64,000 nucleotides of DNA from Candidatus Aenigmatarchaeota archaeon (GTDB taxonomy: Archaea > Aenigmatarchaeota > Aenigmatarchaeia > CG10238-14), in contig JAGVVZ010000006.1 in assembly GCA_018304545.1 (NCBI GenBank), forward strand, positions 40,239 through 104,238, in the 5' to 3' direction. Of this stretch, positions 1 through 64,000 are shown piece after piece. Position 1 is the stretch's first letter. Every line of letters starts with the position of its first letter. The notes under the pieces were generated by a model that was given only the letters and a program-made list of their open reading frames with translations, did no database searches and was not told the DNA's origin. Made by a program: the position numbers and the translations under genes.

Positions 1-50
1 CACAATTTATATGTGAGATCAACTCCATGTGCAAAATATGCTCCGTAGAA

Positions 51-1439
51 TCATTTGCTATAACTAATATTAACATCCTTAAACGCGACATTAGGAGAAA
101 TGCAACCTGCGGCGCCTCCCCACAATATTGACTGATTCTGAGTTTTGCCTATTCCAATAACATTGTTTAACAAATTCAAAATATTGTCGTTTATCCTGAA
201 ACTGTTCGGCAGCACGGCTTGTTTTATCTCACCGTTTTCAACCCAAAACGTATTGCTTCTGTTAGTGCAAGAGAACTCTCCTACTGTCGGATTGATAGGA
301 TAGGTATACCATATTCTACCAACATATATGCCCTGTTTGATTTCCTTTATCAGTTCGTCATCAGAAAAATCTCCTTTGTCTACAACCAGATTTGTGGGCG
401 ACGCTGACGGAAGCATGCCGTAATCTCTTCCTGGGACAGCACCAAACCTGAATCCGTTGCCAGTTAGTTTAACTCCTTTCATTGAATCCATCATTTTATA
501 AACAAAATAACTGTCACCGATAAACGACTTCAATACTCCCTTACTAATCAGCTTCACAGTGTTTGTAGGCACGCCTTCATCATCCACTGCCTTTGTACCA
601 ATTCCGGTTGGGTGTCGCCCATCATCATAAACGGTCACTCTCTCATCAGCAATCTTCTCATTCATCTTATCCCCAATATACGAAAAGCCCGAGTCCACGG
701 ATGGCAGCAGCACAGCATAAGATATTATATGTTCAAGCAGATTGGCCATGGCATGCGTTCCGAAGACAACTCTGAATTTGCCTGGAGAAACTTTTCTTGG
801 GTTACTCACTTTCAGATCTTCAATTGCTTTTGTTACGACTGCTTCAGATTTGAACTCACTCAACTTTCTTCCGCCAAACTCACCTAATGAAGAATTCTCC
901 TCTCCCTTTTCCACAGTCAATGAGTGCATGATAAATGTGTTAATATCTGAAATGTCCACATCATTAGAATTCCTTATCCAAGCTTTTTCAGTAACAATGT
1001 TGATTGAACCTGAAATGTCAAGTTTAGGATCTAATCCCAATCCTATATCGATTATTTCTTTTCCCCAATCAACAACTTTCGTCATCTCCAAATCGAAAAA
1101 TTTCTTATCATACAAATCTCGAACGGGTTTTATTTTTTCTGGATCCGGCAATTTTTTAAAAAAAGGATCTGCATCTTTTGATAAAGCATGCCTGTTTGCT
1201 TCGTCGATAAGCATATCAGTCTTCGACAGATCGTTTGTCGCGGCAAAACCAACAGACTTATTCTTAATGAAACGAACGCTGCATCCGTCCGAAATCAATT
1301 GTTTAGCTTCAACGACCTCATTCATTGCAATTCTGACTGTTACCACAGAATTCTGGGAAGCATAAGCTTCAAACTGATCTGGCTTTTTTCTCAAACTCGA
1401 TTTCATTAATTTTTCTACAAGGTCTTCCATGTTGATCAC
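51..1439 (-). CDS. tldE: TldE/PmbA-like subunit of the TldD/TldE protease
   Basis: 462-aa ORF in the same operon as a TldD homolog; contains DDEGVPTNTVKLISKGVLKSFIGDSYF-type PmbA/TldE segments and lacks HExxxH. Confidence 0.85.
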   Translation of the reverse strand: MINMEDLVEKLMKSSLRKKPDQFEAYASQNSVVTVRIAMNEVVEAKQLISDGCSVRFIKNKSVGFAATNDLSKTDMLIDEANRHALSKDADPFFKKLPDPEKIKPVRDLYDKKFFDLEMTKVVDWGKEIIDIGLGLDPKLDISGSINIVTEKAWIRNSNDVDISDINTFIMHSLTVEKGEENSSLGEFGGRKLSEFKSEAVVTKAIEDLKVSNPRKVSPGKFRVVFGTHAMANLLEHIISYAVLLPSVDSGFSYIGDKMNEKIADERVTVYDDGRHPTGIGTKAVDDEGVPTNTVKLISKGVLKSFIGDSYFVYKMMDSMKGVKLTGNGFRFGAVPGRDYGMLPSASPTNLVVDKGDFSDDELIKEIKQGIYVGRIWYTYPINPTVGEFSCTNRSNTFWVENGEIKQAVLPNSFRINDNILNLLNNVIGIGKTQNQSILWGGAAGCISPNVAFKDVNISYSK

Positions 1440-1792
1440 TCATTCAGTACCTCATGATTTTCTACTTTGAACGCAGGTGACGTAAATGTTAACACTTTGA
1501 TATCGCCTTCATAATAATACTTTTTACCCGGTTTCAACATGACTGCATCATTTTTTGTCAAATCATACGATTTGCCATCTATTGTTATTCTTCCCTTTCC
1601 ATTCAAAACAAAGATTATTTCCTCAAACACTTTGTTTATTGCAAAACCCCTATCAGGATATCTATTTTTCATTTCAATTAATGCTAGACTAGTTTTACCA
1701 CTTCCAAAGAGATATTCATAAGCAACACATTTTTCAGAGTTTGCTACTTTGTTTGTTTCTTTCAATTTAATTATTTCTTTCATGTCAATCAC
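1436..1792 (-). CDS. small cupin-domain protein
   Basis: 118 aa; cupin pattern (RGFAINKVFEEIIFVLNGKGRITIDGKSYDLTKNDAVMLKPGKKYYYEG); overlaps neighbours on both sides by about 4 nt. Confidence 0.75.
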   Translation of the reverse strand: MIDMKEIIKLKETNKVANSEKCVAYEYLFGSGKTSLALIEMKNRYPDRGFAINKVFEEIIFVLNGKGRITIDGKSYDLTKNDAVMLKPGKKYYYEGDIKVLTFTSPAFKVENHEVLNE

Positions 1793-3198
1793 TTTGGTCC
1801 TGTAACCATACCTACGCCACGTATATGCGGTCCGCCATTACCCACCTGCAACGTCTGCATCGGATCTCCCTTACCGCAGTTGGGAACACCAAATATCTGA
1901 ACGTCTTTTCCTACGGCGTCGATACTCGAAAAGAATTCCGGCGTTACTCCTGTCAATGTCGGTCCTCTCAAATGCTCGGTTAATTCGCCATTTTTAATCA
2001 TATATGCCTCTTTCGCTGATATCTGGAAATTGTATCTTCTTGAATCAACTGATGGTATTTTGTGACCTTTAACATAAACACCGTCTTTCATATCTGCCAG
2101 CATTTCTTCAAAAGTCGCGTCGCCCTTCTCAATATAAGTTATCGGCATCCTGATCAAAGGAGCAAAAACGTATGCTGTCGCCCTCATTCCTCCGTTCGGT
2201 TCTGTATCAAAAGTTTCGGCTGTCTCTCTCGAATGCAAAAATTCTTTTAGCACACCATTCTGTACATGAACTATCTTTCTTGTCGGCACTCCTTCATCGT
2301 CATATTTATACGATCCGAAATTCCCAAACATTGTCGGATCTGAAACAACTGTCAGTTTATCGGAAAATATTTTTTTATTCTGTTCGTCTTTCCACCACGC
2401 TCTTCCTGCCCATGCAGCTTCCTTTCCTAAAACCCTATCCGCTTCTGATGGATGGCCCAGTACTTCGTGTGTTATCAATGCGACAAAGTTCGGATCTAAC
2501 AAAACAGGCGTCTTGATTGTAGGACACGGCTTTGCATTAGCAAGACTTACTGCCTTTTTGGCAATTTCCTCGGCATGAGATAAAGGATCGTAATCATCAA
2601 CCACCTCATATCCCTTCGTATATCCTTCTTCCCATGAATAATATTCCGTAGCATTCAATGATCTGGCAACTGCACCAAGAGAAAAATAAGTGAACACTTT
2701 TTTTTGCTCTATAAATGTTCCTTCGCTTGAGCAAAATATTTTTTGAGCTTTAGCTGTGACTATACCCATAGAAGATTTTTTCACGGATTTATCCGTCTCG
2801 CTTATTCGCTTCGTCACTTCTCTGCATAGTTCAGCCTTTTCCTCTAAAGGTATTTCCATCGGGTCTTTCTTAAACTGGTAATTAACAGTGTCTTCTATTA
2901 TTTTCACTTCAGCTAATCTTATTTTGGTTTTGTCATTAGCTTTCGCCAGTTTTACCGCATTTTCCACCGCCTTCAGAATGTTTATATTTTCTCCTGATAT
3001 AGGCATTGCGCAGAAACCCCATCCACCGCTAACCAGTGCACGAACACCTATGCCTTTCTCCACAGATACACCTGACTCGTGAATTTTTCCATCAGTAGAA
3101 CTAACGCCGGTTGAGATGCCGTCTTCATATCTTATATCCACATATCTTGCGCCGAATTTTTTTCCGTGGTCTAGTGCTCTCAGAAGAACTTCTTTCAT
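1789..3198 (-). CDS. tldD: TldD metalloprotease
   Basis: 469 aa; HEVLGHPSEADR motif (HExxxH) and the conserved DDEGVPTRK segment. Confidence 0.9.
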   Translation of the reverse strand: MKEVLLRALDHGKKFGARYVDIRYEDGISTGVSSTDGKIHESGVSVEKGIGVRALVSGGWGFCAMPISGENINILKAVENAVKLAKANDKTKIRLAEVKIIEDTVNYQFKKDPMEIPLEEKAELCREVTKRISETDKSVKKSSMGIVTAKAQKIFCSSEGTFIEQKKVFTYFSLGAVARSLNATEYYSWEEGYTKGYEVVDDYDPLSHAEEIAKKAVSLANAKPCPTIKTPVLLDPNFVALITHEVLGHPSEADRVLGKEAAWAGRAWWKDEQNKKIFSDKLTVVSDPTMFGNFGSYKYDDEGVPTRKIVHVQNGVLKEFLHSRETAETFDTEPNGGMRATAYVFAPLIRMPITYIEKGDATFEEMLADMKDGVYVKGHKIPSVDSRRYNFQISAKEAYMIKNGELTEHLRGPTLTGVTPEFFSSIDAVGKDVQIFGVPNCGKGDPMQTLQVGNGGPHIRGVGMVTGPK

Positions 3199-3458
3199 TT
3201 AATTACCCTCTTAAAATCGTCAATTGTTAAATTATTGATTAATATCCTTTTATTCTTTGAATTCAAACCAGATATAATTTTTACTTCTCGTTTAGTAATG
3301 GTTTTTAACTCTTTAATTATTTCTAAATTTGCTTTATTATTTACTGGTGGTGACTTGCAGTAGATTATTCCTTTTTCCATATCTATTCTGAATTCCTTAG
3401 AATTCGGTTTAATCTTGGCTCTTAAAATCAAATTTTCTTGCATAATTATAATCAGCAA
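3195..3458 (-). CDS. DUF167/YggU family protein
   Basis: 87 aa; AKIKPNSKE...VNNKANLEIIKEL...VKIISGLNSKNKRI pattern. Confidence 0.75.
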   Translation of the reverse strand: MLIIIMQENLILRAKIKPNSKEFRIDMEKGIIYCKSPPVNNKANLEIIKELKTITKREVKIISGLNSKNKRILINNLTIDDFKRVIK

Positions 3459-3542
3459 TCCAAAAATTAATCATATCGTTATATATTCCATAATTGTCTC
3501 ATAGAATGCAGTAAATTAAAATCCAAGAGGTAATATTAAATT

Positions 3543-3965
3543 ATGAAAATAACAATTTGTGCAAGTCTGAAATTTATCAAAGAAATAAACGAGATCAAAT
3601 CTGTTTTAGAAAAAAGAGGGCACATAATACTGGTTCCTTTGTCAGCAGAGATAAACCAAGATAAAAAATATTGGAACCAACTAAAATCTGAAGACATTAA
3701 AAAGTTTGCTGATATGAAAGGTGAAAGGATGCGCGGACACTTTGACAAAATAAAATCCTCGGATGCAATTCTGGTCTTGAACTATGACAAGAACGGAAAA
3801 AGGAATTATATCGGACCCAACACTTTCATAGAGATAGGTATAGCTTTTGAACATGATAAAAAAATATTCATTCTGAATGAGCTGTTGGAAAATGACCCAA
3901 ATCATGAAGAACTGGTTTCGATGTCACCTGTTTGTTTGAATGGAAACTTAAATTATATAAAATGA
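3543..3965 (+). CDS. nucleoside 2-deoxyribosyltransferase-like protein
   Basis: 140 aa; SSDAILVLNYDKNGKRNYIGPNTFIEIGIAFEHDKKIFIL resembles the NDT fold. Confidence 0.55.
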   Translation: MKITICASLKFIKEINEIKSVLEKRGHIILVPLSAEINQDKKYWNQLKSEDIKKFADMKGERMRGHFDKIKSSDAILVLNYDKNGKRNYIGPNTFIEIGIAFEHDKKIFILNELLENDPNHEELVSMSPVCLNGNLNYIK

Positions 3966-3999
3966 ATTAATTAATTTGCACGATCAATTCTTAATATAT

Positions 4000-4102
4000 G
4001 CCCTGGTAGCTCAGTTTGGATAGAAGCTTATAGCTATTAGGCAGCGCTCTCCTATCTAAGGAAGAAAGGCGAAGGTCTGGGGTTCAAATCCCCTCCAGGG
4101 CA
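4000..4102 (+). tRNA. intron- or insertion-containing tRNA; isotype uncertain (possibly Arg-TCT); serves as integration site
   Basis: Acceptor GCCCTGG (4000-4006) pairs with CCAGGGC (4095-4101); T-arm GGGG-TTCAAAT-CCCC; D-stem GCTC; length 103 nt, about 28 nt longer than a standard tRNA. Confidence 0.8.
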
Positions 4103-4103
4103 T
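4092..4103 (+). repeat. attL core: 3' end of the tRNA, CCTCCAGGGCAT
   Basis: Exact 12-bp direct repeat of 11721-11732. Confidence 0.7.
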
Positions 4104-4112
4104 CCTCAAAAT

Positions 4113-4124
4113 GTAAAATCCCCA
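4113..4124 (+). repeat. left inverted end repeat GTAAAATCCCCA
   Basis: Reverse complement of TGGGGATTTTAC at 11695-11706. Confidence 0.6.
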
Positions 4125-4161
4125 TCTGGCATATTTAGGCTGGAAGTGGGGATAGAACATC

Positions 4162-5349
4162 ATGGACATACATAATTTTGATAAAAGTTTAGAGAATATA
4201 TCTAAGAGACTTGAAGGGTTAAGAGAACAAGATAGAAATGATATTTTTCAGTTCAAGAGACAGTTAGTAGTTGATAACATCAGTTCTGGCAGAATAATGA
4301 AATGTCTGTATACGCTCAAAAGACTTTCTGAGATGAATGATAAACCTTTTAGAGACTGCAACAGAGATGATATTGTAAACCTAGTTGAAAAGATACAGCA
4401 ACAGAGCTATACCGACTGGACTAAGACCGATTTCAAAAAGATATTGAAGAAGTTCCATAAATGGTTAAGACAAACGGAAGAATTTCCACCTGAAGTAAAG
4501 TGGATAAAAACAAATGTCAGAAATCACAAAAAACTTCCTAACGAACTATTAACAAAGGAAGAAGTAGAAAGGTTAGCCAATACTACAGATAACTCTAGAG
4601 ATAAGGCATTTATTTTAACGCTGTATGATAGCGGATGCAGGATAGGAGAATTCCTCCCTCTGAGAATAAAAGATATCATTTTTGATGAATATGGTTGTGT
4701 GATTTTAGTAAGTGGGAAGACAGGCGAAAGGAGAGTTAGGATATTAGATTATAGTAAGGAATTACTGATGTGGCTTGAAGACCACCCCTCTAAAGAGAAT
4801 CCAGAAGCATTTGTGTGGTGTCAATTTAATAAGAACAACGAATTAGTAAAATATTCGCATATATGCAGAATATTAAATGTAGCAAAGCAAAAAACAGGAA
4901 TAACTAAGAAAGTTAATCCGCATGCTTTTCGACATGCTAGAGCTTCCAATTATGCTACTCAGATACCAGAACAGACTATCAAGAAGCACTTTGGGTGGAC
5001 CAATTCCAGTAAGATGTTGGATATATACATAAGTGTAGACGATAAGCAGGTTGATGATGCTTTACTAAAAAATATAAAAGGACTTAAACCAAAGGATGGT
5101 GAAATAAAGAAAATAGAAACAAAAATATGTCAAAAGTGCAATGAAACAAATTCCATATTGACTCAGTTATGTGTGAAGTGTGGGAATCCATTCAATATAA
5201 ACATATTAAAAGAAGACGAACATAGAAATGAGTTTGACAAATTCTTGAAAGATTTCTTAGTTGAGTTGGCAAAAAAGGACTCTACCGTGAAAAAGGTATT
5301 TAGACAAATGGTTAAGGAAAGAAAGTTAGAATATTTGTTTCAAAATTAA
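4162..5349 (+). CDS. tyrosine recombinase/integrase with C-terminal zinc ribbon
   Basis: 395 aa; R..(LYDSGCRIGEFLPL), HAFRHARA, and Y (MLDIYISVDD) catalytic motifs; C-terminal CxxC..CxxC (KICQKCNE...QLCVKCGN). Confidence 0.92.
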   Translation: MDIHNFDKSLENISKRLEGLREQDRNDIFQFKRQLVVDNISSGRIMKCLYTLKRLSEMNDKPFRDCNRDDIVNLVEKIQQQSYTDWTKTDFKKILKKFHKWLRQTEEFPPEVKWIKTNVRNHKKLPNELLTKEEVERLANTTDNSRDKAFILTLYDSGCRIGEFLPLRIKDIIFDEYGCVILVSGKTGERRVRILDYSKELLMWLEDHPSKENPEAFVWCQFNKNNELVKYSHICRILNVAKQKTGITKKVNPHAFRHARASNYATQIPEQTIKKHFGWTNSSKMLDIYISVDDKQVDDALLKNIKGLKPKDGEIKKIETKICQKCNETNSILTQLCVKCGNPFNINILKEDEHRNEFDKFLKDFLVELAKKDSTVKKVFRQMVKERKLEYLFQN

Positions 5350-6191
5350 GTACTGTGGTGCCGAGTTTCCTCTCTGTTCTGCACTTTCTTTTGAATAAAA
5401 CTCCTGACAACTAATTCAACAGGAATTCCTATAACTACGCCTATGAGCGCACCCATGAATGCCCAAAAAAATGGTGTGAGAATCTCAGTTTCAGAAGATT
5501 TTGAATACCAAACTTGCTTATAATCGTATGAACTTGTTAATATTACCCATTTATTATATGGTCTGTCTACTCTTGCTCCATCAGGAATTCTTTCAATAAC
5601 AGAGTCTTCTGTGGGCAAAACTAATACTCTAAATATGGAACCTTCTGGCGGGCACTGTGGAATTCCTGGTTGACAAACAGTTCCGAACCAAGCAATATAA
5701 TTTTTGCCTTGTTTTATAACAAAATTTGGAAGTTTATAGCTTACACTTACCATATAGTTTTCATAATTGCTGGAATTCTGAATGGGAAAGGTAATTTCAT
5801 ATTCGTCCGGAGTGTTTGGCATGCTGGTTTTATTTACAAAAATTTGAAGAGGAGACTCATCACATATTATTGTCACATAAAAATACCCGTAACCAGATGA
5901 GTAGCCTTTACAAATTGTTACATTAAAGTTTTTTACAGGTTGATGCCACGTACCTTCAAAAGGATAAAACTTGAAAGTGAAATTGTTAGTATATTGCGAA
6001 ATATTTGGAGAGACATATAAATTCATTCCAATACTACTATATAAGTCATTATTATTAATCTCATCAACTTCATACATTGACGTAATACTTCCAAACGGGT
6101 ACCAACTCCAAATACGGGAACTGTAGGCAACATTTGAACTAAAAATAAGTGCAGACAAAATTACTAGGAAGACATTAATCAACTTCATCAT
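5346..6191 (-). CDS. secreted/membrane protein with C-terminal TM helix
   Basis: 281 aa; N-terminal signal-like segment, C-terminal FFWAFMGALIGVVIGIPVELVVRSFI. Confidence 0.6.
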   Translation of the reverse strand: MMKLINVFLVILSALIFSSNVAYSSRIWSWYPFGSITSMYEVDEINNNDLYSSIGMNLYVSPNISQYTNNFTFKFYPFEGTWHQPVKNFNVTICKGYSSGYGYFYVTIICDESPLQIFVNKTSMPNTPDEYEITFPIQNSSNYENYMVSVSYKLPNFVIKQGKNYIAWFGTVCQPGIPQCPPEGSIFRVLVLPTEDSVIERIPDGARVDRPYNKWVILTSSYDYKQVWYSKSSETEILTPFFWAFMGALIGVVIGIPVELVVRSFIQKKVQNREETRHHST

Positions 6192-6406
6192 TTTCCCATA
6201 TTTTTCTTATAATTTTTGTTAATCCACCACTGGTTTTGTCTTCCTACCTTTCTGTACATCACTTTACCTTCTGCATACATTCTCATCAGATGCACTTGGG
6301 CTGTGTGCCATGTTATCTCTAGAGCTTTGGCCATATCTTCTGTGGTAGTTGGCCATTGTTGTTTGGATAGAAATTCTAATATTTTCTTGTCCGTATCGTT
6401 TGACAT
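6188..6406 (-). CDS. small winged-helix DNA-binding protein
   Basis: 72 aa; ILEFLSKQQWPTTTEDMAKALEITWHTAQVHLMRMYAEGKV; overlaps the 5346-6191 gene by 4 nt. Confidence 0.7.
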   Translation of the reverse strand: MSNDTDKKILEFLSKQQWPTTTEDMAKALEITWHTAQVHLMRMYAEGKVMYRKVGRQNQWWINKNYKKNMGK

Positions 6407-6438
6407 ACTGTTATAATATATAGTGAGATTAAACTTAA

Positions 6439-7806
6439 ATGTTTCTATCCAAATATCATATTATGAGAAGTTTTGTTTTTACAATACTCATTATATTTCT
6501 ATTTTTGATGAATTTTGTTTCTGGATATATATATGATGATTTTTCTGTAAATATTTTAGATACAAAAAAATGGCAAGAAATTCCTGGTAGTGATTTAAAT
6601 AATCTATTTGTCGATGAACATTTTGTTGATTATTCAAAAAATGTTTATCACACGGCACAGTTAAATCCTGCTGACAGAGGAGTTACTATACAAATTACAA
6701 ATCATACTTTTGTTTCTGGGGAAGTTTTAGAGTATGACATTAATTATCTAAGTGGGTCTGGTAACAGAATTAGTGTAATTGATTTAGATAGTAAAACAAA
6801 ACATATTGGTGTTATTGGCTATTGGAATAAAATAGAACCCGGGGGTAATGACTTTGGTTTATACCATGTTATTGTTGAATTTGGCAACAATGAAGCAAAT
6901 ATAACCATAACAAAACCCGATGATAGTATCTCGAAAATGAGATTTGGTTCTATCGGAAATGCTCACTCTATTGGAATTGGGACTAGAACAGGACATGATG
7001 GTGTAGTTAGTATAAATTATGACAATTTCAAAATTTACGAACATGATAATTTTGCGCATCCTCTAGATATTACTTCAAAAGAAATTACAGCTCAAACCAT
7101 AAAAAACACAGGGTCGAATACTATAGAAAATAAAAAATCAGATGGTATAACTGACTTTCTATCTGGTTTAGTAATTATTTTATTATTCATATTTTTGTAT
7201 AAGTCAATCACCAAAAAAATAAAATATGAGAAAGAAAAGAAAATTTTAGAAGAGGAGAAGAGAGAAAGAAAAATATTTGAGGAAGAACAAAAGAAAATAC
7301 AGGAACAAGTGGAAGGAGAGAGAAAGATTGAAGAAGAACAGAAAAAGATGGGTCTAATTAAATATATAGACAATATGGGTAATGAAAAATGGGATACAGA
7401 GAAACAAATAAAAAAATGGAAAGAGATTGATATAGGATTAAGTAATAATTTTGCTCATTTAAGTCCATATCAGTTCGAAGAATTTGTTTCTGAGCTATTT
7501 CAAAAAATGGGATATAAAACAAAAGTAACAAAAAAATCTGGTGATTTTGGTGCTGATGTAATTGCCGAAAAAGAAAATGAAAGGATAGTAATACAAGTTA
7601 AAAAATACGCGAAAGGTAATAATGTAAATCCAGAAGAAATTCAAAGAACTCTTGGTGCAATGTGGAAATTCAAGGCGGATAAGGCTATATTCGTTACTAC
7701 TTCTGATTTTACAGTTAGAGCTAAAGAAGTTCAAAAAGAAGCACCTATAGAATTATGGAATAATAAGATACTACAGGAAATGGTGAGAAAATATTTTATA
7801 CAATAA
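6439..7806 (+). CDS. membrane-anchored Mrr-like restriction endonuclease with N-terminal extracytoplasmic domain
   Basis: 455 aa; signal peptide, lectin/LamG-like region, TM (FLSGLVIILLFIFLYKSI), Glu/Lys-rich coiled coil, C-terminal SPYQFEEFVSELFQKMGYKTKVTKKSGDFGADVIAEKENERIVIQVKKY (D...QxK). Confidence 0.8.
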   Translation: MFLSKYHIMRSFVFTILIIFLFLMNFVSGYIYDDFSVNILDTKKWQEIPGSDLNNLFVDEHFVDYSKNVYHTAQLNPADRGVTIQITNHTFVSGEVLEYDINYLSGSGNRISVIDLDSKTKHIGVIGYWNKIEPGGNDFGLYHVIVEFGNNEANITITKPDDSISKMRFGSIGNAHSIGIGTRTGHDGVVSINYDNFKIYEHDNFAHPLDITSKEITAQTIKNTGSNTIENKKSDGITDFLSGLVIILLFIFLYKSITKKIKYEKEKKILEEEKRERKIFEEEQKKIQEQVEGERKIEEEQKKMGLIKYIDNMGNEKWDTEKQIKKWKEIDIGLSNNFAHLSPYQFEEFVSELFQKMGYKTKVTKKSGDFGADVIAEKENERIVIQVKKYAKGNNVNPEEIQRTLGAMWKFKADKAIFVTTSDFTVRAKEVQKEAPIELWNNKILQEMVRKYFIQ

Positions 7807-7850
7807 CTAAGATTATTTATAAGTAGGTACCATTTAACATATACCAACAA

Positions 7851-7864
7851 AAAAGAATTCTTTT
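7851..7864. repeat. 14-bp perfect palindrome AAAAGAATTCTTTT in the longest noncoding stretch of the element
   Basis: Read directly from the sequence. Confidence 0.6.
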
Positions 7865-8116
7865 CATTACTAGTTTTGTGACACTGTGTCTATATATTTT
7901 TTAACTAAAACAAAGAATATCAGAAAGCCGAATATTATACTTATAGATGTCTATACTACCTGTTTTTTGTAAGTTCAATATTTTAATTATTTCTTATTGA
8001 ATTACATCTAATATTGAATAACCGTTCATTGTTAGAACCGTGTTTTTGCTTTTTTAATATAGAGATTGTATATCATCTTTTGTTTTACACAATTTGTTGT
8101 TTTTACCTTCTATAGA

Positions 8117-8575
8117 CTAGCAAAAAGGTTTTTTAGATTTTTGTTCCATAGTAATTCTTGTCCCGTCCATGGGATAAGTAACTAGAGCTTGCATAGGATT
8201 TTCTTTTAAATTTTCTTCAAATTGTCGATTAGGTATATGGGTAACAGAGCCTGTGACAGCAAAGTTTTGAGTGTTGAAAAATGGTGCATCAAAGGTTGTC
8301 AGTACTCTACTATTTGCTATCTCAGGTTTTTTTAAATTGAGCCCTTCCAAGTATTTTGAACCTTTGGGGGATATGAAATATTTGTTACCTACTTCATCAA
8401 TAAAACCAAGTTCCACATATCTATAAATAGTGTTGGGGGACAAGTGGGTTTCTTTTTTTATTTCTTCTAAATTCTTACCTTGATGGTGCTCTACTAAAAA
8501 TTCTAAAACTCTTATAAGCTTTTCATCTTTTATGACTGAACAAAAATGTTCAGTTTCCTCATTTTCAAAGACCAT
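8117..8575 (-). CDS. HTH transcriptional regulator-like protein
   Basis: 152 aa; LVEHHQGKNLEEIKKETHLSPNTIYRYVELGFIDEVGNKYFISPKGSKYL. Confidence 0.6.
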   Translation of the reverse strand: MVFENEETEHFCSVIKDEKLIRVLEFLVEHHQGKNLEEIKKETHLSPNTIYRYVELGFIDEVGNKYFISPKGSKYLEGLNLKKPEIANSRVLTTFDAPFFNTQNFAVTGSVTHIPNRQFEENLKENPMQALVTYPMDGTRITMEQKSKKPFC

Positions 8576-8587
8576 ATATAAAGTATT

Positions 8588-8731
8588 ATGAAAAAGAAAT
8601 TTATCTTTGCTGCAATACCGGTCTTAGATTACGAGAAACTAGAAAGAATAGTTAATTCTGGGAAATATCGAACTAAAGTTGATTTTCTTTGCACCAAAAT
8701 TCGTGAAGAAAAGGTGAATTCGGATGAATAG
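8588..8731 (+). CDS. putative ribbon-helix-helix protein (47 aa), not in the supplied ORF list
   Basis: MKKKFIFAAIPVLDYEKLERIVNSGKYRTKVDFLCTKIREEKVNSDE; pattern similar to a CopG/RHH strand-helix-helix. Confidence 0.5.
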   Translation: MKKKFIFAAIPVLDYEKLERIVNSGKYRTKVDFLCTKIREEKVNSDE

Positions 8732-8799
8732 TTCGAAGGTTTTCCAACTACTTAAGCAATGGTTTTTAGAAAGAGAGCCATCATCCAATCCGGCTCAAG

Positions 8800-9072
8800 G
8801 TGTCAGTGATGAAAAGAATTGATTTCGAAGCCCAAATAGACCACTTTAATGATTTTTATTATAGACAGTTATTCGAGAGATTTGCAGCATCTGTCCATAA
8901 TTCTCCATATAAACTCAAGACATGTCCGTTTAATTTCGTCTACTCCTTTTTCAGTTACTCTAAAATAGACAAGAGAACTGCCAGAGAGATTGTGAAACAT
9001 TGGACAGCCAACGACTGGTGTCAAAGGGCAAAATATCACGGATTAAAATTAAAAGGTGAGTTGAGTGGATGA
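8800..9072 (+). CDS. element protein of unknown function
   Basis: 90 aa, GTG start; overlaps the downstream helicase gene by 8 nt. Confidence 0.55.
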   Translation: MSVMKRIDFEAQIDHFNDFYYRQLFERFAASVHNSPYKLKTCPFNFVYSFFSYSKIDKRTAREIVKHWTANDWCQRAKYHGLKLKGELSG

Positions 9073-10675
9073 AATAAAAGATGATAATAGCGGGAAATAT
9101 TTTTCTCAAGATAAGCCATCAGGAAGTTTCGTTCCAGAATCTCTTGCCCAAGACATAATGTTAACAACTAAATTTCTAACTTTCGTGGATTCAAAAGAAA
9201 TTTTTTGGTTTGATAGAACAGAGGGTATATGGGAACTAAACGGTGAGGTTCTAATCAGACAGACGGGAACAGAACTGTTGGGTAAAAAAACAAAACAAAA
9301 TTATCTAAATGAAACTATTGACTACATAAAAAGCAAAACCTATACTGATAGGAAAATTTTTGATAACCAAAACCTTAATTTGATGCCTTTGAAAAATGGA
9401 GTTTTGAATCTCGAAACTATGAAGTTGATGCCTTATTCTCCAGATTTTTATTTTACTTCAAAATTAAATGTTAAGTATGACCCTAATGTAAACTGTCCAA
9501 CAGTAACGAAATTCCTTGAAGAAGTTGTTAGTAGCGACGATATTATTCTCTTGTTTGAATTAGCAGGTTACTGTCTCTATCGAAAATATCCAATTCAAAA
9601 AGCTTTCATGTTAGTTGGAGATGGTGCAAATGGCAAATCAACTTTCTTAAATTTAATCATATCTCTCTTAGGCCCAGAGAATGTTTGCGCTGTTTCCCTT
9701 CAAGATTTAGAGCGTAACAGGTTTGCGAGTGCTAGTCTATATAGAAAACTGGCGAACATTTATGCTGACTTGCCAAATGTTGCACTAAAGAATCCCGGTA
9801 TATTTAAAATGTTGACTGGCGGAGATGTGATGCACGGCGAGAAGAAATTCAAAGATTCATTCTTTTTTTCGAATCATGCAAAGCTAATTTTTTCAGCTAA
9901 TAAAGTACCTTTCGTGCAAGATGAAAGCTCAGCGTTTTACCGCCGTTGGATAATTATAAATTTCCCTAACAAATTCGAAGGGGACAAAGCCAATCCTTTG
10001 CTGCTAAAAATACTCACTACTGAAGAAGAATTGAGCGGTTTTCTGAATTTAGCACTACTAGGATTAAAAAGAATTTTAGAGAGTGGTTGTTTCTCATATA
10101 CAAAATCAACAGAAGAGATTAGGGAAGCATACATAAGAGCAAGTGACCCTATTGGCGCATTCATTATTGATTGTATAATATCATCTCCAGAGGATTGTGT
10201 TTCAAAAGATGAGCTTTATAATGCCTATTGCCTATACTGCAAAAATAAAAAGCTTCTGACTTTGGATAAGAACGTGTTTTTCAAGAACATTAGAAAGTAT
10301 GTGCAAATAGACGATTATAAACCAACTATAGACGGCAGGAGAGTTATGGCATGGAAGGGGATAAGACTTGTTGCCCCTGTCAATGATGTCAGGGGTAATT
10401 CTAATTTAAATTCCATACAAGATTCTGATGAAATTAAAATAATAGAAAAATCCGACAGCCTTGACAACCCAGACACAAGGATTGATGGTATATCAATAAA
10501 AGAGCAACATTCTGAATCTAAAAATGGGTGGAAGAAAATATATTCATATTTTGGGTTGTGTGAATGGGGTCAACATGAGACTATAGTGGAGTATAAGATA
10601 AAGGACGATATAGACCTTAAGTGGAAAACATCTTGTAAAGGTTGTTTTGACAAGGAAATGAAATCCTTTCTATAA
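9065..10675 (+). CDS. D5/P4-family SF3 helicase (primase C-terminal type)
   Basis: 536 aa; Walker A GDGANGKSTFLN, LANIYADLP, KLIFSANKVP; C-terminal zinc-ribbon-like segment. Confidence 0.88.
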   Translation: MDEIKDDNSGKYFSQDKPSGSFVPESLAQDIMLTTKFLTFVDSKEIFWFDRTEGIWELNGEVLIRQTGTELLGKKTKQNYLNETIDYIKSKTYTDRKIFDNQNLNLMPLKNGVLNLETMKLMPYSPDFYFTSKLNVKYDPNVNCPTVTKFLEEVVSSDDIILLFELAGYCLYRKYPIQKAFMLVGDGANGKSTFLNLIISLLGPENVCAVSLQDLERNRFASASLYRKLANIYADLPNVALKNPGIFKMLTGGDVMHGEKKFKDSFFFSNHAKLIFSANKVPFVQDESSAFYRRWIIINFPNKFEGDKANPLLLKILTTEEELSGFLNLALLGLKRILESGCFSYTKSTEEIREAYIRASDPIGAFIIDCIISSPEDCVSKDELYNAYCLYCKNKKLLTLDKNVFFKNIRKYVQIDDYKPTIDGRRVMAWKGIRLVAPVNDVRGNSNLNSIQDSDEIKIIEKSDSLDNPDTRIDGISIKEQHSESKNGWKKIYSYFGLCEWGQHETIVEYKIKDDIDLKWKTSCKGCFDKEMKSFL

Positions 10676-10681
10676 TTATAT

Positions 10682-10852
10682 CTATCCCAATTTACCTTCC
10701 TTAATTTCTTTTATAGTTTTTTTCCTAATCTCTTCTTCATTTTCTTCAATATTCTTATCTGGTATAGCTGGTATAATTTCTAAGCTTTTTAGGAATTCTG
10801 ACCTTAATTTACCATATATTACTGGGTCAAATTCTTCTTTCTTCTCCAACAT
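10682..10852 (-). CDS. 56-aa charged protein downstream of the Ntn hydrolase
   Basis: Intact ORF MLEKKEEFDPVIYGKLRSEFLKSLEIIPAIPDKNIEENEEEIRKKTIKEIKEGKLG; 5 nt after the upstream gene stop. Confidence 0.5.
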   Translation of the reverse strand: MLEKKEEFDPVIYGKLRSEFLKSLEIIPAIPDKNIEENEEEIRKKTIKEIKEGKLG

Positions 10853-10857
10853 CCATT

Positions 10858-11637
10858 TCACCCAAACCCTAAAAAACCTATTACTCTACCTAGTTTATCA
10901 TTAGTTTTTCCATATTTTAACTCTTCTTCGTATATGTCAGCTAATAATTTTATTTGTCCCTCTCCCAGTTTAATCATTCCAGATTTAGTTAAAACTAGTG
11001 TATCAGTCTCCTTTCCTACGCCAACAGACACTTCTGCATTTCTTTTAGCTTTATAGACATTATAAATCGTGGTTTCTAAATTATCATTTTTTGAGTGTTT
11101 TTGGAAAAGAAGTGTATTGATAGCTTGCGTACCTCCGGACCCTATTGCACCAAAATTTATGTCTCTCATATTTACCATGTCGCGCTCTGTTATTTCTACT
11201 ATTTGAGCCTTTTTATCCTTAAATCCTATCAAAAGAACGTTTGTTTTAAGAGTAAATTTAGTTATGAAATCTAACATTCCTTGCGTATAAGGATTTGCCA
11301 ACTGGATTCTTAGAAGTTCCTTCAAGTAATTGTAATCAATTTTATAAATATCCAAAAGCTGTTTTTGTATCATATCTTCTCTGAGTTTAACCATATTCTT
11401 GTGTATTTTCTTTTTGGCTTCATCGAAATTGGTCTCGTCATAAACCTCATCCAATAAATCTTCGAACCTCAAAGCTTCACCAGATAACATGGCTATAGTA
11501 GTATGAGTTATTTTTTTGAACTTCTCAATCGAATGTTCAAATTGTCCTATTTGTTGAACGCTTATCATATGGTCTGTAGCAAAAACAATAATTTCACTTT
11601 CATTATACTTGCCTATAGCTGCTATACATATTGTCAT
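10858..11637 (-). CDS. proteasome-family (Ntn hydrolase) protein
   Basis: 259 aa; MTICIAAIG (Thr at position 2), ATDHMI, KFKKITHTTIAMLSGEALRFEDLL resembling the proteasome beta T1/D17/K33 arrangement. Confidence 0.65.
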   Translation of the reverse strand: MTICIAAIGKYNESEIIVFATDHMISVQQIGQFEHSIEKFKKITHTTIAMLSGEALRFEDLLDEVYDETNFDEAKKKIHKNMVKLREDMIQKQLLDIYKIDYNYLKELLRIQLANPYTQGMLDFITKFTLKTNVLLIGFKDKKAQIVEITERDMVNMRDINFGAIGSGGTQAINTLLFQKHSKNDNLETTIYNVYKAKRNAEVSVGVGKETDTLVLTKSGMIKLGEGQIKLLADIYEEELKYGKTNDKLGRVIGFLGFG

Positions 11638-11694
11638 GATAATATCTTATTCGAAAATAATAAATACTAAAAATAACAATATTTATTTAGTCAG

Positions 11695-11706
11695 TGGGGA
11701 TTTTAC
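11695..11706 (+). repeat. right inverted end repeat TGGGGATTTTAC
   Basis: Reverse complement of 4113-4124. Confidence 0.6.
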
Positions 11707-11720
11707 AAATTCTAGATGCT

Positions 11721-11732
11721 CCTCCAGGGCAT
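11721..11732 (+). repeat. attR core CCTCCAGGGCAT
   Basis: Exact 12-bp copy of the tRNA 3' end. Confidence 0.7.
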
Positions 11733-11851
11733 GACTAAAATATAAAAGTTATTTATTGAAAAACTGAAAACGCTGTCTTTTAATGAGCAAAATTTTTTTA
11801 AGTTGGTTTAAGTAGAAAGAGGATTTAAATTACAATTAATATGCTAATACT

Positions 11852-12403
11852 ATGTATGTAAGACCACTTCTGAGGTTAGCTGCACTAGTTGGAATAGTGA
11901 CGACGTGCTATATTACTGTCTTTAGGGAAGCGATTGGGTTAACAGACTTTACTTCAATGGACGAAAGAATATTGTTTGGTGCGCAGGTCGTGGAATATCG
12001 AGACGTTCAAATTATTGGTGATGAAGATTTTATTAGACGAACTGAAGAGGCATTAGATTATATTGCAGAAAAAGATCCGGAGTCTTATGAATTAGTTTGG
12101 AGAAACATTTCTGGCGCGGAGAATAATGGGTTTGCGGCATTAAATCCATCTACACGTCATTATAGTATAGGCGACGCAACAGTAAATAGTGGACTTGAAC
12201 CGTACGCATCGATGATAGTTCATGATGCATGCCATGTAAAATTGGCTAGAAAGAAGGAGATGCTGACTAGAATGGAGGAAGAAAGACTATGTCTGGAAGA
12301 CCAAAACACATTCCTACAAAGAATCGGCTATCCTCTTATCGATATTGATGCTGCGTTGGAGACAAGGTATTGGGAGATTTATCCTCTCTTTAGAAATTGG
12401 TGA
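11852..12403 (+). CDS. membrane-anchored putative metallopeptidase-like protein
   Basis: 183 aa; N-terminal TM; MIVHDACHVKL plus EEERLCLEDQNTFLQRIG, resembling HExxH-type proteins with E to D. Confidence 0.4.
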   Translation: MYVRPLLRLAALVGIVTTCYITVFREAIGLTDFTSMDERILFGAQVVEYRDVQIIGDEDFIRRTEEALDYIAEKDPESYELVWRNISGAENNGFAALNPSTRHYSIGDATVNSGLEPYASMIVHDACHVKLARKKEMLTRMEEERLCLEDQNTFLQRIGYPLIDIDAALETRYWEIYPLFRNW

Positions 12404-12407
12404 TTCT

Positions 12408-12872
12408 ATGGACGATCATCTCACCAAAATAAATGAGTTGGAATCATTTAATGTAGAACTTGTCAGCATCCACTATCTAAAACCACATGAAGAAATAGAT
12501 AACAATCGATTAACTGAAATCAAGGAAAGCATTATCAAAGAAGGTTTGAAATTTCCAATAGTTGTAGACATAGAGAGCAAGATAATTTTGGATGGTCATC
12601 ATAGACTTGCTGTTTTTAAGGAACTGGAAATCGATAAGATACCTGTATATTATGTAAATTATTCAGACAAAAAAATAATCATAGACACTTGGAATGAAAT
12701 AAGAGTGACGAAAGATGATATTATAAAAATGGTTAATTCGGGAAAGCTGTTCCCAAATAAGACAACCAAACATATGATTTTTTCTAATAATGGCTATAGA
12801 CACATCTCATCAATAACTCCGAGAATAAATGTCAATATATCCGAGATATTAAACACGATAAAAAAACAATAA
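12408..12872 (+). CDS. ParB-domain protein, SerK-like (free serine kinase family)
   Basis: LKPHEEID..., ILDGHHRLAVFKEL, MVNSGKLFPNKTTKHMI...PRINVNISEIL resemble the archaeal SerK layout; ATG at 12408 is a better start than 12345. Confidence 0.65.
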   Translation: MDDHLTKINELESFNVELVSIHYLKPHEEIDNNRLTEIKESIIKEGLKFPIVVDIESKIILDGHHRLAVFKELEIDKIPVYYVNYSDKKIIIDTWNEIRVTKDDIIKMVNSGKLFPNKTTKHMIFSNNGYRHISSITPRINVNISEILNTIKKQ

Positions 12873-12956
12873 AATTTGAAAGCTCAATAGCACATTAAAC
12901 TCGAAACACATAATTCCTCGCAAAGACTTAAAAAATTAATCTTTCCTATAGTTTCT

Positions 12957-13517
12957 ATGACAATTTCAGATCATACACAAAGTTTTAATGAATATTTAGG
13001 TTGGTACAAACAAAATTTTGGTTATCACAGATCCCCGAAGGATTTGGAAATTATGACGGGTTTAGCAACACCTTATTGTCTTAGAGGAGAGATAGATGCT
13101 AAAACGGCTTTTGATGCCCTATATGGTGCTATTTGTTATCTAAGACAAACGACAAATCTTGATTATACAGCTATTGATGTTATTAGACTAATAGTCAGTC
13201 AATACGGCGGTTTGCATAGCGAATATATAGCACCTTCAACTGGTGAATTGCTGACTTATGAAGCACAACACATAAACGATACTGCACCAAAGGACAAGGA
13301 GATAATCTGGGCTTTGTGTGCGCCATTGACATTAAACTCGAGGACTAGAATGAATGCGAATCTTGCAACTACTATTGTTCATGGCGCAATAAGTTTATTG
13401 AGACAAACTAAGGGTATAGGTAATTACGATATACGAGATGTCATTGATACTATAGACCAAACTTATAGCGAACGTGGTAGAACACAAATGTTAAGACTAC
13501 TGAAAAGGGGAACTTAA
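12957..13517 (+). CDS. conserved-looking protein of unknown function
   Basis: 186-aa ORF with no recognised motif. Confidence 0.5.
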   Translation: MTISDHTQSFNEYLGWYKQNFGYHRSPKDLEIMTGLATPYCLRGEIDAKTAFDALYGAICYLRQTTNLDYTAIDVIRLIVSQYGGLHSEYIAPSTGELLTYEAQHINDTAPKDKEIIWALCAPLTLNSRTRMNANLATTIVHGAISLLRQTKGIGNYDIRDVIDTIDQTYSERGRTQMLRLLKRGT

Positions 13518-13588
13518 TTTATAAAAAATTTTAAAGCTTGATTAGTAAATTAGAAATAATAATTCAAGAAAAGAAAAAAGAAAAGATT

Positions 13589-13675
13589 TTATCCTCCAAA
13601 GGCGGAGTTTGCCATCGTCGATAAAAAGCCGACAATTAAAACTAAAATCAAAACCAACAATGCTTCAAACACCAT
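13589..13675 (-). CDS. 28-aa hydrophobic mini-protein
   Basis: MVFEALLVLILVLIVGFLSTMANSAFGG, isolated in an intergenic region. Confidence 0.35.
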   Translation of the reverse strand: MVFEALLVLILVLIVGFLSTMANSAFGG

Positions 13676-13869
13676 TGTCTCAGATAAATGTTATATGGAA
13701 GTGCAATTTAAATGATTTGTATGAAAAAGTATATAGAAAAATCTATATTAACAAGTAGTGAAAACATTTCTATTGCATTATCTCAACGCATTTATTAAAT
13801 ATGCCTACAGGAAGATATCAAGAATAATTTTTTGATATGATTTAATAATGGAACGACAAATATTATTAC

Positions 13870-14475
13870 ATGAGGAGAATACTGAAAATACTGATTGCGA
13901 CATCTGTTTTCTTTACAATGGCCGGAGGCATGTTAGGTCCAATATATGCCGTGTATGTTGAAGAGATAGGCGGGGATATCTTGTCAACTGGCGGGGCTTA
14001 TGCCATATTCGCTTTAGCTGCAGGTCTGCTCACACTGATAACGGCCAAATGGGAAGATCATTTAAAACACATAGAAAAAGTGGTTGTTCTAGGTTATTTA
14101 CTATCCAGTATTGGATTCTTCATTCATTTATTAGTTAAAAGTCCGTCCCAATTGTTTTTCGTCCAGGCTCTGTTCGGATTTAGTGCAGCGATATTAAATC
14201 CGGCATATGACGTGCTATATTCAAAATACTTGCAAAAAAACAGGGTCGCATCCGGTTGGGGTATCTGGGAAGCTGAAAACTTAATAGTGACTGCCGTTGC
14301 TTCGCTAGTGGGGGCCTACATAGCCAAAATATACGGATTCAAAATATTGCTTATGTTAATGTTTGGTTTTTCAGTAGTTGGATTTTCGCTTTCATTATTT
14401 TTATTATCAAAAAGAGTGATGATGAGAATATTTTCAATAAAAAATTTGAAAAACGTCGAACACGTTTTTACTTAG
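13870..14475 (+). CDS. half-size MFS transporter (about 6 TM)
   Basis: 201 aa; GPIYAVYVEEIGG, FFVQALFGFSAAILNPAYDVLYSKYL. Confidence 0.7.
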   Translation: MRRILKILIATSVFFTMAGGMLGPIYAVYVEEIGGDILSTGGAYAIFALAAGLLTLITAKWEDHLKHIEKVVVLGYLLSSIGFFIHLLVKSPSQLFFVQALFGFSAAILNPAYDVLYSKYLQKNRVASGWGIWEAENLIVTAVASLVGAYIAKIYGFKILLMLMFGFSVVGFSLSLFLLSKRVMMRIFSIKNLKNVEHVFT

Positions 14476-14989
14476 CATCTTCTTTCTTACCGACGACTAC
14501 ATTATCGCCGACAGTAATGATATAACCACGTTCTCTAAGCATTTGTCCTACAGCGCCTTTCGTTACATCGGTCCACTGATCAAATCCATACACCACTACT
14601 TGTCCGGATCCTTGAGTATCCAAAGCTGGACCAAGTACACCAAATTTCAATAATATTGCAGCCAAGAAAGCTGTATTAACGTTATATTTTGTTTTTGTTA
14701 CATCTCCTTCACCAGGTCCTACATGAAACTCCACGCCTGTATATTTTTTATCAGCTTGTGCCTTTCTACCTGTAGCTTCATCATATTCCACTGCAACCGT
14801 TCTCCATCCCAACACATTATAAGGATCTGACAACAAAACCTGAGTTATCGGAATTACTTGCTCAGCATCACTATACCCACAGCCTAAATCGCCTATTCTA
14901 TCATTTATTCCTCCCCCTAAAGAAATACCTAAAGAACTGGCTTCATTTACATATCCTCTGGCTTGAGCTAGTGTTGACATGAATTGCAC
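14468..14989 (-). CDS. protein of unknown function
   Basis: 173-aa ORF, Gly-rich and non-hydrophobic; ends overlap the MFS gene convergently. Confidence 0.5.
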   Translation of the reverse strand: MQFMSTLAQARGYVNEASSLGISLGGGINDRIGDLGCGYSDAEQVIPITQVLLSDPYNVLGWRTVAVEYDEATGRKAQADKKYTGVEFHVGPGEGDVTKTKYNVNTAFLAAILLKFGVLGPALDTQGSGQVVVYGFDQWTDVTKGAVGQMLRERGYIITVGDNVVVGKKEDAK

Positions 14990-15071
14990 CTTTCTAAAAG
15001 TTTAGAGATGAAAACTTAAATACTTATTTTGAACTTTCGTAGTAGAGTAAACTCTGTCGAAAAAAAATTAT

Positions 15072-15671
15072 CTAATTAACTTCATGCACTTCTATCGTAT
15101 GGCTCAAATCGCAGCCGGGAACTGTCACAGTGATATTAGTCACATCTTCACCAACTTCTAAAACATCAAACCTTTCAATCTCTCTCGGCTCTACTGTTAA
15201 GTTATAGAAGTGTTTCATTTCCTGTTCGTTGCCGCGATGAATGATGAGATCGTAATTATAAATCACAGAAGACCCAACGTTCTGGAAATAAACCGTCAGA
15301 TCTCCATCCTTATAGCCGTATGATTTTATTCTGGATCTAGTTATTTTACAATTATATTCATTAACAATAGTGGTTATCGTGCTTTCTATTTCTTCGCTTA
15401 TCTGATTTTCTTGGATAGTGGTTGTCGTTGTAGCATGGGCGCCTTTAGCATGGCATCCAATATCCAAGCATGCAGAACAAGAAGAACCGACTTCGCATTG
15501 ATCGGGGCATTCGTCATACGTAAACCTATGACAGTAATCATCAGTAAAAGCTATAGTTGTAGTGGTCGGCTCGATTCCACGTTCTCTGTAATTTTTAACC
15601 GTAACAAATGCCAAAAGCACAGCTAAGATTAATGTTGTTGCTAGCAAATAAGCGATTTTTTTCTTCATCAA
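15072..15671 (-). CDS. membrane-anchored Cys/Thr-rich extracytoplasmic protein
   Basis: N-terminal TM followed by TTTT linkers and a Cys cluster. Confidence 0.65.
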   Translation of the reverse strand: MMKKKIAYLLATTLILAVLLAFVTVKNYRERGIEPTTTTIAFTDDYCHRFTYDECPDQCEVGSSCSACLDIGCHAKGAHATTTTTIQENQISEEIESTITTIVNEYNCKITRSRIKSYGYKDGDLTVYFQNVGSSVIYNYDLIIHRGNEQEMKHFYNLTVEPREIERFDVLEVGEDVTNITVTVPGCDLSHTIEVHEVN

Positions 15672-15790
15672 AAAAATATTGTTTCTTATTAATTTAATTT
15701 TTCCTCTCCTCAGCTTTTTAAGGCTCTCTTCATTAAGTCAAGTCGCCCATCAATCTTCATCGGATTTGAGGATAATATTGATATATAGAA

Positions 15791-17218
15791 TTAGTTTTTA
15801 ATCATAATTGATTTTATATTGCAGAACTCCCATAGGCCGTGCTTTGATAACCCTCTGCCGATGCCCGATTCTTTGACACCACCATAAGAAACCTGCGGAA
15901 ATACAATAAGGGTATCATTTATCCTCACAGATCCGCATTCTAATTTTTTAGAAATTTCATTGGCCTTTTCAATATCATTTGACCAAACAGATGCACCCAG
16001 TCCATATTGTGTATTATTCGCTTGTTCGATAGCATCATCAATATTCTTGGTTACAACTACTGGCACGACAGGTCCGAACACTTCCTCTTTCAACACTCTC
16101 ATTCTTTCGTTTGCTCTTATCATAACTGTCGGCAAATAGAAATATCCTCTTTGAAAATCGGATTGTTTTCTGCCGCCAGTAAGAATTGTCGCCCCGTTGT
16201 TTTTAGCGTCTTTGACTTGACTTTCTAAATTATTTAGCTGTTCAAAACTGACTATCGGTCCCATGCTGACGCCGTCTTCCATCGGGTTTCCTACTTTCAG
16301 TTTATTCGCTGCCTCGACAAACGCATCAATGAATTGATCGCTGATCTTCTGATCAACAAAAAATCTTTTATCAGCCGAGCAACATTGACCGCAATTATAA
16401 TATCTGCCCGTTATCAATCCGCTGACCGTCTTTTCAATATCTGCATCTTCGCATATTATGGCTGGATCGCTACCACCTAACTCCAACACTACTTTTTTTA
16501 ATGAGCCGCCCCCTTTGCTCGCTATTTCTTTTCCTACTAGCGAACTGCCGGTGAACGAAATCATGTCGATGTTGCTCTCGACTAAATATCTACCTGTTTT
16601 AGCTTTGCCTAAAATCAGATTCAAAACATTTTTCGGTATGCCTGCCTCGTGATATATTTTCACCAGTTCATGACCGACTATCGTACTCAGCTCGGACGGC
16701 TTAAACACGACAGAATTTCCTGTCAGTAAAGCTGGAGTTATCGCCCATGTAGGTATGCCAATAGGAAAATTCCACACACTTATTACACCTACAACGCCCA
16801 ATGCCTCGTATCTAAGCATGCCCTTATAATCCGAAGTTTCCAAATTCACTTCCTCATCTTGCAAATATTCTATACCTTTAGTTGCCATCCATTTCGTTTC
16901 TTTAATGACAGAATTAATTTCATCTTCCGATTCGGATAACGGCTTGCCAACTTCTGATGTTATCAGTTCTTTCATTTGTTTTCTTTTACTGTCAAGAATC
17001 TTTGTCATTTCAAGAAGGATTTCAGCTCTTTCGTCTATGCTTGTCCGTCTCCATTCTGATAGTGATTGCCTCGCAACCTTAACCGCTCTGCCAACATCAT
17101 TTTCATCCGCCGTCCTAGCCTTTCCAAAAATTTCCTCAGTGGCTGGATTATAAGAATAGAACATCTCAGCTGTTCCTTCTATCTCCTTTCCATCTATCAA
17201 ATGCGTAGCAAAAAACAT
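15791..17218 (-). CDS. NAD(P)-dependent aldehyde dehydrogenase (succinate-semialdehyde dehydrogenase-like)
   Basis: 475 aa; FTGSSLVGKEIA, LELGGSDPAII, GQCCSADKRFFV, EVFGPVVPV. Confidence 0.9.
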   Translation of the reverse strand: MFFATHLIDGKEIEGTAEMFYSYNPATEEIFGKARTADENDVGRAVKVARQSLSEWRRTSIDERAEILLEMTKILDSKRKQMKELITSEVGKPLSESEDEINSVIKETKWMATKGIEYLQDEEVNLETSDYKGMLRYEALGVVGVISVWNFPIGIPTWAITPALLTGNSVVFKPSELSTIVGHELVKIYHEAGIPKNVLNLILGKAKTGRYLVESNIDMISFTGSSLVGKEIASKGGGSLKKVVLELGGSDPAIICEDADIEKTVSGLITGRYYNCGQCCSADKRFFVDQKISDQFIDAFVEAANKLKVGNPMEDGVSMGPIVSFEQLNNLESQVKDAKNNGATILTGGRKQSDFQRGYFYLPTVMIRANERMRVLKEEVFGPVVPVVVTKNIDDAIEQANNTQYGLGASVWSNDIEKANEISKKLECGSVRINDTLIVFPQVSYGGVKESGIGRGLSKHGLWEFCNIKSIMIKN

Positions 17219-17266
17219 AATTCATATATGATTGACTAATTATAAATTACTGATTAGAGACCTGGA

Positions 17267-19699
17267 TCAGAACGATTCATGTCTTCTTCTTCCTTTATGA
17301 GGATCATATTTGAAAGTAAACCACAGTATGACAATAACTAGAATGAAAAACAAAATCATTAACCAAAACCAATCAGGCAGAGTCATTCTTCTTTTTACAT
17401 TCAAACTTGAAGTAATGGAATAATTGACTTGCCCGGCAACTGTCAATGTGAACTGATAAATCTTTTCTTCAGCATCACATGGCACATCAACTGTCGCTTC
17501 AACAGGCTTGACCTCATTGGATTTCACATAAATTTTTGTAGACGGCAACAAGAACCATTCACCTGTTTCTCCTAGTATTTTCAATTCAAAGGCATCATCA
17601 TTCTCTCCTTTATTAGTGACCCAAAATTTGATTTTATTTGTTTCACAACTGAAAACATCATATTGACTCTGGACTTGTATGAACGGCAAGCCGCCTGCAG
17701 AATTAAATTCTCTGGTCAAAGAATCGGAGACGTATTTGTTCGTGGCAAAAGCACTCATCCTAAATATTCTGCTAAGATCTGTTGGAGTGTAAACTGTGAA
17801 AAGGATATCTTTCGTCTGATTGACACCAAGAGAAAATATTGGGGAATAATAAGATTTCCTGAATGCCTGCAAACTTGCGATTATATTTCTCTCAGTATTC
17901 TTACCGCAATTTGAAATCTTTGCTCTTACATCAACATTTTTTTGTGGAGTGGTCTTGTCCTCCACCCAGATATCTTCAGCAACCAAGCAATGATCAGGTT
18001 TAGAGGACAGCAAATCTTCAATGCTCTTCCCGCCACAGTCTTTCACGACAAACTTCGTAAATTCCGTATCCCTGCCTTCTCCCTGAACTATAATCTTTGC
18101 CTCATGCATTCCCGGATCTAACTGGAAAGGTTTTATGCCGTATCTTACCGAAAGCATATCATCCTCATTCTCATCCAGAATTTCTTCATCATCACCGATC
18201 AAAATAAATTTGCCGCTATTATCTTTGACGAAAAACATCGCTTTTATTTTTGAGGGATCTGGTAACTGTGATTTGATTCTGGCAAAGAGGAACAGCTCCT
18301 CATTCTCATCATTGCATATGCTTATCGGACTAACTCCTACATCGTCAATCAATACGAACTGCGGTGTTTCTTCGATTTCCAATTCCTTGGTTTCTTTATC
18401 AGAAGATTCTTCTACAGACGCTTCGACTGTCACGTTGTGAATGCCTTCTGTGAAATTATTTGCCTTCAGATTGAAGCTGATTGACTGGGATTCTGTTTTC
18501 GCCAAATTCAAAGTTTCTGAATCAAACTCTCTGTCGTCTATTGACATGCTAACTGAAACGGGATGCTTGCCATCAGGCGCTTCGCTTAATCTGACATTGC
18601 TTAGAATTACCATTTCCCCGTCCTGTTTTACAGATGACGGCTGCACTTCGGTGTCATAAACATCCACCACAAATTTAACGGGCTTGGATTTTACGACAAC
18701 CGTCACTGCGTCTAAATCAGCAGCTCCTTTATTATCAGTAACCTTTAACGATATTGCATGGCTGCCGACAGAATAAACTCTGCTAAAAGATATAGAATTG
18801 CTTAATAATATTTCCTCTTCCCTCCATTCGTATGAAACTATGTAGCCATCCGGATCGTATGATTTGATTCCATCTAACACTACAAATTCGTTTTCAAAAA
18901 CTGTTTGGTCAGGACCGGCATCTGCAACTGGCGGCATGTTTTTGATTGTTGTTGTGGTTGGTGGAACTGTAGTTGACGTGGCTTTGGGATTCACTCTATA
19001 TCCCCCTGAACCAGAACACATAATAGATCCAGAAATACCTATACAAGTTGCTCCGCCCTTTTCACCTGTGAAGGTTGCTGTATAAAAATTAGGGTTTAAT
19101 GTTCTTCCTATCCATGACCACGTGCATACTCCTCCGCTACAGCTGATCGAATCGGGTGAGTTAGAATTGACATAAGCCCCTCCGCCTGAATTCATAGAGA
19201 CACATGTGTAACCGTAACTTGATTGCGCTTGGAATGTAACTGTATCTCCAGAAGTTACGCTATTTGGTATCACTGTAACGGTAATCGGATCGCAGGTACT
19301 TGGAATTGTAGGCGGTGGAGGAGAAGACGGTGGCGCGGTAGATGGTGGTGGTTGATACGGAGCTTTATACCAAATGGTATTACCGCAATAGCTGCACTTG
19401 GTCGAACATACTTGGCCCGGACTGCATGTACTTGTCAGATATTGTCTTTCCCCCTGACAATCATCATTGCATCCAGTAGCGGATAGATCCTTGCATGCGG
19501 GCTGATTATATTTGGGACACATCTCAATGAGAAATTGCCCTGAGGTGACCTGAGACCCGCATCCACCCCAGTTAAATGAACATCCTCTGCCGCATCCGCC
19601 TCCAGCATTATAATCACTGCATGAACAGCTAACTGATAAAACTGGTTGGAGCAACAAAACAAAAGCAAGCAAGATAGATAGATAGAATTTAGAAGACAT
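17267..19699 (-). CDS. large surface protein with Cys-rich N-terminus, PKD-like domain, CARDB-like repeats and C-terminal TM
   Basis: 810 aa; signal peptide; MPPVADAGPDQTVFENEFVVLDGIKSYDPDGYIVSYEW; C-terminal TM followed by a basic tail. Confidence 0.8.
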   Translation of the reverse strand: MSSKFYLSILLAFVLLLQPVLSVSCSCSDYNAGGGCGRGCSFNWGGCGSQVTSGQFLIEMCPKYNQPACKDLSATGCNDDCQGERQYLTSTCSPGQVCSTKCSYCGNTIWYKAPYQPPPSTAPPSSPPPPTIPSTCDPITVTVIPNSVTSGDTVTFQAQSSYGYTCVSMNSGGGAYVNSNSPDSISCSGGVCTWSWIGRTLNPNFYTATFTGEKGGATCIGISGSIMCSGSGGYRVNPKATSTTVPPTTTTIKNMPPVADAGPDQTVFENEFVVLDGIKSYDPDGYIVSYEWREEEILLSNSISFSRVYSVGSHAISLKVTDNKGAADLDAVTVVVKSKPVKFVVDVYDTEVQPSSVKQDGEMVILSNVRLSEAPDGKHPVSVSMSIDDREFDSETLNLAKTESQSISFNLKANNFTEGIHNVTVEASVEESSDKETKELEIEETPQFVLIDDVGVSPISICNDENEELFLFARIKSQLPDPSKIKAMFFVKDNSGKFILIGDDEEILDENEDDMLSVRYGIKPFQLDPGMHEAKIIVQGEGRDTEFTKFVVKDCGGKSIEDLLSSKPDHCLVAEDIWVEDKTTPQKNVDVRAKISNCGKNTERNIIASLQAFRKSYYSPIFSLGVNQTKDILFTVYTPTDLSRIFRMSAFATNKYVSDSLTREFNSAGGLPFIQVQSQYDVFSCETNKIKFWVTNKGENDDAFELKILGETGEWFLLPSTKIYVKSNEVKPVEATVDVPCDAEEKIYQFTLTVAGQVNYSITSSLNVKRRMTLPDWFWLMILFFILVIVILWFTFKYDPHKGRRRHESF

Positions 19700-19872
19700 T
19701 CGACTCTAAATATAATTGTATTTAACTAGTATTTCTATTTTGCAATTAGGAACTTTAGCAATTTTAATATATATTTCTCGAAGAGTTGAATGAGTTAATT
19801 CTAAAAGAACTGAGTTGTAAATGCTCGAAATTAAGTTATATAATTTTATAGTTGTAAATTTTAGTTGGTAAC

Positions 19873-20820
19873 ATGAAGTTCAATAAAATTGTTATGATCG
19901 GAATTGGAGAAACATCATTAGACTCAGTATATTGGAGAAAAATAGATGCACTAGGTGAAAAGGTAGTTAAACTTTCTAAGGATAGTTCTGAAATTGAAAA
20001 GCAACTTATGGATGCCGATTGTTTGGTTGTAGGTTTTGGTGTAAAGGTAGATGAAAACAGGATAAAAAATTCACCTAAATTGAAGTATATAGGAATGCTT
20101 GGAACAGGTTATGGAAATATTGATGCTAATTATGCGAATAGCAAGAAAATTGCAGTGACAAATATTCCAGGATATTCAAGAGAAGCTGTAGCTGAACTTG
20201 TCTTTGGAATGATATTGGATCATATAAGAGAATTGGAAAGGGCTAAGCAAAGAGCAAGAAAAGGTGATTATTCTGATTCGGGATATTTTGTTTCTGAAAT
20301 TAAAGGAAAGACATTCGGGATAATTGGATTGGGTAGAAATGGAAGCAGAGTTGCGGAAATTGCTTTAGGTTTCGGTGCAGATGTTAGGTATTGGTCTAGA
20401 AACAGAAAAAAAGAATTAGAATCGAAGGGGATAAAATTTGAAGATATAGATGTATTGATTCCCAAATGCGATCTCTTATCGTTGCATCTTGCGTTAACAA
20501 GAGAAACTGAAAATTTTCTGAACGAAAAAAGAATTGAGAAAATCAAGAACGATGCAGTAGTTATCAACACTTCTCCCATGGAATTAGTGAATTTAGATGC
20601 GTTAGAAAAGAGACTTGTTAAAGGTGATATGACATTTATTTTAGATCATTCTGATGAAATGAGTGAAGAAAATTTAAGAAAACTTTCAAAATATAAAAAT
20701 TGTATGATTTATCCGCCAATTGGTTATATAACAAAAGAAGCAAGAATAGCAAAACAGGATATTTTCGTTGGGAATATGGAAAATTTCTTGAAAGGATCGC
20801 CAACAAATAAAGTTAATTAA
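19873..20820 (+). CDS. D-isomer-specific 2-hydroxyacid dehydrogenase
   Basis: 315 aa; GKTFGIIGLGRNGSRVAEIALGFGADV Rossmann motif. Confidence 0.88.
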   Translation: MKFNKIVMIGIGETSLDSVYWRKIDALGEKVVKLSKDSSEIEKQLMDADCLVVGFGVKVDENRIKNSPKLKYIGMLGTGYGNIDANYANSKKIAVTNIPGYSREAVAELVFGMILDHIRELERAKQRARKGDYSDSGYFVSEIKGKTFGIIGLGRNGSRVAEIALGFGADVRYWSRNRKKELESKGIKFEDIDVLIPKCDLLSLHLALTRETENFLNEKRIEKIKNDAVVINTSPMELVNLDALEKRLVKGDMTFILDHSDEMSEENLRKLSKYKNCMIYPPIGYITKEARIAKQDIFVGNMENFLKGSPTNKVN

Positions 20821-21044
20821 ATCGCGACATCAGATTTTGTAGCTACTGTGCATCGACAATAAATCAGTAGATATAAAACAGAAATCAAAAACCAAATCTT
20901 TTTAAACTTAATATCATAATATTTGAGATACGGGTTGAATATAATGACGGGTAAAGGAACCGGTGTAAGCCGGAACATGGTATAATCGTTTACTTATTCT
21001 CCTAAATATATCTGTCTGCGATTGCTTTTCTGTGAGGTTTTTCT

Positions 21045-23435
21045 ATGGTTAGTGCTGCCTATAACCACCGGACAGAAAAACTGTTGTGGTTGAAAGAAGT
21101 CGGAATGAAGGATATCGCACTAGTCGGCGGCAAGAATGCATCACTGGGCGAAATGATTCAGAACTTAGCAAGTAAAGGAATAAAAATACCGAATGGGTTT
21201 GTTGTCACAACTAATGCATATTTACACTATTTGCGAAGTGCTGGCTTGTATGACAACGTTATGAACATAGCTTCTAGCATAGATCACTCTAGTATAAATG
21301 ATCTAAAAGAAAAGGCGGAAAAAATCAGATGGATGATAACGAACGCGCAAATGCCGAAAGATCTGGAAGAAGAAATATACAAATACTATAAAGAATTAGG
21401 TGATGGCAAAGAAACAGATGTTGCCGTAAGAAGTTCTGCCACGGCTGAAGATTTGTCTGATGCATCTTTCGCAGGCCAACAAGAAACTTTCCTCAACGTT
21501 AAAGGAAAAAAACATCTGATTGGATCTGTGAAGAACTGCTTCGCGTCGCTGTTTACTGAGAGAGCCATCTCCTACAGACACAGTAGAAAAATAGATGACG
21601 TTGCTATCTCGATCACTGTACAAAAAATGGTTAGAAGCGAACATGCATGCTCGGGTGTCATGTTTTCCATTGACACAGAAAGCGGATTCAAAGATGTTGT
21701 ATTAATAAATTCTACATATGGATTAGGTGAAGCTTTGGTAAAAGGCATCGTCAACCCCGATGAGTTCATAGTTTTCAAACCCACATTAAAGAAAGGATAT
21801 AAATCAATAATCAGCAAAAAGGTTGGTTCGAAATCTGTAAAGATAATATATTCATCAAAGGGCACCGAGCAGATAGATGTTCCCGCTCATGACAGAAACA
21901 AATTCAGCTTAACTGATGATGAGATAATCCAGCTAGCAAACTATGCATGCATAATTGAAGATTATTATAAGAAGCCTATGGACATAGAATGGGCTAAAGA
22001 TTCGTTAACTGATGAATTACTCATATTACAGGCAAGACCAGAAACAATTCACTCAATCGACAGCAAAAGCTATATAGAAGAGTATGAATTGAAAGAGAAG
22101 AGCAACATATTAGTAAAGGGGCTGTCTGTAGGATCAAAAATAGGTGTGGGAAAAGTAAACGTTGTTTTGAACAGAAATCAGATGGCTGATTTTAAAGAAG
22201 GAGAGATTCTAGTAACAGATATCACTGATCCTGACTGGGAACCTATAATGAAAAAATCATCGGCTATAGTAACTAACAAGGGCGGGAGAACATGTCACGC
22301 TGCCATCGTATCCAGAGAGCTGGGAATTCCCTGCATAGTTGGAACGGAAAAGGCTACTGGAATATTGAAAGATGGTCAAGACGTCACCGTATCTTGTGCT
22401 GGTGGTGAGATAGGCGAAGTGTATGACGGCAAATTGAAATATGAGATAAGAAAAACGGATACGAAACATCTGCCTGAAACAAAAACTAAGATAATGATGA
22501 ACATTGGCATACCTGATAGCGTATTCTCATACGCCAAAATTCCTTGCGATGGAGTTGGATTGGCAAGAGAAGAGTTCATCATAAGTTCATATATAGGCAT
22601 ACATCCTTTGGCCTTGGTTGGTTTTGATAAACTAACTGAAGACTATCATAAAGATATTGTCAAATCGATAAACGAAAAAACGGGAGGATATGAAGATAAA
22701 AGGCAATTTTTCATTGATAATTTAGCTCAAGGCGTTGCAAGAATAGCTTCGGCATTCTATCCGAAAGATGTCATTGTCAGGTTGTCAGATTTCAAGACGA
22801 ATGAATATTCCAACTTGATCGGCGGCGAACTTTACGAGCCGGTGGAATCAAACCCTATGATCGGATGGAGGGGCGCATCTAGATATTATGATAATAGATT
22901 TATCGATGCTTTCAAATTGGAATGCATTGCTCTGAAAAAAGCGAGAGACGAACTTGGATTGACAAACATAAAAATAATGGTGCCGTTCTGCAGAACTCCC
23001 GAGGAAGGAAAAAAAGTCATAAAAATAATGGAAGAATGCGGACTCAAGCAGGGAGATGGTTTGCAGATATATGTCATGTGTGAAATACCATCCAACGTCA
23101 TACTTGCTGAAGAATTTGCTGAAATATTTGATGGTTTTTCTATCGGTAGCAACGACCTGACACAACTGATACTTGGTTTAGACAGAGATTCCGAGTTGGT
23201 ATCACATATTTATGACGAGAGAAATGAAGCAGTCAAAAAAATGATAAGAAATGTGATAAAAACCGTTAAATCAAAAGGAAAGAAAATAGGCATATGCGGA
23301 CAAGCACCATCGGACTTTCCCGACTTTGCGGAATTTCTGGTCGAATGTGAAATAGACAGCATATCATTAAACCCTGATACAATTATCAAAACTAAAATGC
23401 TGATTGCAGAGAAAGAAAAAATTCTTGGGAGATAA
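21045..23435 (+). CDS. ppsA: phosphoenolpyruvate synthase (pyruvate, water dikinase)
   Basis: 796 aa; VGGKNASLGEM, GGRTCHAAIVSRELGIPCIVGT, SIGSNDLTQL. Confidence 0.93.
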   Translation: MVSAAYNHRTEKLLWLKEVGMKDIALVGGKNASLGEMIQNLASKGIKIPNGFVVTTNAYLHYLRSAGLYDNVMNIASSIDHSSINDLKEKAEKIRWMITNAQMPKDLEEEIYKYYKELGDGKETDVAVRSSATAEDLSDASFAGQQETFLNVKGKKHLIGSVKNCFASLFTERAISYRHSRKIDDVAISITVQKMVRSEHACSGVMFSIDTESGFKDVVLINSTYGLGEALVKGIVNPDEFIVFKPTLKKGYKSIISKKVGSKSVKIIYSSKGTEQIDVPAHDRNKFSLTDDEIIQLANYACIIEDYYKKPMDIEWAKDSLTDELLILQARPETIHSIDSKSYIEEYELKEKSNILVKGLSVGSKIGVGKVNVVLNRNQMADFKEGEILVTDITDPDWEPIMKKSSAIVTNKGGRTCHAAIVSRELGIPCIVGTEKATGILKDGQDVTVSCAGGEIGEVYDGKLKYEIRKTDTKHLPETKTKIMMNIGIPDSVFSYAKIPCDGVGLAREEFIISSYIGIHPLALVGFDKLTEDYHKDIVKSINEKTGGYEDKRQFFIDNLAQGVARIASAFYPKDVIVRLSDFKTNEYSNLIGGELYEPVESNPMIGWRGASRYYDNRFIDAFKLECIALKKARDELGLTNIKIMVPFCRTPEEGKKVIKIMEECGLKQGDGLQIYVMCEIPSNVILAEEFAEIFDGFSIGSNDLTQLILGLDRDSELVSHIYDERNEAVKKMIRNVIKTVKSKGKKIGICGQAPSDFPDFAEFLVECEIDSISLNPDTIIKTKMLIAEKEKILGR

Positions 23436-23437
23436 AA

Positions 23438-24967
23438 ATGAAAATACCTCGCATAATGTCAACACAACATCCCGACTGTGCAAACATGCCTAGTTGGGCA
23501 AAGGGAGAAATGTTTACAAACGGGGAGGAAGTAGAAGAGGTACTAAACGCATTTAAATTGGGATGTGAGGAGCAGCTATGGGATTGGGAAGGAAAAGATG
23601 TTGATTCACATGTTATAAGAAAATTATTTTTGCTGGATAAAAATTTTTTTGAAAAAAATATTTTAGGAAAAGACGTATTCATTACATATAGAATTCCAAA
23701 TCCCGATGTAGAAAAAACTGAAAGGAAAATGATTGTGGAAGCGTTGGAATCAATAGCAAGAAGTGCTGATGTTGCAAAAGAATTTTACGGCAAAGAACAA
23801 ACGCCAATCTTTGAAGTCGCTTTGCCTATGACCACATCTCATCTTCAGCTGCTTAGAGTCTCGTCTTTCTATGAAAAAATTGTTGTTGGGAAGCAGGATA
23901 TAATGGTTCATCCGGAAATAGAGAATTTTTCAATAAAGAATTGGCTGGGGAAGGTTATGCCACAAGAAATCGGAATCATTCCTTTGGTTGAAGACGTTCA
24001 TAGCATATTCAAAATTCGGGAGATATTGAAAAAATTTATTCATTTCAAAAAACCCAAGTATTTGAGACCTTGGTTAGCAAGATCTGATACCGCATTAAAT
24101 TACGGTTTAGCATCAGCAGTTTTAATGATAAAATATGCTTTATCCGAAATATATCAAACACAGCAAGAAACTGGCGTGCTGCAGTATCCCATAATAGGTG
24201 TTGGGTCATTGCCTTTCAGAGGGCATTTATCTCCAGATAACATTGATAATTTTCTTGAAGAGTATTCAGGTTTTCAAACATTCACTTTCCAGTCAGCGCT
24301 GAAATATGATTTTGACAAAAAAGATATTAAGAAAACCATTAAGAAAATAGAAAATAGAAAACTAAAAAAATGTTCTGTTTCCAAAGAAGAGATGAAACAA
24401 GTTTCAAAAATAATAGAAATTTTTTCAAAGAATTACAGACAGAACGTTGCCTCAATGCACGAAGTGATTAATCATGTGTCGAAACATATTCCAAACAGAA
24501 GGATGAGAAAACTGCATATAGGTCTTTTCGGATATAGTAGAGAATTCTCAAAAGGCGTGCATTTGCCAAGAGCAATAAATTTCACTGGCAGTCTTTACTC
24601 AATTGGCGTTCCTCCGGAGATTTTGGGCATGAGGTCTCTTGTTGAAATTGAAAAATCAGGATTCATGGAAACCTTATCAAAGAACTACATTAATATTAAA
24701 GGGGATCTTGAGTTTGCTTTATCATATTTTTCATCTGAAAGTTTAGAAAAGTTAAACAGAACAAAATTATTAACTAATAAGGCAATTGCTTTAATAAAGA
24801 AAGACATGGAAGTAATAAAAGATTTTTATAATCTAACCGAGTTCAATACATCTAAAGAAGAAAAGCATGAGTTATTGGTGAAGAGCATTACCTCAAATTT
24901 GGGAAAAAACAAACCCATTAAAGAATATATTGTCGAGGCTGCAAAGATACGAAGATCTCTAGGGTGA
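23438..24967 (+). CDS. ppcA: archaeal-type phosphoenolpyruvate carboxylase
   Basis: 509 aa; MKIPRIMSTQHPDCANMPSW...GLFGYSRE. Confidence 0.92.
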   Translation: MKIPRIMSTQHPDCANMPSWAKGEMFTNGEEVEEVLNAFKLGCEEQLWDWEGKDVDSHVIRKLFLLDKNFFEKNILGKDVFITYRIPNPDVEKTERKMIVEALESIARSADVAKEFYGKEQTPIFEVALPMTTSHLQLLRVSSFYEKIVVGKQDIMVHPEIENFSIKNWLGKVMPQEIGIIPLVEDVHSIFKIREILKKFIHFKKPKYLRPWLARSDTALNYGLASAVLMIKYALSEIYQTQQETGVLQYPIIGVGSLPFRGHLSPDNIDNFLEEYSGFQTFTFQSALKYDFDKKDIKKTIKKIENRKLKKCSVSKEEMKQVSKIIEIFSKNYRQNVASMHEVINHVSKHIPNRRMRKLHIGLFGYSREFSKGVHLPRAINFTGSLYSIGVPPEILGMRSLVEIEKSGFMETLSKNYINIKGDLEFALSYFSSESLEKLNRTKLLTNKAIALIKKDMEVIKDFYNLTEFNTSKEEKHELLVKSITSNLGKNKPIKEYIVEAAKIRRSLG

Positions 24968-24971
24968 TATT

Positions 24972-26168
24972 ATGGTAAGAATACAAATAAAAAAAGAACT
25001 TGTGAAGTCTCCACTTAGAGACTTGCTAAAAATAGTGAAAGAACTCAAAGGAATGAAAACTTATCCATTCAATATCGGCGATCCGAACAAATTCGATTTC
25101 GACACGCCAGAGTTCTTGAAGAACGAATTAATAAAAGCTGTCAAAGAGAGGAATGGCTATTACAGCGAAGCGGAAGGTGATATGGAATTAAGGAAAACCA
25201 TAGTCGAAAGAGAAAACAAAAAAAATAATGCCAGCATAACAGAAGACGATGTAATCATCACTCAGGGCATAAGCGAAGGCCTATCATTCATCTTTTCTTC
25301 GTTAATAGACAGCGAGAAAGACGAGTTTCTATTGCCTGGTCCCGCATATCCGTCATACATACAATACATAAAATTTTTCGGCGGCAAGTATGCCACTTAC
25401 AAAACTGACGAAAGTGATTCATGGCAACCTGATATAGATGATTTGAGAAAAAAAATAAACGAAAACACAAAACTGATATCAATAATAAATCCCAACAATC
25501 CCACTGGATCTGTCTACGAAAGCAGGATTGTTAAGGAGATAGTGAATATTGCAGGCGAAGAGGAAATACCTGTTCTTTCGGATGAAATCTATGACGAATT
25601 GATTTTCGATAATACCAGATATGAAGGGACATCTTCCATTGCCAAAGACATACCTGTGATTGGCTTAAATGGTTTTTCAAAATCATACCTTGTGCCTGGA
25701 TGGAGACTGGGATATATGTATTTCCATGATGCACAAAACCAATTGAGCAGACTCAAAGAACTGATAAAATCTTTGGCGAGAAACAGGCTGTCGGCATGCA
25801 CTCCGGTAATGAAAGCGTTTGTAGGAATTTATTCGAAACCCAGAGATCATATTGAAATAATAAATAAAAAACTGAAGGACAGAGCTGCATTCGCTCACAA
25901 AAAACTCAATGAAATTGAAGGCATATCTGCTGTTAAACCGCAAGGAGCATTTTACATATTTCCAAAAGTCGAACTGAATGGGAGATGGAAGAATGATGAA
26001 GAGTTTTGCATAGATCTGCTCAAAAACACGGGTATAATATTCCCTTACGGGTCTGGATTTGATCCTGTGTATGGAAAAGACCATTTCAGAAGCGTGATAT
26101 TGCCACCCGTTGAAATGATGGAAGAGGCTTTTGGTAAATTAGAGGATTTCATGAAAAACAGTAAATGA
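24972..26168 (+). CDS. class I/II PLP-dependent aminotransferase (Asp/Ala type)
   Basis: 398 aa; INPNNPTGSVY, SDEIYDELIF, GFSKSYLVPGWRLGY. Confidence 0.9.
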   Translation: MVRIQIKKELVKSPLRDLLKIVKELKGMKTYPFNIGDPNKFDFDTPEFLKNELIKAVKERNGYYSEAEGDMELRKTIVERENKKNNASITEDDVIITQGISEGLSFIFSSLIDSEKDEFLLPGPAYPSYIQYIKFFGGKYATYKTDESDSWQPDIDDLRKKINENTKLISIINPNNPTGSVYESRIVKEIVNIAGEEEIPVLSDEIYDELIFDNTRYEGTSSIAKDIPVIGLNGFSKSYLVPGWRLGYMYFHDAQNQLSRLKELIKSLARNRLSACTPVMKAFVGIYSKPRDHIEIINKKLKDRAAFAHKKLNEIEGISAVKPQGAFYIFPKVELNGRWKNDEEFCIDLLKNTGIIFPYGSGFDPVYGKDHFRSVILPPVEMMEEAFGKLEDFMKNSK

Positions 26169-26224
26169 AAGAGTATTAAGAAAGAATAAAAAACTAACAG
26201 GTTAAAAAATAATGAGGTGTTGAT

Positions 26225-27490
26225 GTGGAAGTGAGAGGATTTGTCGACGAAATAAGAGATTTAGGGGGATTAAAATTTATCAAGCTGAATACTTCAAACG
26301 GCTATCTGCAAATTACTGTTAAAAAGAAGGAGGTCAGCAAAGACGTGCTGGATAAAGTTGAGAAGATAACACGACAATCTGTCATTTCTGTTCAAGGCGA
26401 ATTAAAGAAAAGCAAGGAGGCACCTGGTGGACATGAAATCATACCAGAAAAAGTTGACGTGCTATCAGTTGCTGAAACGCCACTGCCACTAGATCCTTCC
26501 GGCAAAACGTCTGCCGAACTAGATACAAGGTTGGACTGGAGACCGTTAGACTTGCGTTCGCCGAGAAATAGAGCAATAATCAGAATACAATCCAAAATAG
26601 TTGAAGGCATGGAAGAATATTTGAGAAAGGAGGGCTTCACTCAAGTATTCACTCCTTGTATTATTGGTGCAGCATCTGAAGGTGGATCGGAAGTTTTCTC
26701 TGTCACATACTTTGACAAAGAGGCATTTTTGAGACAAGACCCCCAACTGCATAGGGAACTGACAATAGCTGGTGGCATACCAAAAATATTTGATCTTGGT
26801 CCAAGTTGGAGAGCCGAGCTCAGCCATACTGTCAGGCATACATGCGAACATAGAGGATGTGCGGTTGAACTTGCGTATATTAAAGATGAAACAGATACGA
26901 TGAGGGTGGAAGAGCAGCTGATAGTCAATGCATTTAAAAAAGTACAAGAAGATTGCAAAGAAGATTTGGAAGTATTGGATAAACAAATAGAAGTTCCAAA
27001 AACACCTTTCCCGGAATTGAGCTTTCCTCAAATTTATGATGTTTTAGATAGTTTTGGAAAAAAATATAAGAGGGGATTGGAAGATTACGATAGAGAGAGT
27101 GAAGTCTTATTATATAATTATGTAAAAGAGAAGCATAAAAACGATTTCTTCTTTGTCAACAAATTCCCATTCGCCGTCAAACCATTCTATGTGATGAGAG
27201 TTGACGATGATCAGACATGGGCAAGAAGTGTAGATATGATTTACAAAGGCATCGAGCTAAGCTCGGGCGGACAGAGAGAACATAGATACGACAAGCTGAT
27301 GGAACAGGTCAAGCTAAAAGGTTTAACGAATGAAAGTGTGGAATGGTTCACCAAATATTTCAGATATGGCATTCCTCCGATGGGCGGATTTTGCATTGGC
27401 GTGGAAAGGCTGGTAATGCAAATGCTTGATGTCAAAAACATCAGAGAGATCATGCTGTTTCCAAGAACGCCTGAGAGATTATTGCCTTAA
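26225..27490 (+). CDS. aspS: aspartyl-tRNA synthetase, archaeal type
   Basis: 421 aa, GTG start; OB-fold N-terminus, LDTRLDWRPLDLRSPRNRAII, GGFCIGVERLVMQMLDVKNIREIMLFPRTPERLLP. Confidence 0.9.
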   Translation: MEVRGFVDEIRDLGGLKFIKLNTSNGYLQITVKKKEVSKDVLDKVEKITRQSVISVQGELKKSKEAPGGHEIIPEKVDVLSVAETPLPLDPSGKTSAELDTRLDWRPLDLRSPRNRAIIRIQSKIVEGMEEYLRKEGFTQVFTPCIIGAASEGGSEVFSVTYFDKEAFLRQDPQLHRELTIAGGIPKIFDLGPSWRAELSHTVRHTCEHRGCAVELAYIKDETDTMRVEEQLIVNAFKKVQEDCKEDLEVLDKQIEVPKTPFPELSFPQIYDVLDSFGKKYKRGLEDYDRESEVLLYNYVKEKHKNDFFFVNKFPFAVKPFYVMRVDDDQTWARSVDMIYKGIELSSGGQREHRYDKLMEQVKLKGLTNESVEWFTKYFRYGIPPMGGFCIGVERLVMQMLDVKNIREIMLFPRTPERLLP

Positions 27491-27588
27491 TCGAAATCAA
27501 TTGAAGATTCTTAATGATTCTGAGTTTATGAAAATTTTTTCATTTCCTATCGGTGTGCATTATTTACTAGGAAATTAATATATTCAGA

Positions 27589-28572
27589 ATGGGATTCAAA
27601 TCTGTGTTTTCATCCGTATTTCCATTTATCCTTTTTTTCCTCGCATTCTTCTCCTTGTATAGTTCATCCATAACATTGCCGAAAATTATCACCGTTCAAT
27701 ACAAGATCTTTGAAATATTCATGAATAGTTTGAAAACGAATAGCTTAGCATATTCCTTCGAACAAGCATTCAGTTATCTGTGGACTGCTGTTCTGATGAA
27801 TTCATCTGTAGCCTTAATGCTGATTTCTATAGGAACTGTTATAACAATAAGATACGTGCAAGAAACTAATTCAAAACTCGTCATCCTGAGTGCTATTGTC
27901 TTCCTTACATCTGTATTTTTTACAACTAATTCGATAGAGCTGTCTATTACTGCAGTAGCCTTAGTTATATTCCATCTGATCACAATAAGATTTTTCGAAC
28001 CAAAAAAATACTCTATCTCAACAGGATATGCTTATGTAAAAAGAAATATAACAATCGTCACAACCGTTCTCTCTTTATGCATATTGGCTTTAATGACTGT
28101 GAATTCAAGTCTGTACGAAAAGGAAATACACGAAACCACCGTCAAGTCTATCTCTCTTGTTTTGCCAAACACAAACGAGATAGTTGCAGCACAGAAAGAA
28201 AAAGTGAATACGGATTCTGAATTCATAAGGTCGTTTATCATATATTCCCAGGAATCTTTGCCGATCGAAGAAAGGCAGTCATGCCAAAAAGTTTATACGG
28301 GCTGTTTAACAGCGGTGGATGAATACGAAAAGGCTTCTATTGAATCAACAGAAAAAAACGGCATTGGATTGGCTGTAGAAGATATACAAAATAGTTTTCC
28401 TATAATAAAATCCTTTGAAAAAACCACGCCTATATTCATCTCCATTCTGATATTCACTTTGCTTAGCGCTCTTTCGCCAATAGCCAGTATTTTTGGCGGT
28501 CTTCTGTATCTTATTTTGAATACAATAAAAAGGAACGAAACAAAAGATGAGAAAAATGTTTCTACCAAATGA
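27589..28572 (+). CDS. polytopic membrane protein of unknown function
   Basis: 327 aa; several hydrophobic segments around an extracytoplasmic loop. Confidence 0.6.
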   Translation: MGFKSVFSSVFPFILFFLAFFSLYSSSITLPKIITVQYKIFEIFMNSLKTNSLAYSFEQAFSYLWTAVLMNSSVALMLISIGTVITIRYVQETNSKLVILSAIVFLTSVFFTTNSIELSITAVALVIFHLITIRFFEPKKYSISTGYAYVKRNITIVTTVLSLCILALMTVNSSLYEKEIHETTVKSISLVLPNTNEIVAAQKEKVNTDSEFIRSFIIYSQESLPIEERQSCQKVYTGCLTAVDEYEKASIESTEKNGIGLAVEDIQNSFPIIKSFEKTTPIFISILIFTLLSALSPIASIFGGLLYLILNTIKRNETKDEKNVSTK

Positions 28573-28622
28573 GAGAAGAAAGTATTATTTACTTTGAGCG
28601 ATCATAATAATATTTAGGTTTC

Positions 28623-31600
28623 ATGCGAAAAGGGCATCTGTTGTTAGCTATCGGTGTTTTGTTACTCATCTCTTTCGGAGTCAAAGCAGACACAGTGAGC
28701 ACTCCATTAAATCAGTTCAATATATCTACTGATTTGATAACTTTAAACTGGGTAAATAATTATCAGACAAATCTGACAGTCCTGTCAAATTCCACAAATC
28801 AAGAGTTAATGGTTGAAATCCTAAACAACACTGCTATTGTCGCGGCAAACTATTCACAATCAAATACTCTTACATTATGCACGAGCGGAGAGGACGCGGC
28901 CAAGTATCACATTTCCGTGAAGAATGCAACAGGTTCGCTCAGTAATATCTTTTCAGTCGCTCCTAATGCATCTGTTCCAGAATCAAATATAACCATAATG
29001 GATAATATAGACTTCATCCATTTGCAGTGCAATCCTGGAAAATATTATTTGGGCACATTAACTTTCAGAAACAGGACACAAACAAACGAGACGTTGAATG
29101 CGTCGGTGACTATACACATACCTATCAGCGATAACAATACTCTTTCATCTTCAACAGGCATAGGCAGCTTCGGGGGCACACTACCGGCCAACAGTTCCAC
29201 CACCCAATCATACTACTTCAATACAAACAATATAACCAATGCTACAGGCATCTCCATAAACTTGTCCGGATGGTCTGCTTCACAAGATCTCGATGTATTT
29301 TTAATAGGAGACGACTCAAGACTGAAAGCAAAAAGCGTCAATAAAACGCATAATAATGAACAGCTTATTTACAATTTCCTCCCATCGTCATCTGCTTATT
29401 GGGAAATCAGAATCTTTGGAAATTCAACTTCTGCTATATCATATAGCGGGTCCATATCATACAGCACGTTGAACTCCTCGTCATATTTGATAGATTTCGG
29501 CAACATAAATGCGACCAATACCACTCAGCAGGCATTCACTTTAAGAAACGTAGGCAACATAACGATCAATAATGCAGATGAATCAAAAGAATTTTATCTG
29601 GTAAAAAGATTTGAAAATAACACGTCGAATAATTTTACCTTCCTTGTACCAGACTCTTCAATAGCATCAAAACTAAAAGCGACTCTTAATTGGACGGGAT
29701 TGGGCAACTATTCAATAAATTTGTTCACACCAAACGGAACCATTCTCTTAAGTTCTTTCAATAGAGACAGGTTCGGGCATATAGCTGCTGTGGAGCAGGA
29801 AATATATAATGAAACCACGGCCATAGAAAAAGGCATCTGGAAACTCCAAGTAAGAAATATGACGAACGATACTACAGAAACGTACACTGCTACTGTTTAT
29901 ATGTATGTGAATGCCTCGCAATGGATAGCCACAAATTATACGACCATGACGTTCAACAAAACAAACTTGGATAATTTTACAAAAACAGTCGGGGCAAATT
30001 TCACTGTTCCCAACAATACATTAGACGGTTCGTATGAAGGGTTTTTGATTTATGGGGCCACAAAATTGAGGATACCGGTAAAGTCAGATGTGAGGACCGG
30101 GTTGCTTGTAGTGAACAATACCATAAACTCCACGATCATATCATTGGATGAAAACCTTTACGGCAATGTGACAAGAGTTTTGAATATAACGCTGAATAAT
30201 ACTGGAAGATTTGACTTGCCTTTAGCTACGACAAATTCTTCCAATGCAATAAAACTTACCACAAACTCCAGCAATTATATTAACTTCACATACGATGCTC
30301 TGCCAACAACTCTATCAGCAAACAGTAATCATACTTTGAACATCACATTCCCGATAAACACGAGCCTGACTGAGAACAAGGCAGGTGTTTATGAAGGCTG
30401 GTTGTATTTCAATGCTACAGACTCCCATCCTTATGGAGGATTTAATTTAACTTTGAAGATCAACTTGACAGATCTTTTGAGAGTCGATGTTCTTGACATG
30501 CTCTCTGTCGACGGCAACAATGTGGTGGAAAACAACACAATAAATGAAACGATGAAGGCCGTGTTCAATGTCTATTACATAAACGGTACGAGAATAGATA
30601 CGATAAATGAAACTAACGTCACTTCAGTATTTCTCACAGAAAATAATATTACGTCACAAAGAATACCATCTTCAGGCAGCCTAATAAAATCAAAAGGCAG
30701 CGAGCCTGTTAACATCGGAGGCAATTATTCAATCAATTCTACAATTCAGGATAACAGAGTTGGCGGGAGATACAGGGCTTTCGTCGTTGTCAACTTCACC
30801 AGAGACGATTCTAGAACATTCAATGGACAGGGAAGCTTCTCTCCATTCTCTATCAATAATACAGGACTCTATATGCGATCTAATATTACAGGGTGCAGTT
30901 TCTCTGATGACTCGTGCTCTGGCGGTATAAGCATTGGCAACTCTTCCACAGCTAAACTGCATGTCAACGTCACAAACTATGGCCTCTCGATAAACTCATC
31001 AGCCAATATAAATGTGACGGAAAACTGCGGCGGATATTCTGTTTCAAATCCCTCGTACTCGAACTGCCCGTCCACAAGTTTCGTGCCAACTCCAGGATCT
31101 TCCATATGCATTGCAACATTCACAATTACCGCTGGAAGCACTGCCGCTTCCTCATGCACTCTGACAGTCAACGGCACGCCTTCAAATATGTGGTACAATC
31201 CTGCCGGAGTCACTGTTGCTGTCACCGTCACTGCACCGTCGTCATCCAGTAGCAGTTCTACCTCATCATCTGGCGGAGCAGGAGCAACAACAACTGAAAC
31301 TTTATTAACAGCTGAACAAGAACAAACAACACCTGAAGGCGAACCGGCTGTTTATTTAGAATTTACATCATACGCCTCTATCATTTCAATAACACAAGGC
31401 CAGAACAGAACTGAGAGCATTATGGTAAGCAATATAAATGATACAGAATGGCAAGATGTCAAACTAGAAATAAGCGGTATAGAAAACTGGTATGCTATCA
31501 CTCCGTCAAATAAAATGCAAATAGATCCTTTGTCCAATCACACATATACTGTTAAATTTTCAATACCTGAAAATGCGAGTGTAAAAGATTACTACGGCAA

Positions 31601-32150
31601 GTTTGTTGCTAAAAGTGATTTTGCTACGGTCAATACAGATTTCACATTAAGAATACTTCCGGGATCGCAGGTACAAAGCGGGGTGAATATAACTCTGGAT
31701 TTATTGAAGATCAAAATAAGTGATCTGGAGAAGCAGATAGAAGATTTGAAAGATAAAGGGAGAAACACTACTGAAGTTGAGGCCAAACTAACTGAACTGA
31801 AAAGTAGATATGCGCAAGCAGTAGATTACAATAACAAGGGCGATGCCAGATCTGCATATGATCTAATAGATGATGTCGAAAAATTAGCTTCGGACACTTC
31901 TGAATTAATTAACACGTCATTCCCTCCTAAAAAAACCAGCACTTTAGGAAAAATAGTAAAATGGGCGATAATCGCTGTTGCTATAGGCGGCGTCATTATA
32001 CTAGGATATCTATTATGGCCAAGTTCTGAAGGATTCAAAACAGAGAAAGGATTTACACCTAAGGGGCCAAAGGAAGAAACTAAAAACAAAATAAAAGACG
32101 AGTTTGAAAAATTAAAACAACGATGGAAAAATTTAAGAGAGAAAAAGTGA
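28623..32150 (+). CDS. giant surface glycoprotein-like protein with C-terminal TM
   Basis: 1175 aa; signal peptide, very many N-x-S/T sequons, Ser-rich linker, coiled coil, TM and charged tail. Confidence 0.8.
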   Translation: MRKGHLLLAIGVLLLISFGVKADTVSTPLNQFNISTDLITLNWVNNYQTNLTVLSNSTNQELMVEILNNTAIVAANYSQSNTLTLCTSGEDAAKYHISVKNATGSLSNIFSVAPNASVPESNITIMDNIDFIHLQCNPGKYYLGTLTFRNRTQTNETLNASVTIHIPISDNNTLSSSTGIGSFGGTLPANSSTTQSYYFNTNNITNATGISINLSGWSASQDLDVFLIGDDSRLKAKSVNKTHNNEQLIYNFLPSSSAYWEIRIFGNSTSAISYSGSISYSTLNSSSYLIDFGNINATNTTQQAFTLRNVGNITINNADESKEFYLVKRFENNTSNNFTFLVPDSSIASKLKATLNWTGLGNYSINLFTPNGTILLSSFNRDRFGHIAAVEQEIYNETTAIEKGIWKLQVRNMTNDTTETYTATVYMYVNASQWIATNYTTMTFNKTNLDNFTKTVGANFTVPNNTLDGSYEGFLIYGATKLRIPVKSDVRTGLLVVNNTINSTIISLDENLYGNVTRVLNITLNNTGRFDLPLATTNSSNAIKLTTNSSNYINFTYDALPTTLSANSNHTLNITFPINTSLTENKAGVYEGWLYFNATDSHPYGGFNLTLKINLTDLLRVDVLDMLSVDGNNVVENNTINETMKAVFNVYYINGTRIDTINETNVTSVFLTENNITSQRIPSSGSLIKSKGSEPVNIGGNYSINSTIQDNRVGGRYRAFVVVNFTRDDSRTFNGQGSFSPFSINNTGLYMRSNITGCSFSDDSCSGGISIGNSSTAKLHVNVTNYGLSINSSANINVTENCGGYSVSNPSYSNCPSTSFVPTPGSSICIATFTITAGSTAASSCTLTVNGTPSNMWYNPAGVTVAVTVTAPSSSSSSSTSSSGGAGATTTETLLTAEQEQTTPEGEPAVYLEFTSYASIISITQGQNRTESIMVSNINDTEWQDVKLEISGIENWYAITPSNKMQIDPLSNHTYTVKFSIPENASVKDYYGKFVAKSDFATVNTDFTLRILPGSQVQSGVNITLDLLKIKISDLEKQIEDLKDKGRNTTEVEAKLTELKSRYAQAVDYNNKGDARSAYDLIDDVEKLASDTSELINTSFPPKKTSTLGKIVKWAIIAVAIGGVIILGYLLWPSSEGFKTEKGFTPKGPKEETKNKIKDEFEKLKQRWKNLREKK

Positions 32151-32507
32151 TCATACTTCCAGCGGGCATTCTGTGTTTATATATACAGAGCTTAAATTAT
32201 TCCCTTCTCTTATTTTCTTGCAAATACTGCATATGTTGGACGTAATCTCAAGCGTGCTTACTTTTTCATTTTTGATTATTCCCGTAAGGTCACGTATCAT
32301 TTCTATCACTTCTGGATTCTTTTCTAACAATTTAATTTTAGAACCCCTTGACTGCTTAAGATATTGAGACACGGCAGGTTGAGTTAATCCAAGCAAACGA
32401 GCCACTTCTTTTTGGGTAAGACCGTGATTATCTATAAGCTCTCTTGTCACTATCGATCGCACTGCTGGTAAAAATTCTGTTGCTATATTTTCGCAAAAGG
32501 GCTTCAT
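32151..32507 (-). CDS. XRE-like HTH transcriptional regulator with C-terminal Cys motif (COG2522-like)
   Basis: 118 aa; LTQKEVARLLGLTQPAVSQYLK; ICSICKKI. Confidence 0.75.
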   Translation of the reverse strand: MKPFCENIATEFLPAVRSIVTRELIDNHGLTQKEVARLLGLTQPAVSQYLKQSRGSKIKLLEKNPEVIEMIRDLTGIIKNEKVSTLEITSNICSICKKIREGNNLSSVYINTECPLEV

Positions 32508-32597
32508 GATTATAAATTATCTATCGAATTTATATGCCTATTGAAATATTCATTTCCTGAAAGAAAGGAATTAAAATTTGAGCAACAATCTATTATT

Positions 32598-32786
32598 ATG
32601 AGTGAAATAGCTAATTATTTATTAGCCGGCTATGTTGTTTTCAATCTTGGCTGGTATGCTTTGAAAGGTGCATATCTAATTTCAGGCATTCCTAGAACAG
32701 GAGAAGAAAGCAATCGATATTTTTGGTTGCCCGTTCCATTTGATATAATAGGTGCGGGTCTAGAAAACAGAAGAAGACAAACATAA
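32598..32786 (+). CDS. small membrane protein
   Basis: MSEIANYLLAGYVVFNLGWYALKGAYLISG...; start at 32598 preferred over 32541. Confidence 0.45.
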   Translation: MSEIANYLLAGYVVFNLGWYALKGAYLISGIPRTGEESNRYFWLPVPFDIIGAGLENRRRQT

Positions 32787-32916
32787 GATAATTCTCTATC
32801 ATATTCAATTAGCAAATTATAGAAACTGAATAAAATTTATGAAACTACAATAAAATTTTAAAGAAACATAAATTTATAGAAGTTAAAAGGAAGGTATTAG
32901 TTTTTGTTTTTGGTAA

Positions 32917-33714
32917 ATGTTTAAGATTCTTATGATTTGTGTTTATAGCCCTCCTTTTCAAGATCTCGTAAGAGAATTCTATGAAAATGGATGGGAAACA
33001 AGAGAAAAAACCCAAGAATTATTTTTAGCGGTTGGAAATGGATTAACGTCATATGCTTTTGATTATGTTTTATCAAACACGCCTGCATATTCCTCAGGAA
33101 AACCTAGAGCGATTTATGCGGGCGCCGTGGCAAGAGGAGGATTTGGCATGTTTAGAAGACAAACTCTCGATTTAATAGAATTCGCCGCTGAAGTTCCTGT
33201 TATACCTTTTGGATTGGGTGCAAGCAGAGATCACGAGCGTCCTGACGAATTACCAGCAGACGTATACTGGGATACTCTCGGAGACCATGACTTAACAGAT
33301 AGTGTTGTTATGGTTTATGATTTCGGATTATCAACTGCAGGAACAGTTCACGGTGTAGTCAATGCTTTAAGACCAAGAGGCCTTGATAATAGAAATTTGA
33401 TTTTCTTATTAGGCGCAGCATGTTTAGAACAGAGCGGGAAAAGATTAAACGAGGTTGCAGATGGAATGCATGCTGTTGTTGGTTCTGAGTGGAGATATAG
33501 AACGCAGAATCCCGGCATGTTCTATTTGGATCAAATGAAAGCAGGTAATGAATGGGTAGCCATGAATCCACAAGATTGGGGAGATTGTGTATCAAGATTA
33601 GAAACAGTAGGGGATATAGAGTTATTTTTGAGTTTAATCGGAGAAACTTTGCAACTATCTCCTCAAGATAGAGCATTGCTGTTTGAAAGATATAAGAGTA
33701 GTTTAGGAAACTAA
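32917..33714 (+). CDS. phosphoribosyltransferase-like protein
   Basis: 265 aa; VVMVYDFGLSTAGTVHGVVNAL and RNLIFLLGAACLEQSGKRL resemble a PRTase PRPP loop (D-x-G-x-S-T-A-G-T). Confidence 0.45.
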   Translation: MFKILMICVYSPPFQDLVREFYENGWETREKTQELFLAVGNGLTSYAFDYVLSNTPAYSSGKPRAIYAGAVARGGFGMFRRQTLDLIEFAAEVPVIPFGLGASRDHERPDELPADVYWDTLGDHDLTDSVVMVYDFGLSTAGTVHGVVNALRPRGLDNRNLIFLLGAACLEQSGKRLNEVADGMHAVVGSEWRYRTQNPGMFYLDQMKAGNEWVAMNPQDWGDCVSRLETVGDIELFLSLIGETLQLSPQDRALLFERYKSSLGN

Positions 33715-34392
33715 TTATTTATCCACTAATCTGGCCTTCTTTATATCCAAGTAACCGCTTTGCTCTTTATTATTCCATATTACTTCCGAATCAACTATCT
33801 CAATTTTTTTCTTGAAGATAGGACAATCGACAACCAGACTTTCTCCCTCGCCGCCTTCGAGAACTAAACTGATTTTATATTTCTCATGCAATTTCAACAT
33901 ATCATCTATCGTCTTGCTATCTAGTTTTCTTCCTAGCCATGACTTATCGAATCCGTCAGCAGATACAGCAACGATTCTTACATCGAATTTCAATGCAACC
34001 GTATCTCTTAAAAATTTCTCAGGATCCACGCCCCAGAATGGAGCCAAGCATTGCACTCCTAACTGATTGCAAACATTAACAATCCTTTCTTTCTGATAAT
34101 TGCTCGCAATGCCACCGCATGCAACTGCATCTATTTTTAGTTTGGACAAAACATGTTTCATTTCTTCAACTTCCTTTTCTTTTATTCCGGAAGTTTTCTC
34201 TTTAATCAGAGGAATTCCAACGGCTTCAGCCGACAGATCAGTGAGATGAATATTCGGGATATGAAACATATACGAGTCTGCCCGCTCAGAGACAAACGTG
34301 ACCAGATGCTTTACATCATATCCTCTTTCTATGCACCAATGCAACGTTCTCGTACTGTCCTTCCCGCCAGAGAATAATACTGCCACTTTCAT
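33715..34392 (-). CDS. diphthine--ammonia ligase-like ATP-PPase (Dph6 family)
   Basis: 225 aa; LFSGGKDST PP-loop; EGGEGESLVVDCPIFKKKI. Confidence 0.82.
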   Translation of the reverse strand: MKVAVLFSGGKDSTRTLHWCIERGYDVKHLVTFVSERADSYMFHIPNIHLTDLSAEAVGIPLIKEKTSGIKEKEVEEMKHVLSKLKIDAVACGGIASNYQKERIVNVCNQLGVQCLAPFWGVDPEKFLRDTVALKFDVRIVAVSADGFDKSWLGRKLDSKTIDDMLKLHEKYKISLVLEGGEGESLVVDCPIFKKKIEIVDSEVIWNNKEQSGYLDIKKARLVDK

Positions 34393-34478
34393 TTTAACTC
34401 ATATTATAGTTAAGCGCAGGTTTTTAAAGCTGATTCCGAGTAGAAATGCTTAATTGCTTTACTGACTAATCATAAGAT

Positions 34479-34955
34479 ATGAAAGATGAAATAGAAAAGG
34501 AGTATAAAAAACTACAAAATAAATATCAACTTCCTGATATTAAAAAACTGGAAAAGGAATTTGACCTTAAGTTTGATAAACCTACATCCATACTCCAGGA
34601 TACAATAGATGGTATAACAAACGAAATATCAGACATTTCAAAAATGTTGGAATCATTGATTTTCGTTGATTCCGGCAACCCGCCTATTCATCTTTATGAA
34701 TCAAAGATGCTGAGCGACAAAGACATAGACACTTTTGGCTTACTGAAAGAGTTAATGTCAACTTACTGGACCGGGAAAAGAATAAAGATACAGGGTAATG
34801 AGAAAGAGATGGTAAGCTTTGTCAAAAAAAGCATGGAAAAATGGGAAAAGAATATAAAGCCAAAAATAATTGAGTTGTCTGAGATTTTCGAAACTGGATG
34901 GAAGAACGCAAAATTAAGAGAACTGGAAGACAACCATATGAGCTATTTGGGATGA
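34479..34955 (+). CDS. protein of unknown function
   Basis: 158-aa Lys/Glu-rich ORF. Confidence 0.5.
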   Translation: MKDEIEKEYKKLQNKYQLPDIKKLEKEFDLKFDKPTSILQDTIDGITNEISDISKMLESLIFVDSGNPPIHLYESKMLSDKDIDTFGLLKELMSTYWTGKRIKIQGNEKEMVSFVKKSMEKWEKNIKPKIIELSEIFETGWKNAKLRELEDNHMSYLG

Positions 34956-35020
34956 GTCCTGAAGAACGGTCTTGAGAATTAAATATAAAAGTATATCTTG
35001 AATATTAATTCTAGATTAGT

Positions 35021-35233
35021 ATGAACGATTATCAACAAGGTCCAAACGTTGAGTCTCCTTTCTATACTGTCGGCGAATTAGCTGTATATCTGCGTGTATG
35101 CGAGGCGACTATATATAGAATGGCTAAGAAGGGAACGATTCCTGGAGCGCAAATTGGTAGATCATGGAGATTTCATAAAGATACGATAGAGAAATGGATA
35201 AGAGAAAATAGTCAATACCAACTTCAAGGATAA
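35021..35233 (+). CDS. excisionase/AlpA-like HTH protein
   Basis: 70 aa; YTVGELAVYLRVCEATIYRMAKKGTIPGAQIGRSWRFHKDTIEKWIREN. Confidence 0.85.
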   Translation: MNDYQQGPNVESPFYTVGELAVYLRVCEATIYRMAKKGTIPGAQIGRSWRFHKDTIEKWIRENSQYQLQG

Positions 35234-35500
35234 TTATTCAATATTTATTCTAGTTCCCATTGCTTGTCCTGGCAGATTTCTTTCAAATTTGGCTCTCACG
35301 ATACCTTTGTTGCCATGCACACCTGTAATTTGGCCCTTAAACTCTTTGCCCGAAGGTGATTTCCATAGCAATGATTTGCCAAGCAGTTTTTCAGCTTTTT
35401 CTTTGCTGTCTACATTATTAATTTCAACAAGCAACTGGTTCGTATTTTGAGTATGTCTGCCTCTTCTGTAACTTAAAATAATGCCATTCATAACAATCAT
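35234..35500 (-). CDS. rpl35ae: ribosomal protein L35Ae
   Basis: 88 aa; GIILSYRRGRHTQNTNQLLVEI...GKSLLWKSPSGKEFKGQITGVHGNKGIVRAKFERNLPGQAMGTRINI. Confidence 0.9.
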   Translation of the reverse strand: MIVMNGIILSYRRGRHTQNTNQLLVEINNVDSKEKAEKLLGKSLLWKSPSGKEFKGQITGVHGNKGIVRAKFERNLPGQAMGTRINIE

Positions 35501-35581
35501 CTATTATATTTGTATTTTTATACTTTACCATTAATCATTAAAATGTATCACTGCCCATAAAAACATCTAATATTATGAAAA

Positions 35582-36118
35582 CTAAGCTTTCTCATAATCA
35601 ATCATCCTTGCGTATAATTTGCAGACATAACTGTATCTCCTAGTACCTGGTGTTATCCGTCCTCTCACATATTCTATTATCTCATCTCTTCGATCCACCA
35701 AATCTCTTCTTACATCTCTTATACAATCATAAGCTATGCTTAATCCAAAGGGACCTATACCTTCAGTGTAGTCTGTATTCAAACTTAAAACTTTTGCAAT
35801 TGGAAGTTCTAAAGGTTTGAATCTTCCAGAAGGTATGTCTGCGATTTGCGGTATATCTGGTGAACTGCCTCTCGAACCTGATTGGGTGCCATATATCATA
35901 GCAGTGACAAAACGTGTTTCAATCAACGCGCTTCTATTCAAAAAAGGTGTTTGCAAATATTCTTTCCACAACGCTGAATCAAATAAATAGCTTAATGGAT
36001 CTTCAATAGGAAATTCTGGACTGGTCAAGGCTTTTTGGATTCTATAAGGAACATAGACGGTTAAGAAAAACGGTTTTCTATATCCACCGTGGGCAAGCTG
36101 GATTTCTCTTGATAGCAT
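35582..36118 (-). CDS. protein of unknown function
   Basis: 178-aa ORF. Confidence 0.5.
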   Translation of the reverse strand: MLSREIQLAHGGYRKPFFLTVYVPYRIQKALTSPEFPIEDPLSYLFDSALWKEYLQTPFLNRSALIETRFVTAMIYGTQSGSRGSSPDIPQIADIPSGRFKPLELPIAKVLSLNTDYTEGIGPFGLSIAYDCIRDVRRDLVDRRDEIIEYVRGRITPGTRRYSYVCKLYARMIDYEKA

Positions 36119-36160
36119 AATCCAGAATTCAAAAGTTAAAGCTAAATCTGTTTCTTTGTC

Positions 36161-36838
36161 TCAGTGGCTGTTATATTTTAGTTTCCTCGCACAACTGAGT
36201 TGGCGTGTAAATTCTCTAAATCCTAAAAATTTGACATAACTAATCCACATGCCAACATCCTTTAAAAAACCTATGATACCTGATTTTTGGATTTTGAATA
36301 CTTGACCCACATTTCCCAAAATTACAATGCCTGTCTTGGATTTATTAAGAAATATTTTATTCATAGCCGGTTCCAGCAAATAGTCTCCAAAATCGAAAAT
36401 TTCAACATTTCTAATCAATTTATTTTTATAGACTGCTCTCTGTCCTGTGTATGCCGTTGAGAAACCTATAAGTTTTGAGAAAAACATATCTCTTTCCCAT
36501 TCACCCAATATCATGTCGCAGTTGTTATCTGCCATCTCCTTCAACATAGCATCAGCATGATACGTCTTGAAATTCGTAATGTCCGAATCGAGAAACAATA
36601 ATATATTCGACCTGGCTTCAAAAACACCGCTCCTTATGGCAGCAGATTTTCCTAAGTTCTTTTCGTGAGTTATTAATCTTATCCCTCTTATACTATCCAA
36701 AATTTTTTTAGTATAAAGATCGGAGCCATCGTCCACAATTATTATTTCTCTTATCAGTTTTGATTTTTTGATTTCATTTATAATCGGAATGATTCTTTTG
36801 CCTTCATTATGACATGGGATTATAACAGAGGCTTTCAT
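36161..36838 (-). CDS. family 2 glycosyltransferase
   Basis: 225 aa; MKASVIIPCHNEGKRI, REIIIVDDGS, ILLFLDSDI. Confidence 0.88.
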   Translation of the reverse strand: MKASVIIPCHNEGKRIIPIINEIKKSKLIREIIIVDDGSDLYTKKILDSIRGIRLITHEKNLGKSAAIRSGVFEARSNILLFLDSDITNFKTYHADAMLKEMADNNCDMILGEWERDMFFSKLIGFSTAYTGQRAVYKNKLIRNVEIFDFGDYLLEPAMNKIFLNKSKTGIVILGNVGQVFKIQKSGIIGFLKDVGMWISYVKFLGFREFTRQLSCARKLKYNSH

Positions 36839-36869
36839 AAAAAATATTTATCGGGTCAGAATCTAATAG

Positions 36870-37994
36870 CTAATTTTTATCTTCTTTTATAGCTCTGGAA
36901 AGATCCCTTATTAGATTGCGAACATATTCTCTCATCCTGTAAACTTCCTTTTCATCTAATTTATCAACCTTATGCTTGTCAGCTAAATCTTTCATTATTT
37001 CTATTTTCTTCCACATATCCCAATAGTAACCGTCGACCATGTGCTTGTCAACTATCTCTCTCTTGAATGTCTCGCTTACTTTCTTCTCATCTTCTGGCAT
37101 CTTCTTTAAGCTGCTCAATGCAGATATAGCTGCCTTACGCATCACGTCATAAGTCCTTTCCAAAACCTTTTCCTTTTTCCTCGTCTCTAAGATCGATAGC
37201 AGGTCATACATTTTATTAATGAACTCATCTGACTTATCTATCCACTCATCGACAAAAGCACCAGTAACATCCATTAGTTCTTTATGCTCTATTTTCTTTC
37301 TTACTTCAATTATATCTCTCAGCCAATCTGCGTATTTTTGTTCGAGTATGCCTGGTTCAACCAGATATTTTATCACTTCATCATGCGCCTTGTTGGGAAC
37401 TGGCGGCTCTAAACCCATAAACATGAGCACTGCCTGAGCTGTATTCAAAATGGCATAATAGCAATCCTCAGCAAGCATCAGCAGCTTTACTGTCTTCGCA
37501 CGCATTATTTTTTTAGGTGCGCCATCCATATAGCTTTCCACTGCCTCTCTTGTAGCAGGGATTTTGCCCATCTCCAGTAATCTCTTGAAAGGTGTGAAGA
37601 ATCCCGTATCATAAATCGCCTTGCCTTCTTTTATGAAATTGTAAATGATCGGATGTGCCACCCGAGCAAAGTCCATAAATTCTGTCAGCGTATATAACGG
37701 CTGGACGGAAATTGCCAGTGATATATCTTGAGCCATTTTCACAATGTCGCTATCAATTCTTGCCTTCTCATCCATTTCTATTGGCTTATCAGTATCATCT
37801 ATAACAACGAACAGATCCACATCTGATTTCTGTTGAAACTCGCCCCTGGCAACCGATCCCATAATCACAATGCATTTGATCCTTTCTTTATATTTATCAA
37901 TAACCTGTTTCTTCAGTTTTTCAACGTTGGGCATTATATCTTTTGAGTCTATAGTTACTAGCTCCTCTTTCTTCTGTTCAGGTTTTTTAATCAT
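36870..37994 (-). CDS. nucleotidyltransferase (MNT)-HEPN-like fusion protein
   Basis: 374 aa; GSVARGEFQQKSDVDLFVVIDD; helical C-terminus with RKKIEH. Confidence 0.75.
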   Translation of the reverse strand: MIKKPEQKKEELVTIDSKDIMPNVEKLKKQVIDKYKERIKCIVIMGSVARGEFQQKSDVDLFVVIDDTDKPIEMDEKARIDSDIVKMAQDISLAISVQPLYTLTEFMDFARVAHPIIYNFIKEGKAIYDTGFFTPFKRLLEMGKIPATREAVESYMDGAPKKIMRAKTVKLLMLAEDCYYAILNTAQAVLMFMGLEPPVPNKAHDEVIKYLVEPGILEQKYADWLRDIIEVRKKIEHKELMDVTGAFVDEWIDKSDEFINKMYDLLSILETRKKEKVLERTYDVMRKAAISALSSLKKMPEDEKKVSETFKREIVDKHMVDGYYWDMWKKIEIMKDLADKHKVDKLDEKEVYRMREYVRNLIRDLSRAIKEDKN

Positions 37995-38882
37995 TTAAAT
38001 CAACAATCCAAAATCATATTCTTTCAGTTCGTTCGGCAAGAATTTCTTCATTCTATCAATAATTTCTTTGGACAACTTCATTGCTTTGTCTAGATGTTGC
38101 GGCTCGACCGCCTTGATTCTTTCGTGATCCATATCCTTCCACAGCGCATTCAGCTCTTTGAATTTATCAACATATTCGCTCTCCAATTTATGATCCTTGA
38201 CAAGTTTTTCAAGCCAATCTGGCATATTTCTTTGATCCGGAGCCTCTTTATATAAATACATTATAACTGACTGGCATGCGTCCGTGGCTGCATATCTCAA
38301 ATCAAACACCATCGTCTTCATGCCCAACTCTACCCGTTTGATTATTGCATCTCCCGATCTAGCTTTTAATCCGATCGATTCATCGCTAGGCGGAAGCAAC
38401 CCAGATTTCAGCATTCTCTGGACGGGCTTTACGAAGCCTGTATCATATATTACTAATCCTACTCTAAGAAAATTAAATAGCTCTGGCGATCCCCTCTTCA
38501 TCCATGCCCAGAATTCTGTCAGTGGCGTCATTTGAATATGCAACCCCTTCATCTCTGTCGTGATTATCTGCAGTTGTGCTCGGATTCTGTTAACATCTTC
38601 CGAACTCTTCGTGGCCGTGTCATCCACAACAACCCACAGATCAATATCAGACGTTGCCTTCATATCGCCTCTTGCTGCTGATCCAAAAATAAGGACGGAT
38701 TTGACTTGATCCCCGTACATCTTTTTAATCCTGTTTGTGAATTCTATGACCCGTGAATAGAAGTCTTTTTTCTTTATCTCTTCATCCCAATTATCTGCAA
38801 CAGATGGAGGGGATAGTTCTATCTCTCCCTTGTTTAGTAAAAATGGTTCTACAAGCTCCTTTGCCAGTTCGTCAATAGCCAT
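37995..38882 (-). CDS. nucleotidyltransferase (MNT)-HEPN-like fusion, paralog of the neighbouring gene
   Basis: 295 aa; GSAARGDMKATSDIDLWVVVDD; shared VIYDTGFVKPVQRMLKSGLLP / AIYDTGFFTPFKRLLEMGKIP. Confidence 0.75.
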   Translation of the reverse strand: MAIDELAKELVEPFLLNKGEIELSPPSVADNWDEEIKKKDFYSRVIEFTNRIKKMYGDQVKSVLIFGSAARGDMKATSDIDLWVVVDDTATKSSEDVNRIRAQLQIITTEMKGLHIQMTPLTEFWAWMKRGSPELFNFLRVGLVIYDTGFVKPVQRMLKSGLLPPSDESIGLKARSGDAIIKRVELGMKTMVFDLRYAATDACQSVIMYLYKEAPDQRNMPDWLEKLVKDHKLESEYVDKFKELNALWKDMDHERIKAVEPQHLDKAMKLSKEIIDRMKKFLPNELKEYDFGLLI

Positions 38883-38984
38883 AATTATACATTCTCCAGA
38901 TTGTATATAAAATTAACTACTATATTGTAGTTATATTAATCATCAACCCTTAATACACAGATTGCATTTCGATTAATAAAAAAC

Positions 38985-40994
38985 TTACCTTAATTCTTCC
39001 TTTAACCAGTCTTCAGGTCTCTTGCCTGCCTTCAATGCAGCACTGCTCAGCAACGTATGTTCTTCCTCAGGCGACCTCAACTGTCCTTTTAATGGCTCGA
39101 ATGCGTGCTGGAATATATGCACTCTTTGTCTTGCCCAGTCTCTCGTTCCCTCTGATATTGCAAAGAACGTCTCAGGCAGTTTTTCTGGAGGTATATCTTT
39201 AGCTAAGTTTTCAGATATCGTTCTCAAAGCAATCACACTTCCCCTGAATGGATCATCTCCGCCGCCTCTCTCAAAAAGTAGATAAACCACATGTTTTCTG
39301 CCCATGTCACCGTCTTTTCTTAATTTCCACAATAATTCATAAATAACTATTCTATCCGCAATATCAATCGGCTTGTGCGGTTGCAGCGGACTGGGATAAT
39401 TTGCGTGTATGCCGATGATATAATCACCGACTTTGATATCCAGTCTTTTCGTCGCATCTATCAGATCTTCAGCCTCGTCAAACGGGTCGACGCCTTGAGT
39501 AGCCACATGCTCCCAGTCTATAATCATGAAAATTTTGTCATGATACGGATTCGGACCGCCTTTGAGATTTTCTAATGCCTCTCTTATGTGCTTGACGGCA
39601 GCAAGAATCTGCTTGGGTCTCCATAACATATATCTTCCGCCAAACTCCGGATTTCTTGCATCCGGCACTTCAAATGTTATCAAGAAATCTTTCAGATTTT
39701 CAAACAGTATTTTTTTCTGCTGGTCTCTCTTCTTTTGTTCGCCTGACGGTATAATCGCATCTATCTCTCTCGATATTATTTTTTTCAATCCGTTGTCGTC
39801 CTTCATCCATTCCGCTAGTTCAACAATGTGTCCCTGAAGATATTTAGCGGCTACAACACCATAGTAAAATTCCTTAAATAGAATTGAAGTGTCTTTGATT
39901 TCGCTGTTCGCTTTCTCATACGCTTTATCCAACCACTCATCATCACTCAAAGGGTTATCAAAATTATAATAATAATTGGAAAGAAAGTCCTTGTACATCA
40001 CTGCCATCTCTTTCCAGAGTGGGTCTTGATTTAAAAACAGGTTATGAGCAACGATATAATACGCATCATCCAACGTCTCGCCGAACTTATCTTCCTGATG
40101 CCAGTCCAGACCCTGAAGTAAATGTTTCCCAACCGCTTCAACAATCTGTTTTCTCGTTTCAACAACTAAACTATTTTCTAATTTTATTCTATTTTTGTAA
40201 TCGCTCTGAATAATGGCTGATTGCTTTTCTTCAATTGTAGGCTGTCTTCCATTCGCCTCGAGAGTCTCTCTTATTCTCGGATCGACCTCGGGTCCCCTGT
40301 ATATTTTGTCTATTACATCTTCTGCTGTGGCTTTTTGAATACTATTTGTTGCTTCCCCGCCCATTATAACTTGCGACCATCTGTAAGCATAATCTCTTCT
40401 AAAAAAATATGCTTTGCCGTTTTTGGGATCAATGCTTTCAGGCAGACTGGTTTTCTTAAACCACTCCACTAGTTTCGGATTGTTTTTAAACAATTTTTTC
40501 CCAAGAAAATTCCCGGAAGGGTCGCACATTGTAATGTAAAGCCGTTGGCCGGCATGCGTGAATAGCTCAAGCCATTCTCTAAGACATGAGTGGAAATTGA
40601 CGTACTTGCATCCGCCATAAACTCCTGACTTAACTGCCTTTTCCAGTTTGTTCTGTGTGATAATCCATTCTGTCCTGTCCGGCAGTTCCAATGGCGCCTG
40701 CAAATCACCGTGCAGCAGCATATCCACTTCCATTTTTTCAGAAATATATCTTATCTCCTTGCCTTCAGAAAAATTGATTTCATGAGGGATATCGCTCGCA
40801 ATCTCAACCGCGCCAGCACCCCTCGTTAATGCATATCCAGTCTTCTTAACCAAAGTATTTATTTCATCAGAACGGGCGGCATAATAAATTCCGGATGATA
40901 CAGCAACCTTAAAACCGCCTGACTCTTTTTTGTTCTTGAATGGAGTTTTAATTTTTACATTGGTCAGTTTTTCGATAACTCCCTTTATATCCAT
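38985..40994 (-). CDS. large xylose-isomerase/EndoIV-like TIM-barrel protein
   Basis: 669 aa; LLHGDLQAP, GGCKYVNFHSC, IIDWEHVATQG, GIHANYPSPLQPHKPI, YLLFERGGGDDPF resemble the AP2Ec metal-site strands. Confidence 0.55.
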   Translation of the reverse strand: MDIKGVIEKLTNVKIKTPFKNKKESGGFKVAVSSGIYYAARSDEINTLVKKTGYALTRGAGAVEIASDIPHEINFSEGKEIRYISEKMEVDMLLHGDLQAPLELPDRTEWIITQNKLEKAVKSGVYGGCKYVNFHSCLREWLELFTHAGQRLYITMCDPSGNFLGKKLFKNNPKLVEWFKKTSLPESIDPKNGKAYFFRRDYAYRWSQVIMGGEATNSIQKATAEDVIDKIYRGPEVDPRIRETLEANGRQPTIEEKQSAIIQSDYKNRIKLENSLVVETRKQIVEAVGKHLLQGLDWHQEDKFGETLDDAYYIVAHNLFLNQDPLWKEMAVMYKDFLSNYYYNFDNPLSDDEWLDKAYEKANSEIKDTSILFKEFYYGVVAAKYLQGHIVELAEWMKDDNGLKKIISREIDAIIPSGEQKKRDQQKKILFENLKDFLITFEVPDARNPEFGGRYMLWRPKQILAAVKHIREALENLKGGPNPYHDKIFMIIDWEHVATQGVDPFDEAEDLIDATKRLDIKVGDYIIGIHANYPSPLQPHKPIDIADRIVIYELLWKLRKDGDMGRKHVVYLLFERGGGDDPFRGSVIALRTISENLAKDIPPEKLPETFFAISEGTRDWARQRVHIFQHAFEPLKGQLRSPEEEHTLLSSAALKAGKRPEDWLKEELR

Positions 40995-42940
40995 GCCTTC
41001 ACCTCGGCACCAGGAACGCCAGATCCCTTCTTCAGATAATCTGAAACCACGCCATACATTCTGCCCGGGCCTAGTTGCATCATCTTAGACATTCTTTCAT
41101 TCATTAGTTTCTCATATGGTCCTGGATAAGCAAACACGACTTCTATTCCTAGCTTGTTCATGAAATCCAAGAAATCTCTTCTGAATTTGTTAAGCTCCCC
41201 TCTTAATTTATCAAGTGATGAAATCTCTTTATTTTCTTCTTTCTTGAATTTTTTTTCCAACAATCCTTTCTGTTCTTCGTCTTTTGCAAAAAACTCAGGA
41301 AATTCTGATTTTATGGAATCTTCAATACTCATGATCTTGCCTTCGGCATCAATCTGCTCACCTACCATCATTGCCACATCCCTCTCTTCTTTTTTAGCCA
41401 TTGCCCACAGCTCAATTTGCCTCCCTAAAATGATGTTTTGCGTGCAGTTGAAAGTTTTTAGCGGTTCGAACCACATGTCTTCAAACATTCCACCATTGGG
41501 CAGACGAATAACAGTTCTCACAAGATCCATATAAATAAACACAAAGTAAGGACTGAAAGGCCATTTTATTCCCGGCTTTATACCTGTAGGTCTTTCTGGT
41601 GTTCCAAATCTTAGGCTGAATGTTTCTATCGTATTATAAACCACTGAAGGCACCTGTTCTAATGGAAGCACTTCATATTCATCTTGTATTTGAGCTATTA
41701 TCGTCAATAAAGGATCATCAATCATTGGTGACATCGGCAATGCTGGAACTTCATTTCTTTTTTCTTTTTCCAGTTTCTTTACTGCATCAAGCATTCTTTT
41801 TCTGTCTTCCTCTTTCCCATATAAATCCACGAGCTTGTAAAAACCTGCCTCTTTGAATGTCAATTTCTCATACGTCTCTTTTGAATGTTTGAATAATTCG
41901 GGAACGATAAATGGCCGCCATGACCATACCACTGTATTATCCAGAGATACGGCCTGGGAATCTGGCCTGAAGAAATGCAGCCTTTCCATCCAAGATGCTC
42001 CGCCCTCACGCATTTCTTTGATTGCCCTATACCTAGAGATTAGTGGCTTTACTTGATTCCTGTATTCCAATATTGATCTTTTTCTTGCCTCCATCATCAT
42101 TTTTAATCTTTCATATCTTTCTTTTATAGTTGGCAAAAAAATTCTATCTCTCCATTCTAGGAATAATTTATTTTTTGTTACAAGTATGACAGCTTCAGCG
42201 CGCGAAATGTCTAATCTGTCTACAATTTTCTTTTCTTCTGTCTCATCATCCTTCAATTCCATAAAATCAGAAATGATAGTAGGCCATCGCGGAGCAATTG
42301 TACGCATAGCTATGCCTTCGCCTGCATGAGCGTCGACATAATCAACAAACACTGCACGCAATACATGAAGTGCTTCCCTCAGCTTTCTATCTGCATCATC
42401 TAAATCTCGGTTTTCAACTTTGCCGCTTCTTATTTCTTCAATCATTTTTTTACCCAATTTTTTTTCAACCTTCTCTAAATCTCTTCTTGCCTCGTCGATT
42501 TTAGCAAAATAATTCAGATATTCCTTATATTTTCTTACATCATGCGACAGCAATTCAAAATCAGTAATTGCATTAGTTAGGCTTGCAAAGCCGTTCTTGA
42601 TCTGCTCCTCCAGCTGACGTTTAATATCCATTGTCCTCTGATAATATTCTGTGAAGACGGGAGACACCTCGACTGATGTTGAAACTTTGAATGTATCATA
42701 GCCCCACTTTCCTAGTTGGAAGAGGAGACCGAGCATTATTCCGGAACCGCCGCCCATCTCATAGGTAAGATCTATCAGTCCTTCAGCCTCGAATGGAGCT
42801 GCGTTAATTCCTTCTCCCGGATACATTCTAAGCTTGAATTTTTTGCCGTTGATTTGCTTTGTTGTAAAGGGTAAAGGTCCACCAAAACTAGCGACTGGAT
42901 CTCCTACGGGCGGAAATGGCCCTGCTGGATAATTAACCAT
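40985..42940 (-). CDS. 651-aa coiled-coil-rich protein of unknown function
   Basis: Overlaps the TIM-barrel gene by 10 nt; Gly/Pro-rich N-terminus followed by long charged helical stretches. Confidence 0.6.
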   Translation of the reverse strand: MVNYPAGPFPPVGDPVASFGGPLPFTTKQINGKKFKLRMYPGEGINAAPFEAEGLIDLTYEMGGGSGIMLGLLFQLGKWGYDTFKVSTSVEVSPVFTEYYQRTMDIKRQLEEQIKNGFASLTNAITDFELLSHDVRKYKEYLNYFAKIDEARRDLEKVEKKLGKKMIEEIRSGKVENRDLDDADRKLREALHVLRAVFVDYVDAHAGEGIAMRTIAPRWPTIISDFMELKDDETEEKKIVDRLDISRAEAVILVTKNKLFLEWRDRIFLPTIKERYERLKMMMEARKRSILEYRNQVKPLISRYRAIKEMREGGASWMERLHFFRPDSQAVSLDNTVVWSWRPFIVPELFKHSKETYEKLTFKEAGFYKLVDLYGKEEDRKRMLDAVKKLEKEKRNEVPALPMSPMIDDPLLTIIAQIQDEYEVLPLEQVPSVVYNTIETFSLRFGTPERPTGIKPGIKWPFSPYFVFIYMDLVRTVIRLPNGGMFEDMWFEPLKTFNCTQNIILGRQIELWAMAKKEERDVAMMVGEQIDAEGKIMSIEDSIKSEFPEFFAKDEEQKGLLEKKFKKEENKEISSLDKLRGELNKFRRDFLDFMNKLGIEVVFAYPGPYEKLMNERMSKMMQLGPGRMYGVVSDYLKKGSGVPGAEVKAWI

Positions 42941-43034
42941 ATTATTTTATTATGTTTTCTATTTGATAAAAGTTTACAGTTTTCTAGATGCTTATATCAA
43001 ACAAGCAGAAATTTTATTTATTTATAAGAATATC

Positions 43035-43193
43035 CTACAACTTCCACAAGAATATCCCTATACCCAAGAGCAATATCCCCATGAGTATGCCAATGTTTGT
43101 GAACCATGACATCTGATGAGCACCTGTATACGGAAAGAATATTATCATTGTTATTCCTAAAAATATGAATCCTAGTGCTAATAACTTTGGCAT
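43035..43193 (-). CDS. 52-aa two-TM mini membrane protein
   Basis: MPKLLALGFIFLGITMIIFFPYTGAHQMSWFTNIGILMGILLLGIGIFLWKL; not in the supplied ORF list. Confidence 0.55.
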   Translation of the reverse strand: MPKLLALGFIFLGITMIIFFPYTGAHQMSWFTNIGILMGILLLGIGIFLWKL

Positions 43194-43200
43194 TATCTCA

Positions 43201-43356
43201 TTAAAGATTTAGTAAATACAAGGACAAATAAATTAGTGTTGGTCCGAAAATTATCGCAATTGTGAACGCACCGTAATCTCCAGTCAAGTATAAAGCATAC
43301 GTTAAGTATCCGCCGACCAAAAATGCCAGCAGTCCTAAGATTTTAATAATAACCAT
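43201..43356 (-). CDS. 51-aa two-TM mini membrane protein
   Basis: MVIIKILGLLAFLVGGYLTYALYLTGDYGAFTIAIIFGPTLIYLSLYLLNL; 7-nt gap to the next ORF. Confidence 0.55.
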   Translation of the reverse strand: MVIIKILGLLAFLVGGYLTYALYLTGDYGAFTIAIIFGPTLIYLSLYLLNL

Positions 43357-43395
43357 AACCAAATTATAATAGGAAAACTTTTAATATGTGATACC
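43357..43395. promoter_or_regulatory. 39-bp bidirectional promoter
   Basis: TATA-like TTATAATA (43364-43371) about 25-32 nt upstream of the + strand ATG at 43396, and CATATTAAAAG (minus strand, about 43377-43387) about 22-31 nt upstream of the - strand ATG at 43356. Confidence 0.5.
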
Positions 43396-43929
43396 ATGCC
43401 TATATTCGCAAGAACAAAAATGATTCTGCAGGACGACTGCTGGGATATATCCGGTCCTGAAATGAAATGGAGCTACTCCGGTCCCAATCCTCATCTTGCC
43501 TATAAGAAGATAAAGGATATGTTTCTCACTGTATGGAATGTAAAGGAGAGTGAACGAGTCCAGGAGAAAGAATTTGTTTGGGACAGGGAAGGGAAGAAAG
43601 AAAAGTTCAACGTATCATGGGAGATATCAAAAGACGTGGACAGGTTTTCATATATCTATTCAAGAATATCTATTAGTGGCGAGGCCACAGAAACTGAGAA
43701 TGGCAAAGAGGGCAAGCTAAATGTTCACATAGACGGCGTTCTACGAACTGAATATCCTCAAGATACGGTATGGGAAAGAAGCATATTCTATGAAATGGCA
43801 AGGGTTTTTTGGCATAAAGTGCTTTACCAAGAACAAAGAAGAAATTATCAGGACGAGTGCAGAAAACTAATGAAAGTGTTCTTGGAAGAGTTGAAATCGT
43901 TCTTTAACCTGCTGCCAAAGATGATGTGA
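43396..43929 (+). CDS. uncharacterised protein, tandem paralog 1
   Basis: 177 aa; MILQDDC...SGPNPHLAYKKIKDMFLTVWNV...KEFVWD shared with the next ORF. Confidence 0.65.
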   Translation: MPIFARTKMILQDDCWDISGPEMKWSYSGPNPHLAYKKIKDMFLTVWNVKESERVQEKEFVWDREGKKEKFNVSWEISKDVDRFSYIYSRISISGEATETENGKEGKLNVHIDGVLRTEYPQDTVWERSIFYEMARVFWHKVLYQEQRRNYQDECRKLMKVFLEELKSFFNLLPKMM

Positions 43930-44448
43930 ATGGCAAAAATAGTAATGCAAGATGATTGTTTAGCACCAGATCTTCAAATCACTCTCAATTTTAAGGGACC
44001 CAACCCCATAATTGCGTATCAAAAACTTAAAAGGGCGATGAGAGATGTCTGGGAAGTAGAAGCGAAGGATTATTGGGAAAGAGAATTCAGATGGGACACG
44101 TCAGGTGACCCGAGAGAATTTCTTGTCAAAGCTTATGTTGTCAAGATGTTGGACAGGTTTTCCAGGGTTATAATTGAAATTTATGTCCACGGCCACCAGC
44201 CATCAGATCCGAGCAAATCCGGAGATGTGGAAGTCAGAATCGGTGGCTATCTGAAAACGGAATTTGGCGGCAAAGGCATAATAGATGATGCAAGAAATCC
44301 ATTATACAAAGGGTTGCTATGGATGTACAATAAATATTTCTATTGGGGTCAAAGAAGATATTATCTGCATGAATGGTGTTACAAGAAACTGCATAAATTC
44401 AGGGACATCTATCAAAAAATATTGAACATCTCTCCGCCTATGCAATAA
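43930..44448 (+). CDS. uncharacterised protein, tandem paralog 2
   Basis: 172 aa; IVMQDDC...KGPNPIIAYQKLKRAMRDVWEV...REFRWD; abuts the upstream stop. Confidence 0.65.
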   Translation: MAKIVMQDDCLAPDLQITLNFKGPNPIIAYQKLKRAMRDVWEVEAKDYWEREFRWDTSGDPREFLVKAYVVKMLDRFSRVIIEIYVHGHQPSDPSKSGDVEVRIGGYLKTEFGGKGIIDDARNPLYKGLLWMYNKYFYWGQRRYYLHEWCYKKLHKFRDIYQKILNISPPMQ

Positions 44449-44499
44449 TTTTATATCATCTCTTCTCTAAATTCTATTAGATAATCAAGGTGTTTTAAA

Positions 44500-44770
44500 A
44501 TGGGTATATTTCCTTTCAAATTTCTCTAAAAAGAAAACCGATCCGTCAATCCAATCATCCATGCAGAATCCTCAAGAAATAGCGAGGACAGAGCTAACTC
44601 AACTGACTGATGACAATAAAAAAGCAGATATGGACAGAGTCAGAGCGAAACTGGACCTTATTTTGACTGAACTGGACAGTTTGAAGATATTGAATCAAAC
44701 GTTGAATGAAAGATTAAGAAATATTGAGAACAAGATCAGCGAGAACAAGGATAGAATAAGATATGTATAG
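44500..44770 (+). CDS. small coiled-coil protein; coding resumes in +1 frame after an apparent frameshift
   Basis: ATG at 44500 gives MGIFPFKFL-stop; +1 frame continues SKKKTDPSIQSSMQNPQEIARTELTQL... (listed as ORF 44561-44770). Confidence 0.5.
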
Positions 44771-44781
44771 TATAGTGTCTC

Positions 44782-45288
44782 TTAGAAGTTATTTCTAAAT
44801 AATTTTTTCTTATAAATAAAATACAAAGTTCCTGATATTGTAACCAACATTATTAATCCTATAGTTCCAAATTCTGGCAAACTGACTGGCAAGCCGGATG
44901 TCAAATTAATTGTTGCTGTGTTTTCTGAACCATCAGATAAGGAACGGACAATAAAATTGATCTGACCGGATGTCACAGGCCCGTTAATATTAACTGTGGC
45001 TATGGTGGATTTTATTTCATTCTGTCCTACTGAATTGATTCTATTTGATGGAATGTAAACTTGCACCAGATGCGAAACATCATTCAAATTATAAAAAGCT
45101 GATTTTGAATAAACTATTTCATAACTGGATGCAGTGGCAATTAAATTTTGAGCATAAATCTGCACCTGCTCTTTTTTACCAACAGTAAACAAACCGCTCC
45201 TCTGCGCCCAAGCTTTGAAATCAGATGGTGGCGAGTAGACAGGAGGCAAGAGCAAAAACAAGATGAAAAATAAAATAATTTTTTTCAT
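44782..45288 (-). CDS. secreted protein with PEF-CTERM-like C-terminus
   Basis: 168 aa; signal peptide; C-terminal LPEFGTIGLIMLVTISGTLYFIYKKK. Confidence 0.65.
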   Translation of the reverse strand: MKKIILFFILFLLLPPVYSPPSDFKAWAQRSGLFTVGKKEQVQIYAQNLIATASSYEIVYSKSAFYNLNDVSHLVQVYIPSNRINSVGQNEIKSTIATVNINGPVTSGQINFIVRSLSDGSENTATINLTSGLPVSLPEFGTIGLIMLVTISGTLYFIYKKKLFRNNF

Positions 45289-45911
45289 TTGAACTTCACT
45301 TTTTTATAGTAGACCACGCCAGCAATTCCAAGTAGAAGTAGTATCGCCAAAGAATTGAATTCGGGCAGGCTTAACGGTAGATCACCTTCTATTATCTGAA
45401 TAGTGGCTATTTTAGAAACCCTTGGATCGACTACTGATGTGACGTTGACTAATATATTGCCTGATGCTAGTGTAGATAATATTGTCACTTTCGGTTGGGC
45501 GGAAACAGATTCTAGTTTAGCAATTCCGTTCAAAGATGTTGCACCTATAGTGTCAACTAATATCAGGCTTGGATTGAGAGAAGACACTTGATATGTAATC
45601 GTATAACTGTCAGTGTAAGCTCCGTTATTTGTTATTACAACAGAAACTGGAGTTTTTTGTCCAACTCTGAAAATACCAGGGCTCGAAATACTCACTAAGA
45701 AATTATAGCAAGATATTTCATTCCAAAACTCGTTCGTAGTACTTATATCGCAGCATATTCCTGAATCGTAGCATCGCTTCTGCCCGCTGTCTGCGTATGT
45801 CTGGCAACAACAAGGATTAGATGGTGTACATGCAGCTGAAACTATATTCAAGGATAGCAATGTGGACGAAAATACAATAAAAAGGATAAGCAAAACCATT
45901 GTTTTTTTCAT
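45285..45911 (-). CDS. secreted Cys-rich protein with PEF-CTERM-like C-terminus
   Basis: 208 aa; signal peptide; C-terminal LSLPEFNSLAILLLLGIAGVVYYKKVKFK. Confidence 0.65.
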   Translation of the reverse strand: MKKTMVLLILFIVFSSTLLSLNIVSAACTPSNPCCCQTYADSGQKRCYDSGICCDISTTNEFWNEISCYNFLVSISSPGIFRVGQKTPVSVVITNNGAYTDSYTITYQVSSLNPSLILVDTIGATSLNGIAKLESVSAQPKVTILSTLASGNILVNVTSVVDPRVSKIATIQIIEGDLPLSLPEFNSLAILLLLGIAGVVYYKKVKFK

Positions 45912-45967
45912 AAAACCCTTATAATGATTATTGTTTCCAGAATAAAAGTATTTTTCTCGACAGAAGC

Positions 45968-46150
45968 CTACTTTATCATCTTCTTCGTTATCTGACTATT
46001 TATGAGAACTGCCTGCTGTCTGCTCCATTCTTTGTTTGAAACCTTTTTCATGTAATCACACCAAAGATCTATAAATTTAAGTCTTTCTTCGAAGTTTTGT
46101 TTCTGCCATTTCTTGAATTCTTTTTTATCAAATCTATACATATCCACCAC
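45968..46150 (-). CDS. 60-aa small protein paired with an NTase
   Basis: Overlaps the upstream NTase gene by 17 nt. Confidence 0.45.
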   Translation of the reverse strand: MVDMYRFDKKEFKKWQKQNFEERLKFIDLWCDYMKKVSNKEWSRQQAVLINSQITKKMIK

Positions 46151-46736
46151 CCAAATATTTTCTAATTATTTTCTTGACATTCAATGTGTTTGCGTGTTTT
46201 ATAATTTTATTTTTATCTATTCTATCTTTGAATATATTAAATATATGCAGAGCATCTTCTATATCTTTAGGTGAACCTAAAAGAAATTTGTAAACTATTT
46301 GTAATTCAATTTCTGAAGTGAAGAAATATTCATGATCAAACATGACTTTTATTTTGTTATTTAATGCATATTTGTCAAGTTCCATCTTTGGAAATTTTAT
46401 TTCTACATTTGGATTTATATTATTCTTTTTAGCTATTCTAATTGGTGATCCGCTATACAACATATCAGCAGCATCTTCTGTTGAAGTTGTATTAATAACC
46501 CAATATCCTTCTTTAATCACTTCTTTAAGAAAGTTGTTGATATTCTTATTTTCTATTAGAATATCTATGTCTTCAGTCGCCCGTGTTCTACCGAAAAAAA
46601 TTGCAACATATCCGCTAACTATAACATAATTTGTGTGTTTCTCCAAAATTTTCGTAATGGATAATACAAATTTATCTAGATTGTTCACAACTTTTCCGCT
46701 GATCTTTATCTGTTTTTTTTCAAATTCTAGTTTCAT
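46134..46736 (-). CDS. nucleotidyltransferase-fold protein (AbiEii/DUF6036-like)
   Basis: 200 aa; VIVSGYVAIFFGRTRATEDIDILIE. Confidence 0.65.
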   Translation of the reverse strand: MKLEFEKKQIKISGKVVNNLDKFVLSITKILEKHTNYVIVSGYVAIFFGRTRATEDIDILIENKNINNFLKEVIKEGYWVINTTSTEDAADMLYSGSPIRIAKKNNINPNVEIKFPKMELDKYALNNKIKVMFDHEYFFTSEIELQIVYKFLLGSPKDIEDALHIFNIFKDRIDKNKIIKHANTLNVKKIIRKYLGGGYV

Positions 46737-46757
46737 GAATTATTCTATTATTTTTAA

Positions 46758-47189
46758 TTATATAAAACATTGAATTGGTTTTATCTTAAACTGTCTGCAA
46801 ATGCCTGATTTAAAATTTTTGAAATCATAACTTTTCTTATATTCTTGTTCATTAATTACTATTGCCGGGACGCCGGTGGCATTATATTTTTCCCTGAGAA
46901 GTTTTACATCTTCCGGGTCTTCCGGATCTCCAGCAAATCCATTTGCAAAGATTTTTGTAACATTTATTCTTTCCCCGAATTTTTCCTTTGCTTTCATCAT
47001 TATTGTTTCGGTCTGATTATGAACGATGCAACGAGGATTATAGAAGTAAATTATATTAATAGTTTCTTTAACGTTTAGCGATAATAAAAAATAAAGAATT
47101 AAAGGTAAAACAAAAATAATCAGAAGAGCTGCTATCAGCAATTTACTCATAATAAAATATATGTTTCTGAGCTTAATGATTTTATTCAT
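46758..47189 (-). CDS. membrane-anchored thioredoxin-fold-like protein
   Basis: N-terminal TM; INIIYFYNPRCIVHNQTE...YNATGVPAIVINEQEY (cis-Pro region). Confidence 0.55.
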   Translation of the reverse strand: MNKIIKLRNIYFIMSKLLIAALLIIFVLPLILYFLLSLNVKETINIIYFYNPRCIVHNQTETIMMKAKEKFGERINVTKIFANGFAGDPEDPEDVKLLREKYNATGVPAIVINEQEYKKSYDFKNFKSGICRQFKIKPIQCFI

Positions 47190-47998
47190 CTTCCCTGATA
47201 GCCGCCTAATAACTGAGCTAAAAATCCACGAATTCCTTCATATAGCCTTGCAGAGCCGCTGGTATTGCCGGACGATCCTTCTGTTGGAAGAGGTGTTGGC
47301 GTGTGTTGCGGCAGAACCAATTCGTCAGGATATTTCTGTCCTATGTATCTGATTGCCATCCTGCAGAAACCTTTTGCCATCTGCTCTATTTCGGGCGTGT
47401 TTGGGATCATGACACGACCGTCTCTGTATCTGTTCTCGTGAACTATATTTCCCGGACTGTCGCAATTGTATTCGGCTGCTCTGGGATAGTAATAATCGAT
47501 ACCTTCTATAATAGGTATATTTTTAGTAATTCTACCTGGAAAGATCATCATGGCACCGAGACCTGTTGCAGAGCCATCATCTCTCGTTCCCGATGTAGCA
47601 CCAGCGTAGACAAAGAAGATAATATTACCTAGTTCTCCGTCTTTAAAATCAGTTTTTATAAAATCCATTCTAAAAAGTTTTATCTGACCTGTAGGACGAA
47701 AAATTTCTCTCTCTATATTGTATCCAGGAAATGGATCTGAAGGTGTTGAAGTATATGTTGGAATTGGAGTATTGGTAGATGTGGGAGAAGGCGTGTAAGT
47801 AGGTGTTCTTGTCGGCGTCGGAGTTTGAGACTGCGTTGGAGAGCTTGAAGGAGAGGGTGATGGTGAATGGTTGTTCAGAGAATTTACAGAACTTAATGAT
47901 TGACGACCTCCTGATAAAAACAATACGGCAGTTGCGAGTAACGTAAGTACAAATCTTGTAAGGCCGAAGCCTGTTCCTATATGATATCCATTAGGCAT
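47186..47998 (-). CDS. membrane-anchored extracytoplasmic protein with Ser/Pro/Thr linker
   Basis: TM then SPSPSPSSSPTQSQTPTPTRTPTYTPSPTSTNTPIPTYTSTPS. Confidence 0.65.
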   Translation of the reverse strand: MPNGYHIGTGFGLTRFVLTLLATAVLFLSGGRQSLSSVNSLNNHSPSPSPSSSPTQSQTPTPTRTPTYTPSPTSTNTPIPTYTSTPSDPFPGYNIEREIFRPTGQIKLFRMDFIKTDFKDGELGNIIFFVYAGATSGTRDDGSATGLGAMMIFPGRITKNIPIIEGIDYYYPRAAEYNCDSPGNIVHENRYRDGRVMIPNTPEIEQMAKGFCRMAIRYIGQKYPDELVLPQHTPTPLPTEGSSGNTSGSARLYEGIRGFLAQLLGGYQGR

Positions 47999-48063
47999 AA
48001 TACCCTTATAAAAATTTTTTCAATAGTAAGAAATTTAAGCTTTTCTGGGGCAATCTACTATAC

Positions 48064-48534
48064 TTATAATTTGGTTTTTCTCGTAACAACCCATGTGGCA
48101 ATGCCAAAAATAAGTAAAACGACCAAAATACTAAATACGATCTTATTCTTTTCAAGAAAGTTAGTTGTGACCGTAGTGGGTTTTTCTTCTTGATAAGTCG
48201 TAAAGAAAGTGACAGAATCATAACTACCATCAGACGTACTAACTAACAGTATATGCTCTCCCGGTTTCTCCACAAAAACATTTGCCACATATCCGGATAG
48301 AGGTTCTAAATTAACTCTGGTTTTGGTATATATTTCGCCGTCTAAGACAAGGTTCAGAGTATCGTCGATAACATCATTGCCTACATTCCTGATTCCGATT
48401 TTTGTCTCTTTTTGTGTCTTTCCAAAACCAAGGTGTTCGACATCTAATTTCTGGTGTTGAGCCACAACTAATGACAAAGATAGAAAGATCATTGCGACAA
48501 AAATTATTTTTTCTTTTATCATTTTATCATCCAC
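48064..48534 (-). CDS. membrane protein with CARDB-like extracytoplasmic domain
   Basis: 156 aa; signal peptide and C-terminal TM. Confidence 0.55.
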   Translation of the reverse strand: MDDKMIKEKIIFVAMIFLSLSLVVAQHQKLDVEHLGFGKTQKETKIGIRNVGNDVIDDTLNLVLDGEIYTKTRVNLEPLSGYVANVFVEKPGEHILLVSTSDGSYDSVTFFTTYQEEKPTTVTTNFLEKNKIVFSILVVLLIFGIATWVVTRKTKL

Positions 48535-51253
48535 CGCAAGCGCTTCTTACATTATGATCTACAAAGGTTGCGTCTTGACAAACATTTCTTATCAAATTAA
48601 CTTGATTTGGATCATTGATATAACAGTATGAATCCCAGTTTGAGGAGCAGTCTATGGCTGGATTGCTTGGATCTTTCCCGTTCTGGCAATAATCATAAAA
48701 TATACAGCCTCCTGTATCAAGCCTGAAATCATAACAAGTTTGCGGAAATCCTGTTTTCTCCCCTAGCACATCACAATATTCATAATGTTGACAATCGCTG
48801 TCCCCGTTCGGGCATTGTGTCAACTCTGGCGGTATAGGTGGATCAACAGTAAATCCTGGATCAACTACATAGCCGTCCGGAGAAACTATTCTCAAATTAA
48901 TTGTGCATGACCTTGTTCCGCTGTTCCTTGCATAAATCACGAAAGCATCATTTGACTGTGATTGTCTATTCAGGTTGACAGAAGTTATTTTCATAGCACC
49001 ATCAGGTAGCATATCATTGGTTAGACTCGTGCCAATAGATGTTGATGTTGAACCGGAAGACTTTGATGCTTTTCCAGATGCTACAATTTTCCCACTCAAT
49101 GCGTCGACGGTTTTGAACATCTCCGGATCATAAATACCAGAAGAAATGTCGCATGATCCTGTTCGGGAAGTATCGTCAAGAGTGTATGAAACTTTGGCTG
49201 GCGCAACATTCAATGAATTATCATTAGCTGTTATAAACCATCTGTAATCGCAGACCTTTCCTTCTTGGCATTTGTAAAGTCCATTTTTAGGATTGATTGT
49301 CAAAGAATATAAGGGCGTACAGTCAAGCACTTGAATTATCTTATTCTCAGTGTAATCGCCAAATCTTTCCACTCCCTCTTGAATCATTCTCCATTGGAAA
49401 TTATAAAATCCGGGTGTCGAAGGCGCTGCAAACTGGAATATAAACGTTGCTGTTTGGGTTGGCTGAATGTCGCTAGGTAATGCCACTCTCCTGAGACTCC
49501 AGTTCATATTGTCTGCGGGATTCTCCGAAGCTAATTTATGTCCAATCAGAGATTTCCATATTGTGTTCCCTGTGTTTTTCATCTGGATAGATGCTGTTTT
49601 TGTTTCGCCTTTGCACATTATAGATGGTATGCCTGCCTGAATCACGTATTGTGCATTGTTTGCCGGGACACTGCCACAACTAAGATCTGGAACACATTGA
49701 CCTTCTGAGGAGCATCCAACAGGATTGCAACCTCTGGTCTGATACATTAAATTAGAAGCGCATCCTCCTAAACTGCATCCTTGGTTTATCCATGGCAAAC
49801 ATGAGCACTGGATGGTTGTTGTTGTGCTCGGTGGAGGACTTGTTGTTGGTACAGGAGGCTCTGTCGGTGGTAGTGATGTAGGAGTGGTTGTTGGAGCACC
49901 ACCTATTGTCGTAGGCGATGATAAAGTGGTTGTTGGAAAAATGGTAGTGGATGGTATCGTAGTGGAAGAAATAGTCGTAGACGTTGTTAAAGTTGCGCCC
50001 AAAGTAGTACCCGTTGCTCCCGGTATGCATCTTGATGTCGGACAACCAGATTCAAGACAACTTCTGGTCTGTGTTTCCGATCCTATTCCACAGTCTCCTG
50101 GTCCAGAAGAGACCCAAGGACCGCATGTACAACCAGATAAAGGAACCCCTGTAATGGGGTCACATAATTTGGTAGAATCGCCTGGACAGGGAACGCCTGG
50201 AAGGAATGTCGTTGTGGATCCACCAACCCAGCCTATGCAGCTATCGCTATAAAATTGCGTCGTTTCTGAGGCACATCCTGTAGGACTACATGTTCTTTCT
50301 GCACTTATAACCCCTGCTCCACTACAACCCGTAACTCCCCAATCACGACATATACAACCCGCTGTACCACAGCTAATATCAGCAGTACATTTGTCATAGC
50401 CGCCAGAACATGTACTTGGATCAAAGCTTGCTCTCACGTAATGTCTTTCATTCAGATTGCATGGTCCAGTACCACATCCGGCATCGGCCCAACCGTCACA
50501 TTGCTGCAGTTTAGTCAAATCACCACATGCTGAACATGTAGATTGGGCACAAGTAGAACCACCTGAATCCAGTATACATTTCACATATTTAGCAGAATAA
50601 CCGCAACTGCCATCTACACCACACGCGCCACAACTATAAGAGCATCCTATAGTCGTAGTGGTTATCGTGGGCGAAGTAGGTGGCTTGTTGTGAACCAAAA
50701 CACTTTCTGCAAAGTAATTGTTCGGATAATCAACATGCAGATTGTAAACAGTAACGGGATCACCACTAACGGACTCTATGCTACTGACAACTTCGTGGGA
50801 CAAATCAAATAGCAATAACCTGTCCCCTATTCTGATATCTTTCGCTTTGATCCAATTCCCATCGATATAGAATGGATGCTCCTTCGTCACTTTGATTCTA
50901 TCGTTTATAACAAGATATCTGTCTCTTTCATAAACATACAATTTTTTTACTTTAGATTCAACTATGCTTCCGCTATCGTAACTGTAGACAACGTCTTCCA
51001 CTTTAAGGTCTTGAATATTCACATCTCCGTCTGGAGTTCTGACAGGAGTGTTTTTAAGAAAACTGGAAGATATAATGGTTGTCGTGGTAGTACCGCCCAC
51101 ACAATTGCAATCCGCTACACAATTGGAACAGCTTTCTCCTGGTTCGCAAAAACCGTCACCGCAGCCAAATTGATCTACATATGCATTGGCAACTATCAAA
51201 CCAAAAAATAATGAAATAATAAATGACGATATACAAGCACTTTTTTTATTCAT
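48527..51253 (-). CDS. large Cys/Thr-rich secreted protein carrying a Hint (intein-like) domain
   Basis: 908 aa; signal peptide; Hint-like segment aa 64-189; TTT linkers; Cys-rich repeats. Confidence 0.75.
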   Translation of the reverse strand: MNKKSACISSFIISLFFGLIVANAYVDQFGCGDGFCEPGESCSNCVADCNCVGGTTTTTIISSSFLKNTPVRTPDGDVNIQDLKVEDVVYSYDSGSIVESKVKKLYVYERDRYLVINDRIKVTKEHPFYIDGNWIKAKDIRIGDRLLLFDLSHEVVSSIESVSGDPVTVYNLHVDYPNNYFAESVLVHNKPPTSPTITTTTIGCSYSCGACGVDGSCGYSAKYVKCILDSGGSTCAQSTCSACGDLTKLQQCDGWADAGCGTGPCNLNERHYVRASFDPSTCSGGYDKCTADISCGTAGCICRDWGVTGCSGAGVISAERTCSPTGCASETTQFYSDSCIGWVGGSTTTFLPGVPCPGDSTKLCDPITGVPLSGCTCGPWVSSGPGDCGIGSETQTRSCLESGCPTSRCIPGATGTTLGATLTTSTTISSTTIPSTTIFPTTTLSSPTTIGGAPTTTPTSLPPTEPPVPTTSPPPSTTTTIQCSCLPWINQGCSLGGCASNLMYQTRGCNPVGCSSEGQCVPDLSCGSVPANNAQYVIQAGIPSIMCKGETKTASIQMKNTGNTIWKSLIGHKLASENPADNMNWSLRRVALPSDIQPTQTATFIFQFAAPSTPGFYNFQWRMIQEGVERFGDYTENKIIQVLDCTPLYSLTINPKNGLYKCQEGKVCDYRWFITANDNSLNVAPAKVSYTLDDTSRTGSCDISSGIYDPEMFKTVDALSGKIVASGKASKSSGSTSTSIGTSLTNDMLPDGAMKITSVNLNRQSQSNDAFVIYARNSGTRSCTINLRIVSPDGYVVDPGFTVDPPIPPELTQCPNGDSDCQHYEYCDVLGEKTGFPQTCYDFRLDTGGCIFYDYCQNGKDPSNPAIDCSSNWDSYCYINDPNQVNLIRNVCQDATFVDHNVRSACGG
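50687..51064 (-). other. Hint/mini-intein-like domain coding segment
   Basis: SFLKNTPVRTPDGDVNIQDLKVEDVVYSYD...DRIKVTKEHPFYIDGNWIKAKDIRIGDRLL...VYNLHVDYPNNYFAESVLVHN. Confidence 0.75.
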
Positions 51254-51929
51254 TTCTTACTTCACCAGTTTTCTCGAACAGTAGATAACTTATTCTGCTG
51301 TTCTCGGATAAAAGATATGTGTTAGTCAAGGAAATGTGAGCGAAAAGTATATTATCTTTAGAGTTTTCTGGAACAAAACCCACAATAGAGAACATCACAG
51401 ATTGATCTCTGTTATAAGGAAGGTCGAAAACATATTTACCCATCTCGGGTATATGATTCGGCACGGAACCTATATTTGAAGGTCCACGAACATTATCTCC
51501 AAAAGCAAACGAGTCCACTAGCACGAAACCGCCAACTTTTTGTATGGAATTTCCACCGGCAGCCAAAATTTCTTGAACTGTTTCTCTCGTGTTCTTATCA
51601 ACAAGAATCATTCTTACATCTGCATTCTCAAGTTGCGTATACACATAAAATTCTCTCTTTGCTATAGGCCTGAATATGTTGTCGGTTATATCATAAGAAT
51701 CTAGAACCATTTGCACTTCAACTCTTTCGCCTTTTTGGAAAATGCTTCTTTGCGGCAACACAATCTCGCCTGTCACCGACATTATATACTTGGAATTTTT
51801 TGTCAGAGAATATCCAACGGTAAACACGGCCAGCAATACTATAAAGACAAAGAGAATCAATTTCAATTTTTTAAGATGCTTGGATGCGTTATCGGACTTA
51901 GGACTCTTGGCAGAATTATGACTATCCAT
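51246..51929 (-). CDS. membrane-anchored protein of unknown function
   Basis: 227 aa; single N-terminal TM. Confidence 0.55.
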   Translation of the reverse strand: MDSHNSAKSPKSDNASKHLKKLKLILFVFIVLLAVFTVGYSLTKNSKYIMSVTGEIVLPQRSIFQKGERVEVQMVLDSYDITDNIFRPIAKREFYVYTQLENADVRMILVDKNTRETVQEILAAGGNSIQKVGGFVLVDSFAFGDNVRGPSNIGSVPNHIPEMGKYVFDLPYNRDQSVMFSIVGFVPENSKDNILFAHISLTNTYLLSENSRISYLLFEKTGEVRNE

Positions 51930-52042
51930 AACACTATATTTGAATTTCGTTGCCTATAAAAATTTCTATAATCTAGAAATCACTACTGTATAATTGTAAT
52001 AAGCTATTAAACAAATCATTAATAACAACCCGTATTTTAACA

Positions 52043-54055
52043 TTGAACCAGATATTATTTTTGATGAAAATACTAGACATGGCTTTCAAACATAGATATC
52101 CGCTGATTTTACTTTTTTTAACATCGGCATTGTTCCACCAAAAAGGCATTTTTGAATTTCTTTTTTTGAAGGAACCGGCGGGTTTTGATCTGATAGGCCA
52201 TTATATATCGAATTTGATTGTATATGATTCGCTGAAACATGGAACGATATTAAATTGGACTAATCTGTGGTTCGCTGGAATGCCAATCATGATATTCTAT
52301 CCTCCAGTATTTTTCATTCTGACAGCAGCCATAACATTTATCTCTTCCGGATACGTGCCACTGCTAATCTCACTAAAGATAATTGTCTTTCTATCCGTAT
52401 TTGCAATTCCATTCGTATTTTTTTCGTCTATGAGAAAAATCGGGTTCAAGCAAAATGAAAGTTTCATAATATCTTTGTGGTCATTTGTCTATCTTTTTAT
52501 GTTCGGAGTAAACTCAGCTGTTCATCAGACTCTAAATCTGGGACTTGTTGCTCAAATGCTTGCAATCAATTTTATGACATTGCTCTTCGGCGAGTTACTG
52601 CGACATGACGAAAAATCAAAGATTCTACCTGCAGTTCTATTCTCTTTAACAATTCTGACACATGTATTTATCGCCGCCTTGACCTTTGCAGGTCTTATTA
52701 TATACTTAATCATAAAACCGATGCATCTCAAAAGAATAACTTTCATATTTTTGTTATCCGTGTTAATATCCTCGCCATGGCTCATATCAGTACTATCAAA
52801 AATGCAGTATTTCGAGATGTATGGATCAGGGTTGGTTGACTTGAACAGCAAGCCGTTCATTCTTATACCGTTTATTTTATCCTTTCTGCTTTTTTCGAAG
52901 AAAGATGATAAAAGGATACTCTACTTTTCGCTTCTATCTGTAATGTTTCTATTACTGTTGCTTAGACCTGACATAAGCAAAATTCAATATTACAGGCTAC
53001 CTAATTATCTGTTGTTTTTCGGATCGATAATAGCGGGCATGGGAACCATAGAAGCTTCCAAACTGACTTTCCAATTTACAAAAAGCAGGGCGTTGTGCGC
53101 CTTGTTAATAATGATCCCGTTAATTGCTGTCATTGCCACGCCAGTAAAAACTGAGTGGGAAAGTAAAATAAACACCAGTAATCTGATAGAATGGATAAAC
53201 GAAAATACAAACAATGGTAGAATATTGATAGAAAGTAATTACGAACTGAAAGAGGATTACTACACACTCACAGAGAATATTCCTTTAAAAACAGGCAAAC
53301 AGACATTAAGCAAAGTGCACACAGACTCTTCCATTTCCGCACTCTACGTCTTGATCATGGAACACGAAATTTCAGAAATACCATGGGATAATCCTTTATG
53401 CGATATTTGCTTGAACGTATCGAATAAGGATGCTGATGCCAATCTTGTATTAGATCATCTGAGAAAATTCAACGTCAAATACGTAATAGCCACCAATAAC
53501 ATGACAAAAAACCATTTAAAGAATTTTCTTGTTTTCAGGAATAACGTGGATGGATTTGACATTTTCGAAGTTCCGGGAAAATCCGAATACTATGAAATAC
53601 CAAAGTATAAACCGATACTAGTTATCGGAAATCTAAAAGGAAAAAACTCGTGGCAAGAGTTTAACAAAATAATCTTTTTGAACAAAAATTTACAGAACTT
53701 GACTTTTGTTCACGGAACTAAAGATGATATAAACTCTAATTTTGGAGGTGTAATATTACTAAACAAAATCAAACTAAATTCAAGTTTACCAACTTTGATT
53801 GTGAGTAATTTAAACAAAACTGACTTGGAAGGAGAGGTAGAGAAACTAAAAACATCATACAACCAAAGCGTAAATATAACTGATTTTAAGTTTGACAATA
53901 ATACTATATCATTCAATATAAATTCTTCTAATAGAGTACCCGTCATATTAAAATTCAGCTATTTTCCTGACTGGAAAGGAGAAAGGATTTATTTGACGAA
54001 TCCTTCCATGATGCTGATATTTGGCAAAGGGGATATAAAAATGTTCTTCAGATAG
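52043..54055 (+). CDS. polytopic membrane protein, PMT/oligosaccharyltransferase-like
   Basis: 670 aa; multi-TM N-terminus with FDLIGHYISNLIVYDSL, soluble C-terminus. Confidence 0.6.
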   Translation: MNQILFLMKILDMAFKHRYPLILLFLTSALFHQKGIFEFLFLKEPAGFDLIGHYISNLIVYDSLKHGTILNWTNLWFAGMPIMIFYPPVFFILTAAITFISSGYVPLLISLKIIVFLSVFAIPFVFFSSMRKIGFKQNESFIISLWSFVYLFMFGVNSAVHQTLNLGLVAQMLAINFMTLLFGELLRHDEKSKILPAVLFSLTILTHVFIAALTFAGLIIYLIIKPMHLKRITFIFLLSVLISSPWLISVLSKMQYFEMYGSGLVDLNSKPFILIPFILSFLLFSKKDDKRILYFSLLSVMFLLLLLRPDISKIQYYRLPNYLLFFGSIIAGMGTIEASKLTFQFTKSRALCALLIMIPLIAVIATPVKTEWESKINTSNLIEWINENTNNGRILIESNYELKEDYYTLTENIPLKTGKQTLSKVHTDSSISALYVLIMEHEISEIPWDNPLCDICLNVSNKDADANLVLDHLRKFNVKYVIATNNMTKNHLKNFLVFRNNVDGFDIFEVPGKSEYYEIPKYKPILVIGNLKGKNSWQEFNKIIFLNKNLQNLTFVHGTKDDINSNFGGVILLNKIKLNSSLPTLIVSNLNKTDLEGEVEKLKTSYNQSVNITDFKFDNNTISFNINSSNRVPVILKFSYFPDWKGERIYLTNPSMMLIFGKGDIKMFFR

Positions 54056-55885
54056 TTAATTTAGAATGTTTTTGTTTTCACATGTTTCTCCTTGTTGAAG
54101 GATTCTAAATATATGTGTTTCTGTGTAATATATCATGAATCCTTCATCATATGAACGTAAATAGCACAATCCCCACAGAGACTTTATTTGAGGTAAAATT
54201 TCTTTAAAATTATTCAATGGTGAAATAGAATTTTTGCTTTCTATACCATTGACTAATATATAATCTATTCCCCAATCTCGTAATATCGCTATGTCTTCTT
54301 TCCCCGGCCACATACCAAGTTTTCCGTGCATATGTTCTAAATATGTTGGCATGTGATACAAATCCCCATTCACAACTTTTTTCCCGTGCAGAGATTGACT
54401 ATACATAGCGATTTTATCAACATACGGTTTAGGGTACTCAATAATTGATGTGCTTTCTGGCTGATTTTTCAGCCAATCATTGACATTTTTACGTTCATTT
54501 ACAGATACTGCTGTGAAATTTTTATAAGGAACTATTAAATGTTCTATCAACAGTATTACTAAAAACAGAAAAAATATTATATTATGATATTTGATTTTTT
54601 TAGACATATAGTAGCATCCGAAGCCTACAAGAATAGATGTGGCCAATAAAAATATAATATAAAATCTAGCCCAAACACGCAGAGCATTATAAAAAGGTAA
54701 AAAATAATATAAAAGAATTCCTGGTAATGGAATAGGGACAAAACCAGGAGTTATGTCATTTAAATCAAATTTTTCAGAAATCCATATCATGTTATATGGT
54801 AGTGGAATTTCCACTCTTTTGGCATTCCAATACAATGTGGTACCCATGGACAAAATCAATGAAGTTATTGTCATAATAACAAAGGGTTTTGTTTGACTTA
54901 TTTGTGTTTTGAGTACGCCCAAAATTGCAAGAAAAAACGCGATGTAAGCCAAAAATACAGCATCCTGTTCTCCACGACCTGGAAAAATATGACCGAAAAT
55001 ATTTCCCCAAATTGGATGTAGTACATGTGGTATAAATAAACGATCTATGCTTAAAGAAAAAATATCTGAATCTGTTAAGTGAAAGGTTGTCACACGACCA
55101 AACATATCAACATTAGCCTTGAACGTTAAGTAAATGAAAGGGGAAATTATGATTATAGAAAATATGTAAATTGCTAACAATACAGAAGCTTTTTTTAGTA
55201 GTGAAATATCACTTTTGTACCACAAAAGACCTACTAGTAGAATCGTGTTTATAAACAAGAAATACCAAGATCCAAGTATCGACAATGCAAGAGTTATGCT
55301 AGATAGTATTATCCAAAAAATTCGTTTTTTACCAGAACTCTCGAATGTACGAAAAACAAACAAAATTATATATGGAATTAGTTGTGTTCCGAGAAGAATG
55401 TTTAGATGTCCACCTAGTCTCAGAGTAATAAAGGGAGCTGTAATAAAAACACATCCGGATAAGAAGCTAATAAATCTATTTTGTATCAAATGATATACAA
55501 CTAAATAAACACCAAAACCTGCAATGATGAACGTCATTAACAACAAGATATTATATGTTATAACTGGACCGAAAAATCTAACAGGCACAGAGAAAAATAA
55601 CATATACCATACTGATTGTGGACTACTTGCTAGATACCATCCATGTGGATAAAAGACATGTTCCGTATACAGAGGATTTGTTTTTAAATCAAATATAGAA
55701 GATTTTGCCCAATTTAACAACCATAATACTTCAAAAGAATCACTAAACGAGTTGCCAACTACATGAGAATTAATATTGAGTACTAACTGTAAGTTAAATA
55801 AAAGAACGATAAGAAAATACCCCAACAATACGAGTGAATGAATTTTAATTTTAGTCAATATATTTAATAAAAAACTATTTTTCAT
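54056..55885 (-). CDS. polytopic membrane glycosyltransferase-like protein
   Basis: 609 aa; multi-TM; SFSDSFEVLWLLNWA loop-type segment. Confidence 0.6.
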   Translation of the reverse strand: MKNSFLLNILTKIKIHSLVLLGYFLIVLLFNLQLVLNINSHVVGNSFSDSFEVLWLLNWAKSSIFDLKTNPLYTEHVFYPHGWYLASSPQSVWYMLFFSVPVRFFGPVITYNILLLMTFIIAGFGVYLVVYHLIQNRFISFLSGCVFITAPFITLRLGGHLNILLGTQLIPYIILFVFRTFESSGKKRIFWIILSSITLALSILGSWYFLFINTILLVGLLWYKSDISLLKKASVLLAIYIFSIIIISPFIYLTFKANVDMFGRVTTFHLTDSDIFSLSIDRLFIPHVLHPIWGNIFGHIFPGRGEQDAVFLAYIAFFLAILGVLKTQISQTKPFVIMTITSLILSMGTTLYWNAKRVEIPLPYNMIWISEKFDLNDITPGFVPIPLPGILLYYFLPFYNALRVWARFYIIFLLATSILVGFGCYYMSKKIKYHNIIFFLFLVILLIEHLIVPYKNFTAVSVNERKNVNDWLKNQPESTSIIEYPKPYVDKIAMYSQSLHGKKVVNGDLYHMPTYLEHMHGKLGMWPGKEDIAILRDWGIDYILVNGIESKNSISPLNNFKEILPQIKSLWGLCYLRSYDEGFMIYYTETHIFRILQQGETCENKNILN

Positions 55886-55909
55886 TAATATTAGTTATAA
55901 ACGATGTCA

Positions 55910-57931
55910 TTAAGAAACTATCTCTAGGATAGCAACATCTGAATTCATATAAATTGTTTTGAAATAAGTCATATTAAGTTCATTCAATTCTATTTTCTCA
56001 ATTGTGTTTCTGGAGTAAAACATGCTTTTTGTTATAAAAATATGGGTTACATTATGTTTTTTTAACAGTTGAACGAATTCTTTGTCTTTGTAGCCATTGC
56101 TGCCTATCTTCTCTATGATCTGAATTCTATCAATTATTGATGGGTCATTAACATTATCTGCTATAGTTGTAGCTGGAAACAAAACCTTTCTGCCAGTAAT
56201 CGGAAATATCCACTGACCAGAATCTCCTACAAAGGCACCTGCCTCTATATCACTAACTGAATTAAGAATGGTTATATTCTTTGGGAGGGTGTTTATGAAC
56301 TTAAAGGATTCCAAGTCATATCCAGAAATGGGTTTTCTTTCAGCCAAGCTTGTCAAGTGGGAATACAAAAATAGAGAACTGGAAATGAAAATGATTATTA
56401 GAAATATGGATGAAAACGGCACTGATTCCAATTTCTTTCTTTTTATATTGTCTACGATGGGAAGAGAAAAGCCGTGGGAAAGAATTAACGAGACTGGGAG
56501 AATGAATAGGAACTTAATTCTGGAGGGATATATGTAGTACCACCCAGGAAATTTGATTTGGAACACTACCTGAAAAGTGCTCAGAAGTATGAAAATCAGA
56601 TACCACGATAGGATTATCCGCGACTCTGTGCCTTTGTTTTTCAGAATTACATAAACCGAATACGCAAAGAACAAAGATGCTGTGGTACCGGCGAGATTTG
56701 ATATGTTTAGCGGATTCAAATAATTCAGGGAGGAATATTTAGTTAAGTAGAAGAACCATACGCCATTAATATTGTTAAAGAGAAAATAAACAGGTTCGAT
56801 AAAACTAAACCAGTCAAATCTTTTCAGCGGGTTTATAAAATTGCTTTGTATGTTCCATTGCTCTATTATATTATCGGGATTAGAGCTCTTCATATCTGAC
56901 AAAACATCAAAATAGAAAAAGGAAAAGAGGAGCAAAAATGAAGCGCCCAGATAAGGCATAGATTTTCTAATATTTTCTTTCGTCTCTTTGTTGAACAAAT
57001 AGAATATAAAAACTGGAAGCAGTATGACAAACAGGAAAAATACTGTCAGTGAATGCACTAATATGCCGCCCAAAACCAATAAATTAAACAGGATTATTTT
57101 TTTTATAGTGAATGATCTCATTAAACTCAAAAATACAAATGCTATGATCGGGAGAAGGAAATATACTGTGGCTATGGAATTCATCCCAGCAACAAAGGAG
57201 TAAGTGGGGAAACTAGATATCACGGCTAAAATCAAAGTGATGATTTTCTGACTATTATTTTTCAAAAGCATATCTGCTAACAGAAATACACCAAAAGGGA
57301 ATAACGCATGCAAAATATTGGTTAAAAAAAGAGCACTAGTTTGGAACGAAGATCCAAAAAAATAAAACCATGATAAAACAGATGGAAATCCAGGGGAATA
57401 ATTCAGTTTTATAGGAAGCAGCGGATCCCAAGTCTCTGGAATCTTTTGATTATCAACTATGAGTCTGGCTATGGAAGATGTCATTACCGGGTCAGCAAAC
57501 AGGGGACCTTCCATGTTTTTTATTGTATATAAACGCAAAAATAAAGAAAAAAACAAGAGAAATAATATTACAAAATTGTAAAGATTCGCTCTTGAGTTTT
57601 TAACTGTAAAATTTGTGTAAAGATTTTTTTTAAAATAAAAGTGGGATAAAAAGATAGGTAATATAGATAAAAAGATAGAAATCTGGTTCAGATTTATATT
57701 CAGAGCACTCAAAACGTAAGTTACAATCGAGGAGTATACTAAACCCAAAGAAAGGCCAACTGTAAGTTTTAAAATGTATTGCATGTCAGGCAAGAAAATA
57801 TCCGCTAAAAGATACCCTGGTATTATAAACAAAAACAATAAAACTAAGGTAAAGTTAAAACCGGTGATGAAAGAGATGAGTGCTAATATAGACAAGACAA
57901 GCGCAAGTTCTGTCGAAATCAATAACTTCAT
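55910..57931 (-). CDS. polytopic membrane protein (GT-C-like)
   Basis: 673 aa; many TM segments. Confidence 0.55.
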   Translation of the reverse strand: MKLLISTELALVLSILALISFITGFNFTLVLLFLFIIPGYLLADIFLPDMQYILKLTVGLSLGLVYSSIVTYVLSALNINLNQISIFLSILPIFLSHFYFKKNLYTNFTVKNSRANLYNFVILFLLFFSLFLRLYTIKNMEGPLFADPVMTSSIARLIVDNQKIPETWDPLLPIKLNYSPGFPSVLSWFYFFGSSFQTSALFLTNILHALFPFGVFLLADMLLKNNSQKIITLILAVISSFPTYSFVAGMNSIATVYFLLPIIAFVFLSLMRSFTIKKIILFNLLVLGGILVHSLTVFFLFVILLPVFIFYLFNKETKENIRKSMPYLGASFLLLFSFFYFDVLSDMKSSNPDNIIEQWNIQSNFINPLKRFDWFSFIEPVYFLFNNINGVWFFYLTKYSSLNYLNPLNISNLAGTTASLFFAYSVYVILKNKGTESRIILSWYLIFILLSTFQVVFQIKFPGWYYIYPSRIKFLFILPVSLILSHGFSLPIVDNIKRKKLESVPFSSIFLIIIFISSSLFLYSHLTSLAERKPISGYDLESFKFINTLPKNITILNSVSDIEAGAFVGDSGQWIFPITGRKVLFPATTIADNVNDPSIIDRIQIIEKIGSNGYKDKEFVQLLKKHNVTHIFITKSMFYSRNTIEKIELNELNMTYFKTIYMNSDVAILEIVS

Positions 57932-57932
57932 T

Positions 57933-59717
57933 TTACTCCCTGTTTAAATCATAATAAAATACAAAACTTAGACATCTGTTATCTGTGGCATTCTCCACAT
58001 TATTCGGTGTGTCACAGCCATCTTCAGAATTGAAGAACAAGGTATTTTTCTTTGGTTCAAGTGATATCATTAAATCCACATATGTCTTGTCCCCAACTGG
58101 TATTTCATACGTGCCCATATGTTTATCTCCAACAGAAACTGATAAGGTACGATTCTTATGGTATGATTGGACAATAATAAATGTCTTCATTTCTGCGGGC
58201 GATCCTAAAGGATTTTTTAACATAATTTCGGATCTATTAGACATCCAACGTATCTTATTGGTATCACGGAATTCTAAATCAAACCATCCATTTGAAACGT
58301 TGATTAAAGTACTACTCATCAAATTACTGTTCAAACTGATATTCTGAAATCCAATAGAAACACATCTCTTATCATTTACTGGTATAAAGCACGGCGTATC
58401 TGATCTAAATTCAATCACATTTAAGCCCCTATCTATTTTGATAATTTGAGTTGGAAACTGAGACCACTCCGTTTTAGCATCAATGATACTTATTAGTTTG
58501 TTGTTTGCATAAACAGAAACACTTTTTGGCACTTTATAACTTGCTATAATAGAGTCAAAGGTTATGAAAGAGTCATTACTAGATAGGTATGTTATCCTTG
58601 CTGACTGGTTTGCCCAAACTACTCCTGTTGAATCCTGTTCGTAGAAGCCGTCGGAAAATTCGTATGAAGAATAACCTGAAACGGGGGTATATGTCAGGTT
58701 CTGTATGCCGAAGGAGATGCATCTGGAGTCATTTTTTGGTATTGAACACCCGCCAGAGGAGATGAAATCTATTATGTTAACGCCTTTTTTGAGATTCAAA
58801 ATTAAAGGTGGTGGGGGTCTCCAAGTATTTTTAATTTTTAAATCAACTATGTTATCGTCATTTATTTTTATTTTTAAGTTCCTAGATTTATTATTACTAA
58901 TAATTAAAAAATTCATTAAAATCTGTGAATCTTTGTCAGATAGATATGTTATTCTTGCTGATTGGTTGGCCCAGATTGTCCCTGTCGAGTCTATTTCATA
59001 AAATCCGTTTTCAAATATAATGGAGCCAAGACTCTCAACTACCGGATCAAAACTCTGTTTATCTGAACTCAATAGTCTTAAATTTCTCAATGAAATGCTC
59101 AGACATCTGGTGTCAGTGGAATTTTCAATTTCTTGTGGTGTGTCACAACCACTTAGCGATTCAATAAAAATTTTATTCAAACCCGGTTTGGGAGACATAT
59201 AGAGTTCCACTTCATCGGGTTTCCCAACGATCAGTGTTTTAATATCACCATCATTAAGGTGAATTATCAGTGGTCTAGGCACGCGATAACTTTCTGCGAT
59301 AAAACTTAATTTAATTTTTTTGGCATTATTTGATGGATTGATAACATATAATGTAGCGTTTTCGCCCATCCAAGAAACAATTCCCTCTCTTTTTGTTTTT
59401 TCAACAATGTGCCAATCTTTATTTAAAAAAACATTACAGCAAATGTAAGGCTCTAAACGAAAAAATGTTATAGAAGGAATAGAAATTATAGAGTATCCTA
59501 TTGGTTGTGCCGGATAATATTTATCATCTATCTTTATTGAGTTTTCAAGAATTTCATCGCTTGCCAGAGTATGATCATCTATTAGAACTCTGGCAGTATC
59601 ATAAAGATTTTGAGCATCTATCGAGTATTGATAATTATTAACTCTTATAAAAAGTAACCCTAAAAATGTAGATAAAAAAAACAGCAACAGAACTCTATTT
59701 GTTAATATAGCCATCAA
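57933..59717 (-). CDS. membrane-anchored extracytoplasmic protein with four repeated Cys-containing modules
   Basis: 594 aa; C-x(4-12)-D-x-RC-[LIV]-S motif four times. Confidence 0.75.
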   Translation of the reverse strand: MMAILTNRVLLLFFLSTFLGLLFIRVNNYQYSIDAQNLYDTARVLIDDHTLASDEILENSIKIDDKYYPAQPIGYSIISIPSITFFRLEPYICCNVFLNKDWHIVEKTKREGIVSWMGENATLYVINPSNNAKKIKLSFIAESYRVPRPLIIHLNDGDIKTLIVGKPDEVELYMSPKPGLNKIFIESLSGCDTPQEIENSTDTRCLSISLRNLRLLSSDKQSFDPVVESLGSIIFENGFYEIDSTGTIWANQSARITYLSDKDSQILMNFLIISNNKSRNLKIKINDDNIVDLKIKNTWRPPPPLILNLKKGVNIIDFISSGGCSIPKNDSRCISFGIQNLTYTPVSGYSSYEFSDGFYEQDSTGVVWANQSARITYLSSNDSFITFDSIIASYKVPKSVSVYANNKLISIIDAKTEWSQFPTQIIKIDRGLNVIEFRSDTPCFIPVNDKRCVSIGFQNISLNSNLMSSTLINVSNGWFDLEFRDTNKIRWMSNRSEIMLKNPLGSPAEMKTFIIVQSYHKNRTLSVSVGDKHMGTYEIPVGDKTYVDLMISLEPKKNTLFFNSEDGCDTPNNVENATDNRCLSFVFYYDLNRE

Positions 59718-59771
59718 AAAATATTATAAAAATCATATTAATAAATAAGACATTATAAATTATATTAATAA

Positions 59772-61148
59772 ATGAAAAGGCAATTCGATAAAAAAAAAAT
59801 ATTTGTGGGAATTCTAGCTATTTTGATTTTCTCATTTTTGTTCATTAAAAGCATTTACAATTACAACCAATACTTCACCGTAAATAAAGATATTGTGGGA
59901 ATGAGATTTCTTAACATAATCACATTAGCTTTAAGTTCTGTTGTCCTGTATAAATTTTCAAAAGAATTTTTAAATGAGAATCATGCCTTCTCGGCAAGTC
60001 TTTTGTTCTTAGTAACGCCTATAATAACATACACAATAGTTGAGTGGACACATATAACAAGTGTTTTTTTCGTTCTTGTTATTTTCTATGGGTTCTACCT
60101 ATACATGAAAACAAATGAACTGAAATGGCTTATAATATTTTCCGTTTTTTCTGGTTTTTTAGGTAACATAAGATACGTAGAAGTGGTTATGATTATACCA
60201 TTGTTGATCTATATAACTTACACTATTATAAAAAACAAACGATACAATCACTTAATTTTATTTTCACTACTGTTTACGATTTCCATTTCACCAACATTGT
60301 TATTTCAATACATGCATTTTGGAAATCCGTTTTTAACACCTTATCATCTGAGACCCTATTCATTGGGAGATCATCCTAAAACAAACATAGCAAAGGAATT
60401 CGATGTAACAAGATCTATTAGTACAATTCCATATATGTTAATAGACTTTAACCCCGATAAAATACCACCCACAACTGGAGACACAGATTACTCATTCAGA
60501 TACTTTAAATCGTCAGTTTTGCAATCAACCCCGTTTTTTAGCTTATCTGTTTTTGGCATATGCTTTCTGTTTAAAGAAAGCAAAAAATTCATAACCCTGC
60601 TTATTCTTTCTATGTCACTGATAACTATAACATATTCATCTTGGGTATATTACGGCGGGGGATGGACAGTGAGTATGAGATATCTATCTACTTTAATTCC
60701 GTTCTTATTAATTTTTGCGATGGCGGCAGTACAGAAACTGAAAATTGAAAAATCATACATGCTCTTGAATTTACTAATTACGATCCCATTAATCATATTT
60801 TTGCTGATTTTGCCTCTCAGAAATATGACATATCCATCTGCCTTGAACAATGTACCCCAAAAAAGATTAATGAATCCAATAAACTTGTTTTTGTCAATAG
60901 CTCTGCTTTTAAGCTATACAATACATTACTTGACTGGTAACAAACTGTTATCCAAAATTACATTAAGTTTATTTGTAGTATCAATTGCATCGAGCATCGT
61001 AATGGTATTTATTGTTGACAACATCATAACCTTTACAGGTAGCTATTTGACTTTGTTCATATATAATTTCTCATCTAGTTTTTTCATGAGCTTGACTTTT
61101 CTGTCTTCTTTAATATATTTAATCTTATATTTAACAAATAAAATTTAA
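59772..61148 (+). CDS. polytopic GT-C (PMT/ArnT-like) membrane glycosyltransferase
   Basis: 458 aa; multi-TM; LLFLVTPIITYTIVEWTHITSVFFVLVIFYGFYLYM. Confidence 0.65.
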   Translation: MKRQFDKKKIFVGILAILIFSFLFIKSIYNYNQYFTVNKDIVGMRFLNIITLALSSVVLYKFSKEFLNENHAFSASLLFLVTPIITYTIVEWTHITSVFFVLVIFYGFYLYMKTNELKWLIIFSVFSGFLGNIRYVEVVMIIPLLIYITYTIIKNKRYNHLILFSLLFTISISPTLLFQYMHFGNPFLTPYHLRPYSLGDHPKTNIAKEFDVTRSISTIPYMLIDFNPDKIPPTTGDTDYSFRYFKSSVLQSTPFFSLSVFGICFLFKESKKFITLLILSMSLITITYSSWVYYGGGWTVSMRYLSTLIPFLLIFAMAAVQKLKIEKSYMLLNLLITIPLIIFLLILPLRNMTYPSALNNVPQKRLMNPINLFLSIALLLSYTIHYLTGNKLLSKITLSLFVVSIASSIVMVFIVDNIITFTGSYLTLFIYNFSSSFFMSLTFLSSLIYLILYLTNKI

Positions 61149-61149
61149 A

Positions 61150-61806
61150 ATGAAAATATCTATAGTTATACCGACATTAAACGAAGAAGTTGGGTTATAT
61201 CACACACTAAGCTGTATTCCTAAATTTATCAATGAAATTATAATTGTAGATGGGTATTCCACAGACAACACCATACAAATAGCTAGAACATTCAGAACTA
61301 GAGTATATTTTGATGACGTGGGAAAAGGATCTGCATTAATAAAAGGCATGAAAAAGGCTACAGGAGATATAATAATAATTGCCGATGGTGACTTTGCCCA
61401 TGATTTTAAAGACATAAAAAAAATGGTAGAGTTATTAAACGACTATGATATTTGCATGCCATCTAGGTTTCTAAAGGGAGGCGGATCAAACGACATAACA
61501 TTCACCAGACGTCTCGCAAACTTTTTTATAGCTAAATCAATTAACTTCATTTGGAATTCCGGCTTCACTGATGTTTGCTATGGATTCAGGGCTATGAAAA
61601 AAGATATAGTCGAAATACTTGATCTAAAATCATCTGGTTTTGAAATAGAAACAGAGTTGTCTATTAAGGTAGCTAAGAAGAAAATAAAGTATATAGAAAT
61701 GCCCACATTTGAAAATAAAAGAAAATGGGGGTTTGGTAAATTAAATACAGTAAAAGATGGGTTAAGAATATTGAATAGAATAGTCGTAGAGATGTTTTCA
61801 AAATAA
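61150..61806 (+). CDS. family 2 glycosyltransferase (dolichol-phosphate sugar synthase-like)
   Basis: 218 aa; ISIVIPTLNEEVGL, EIIIVDGYSTDNT, IIIADGDFAHDFKDI. Confidence 0.88.
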   Translation: MKISIVIPTLNEEVGLYHTLSCIPKFINEIIIVDGYSTDNTIQIARTFRTRVYFDDVGKGSALIKGMKKATGDIIIIADGDFAHDFKDIKKMVELLNDYDICMPSRFLKGGGSNDITFTRRLANFFIAKSINFIWNSGFTDVCYGFRAMKKDIVEILDLKSSGFEIETELSIKVAKKKIKYIEMPTFENKRKWGFGKLNTVKDGLRILNRIVVEMFSK

Positions 61807-63882
61807 TCATTTAATCGATGTCAGATTTAAATCATATATTTTAAAACTTAAACACCTAGAATCAGTGGAATTTTCAGCGATGCCAACATAACCGCAGTCT
61901 TCTACAGATATCAACTCTAATATATTTTCACCTTTATGCAAGTTTAATTCTTGGATAAGTGCATGATTAACTGAATCGTATGACCCAACAAATTCTCCAT
62001 TGAGATAAATCTGAAGAATTCTTTGTTTATAAAATGGGTATAACTCTATAACAATTTTCGATCTTGTATTGTCGCGTGAGAATATTTTTACTACACCATC
62101 TTGAGACATAAATCTGTATATTCTTCCATTATCATGTTCCTCGTTATACCAACCTGCGGTATATATTGTACTCTTAAGTGAGATAAAAGAAATAAAAACA
62201 ACTAAAAAAACAGAAATAAACATTAACTTATGTTGAAATTTTAGATAACTAGACCAAATAATGAAAACAAATAATGAAATTAAGTAAAGGACAAAAAACT
62301 TCGTGTTTATAACTAAAAATCCATTTGGTAATATAACAGAAGTGGGATAATACTCAAATTTTGGAATATTGCTCATCGAGTTGATTCTTATGTCAGGAAG
62401 CTCGCCTCTCAAAAAACCGTCTATCAGAATACTTACAGGACCATGATGCAAAAATGCTGGTATAAAATGCCCGTATAAGACATTTGCAAGTTCTATAGAT
62501 TTACTAGAAAATGTTTTTGTGTACCAGTGTAAATAAAATGTGGCACTATCAATTGCATGAGGTTCTTCCCAAGATGCACTGAAACTTGAAATATTATGAA
62601 GGATTGAGATAATAATCAAAATAAAAAACAGGTAATAAAGAATTTTGTTTTTGTTTTTTTCAACAAAAAAAACCAGTGGAATAAGCAAAAATGGGATTAG
62701 TGTAGCAAAATGCTTAGGACCAAAGTTTGTACCGCCCCACCAATATAAAATAGAACCATAAAAAAGTATAAACTGCAGAATCAAAACAAGGAGAAATACA
62801 GTCAGTTCTCTGTTGTTTTTATATAAAATAAATAAACCGATGAAAGAAAATAAAAGAAGAGGATAGTAAAATAAAAGGCCTCTGTATGGTAGAAATAGAA
62901 TTTTCGTTATTGTAGATAATATGTAAACGGGATTTAGATAGAAATGAATAAGGGTTGATTTTACACAATGGTCATAAAATACGTCAATACAGGGGGAAAT
63001 ATCTGGGTCCAGAAAAATTAGAGTGAATGTTATTGGATTGGAGAAAATAATAAAATTGTATATAAAAAGTGGTAATATTCCCAGTAAAACGCCTAATATA
63101 AATTTTGGAATAACTGAGAATTTTTTGGTGTATAGCAAAAATATAAAACTTGGGATAAACATAAATATCGTGGTGTAATCCACAACAATTGAAAACGATA
63201 AAAACAACCCAGAAATAAAGTAATATTTTCTATCTAATTCTTCATTATGCAATTTTAACATTATATGAAAAGACAAAAACACGAGAAATGCTGCTAATAT
63301 GTTGCCATTAAAAATGGTACTATAAGGTAAAATTAAAGTACCCAATCCCATAGAAAAGGTTATCAAAATCGCGTATTTTTCCTTTTCAGTAAACATTTTT
63401 GCTGTTTTATACATCAGAACTATTAATAATGCACTTGGTAGAGATGAGAAAAAAACAGTGAGCAATATACGAGAGATCAAAATTTTGTCATCGGGATTTA
63501 AAAGAGCATAAGTTACAGTATCAAACTGTGGTTCTTCTATATATAGAGGCTTCTCGGTATCTTGTTCTAAAAAGTTTTTAAAAACAAGATTTAATGAAAA
63601 ATATAATTGTGCGCCCAAAATAGACTGTCCTGGAGCTTTATCAGTATAATAATGGCCATTATAAAAAGATCGGTCGCCTGTTGTATTAGCGTTGTCATCT
63701 ATTTCTAGTTTCTGATTTTCAACTATAGATTTTATCAAGGCGAATCTTGAATCTTCACTCCAACCAGACCATCTAATAAAAAATAATGATACTATAAAGA
63801 AAGTTAAAAATAGTTTTACATCAATCCTATCCAGAATTTTTTTGATCATGATCATAAATATTATATAACAAACAATAATCAA
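61807..63882 (-). CDS. polytopic PMT-like membrane protein with C-terminal Cys module
   Basis: 691 aa; multi-TM; C-terminus GENILELISVEDCGYVGIAENSTDSRCLSFKIYDLNL. Confidence 0.65.
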   Translation of the reverse strand: MIIVCYIIFMIMIKKILDRIDVKLFLTFFIVSLFFIRWSGWSEDSRFALIKSIVENQKLEIDDNANTTGDRSFYNGHYYTDKAPGQSILGAQLYFSLNLVFKNFLEQDTEKPLYIEEPQFDTVTYALLNPDDKILISRILLTVFFSSLPSALLIVLMYKTAKMFTEKEKYAILITFSMGLGTLILPYSTIFNGNILAAFLVFLSFHIMLKLHNEELDRKYYFISGLFLSFSIVVDYTTIFMFIPSFIFLLYTKKFSVIPKFILGVLLGILPLFIYNFIIFSNPITFTLIFLDPDISPCIDVFYDHCVKSTLIHFYLNPVYILSTITKILFLPYRGLLFYYPLLLFSFIGLFILYKNNRELTVFLLVLILQFILFYGSILYWWGGTNFGPKHFATLIPFLLIPLVFFVEKNKNKILYYLFFILIIISILHNISSFSASWEEPHAIDSATFYLHWYTKTFSSKSIELANVLYGHFIPAFLHHGPVSILIDGFLRGELPDIRINSMSNIPKFEYYPTSVILPNGFLVINTKFFVLYLISLFVFIIWSSYLKFQHKLMFISVFLVVFISFISLKSTIYTAGWYNEEHDNGRIYRFMSQDGVVKIFSRDNTRSKIVIELYPFYKQRILQIYLNGEFVGSYDSVNHALIQELNLHKGENILELISVEDCGYVGIAENSTDSRCLSFKIYDLNLTSIK

Positions 63883-63888
63883 TAATAA

Positions 63889-64000
63889 TTATTTACTAGA
63901 CATTCTACCTATTTGTATGATCCTCAAATCACTCAGAGCTACGCTAACGCACCTTTTATCCTTCTCTCCCAGAATATCACAACCTTCTGGGGCATGAAAT
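63889..64000 (-). CDS. 3' end of a further protein carrying the same Cys module (truncated by window edge)
   Basis: ...FHAPEGCDILGEKDKRCVSVALSDLRIIQIGRMSSK-stop. Confidence 0.6.
   Translation of the reverse strand, partial: FHAPEGCDILGEKDKRCVSVALSDLRIIQIGRMSSK

Follow-up and report, generated by a model that had tools for sequence, protein, structure and literature searches.

A conserved set of MNT-HEPN, TIM-barrel and coiled-coil genes shared by several archaeal phyla

In the part of their survey considered here, Makarova et al. 2019 (PMC6393860) described the MNT-HEPN family cls.004259 (NEQ050) as DPANN-specific, unusually conserved and set in a housekeeping context, and judged this single family to be most probably a toxin-antitoxin module; the same part contains the alpha-helical family NEQ484. 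Related in architecture are the type VII systems MntA/HepT, in which, as in the proteins described below, an MNT fold with GS and DxD motifs is combined with a helical partner domain, and a 2026 survey (PMC12988326) found defence candidates of the PDC kind to be enriched in DPANN. On the scale of whole genomes, Castelle et al. 2021 (PMC8204110) reported neither a module common to all DPANN lineages yet absent from other archaea nor a set of DPANN-specific families, and Dombrowski et al. 2020 (PMC7414124) recognised a clade of Undinarchaeota and Cluster 2 DPANN marked by a fused primase and the loss of exosome Csl4. Here we analyse a locus in which two MNT-HEPN genes stand among conserved neighbours; a published description of the whole gene set was not found in our set of open-access papers, most subscription papers and preprints being outside the scope of the search.

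The locus lies in the window, by which we mean the whole stretch of 64,000 nucleotides of Aenigmatarchaeota DNA that was analysed, and all of the open reading frames originally listed were found there at the positions that follow. The minus strand carries MH1 (36870-37994; 374 aa), an MNT plus helical, HEPN-like protein, its MNT-HEPN-like paralogue MH2 (37995-38882; 295 aa), the xylose-isomerase/endonuclease-IV-like barrel TIM with a helical insert of about 250 aa (38985-40994; 669 aa), the coiled-coil stalk protein CC (40985-42940; 651 aa) and two membrane mini-proteins, TMb (43035-43193; 52 aa) and TMa (43201-43356/43362; 51 aa). The gene ends confirm that TIM and CC overlap by 10 nt and that MH1 abuts MH2, and direct reading of the sequence shows the divergent gap of 39 bp (43357-43395), a candidate promoter, to be real. 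On the plus strand P1 (43396-43929; 177 aa), an alpha/beta protein with the motif EYPQD, abuts its paralogue P2 (43930-44448; 172 aa), and the small coiled-coil protein sCC (44561-44770; 69 aa) lies beyond. The paralogy claimed for both pairs was borne out by profile-profile comparison with hhalign (E=7.5e-56 for MH1/MH2, E=1.6e-39 for P1/P2). The L35Ae ribosomal protein gene (35234-35500, minus strand), a conserved neighbour outside the gene set, directly follows MH1 in close relatives and also adjoins it in families f102 and f120 (families, genomes and loci are cited by our own f, G and L numbers); in the window it is separated from MH1 by two genes (35582-36838), one glycosyltransferase-like and one of 178 aa. 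Elsewhere in the window, a 103-nt tRNA match at 4000-4102 (Rfam, 31.5 bits), missed by ARAGORN, may contain an intron.

The nucleotidyltransferase half of the predicted MNT-HEPN fusion is secure, with a Pfam NTP_transf_2/Polbeta match for MH1 and a kanamycin nucleotidyltransferase profile match of 4.7e-9, the nearest PDB relatives being aminoglycoside nucleotidyltransferases. Residues G46, S47, D58 and D60 (GS...DxD) are kept in essentially all 115 MH sequences, and within MH1 the GS, D58, D60 and D67 are invariant save for single substitutions or gaps. Within the phylum, Q98 stands in for the third acid, at a position assigned by motif and not by structure, in every MH2 and nearly every MH1; MH2 elsewhere has Thr, Asn or Gln there. 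With this usual third acid missing, MNT catalysis is, as judged from sequence, uncertain. No HEPN model of Pfam matched MH1 or MH2, and the helical half is a putative HEPN domain on the strength of the HHpred assignment published for what is probably the same family (PMC6393860). The HEPN Rx4-6H RNase motif (R232/H237) is found in most MH1 of the phylum; its Arg occurs in 8 of 35 MH1 outside the phylum and is absent from every MH2 within it. In one phylum MH1 extends to about 600-680 aa and, from a reading of the sequence, carries a degenerate extra nucleotidyltransferase copy at its N-terminus. The MH family is very probably cls.004259/NEQ050, and CC might correspond to NEQ484 as that family appears in the part of the 2019 survey considered here.

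The identification of the 669-aa protein as a TIM barrel also proved right: a comparison of the family profile with the PDB gave endonuclease IV (E=0.002), and the curated PF01261 threshold is passed by orthologues at eight loci (L237, L233, L240, L223, L230, L236, L031 and L063), the TIM protein of the window itself having no Pfam match. These orthologue matches supersede a plain comparison with one XI-like barrel, which had given weak support. A metal-ligand set of H95, H135, E442, D493, H496, H530, H540 and E575 is conserved in 85 TIM sequences, and 8 of 9 ligand positions of the endonuclease IV type are accounted for by motif order, the mapping to endonuclease IV numbering following order and not structure. 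TIM shares its fold family with endonuclease IV/PF01261, but differs in being about twice as long, in its large helical insert and in belonging to a gene set; some genomes hold separate, shorter endonuclease-IV-like matches besides TIM.

For CC, the AlphaFold2 model (pLDDT 82) shows a small N-terminal b-a-b part and two long helices, 97-162 (66 residues) and 247-306 (60 residues), separated by a helical segment that contains strongly conserved residues. The fold search returned generic coiled-coil matches, none of them at E<=0.001, and a likeness by eye of the N-terminus to a P1-like domain was dropped when hhalign came back empty. P1 is modelled at pLDDT 87 with a helix-grip-like topology, and its Foldseek matches are mostly of the SRPBCC type, at E 6e-4 to 1e-2, but weak, with TM <= 0.35. 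On inspection, no signal peptides or transmembrane segments were seen in the CC, TIM, MH and P proteins. Of the membrane mini-proteins, TMa was found in 4 loci only and is local to close relatives. TMb homologues of 52-150 aa, a few of them longer, occupy the equivalent position in 22 loci within the phylum; others adjoin P1 in f44, f75 and f96. The sCC gene is found in 19 loci within the phylum. In f49, f121 and f125, CC is flanked by divergent small genes that resemble it and end in heptads of the QNxxIIxLLxxI type; those at L187, L190 and L191 combine such a C-terminal heptad with a disordered-looking N-terminus.

The claim of a multi-component, co-conserved gene system was examined through co-occurrence in related genomes, and the outcome was strongly positive. 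The closest relatives of MH1 lie on public contigs labelled Candidatus Aenigmatarchaeota, with a few labelled otherwise. A search with TIM found the gene in 53 of 57 relatives, and within the phylum its profile matched 133 of 143 genomes (38 of the 39 of high quality); CC was found in 145 and MH1 in 137 of 156 genomes. Genomes of the phylum without a match to CC, TIM or MH1 are mostly incomplete bins; at the thresholds used, G040 (94% complete) and G013 matched none of the three. There is usually one gene set per genome. Across 40 neighbourhoods of the phylum compared by BLASTP, P2-P1 diverges from a mini membrane gene that is followed by CC, TIM, MH2 and MH1; P1 and P2 stand in tandem in nearly all loci, and in some families MH2 is absent and MH1 directly follows TIM. 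This arrangement, repeated in most loci compared, is not due to chance.

The original prediction further held the system to be specific to its archaeal lineage, and here the CC and MH profile searches led us to retain the conserved system and to reject the restriction, since both families are found in other phyla. The original CC profile matched 26 genomes outside Aenigmatarchaeota, and a wide CC profile matched 46 of about 236 other archaeal genomes, the latter figure to be read with the knowledge that some rows of the profile were taken from those same genomes and that it was built without f50, f61, f69, f84, f91, f97, f109, f116 and f120. MH1 is the most widespread part, with 45 genomes outside the phylum. 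There, 43 genomes have both CC and MH, 2 have MH only, 3 have CC only and about 188 have neither, and the two families co-occur tightly even where their genes are unlinked. The P family, usually paired in tandem, follows the same division (33 of 40 system-positive and 0 of 9 negative genomes). The phylum to which f48, f61, f69, f76 and f83, as well as f91, f97, f102, f109, f116 and f120, belong has the MH family in 156 of 157 genomes, usually in two copies, and the phylum of f50, f84 and f110 has it in 9 of 9 genomes, including one of 3.8 Mb. In this last archaeal genome, G325, CC and two MH genes are spread over three long contigs (L209, L234 and L235); it groups with the small-genome families f50 and f84. 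That all DPANN carry the set is not supported, the MH family having been found in 0 of 60 genomes of another small-genome phylum, a search made without a positive control within that phylum. The set is thus near-universal in several DPANN phyla and, among the other archaea sampled, almost always missing. The names we give to phyla other than Aenigmatarchaeota are our own inference; the halophiles of f49, whose proteome is acidic (Asp+Glu 17-20%, Lys+Arg 10-13%) and whose genomes, mostly closed, measure about 1 Mb, are read here as Nanohaloarchaeota.

Gene order is partly retained over this range. The order CC-TIM-MH1 is seen in f49 and f121, and in f125 with a single gene separating TIM from MH1; CC-TIM-MH2 in f61 and f97, and in f120 with extra genes; and TIM-MH2-MH1, the order of the window, also in f50 and f84. 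Shorter runs are the CC-TIM pair in f69 and f76 and the TIM-MH2 pair in f61, f91, f97, f102, f116 and f120. A gene of about 190-206 aa, coiled-coil-rich where read, stands between CC and TIM in f61, f97, f76 and f69 (L241, L242, L230 and L245) and is a possible extra component. In FastTree phylogenies the number of changes of GTDB family was 37 for CC, 40 for TIM and 35 for MH1, set against 36, 38 and 35 for a perfect fit and 61-68 with shuffled labels, and the three trees gave no sign of transfer between families. Since these trees follow the GTDB families, CC, TIM and MH1 are inherited vertically.

The surroundings of the set are also recurrent. Among 52 loci within the phylum, with genes named from sequence reading without a database search, the neighbours were YchF (19), TFB (15), ABCE1 (14), KH/NusA-like (12), eIF5A (12), L35Ae (11) and Trm1 (8), figures that are raw counts over loci made non-independent by shared descent. 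By our rough reckoning any one gene would fall within 10 kb in a 0.9-Mb genome with a chance of roughly 2%. The order MH1-Trm1-TFB occurs in f44, f75 and f125, and in f102 with L35Ae as well, and f120 has S12-S7-MH1-L35Ae. Archaeal translation genes cluster, and gene order in DPANN is partly common by descent; the neighbourhood evidence is biased by both. From sequence reading, CC adjoins a Hef-type helicase gene in f44 and lies near one in f102 (L200, 5258-9650; L206, 5214-9745), with a GINS-like gene also present in f102. In G305 a run of pilin-like genes lies upstream of CC (L206, 566-5212).

Taken together, six of eight neighbouring genes very probably constitute a co-inherited functional unit. 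In our best reading, CC, TIM, MH2 and MH1 as an operon and the P1-P2 pair, with the mini membrane and small coiled-coil proteins as accessories, are an old part of the core genome of small-genome (DPANN) archaea that is passed on vertically and encodes a housekeeping complex, a proposition we regard as evenly balanced; the gene products probably form one physical complex. A single complex is not proven, as the genes are dispersed in some lineages, among them f101, and the P pair lies apart from CC in f49. More tentatively, we suggest a role in RNA or translation, a guess based on the neighbours Trm1, TFB, L35Ae, ABCE1, YchF and eIF5A and on both enzyme folds, TIM and MNT, which often act on nucleic acids. 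In such a complex we would see CC as a stalk-like scaffold, TIM as a hydrolase or isomerase that depends on metal, the MNTs as a pair of subunits binding or transferring nucleotides, and P1/P2 together with the mini-proteins as adaptors or a membrane tether. The mini membrane proteins are the only parts that point to the membrane association put forward in the original prediction. The whole could process or maintain RNA in the translation pathway, acting for instance on the ends of tRNA or rRNA or on RNA associated with ribosomes.

The reading that the original prediction had partly entertained, a toxin-antitoxin or phage-defence module built on MNT-HEPN, can point to the match of the MNT to the MntA model and to those of MH1 and MH2 to PADLOC PDC-S09 (E 4e-15 and 8e-16), as well as to PDC-M05A. 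The weighty PADLOC matches are confined to the nucleotidyltransferase domain, however, with none for TIM or CC and one marginal match for P1 (0.0098). Type VII systems consist of two separate genes with a patchy, mobile distribution, whereas the MH proteins are fused to their helical domain, form a paralogous pair, and are vertically inherited and near-universal, the family occurring in 156/157 genomes of one phylum and MH1 in 137/156 of Aenigmatarchaeota; they also lack the usual third acid and a conserved RNase Arg, the latter being absent in MH2 and, outside the phylum, in most MH1. Together with the one set usually found per genome and the housekeeping neighbours, this leaves the defence reading highly improbable, and we rejected a mobile module of this kind. 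A viral origin was likewise set aside: PHROG matches were only unannotated or marginal, and a TIM scan of IMG/VR found no relatives, weak evidence in that near-exact peptides were needed.

One could also imagine a machine of the cell envelope or of host contact, in which a membrane-tethered TMb, a CC stalk and START-like P1/P2 build or modify surface material, and TIM and MNT either synthesise an activated sugar or lipid group or transfer it. The position of CC near pilin-like genes in f102 and MoxR-type genes in f49 favours such a role, the mini membrane proteins stay beside P1 where CC moves off, SRPBCC proteins that bind lipids or other ligands abound among the Foldseek matches of P1, and the carriers are mostly thought to be symbionts. 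We nevertheless find it unlikely, if worth keeping in mind, given the weakness of the P1 fold match, the CC, TIM, MH and P proteins free of export or membrane segments, and the translation genes that are the commonest recurrent neighbours. Slightly less likely again is a metabolic enzyme complex, with TIM as a sugar-phosphate isomerase or epimerase and the MNTs nucleotidylating a small molecule: PF01261 holds isomerases, and kanamycin-nucleotidyltransferase-like enzymes, among which are the closest structures to MH1, nucleotidylate small molecules, but no pathway genes lie repeatedly beside the cluster, and neither a 650-aa coiled-coil scaffold nor the P pair has an obvious metabolic part to play. 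It is also improbable that the cluster is a syntenic relic, an ancestral superoperon keeping together essential genes of unrelated function. Nearby translation genes do travel with the cluster, yet the CC-TIM-MH2-MH1 order persists where the translation neighbours differ, CC and MH remain associated where unlinked, and CC, TIM and MH1 are apparently all absent from G040 and G013.

Returning to the housekeeping complex, the MNT-HEPN family alone was already flagged in 2019, in the part of that survey (PMC6393860) considered here, where cls.004259 is listed alone, without a link to TIM, CC or P1/P2. Castelle et al. 2021 pursued the same quest for DPANN-wide families, and sequence divergence probably hides the present ones from clustering of the kind used there (PMC8204110); the present set differs from the modules sought in being missing from one small-genome phylum. 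Its apparent span, which takes in Aenigmatarchaeota, Nanohaloarchaeota-like halophiles and other phyla but leaves out one small-genome phylum, resembles that of the clade of PMC7414124, with the proviso that phylum names are inferred. The synapomorphies of that clade are a primase fusion and the loss of Csl4, whereas the present set would be a multi-gene gain. We give a little less than even weight to the idea that a multi-subunit machine was gained once in a DPANN ancestor (of Cluster 2, possibly with Undinarchaeota), became indispensable and is absent from most other archaea. More speculatively, the machine may make up for an RNA-processing part that was lost, exosome Csl4 for example.

To our knowledge, near-universal, vertically inherited gene sets without a known function are rare. 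That six genes persist in nearly every member, in genomes that measure about 1 Mb and have shed most pathways, suggests an essential job, and the set runs counter to published claims that there are no DPANN-specific families. It also carries a warning, as MNT-HEPN genes tallied as DPANN defence candidates may be housekeeping, and some of the defence-candidate calls may be the MH gene itself. The set offers a concrete biochemical target in cultured host-symbiont pairs and a multi-gene character with which to test disputed DPANN relationships, notably those of Nanohaloarchaeota. If the single-gain reading is true, it would add an essential complex to those already described, as well as a trait of several genes, held in common, that places Nanohaloarchaeota with other DPANN.
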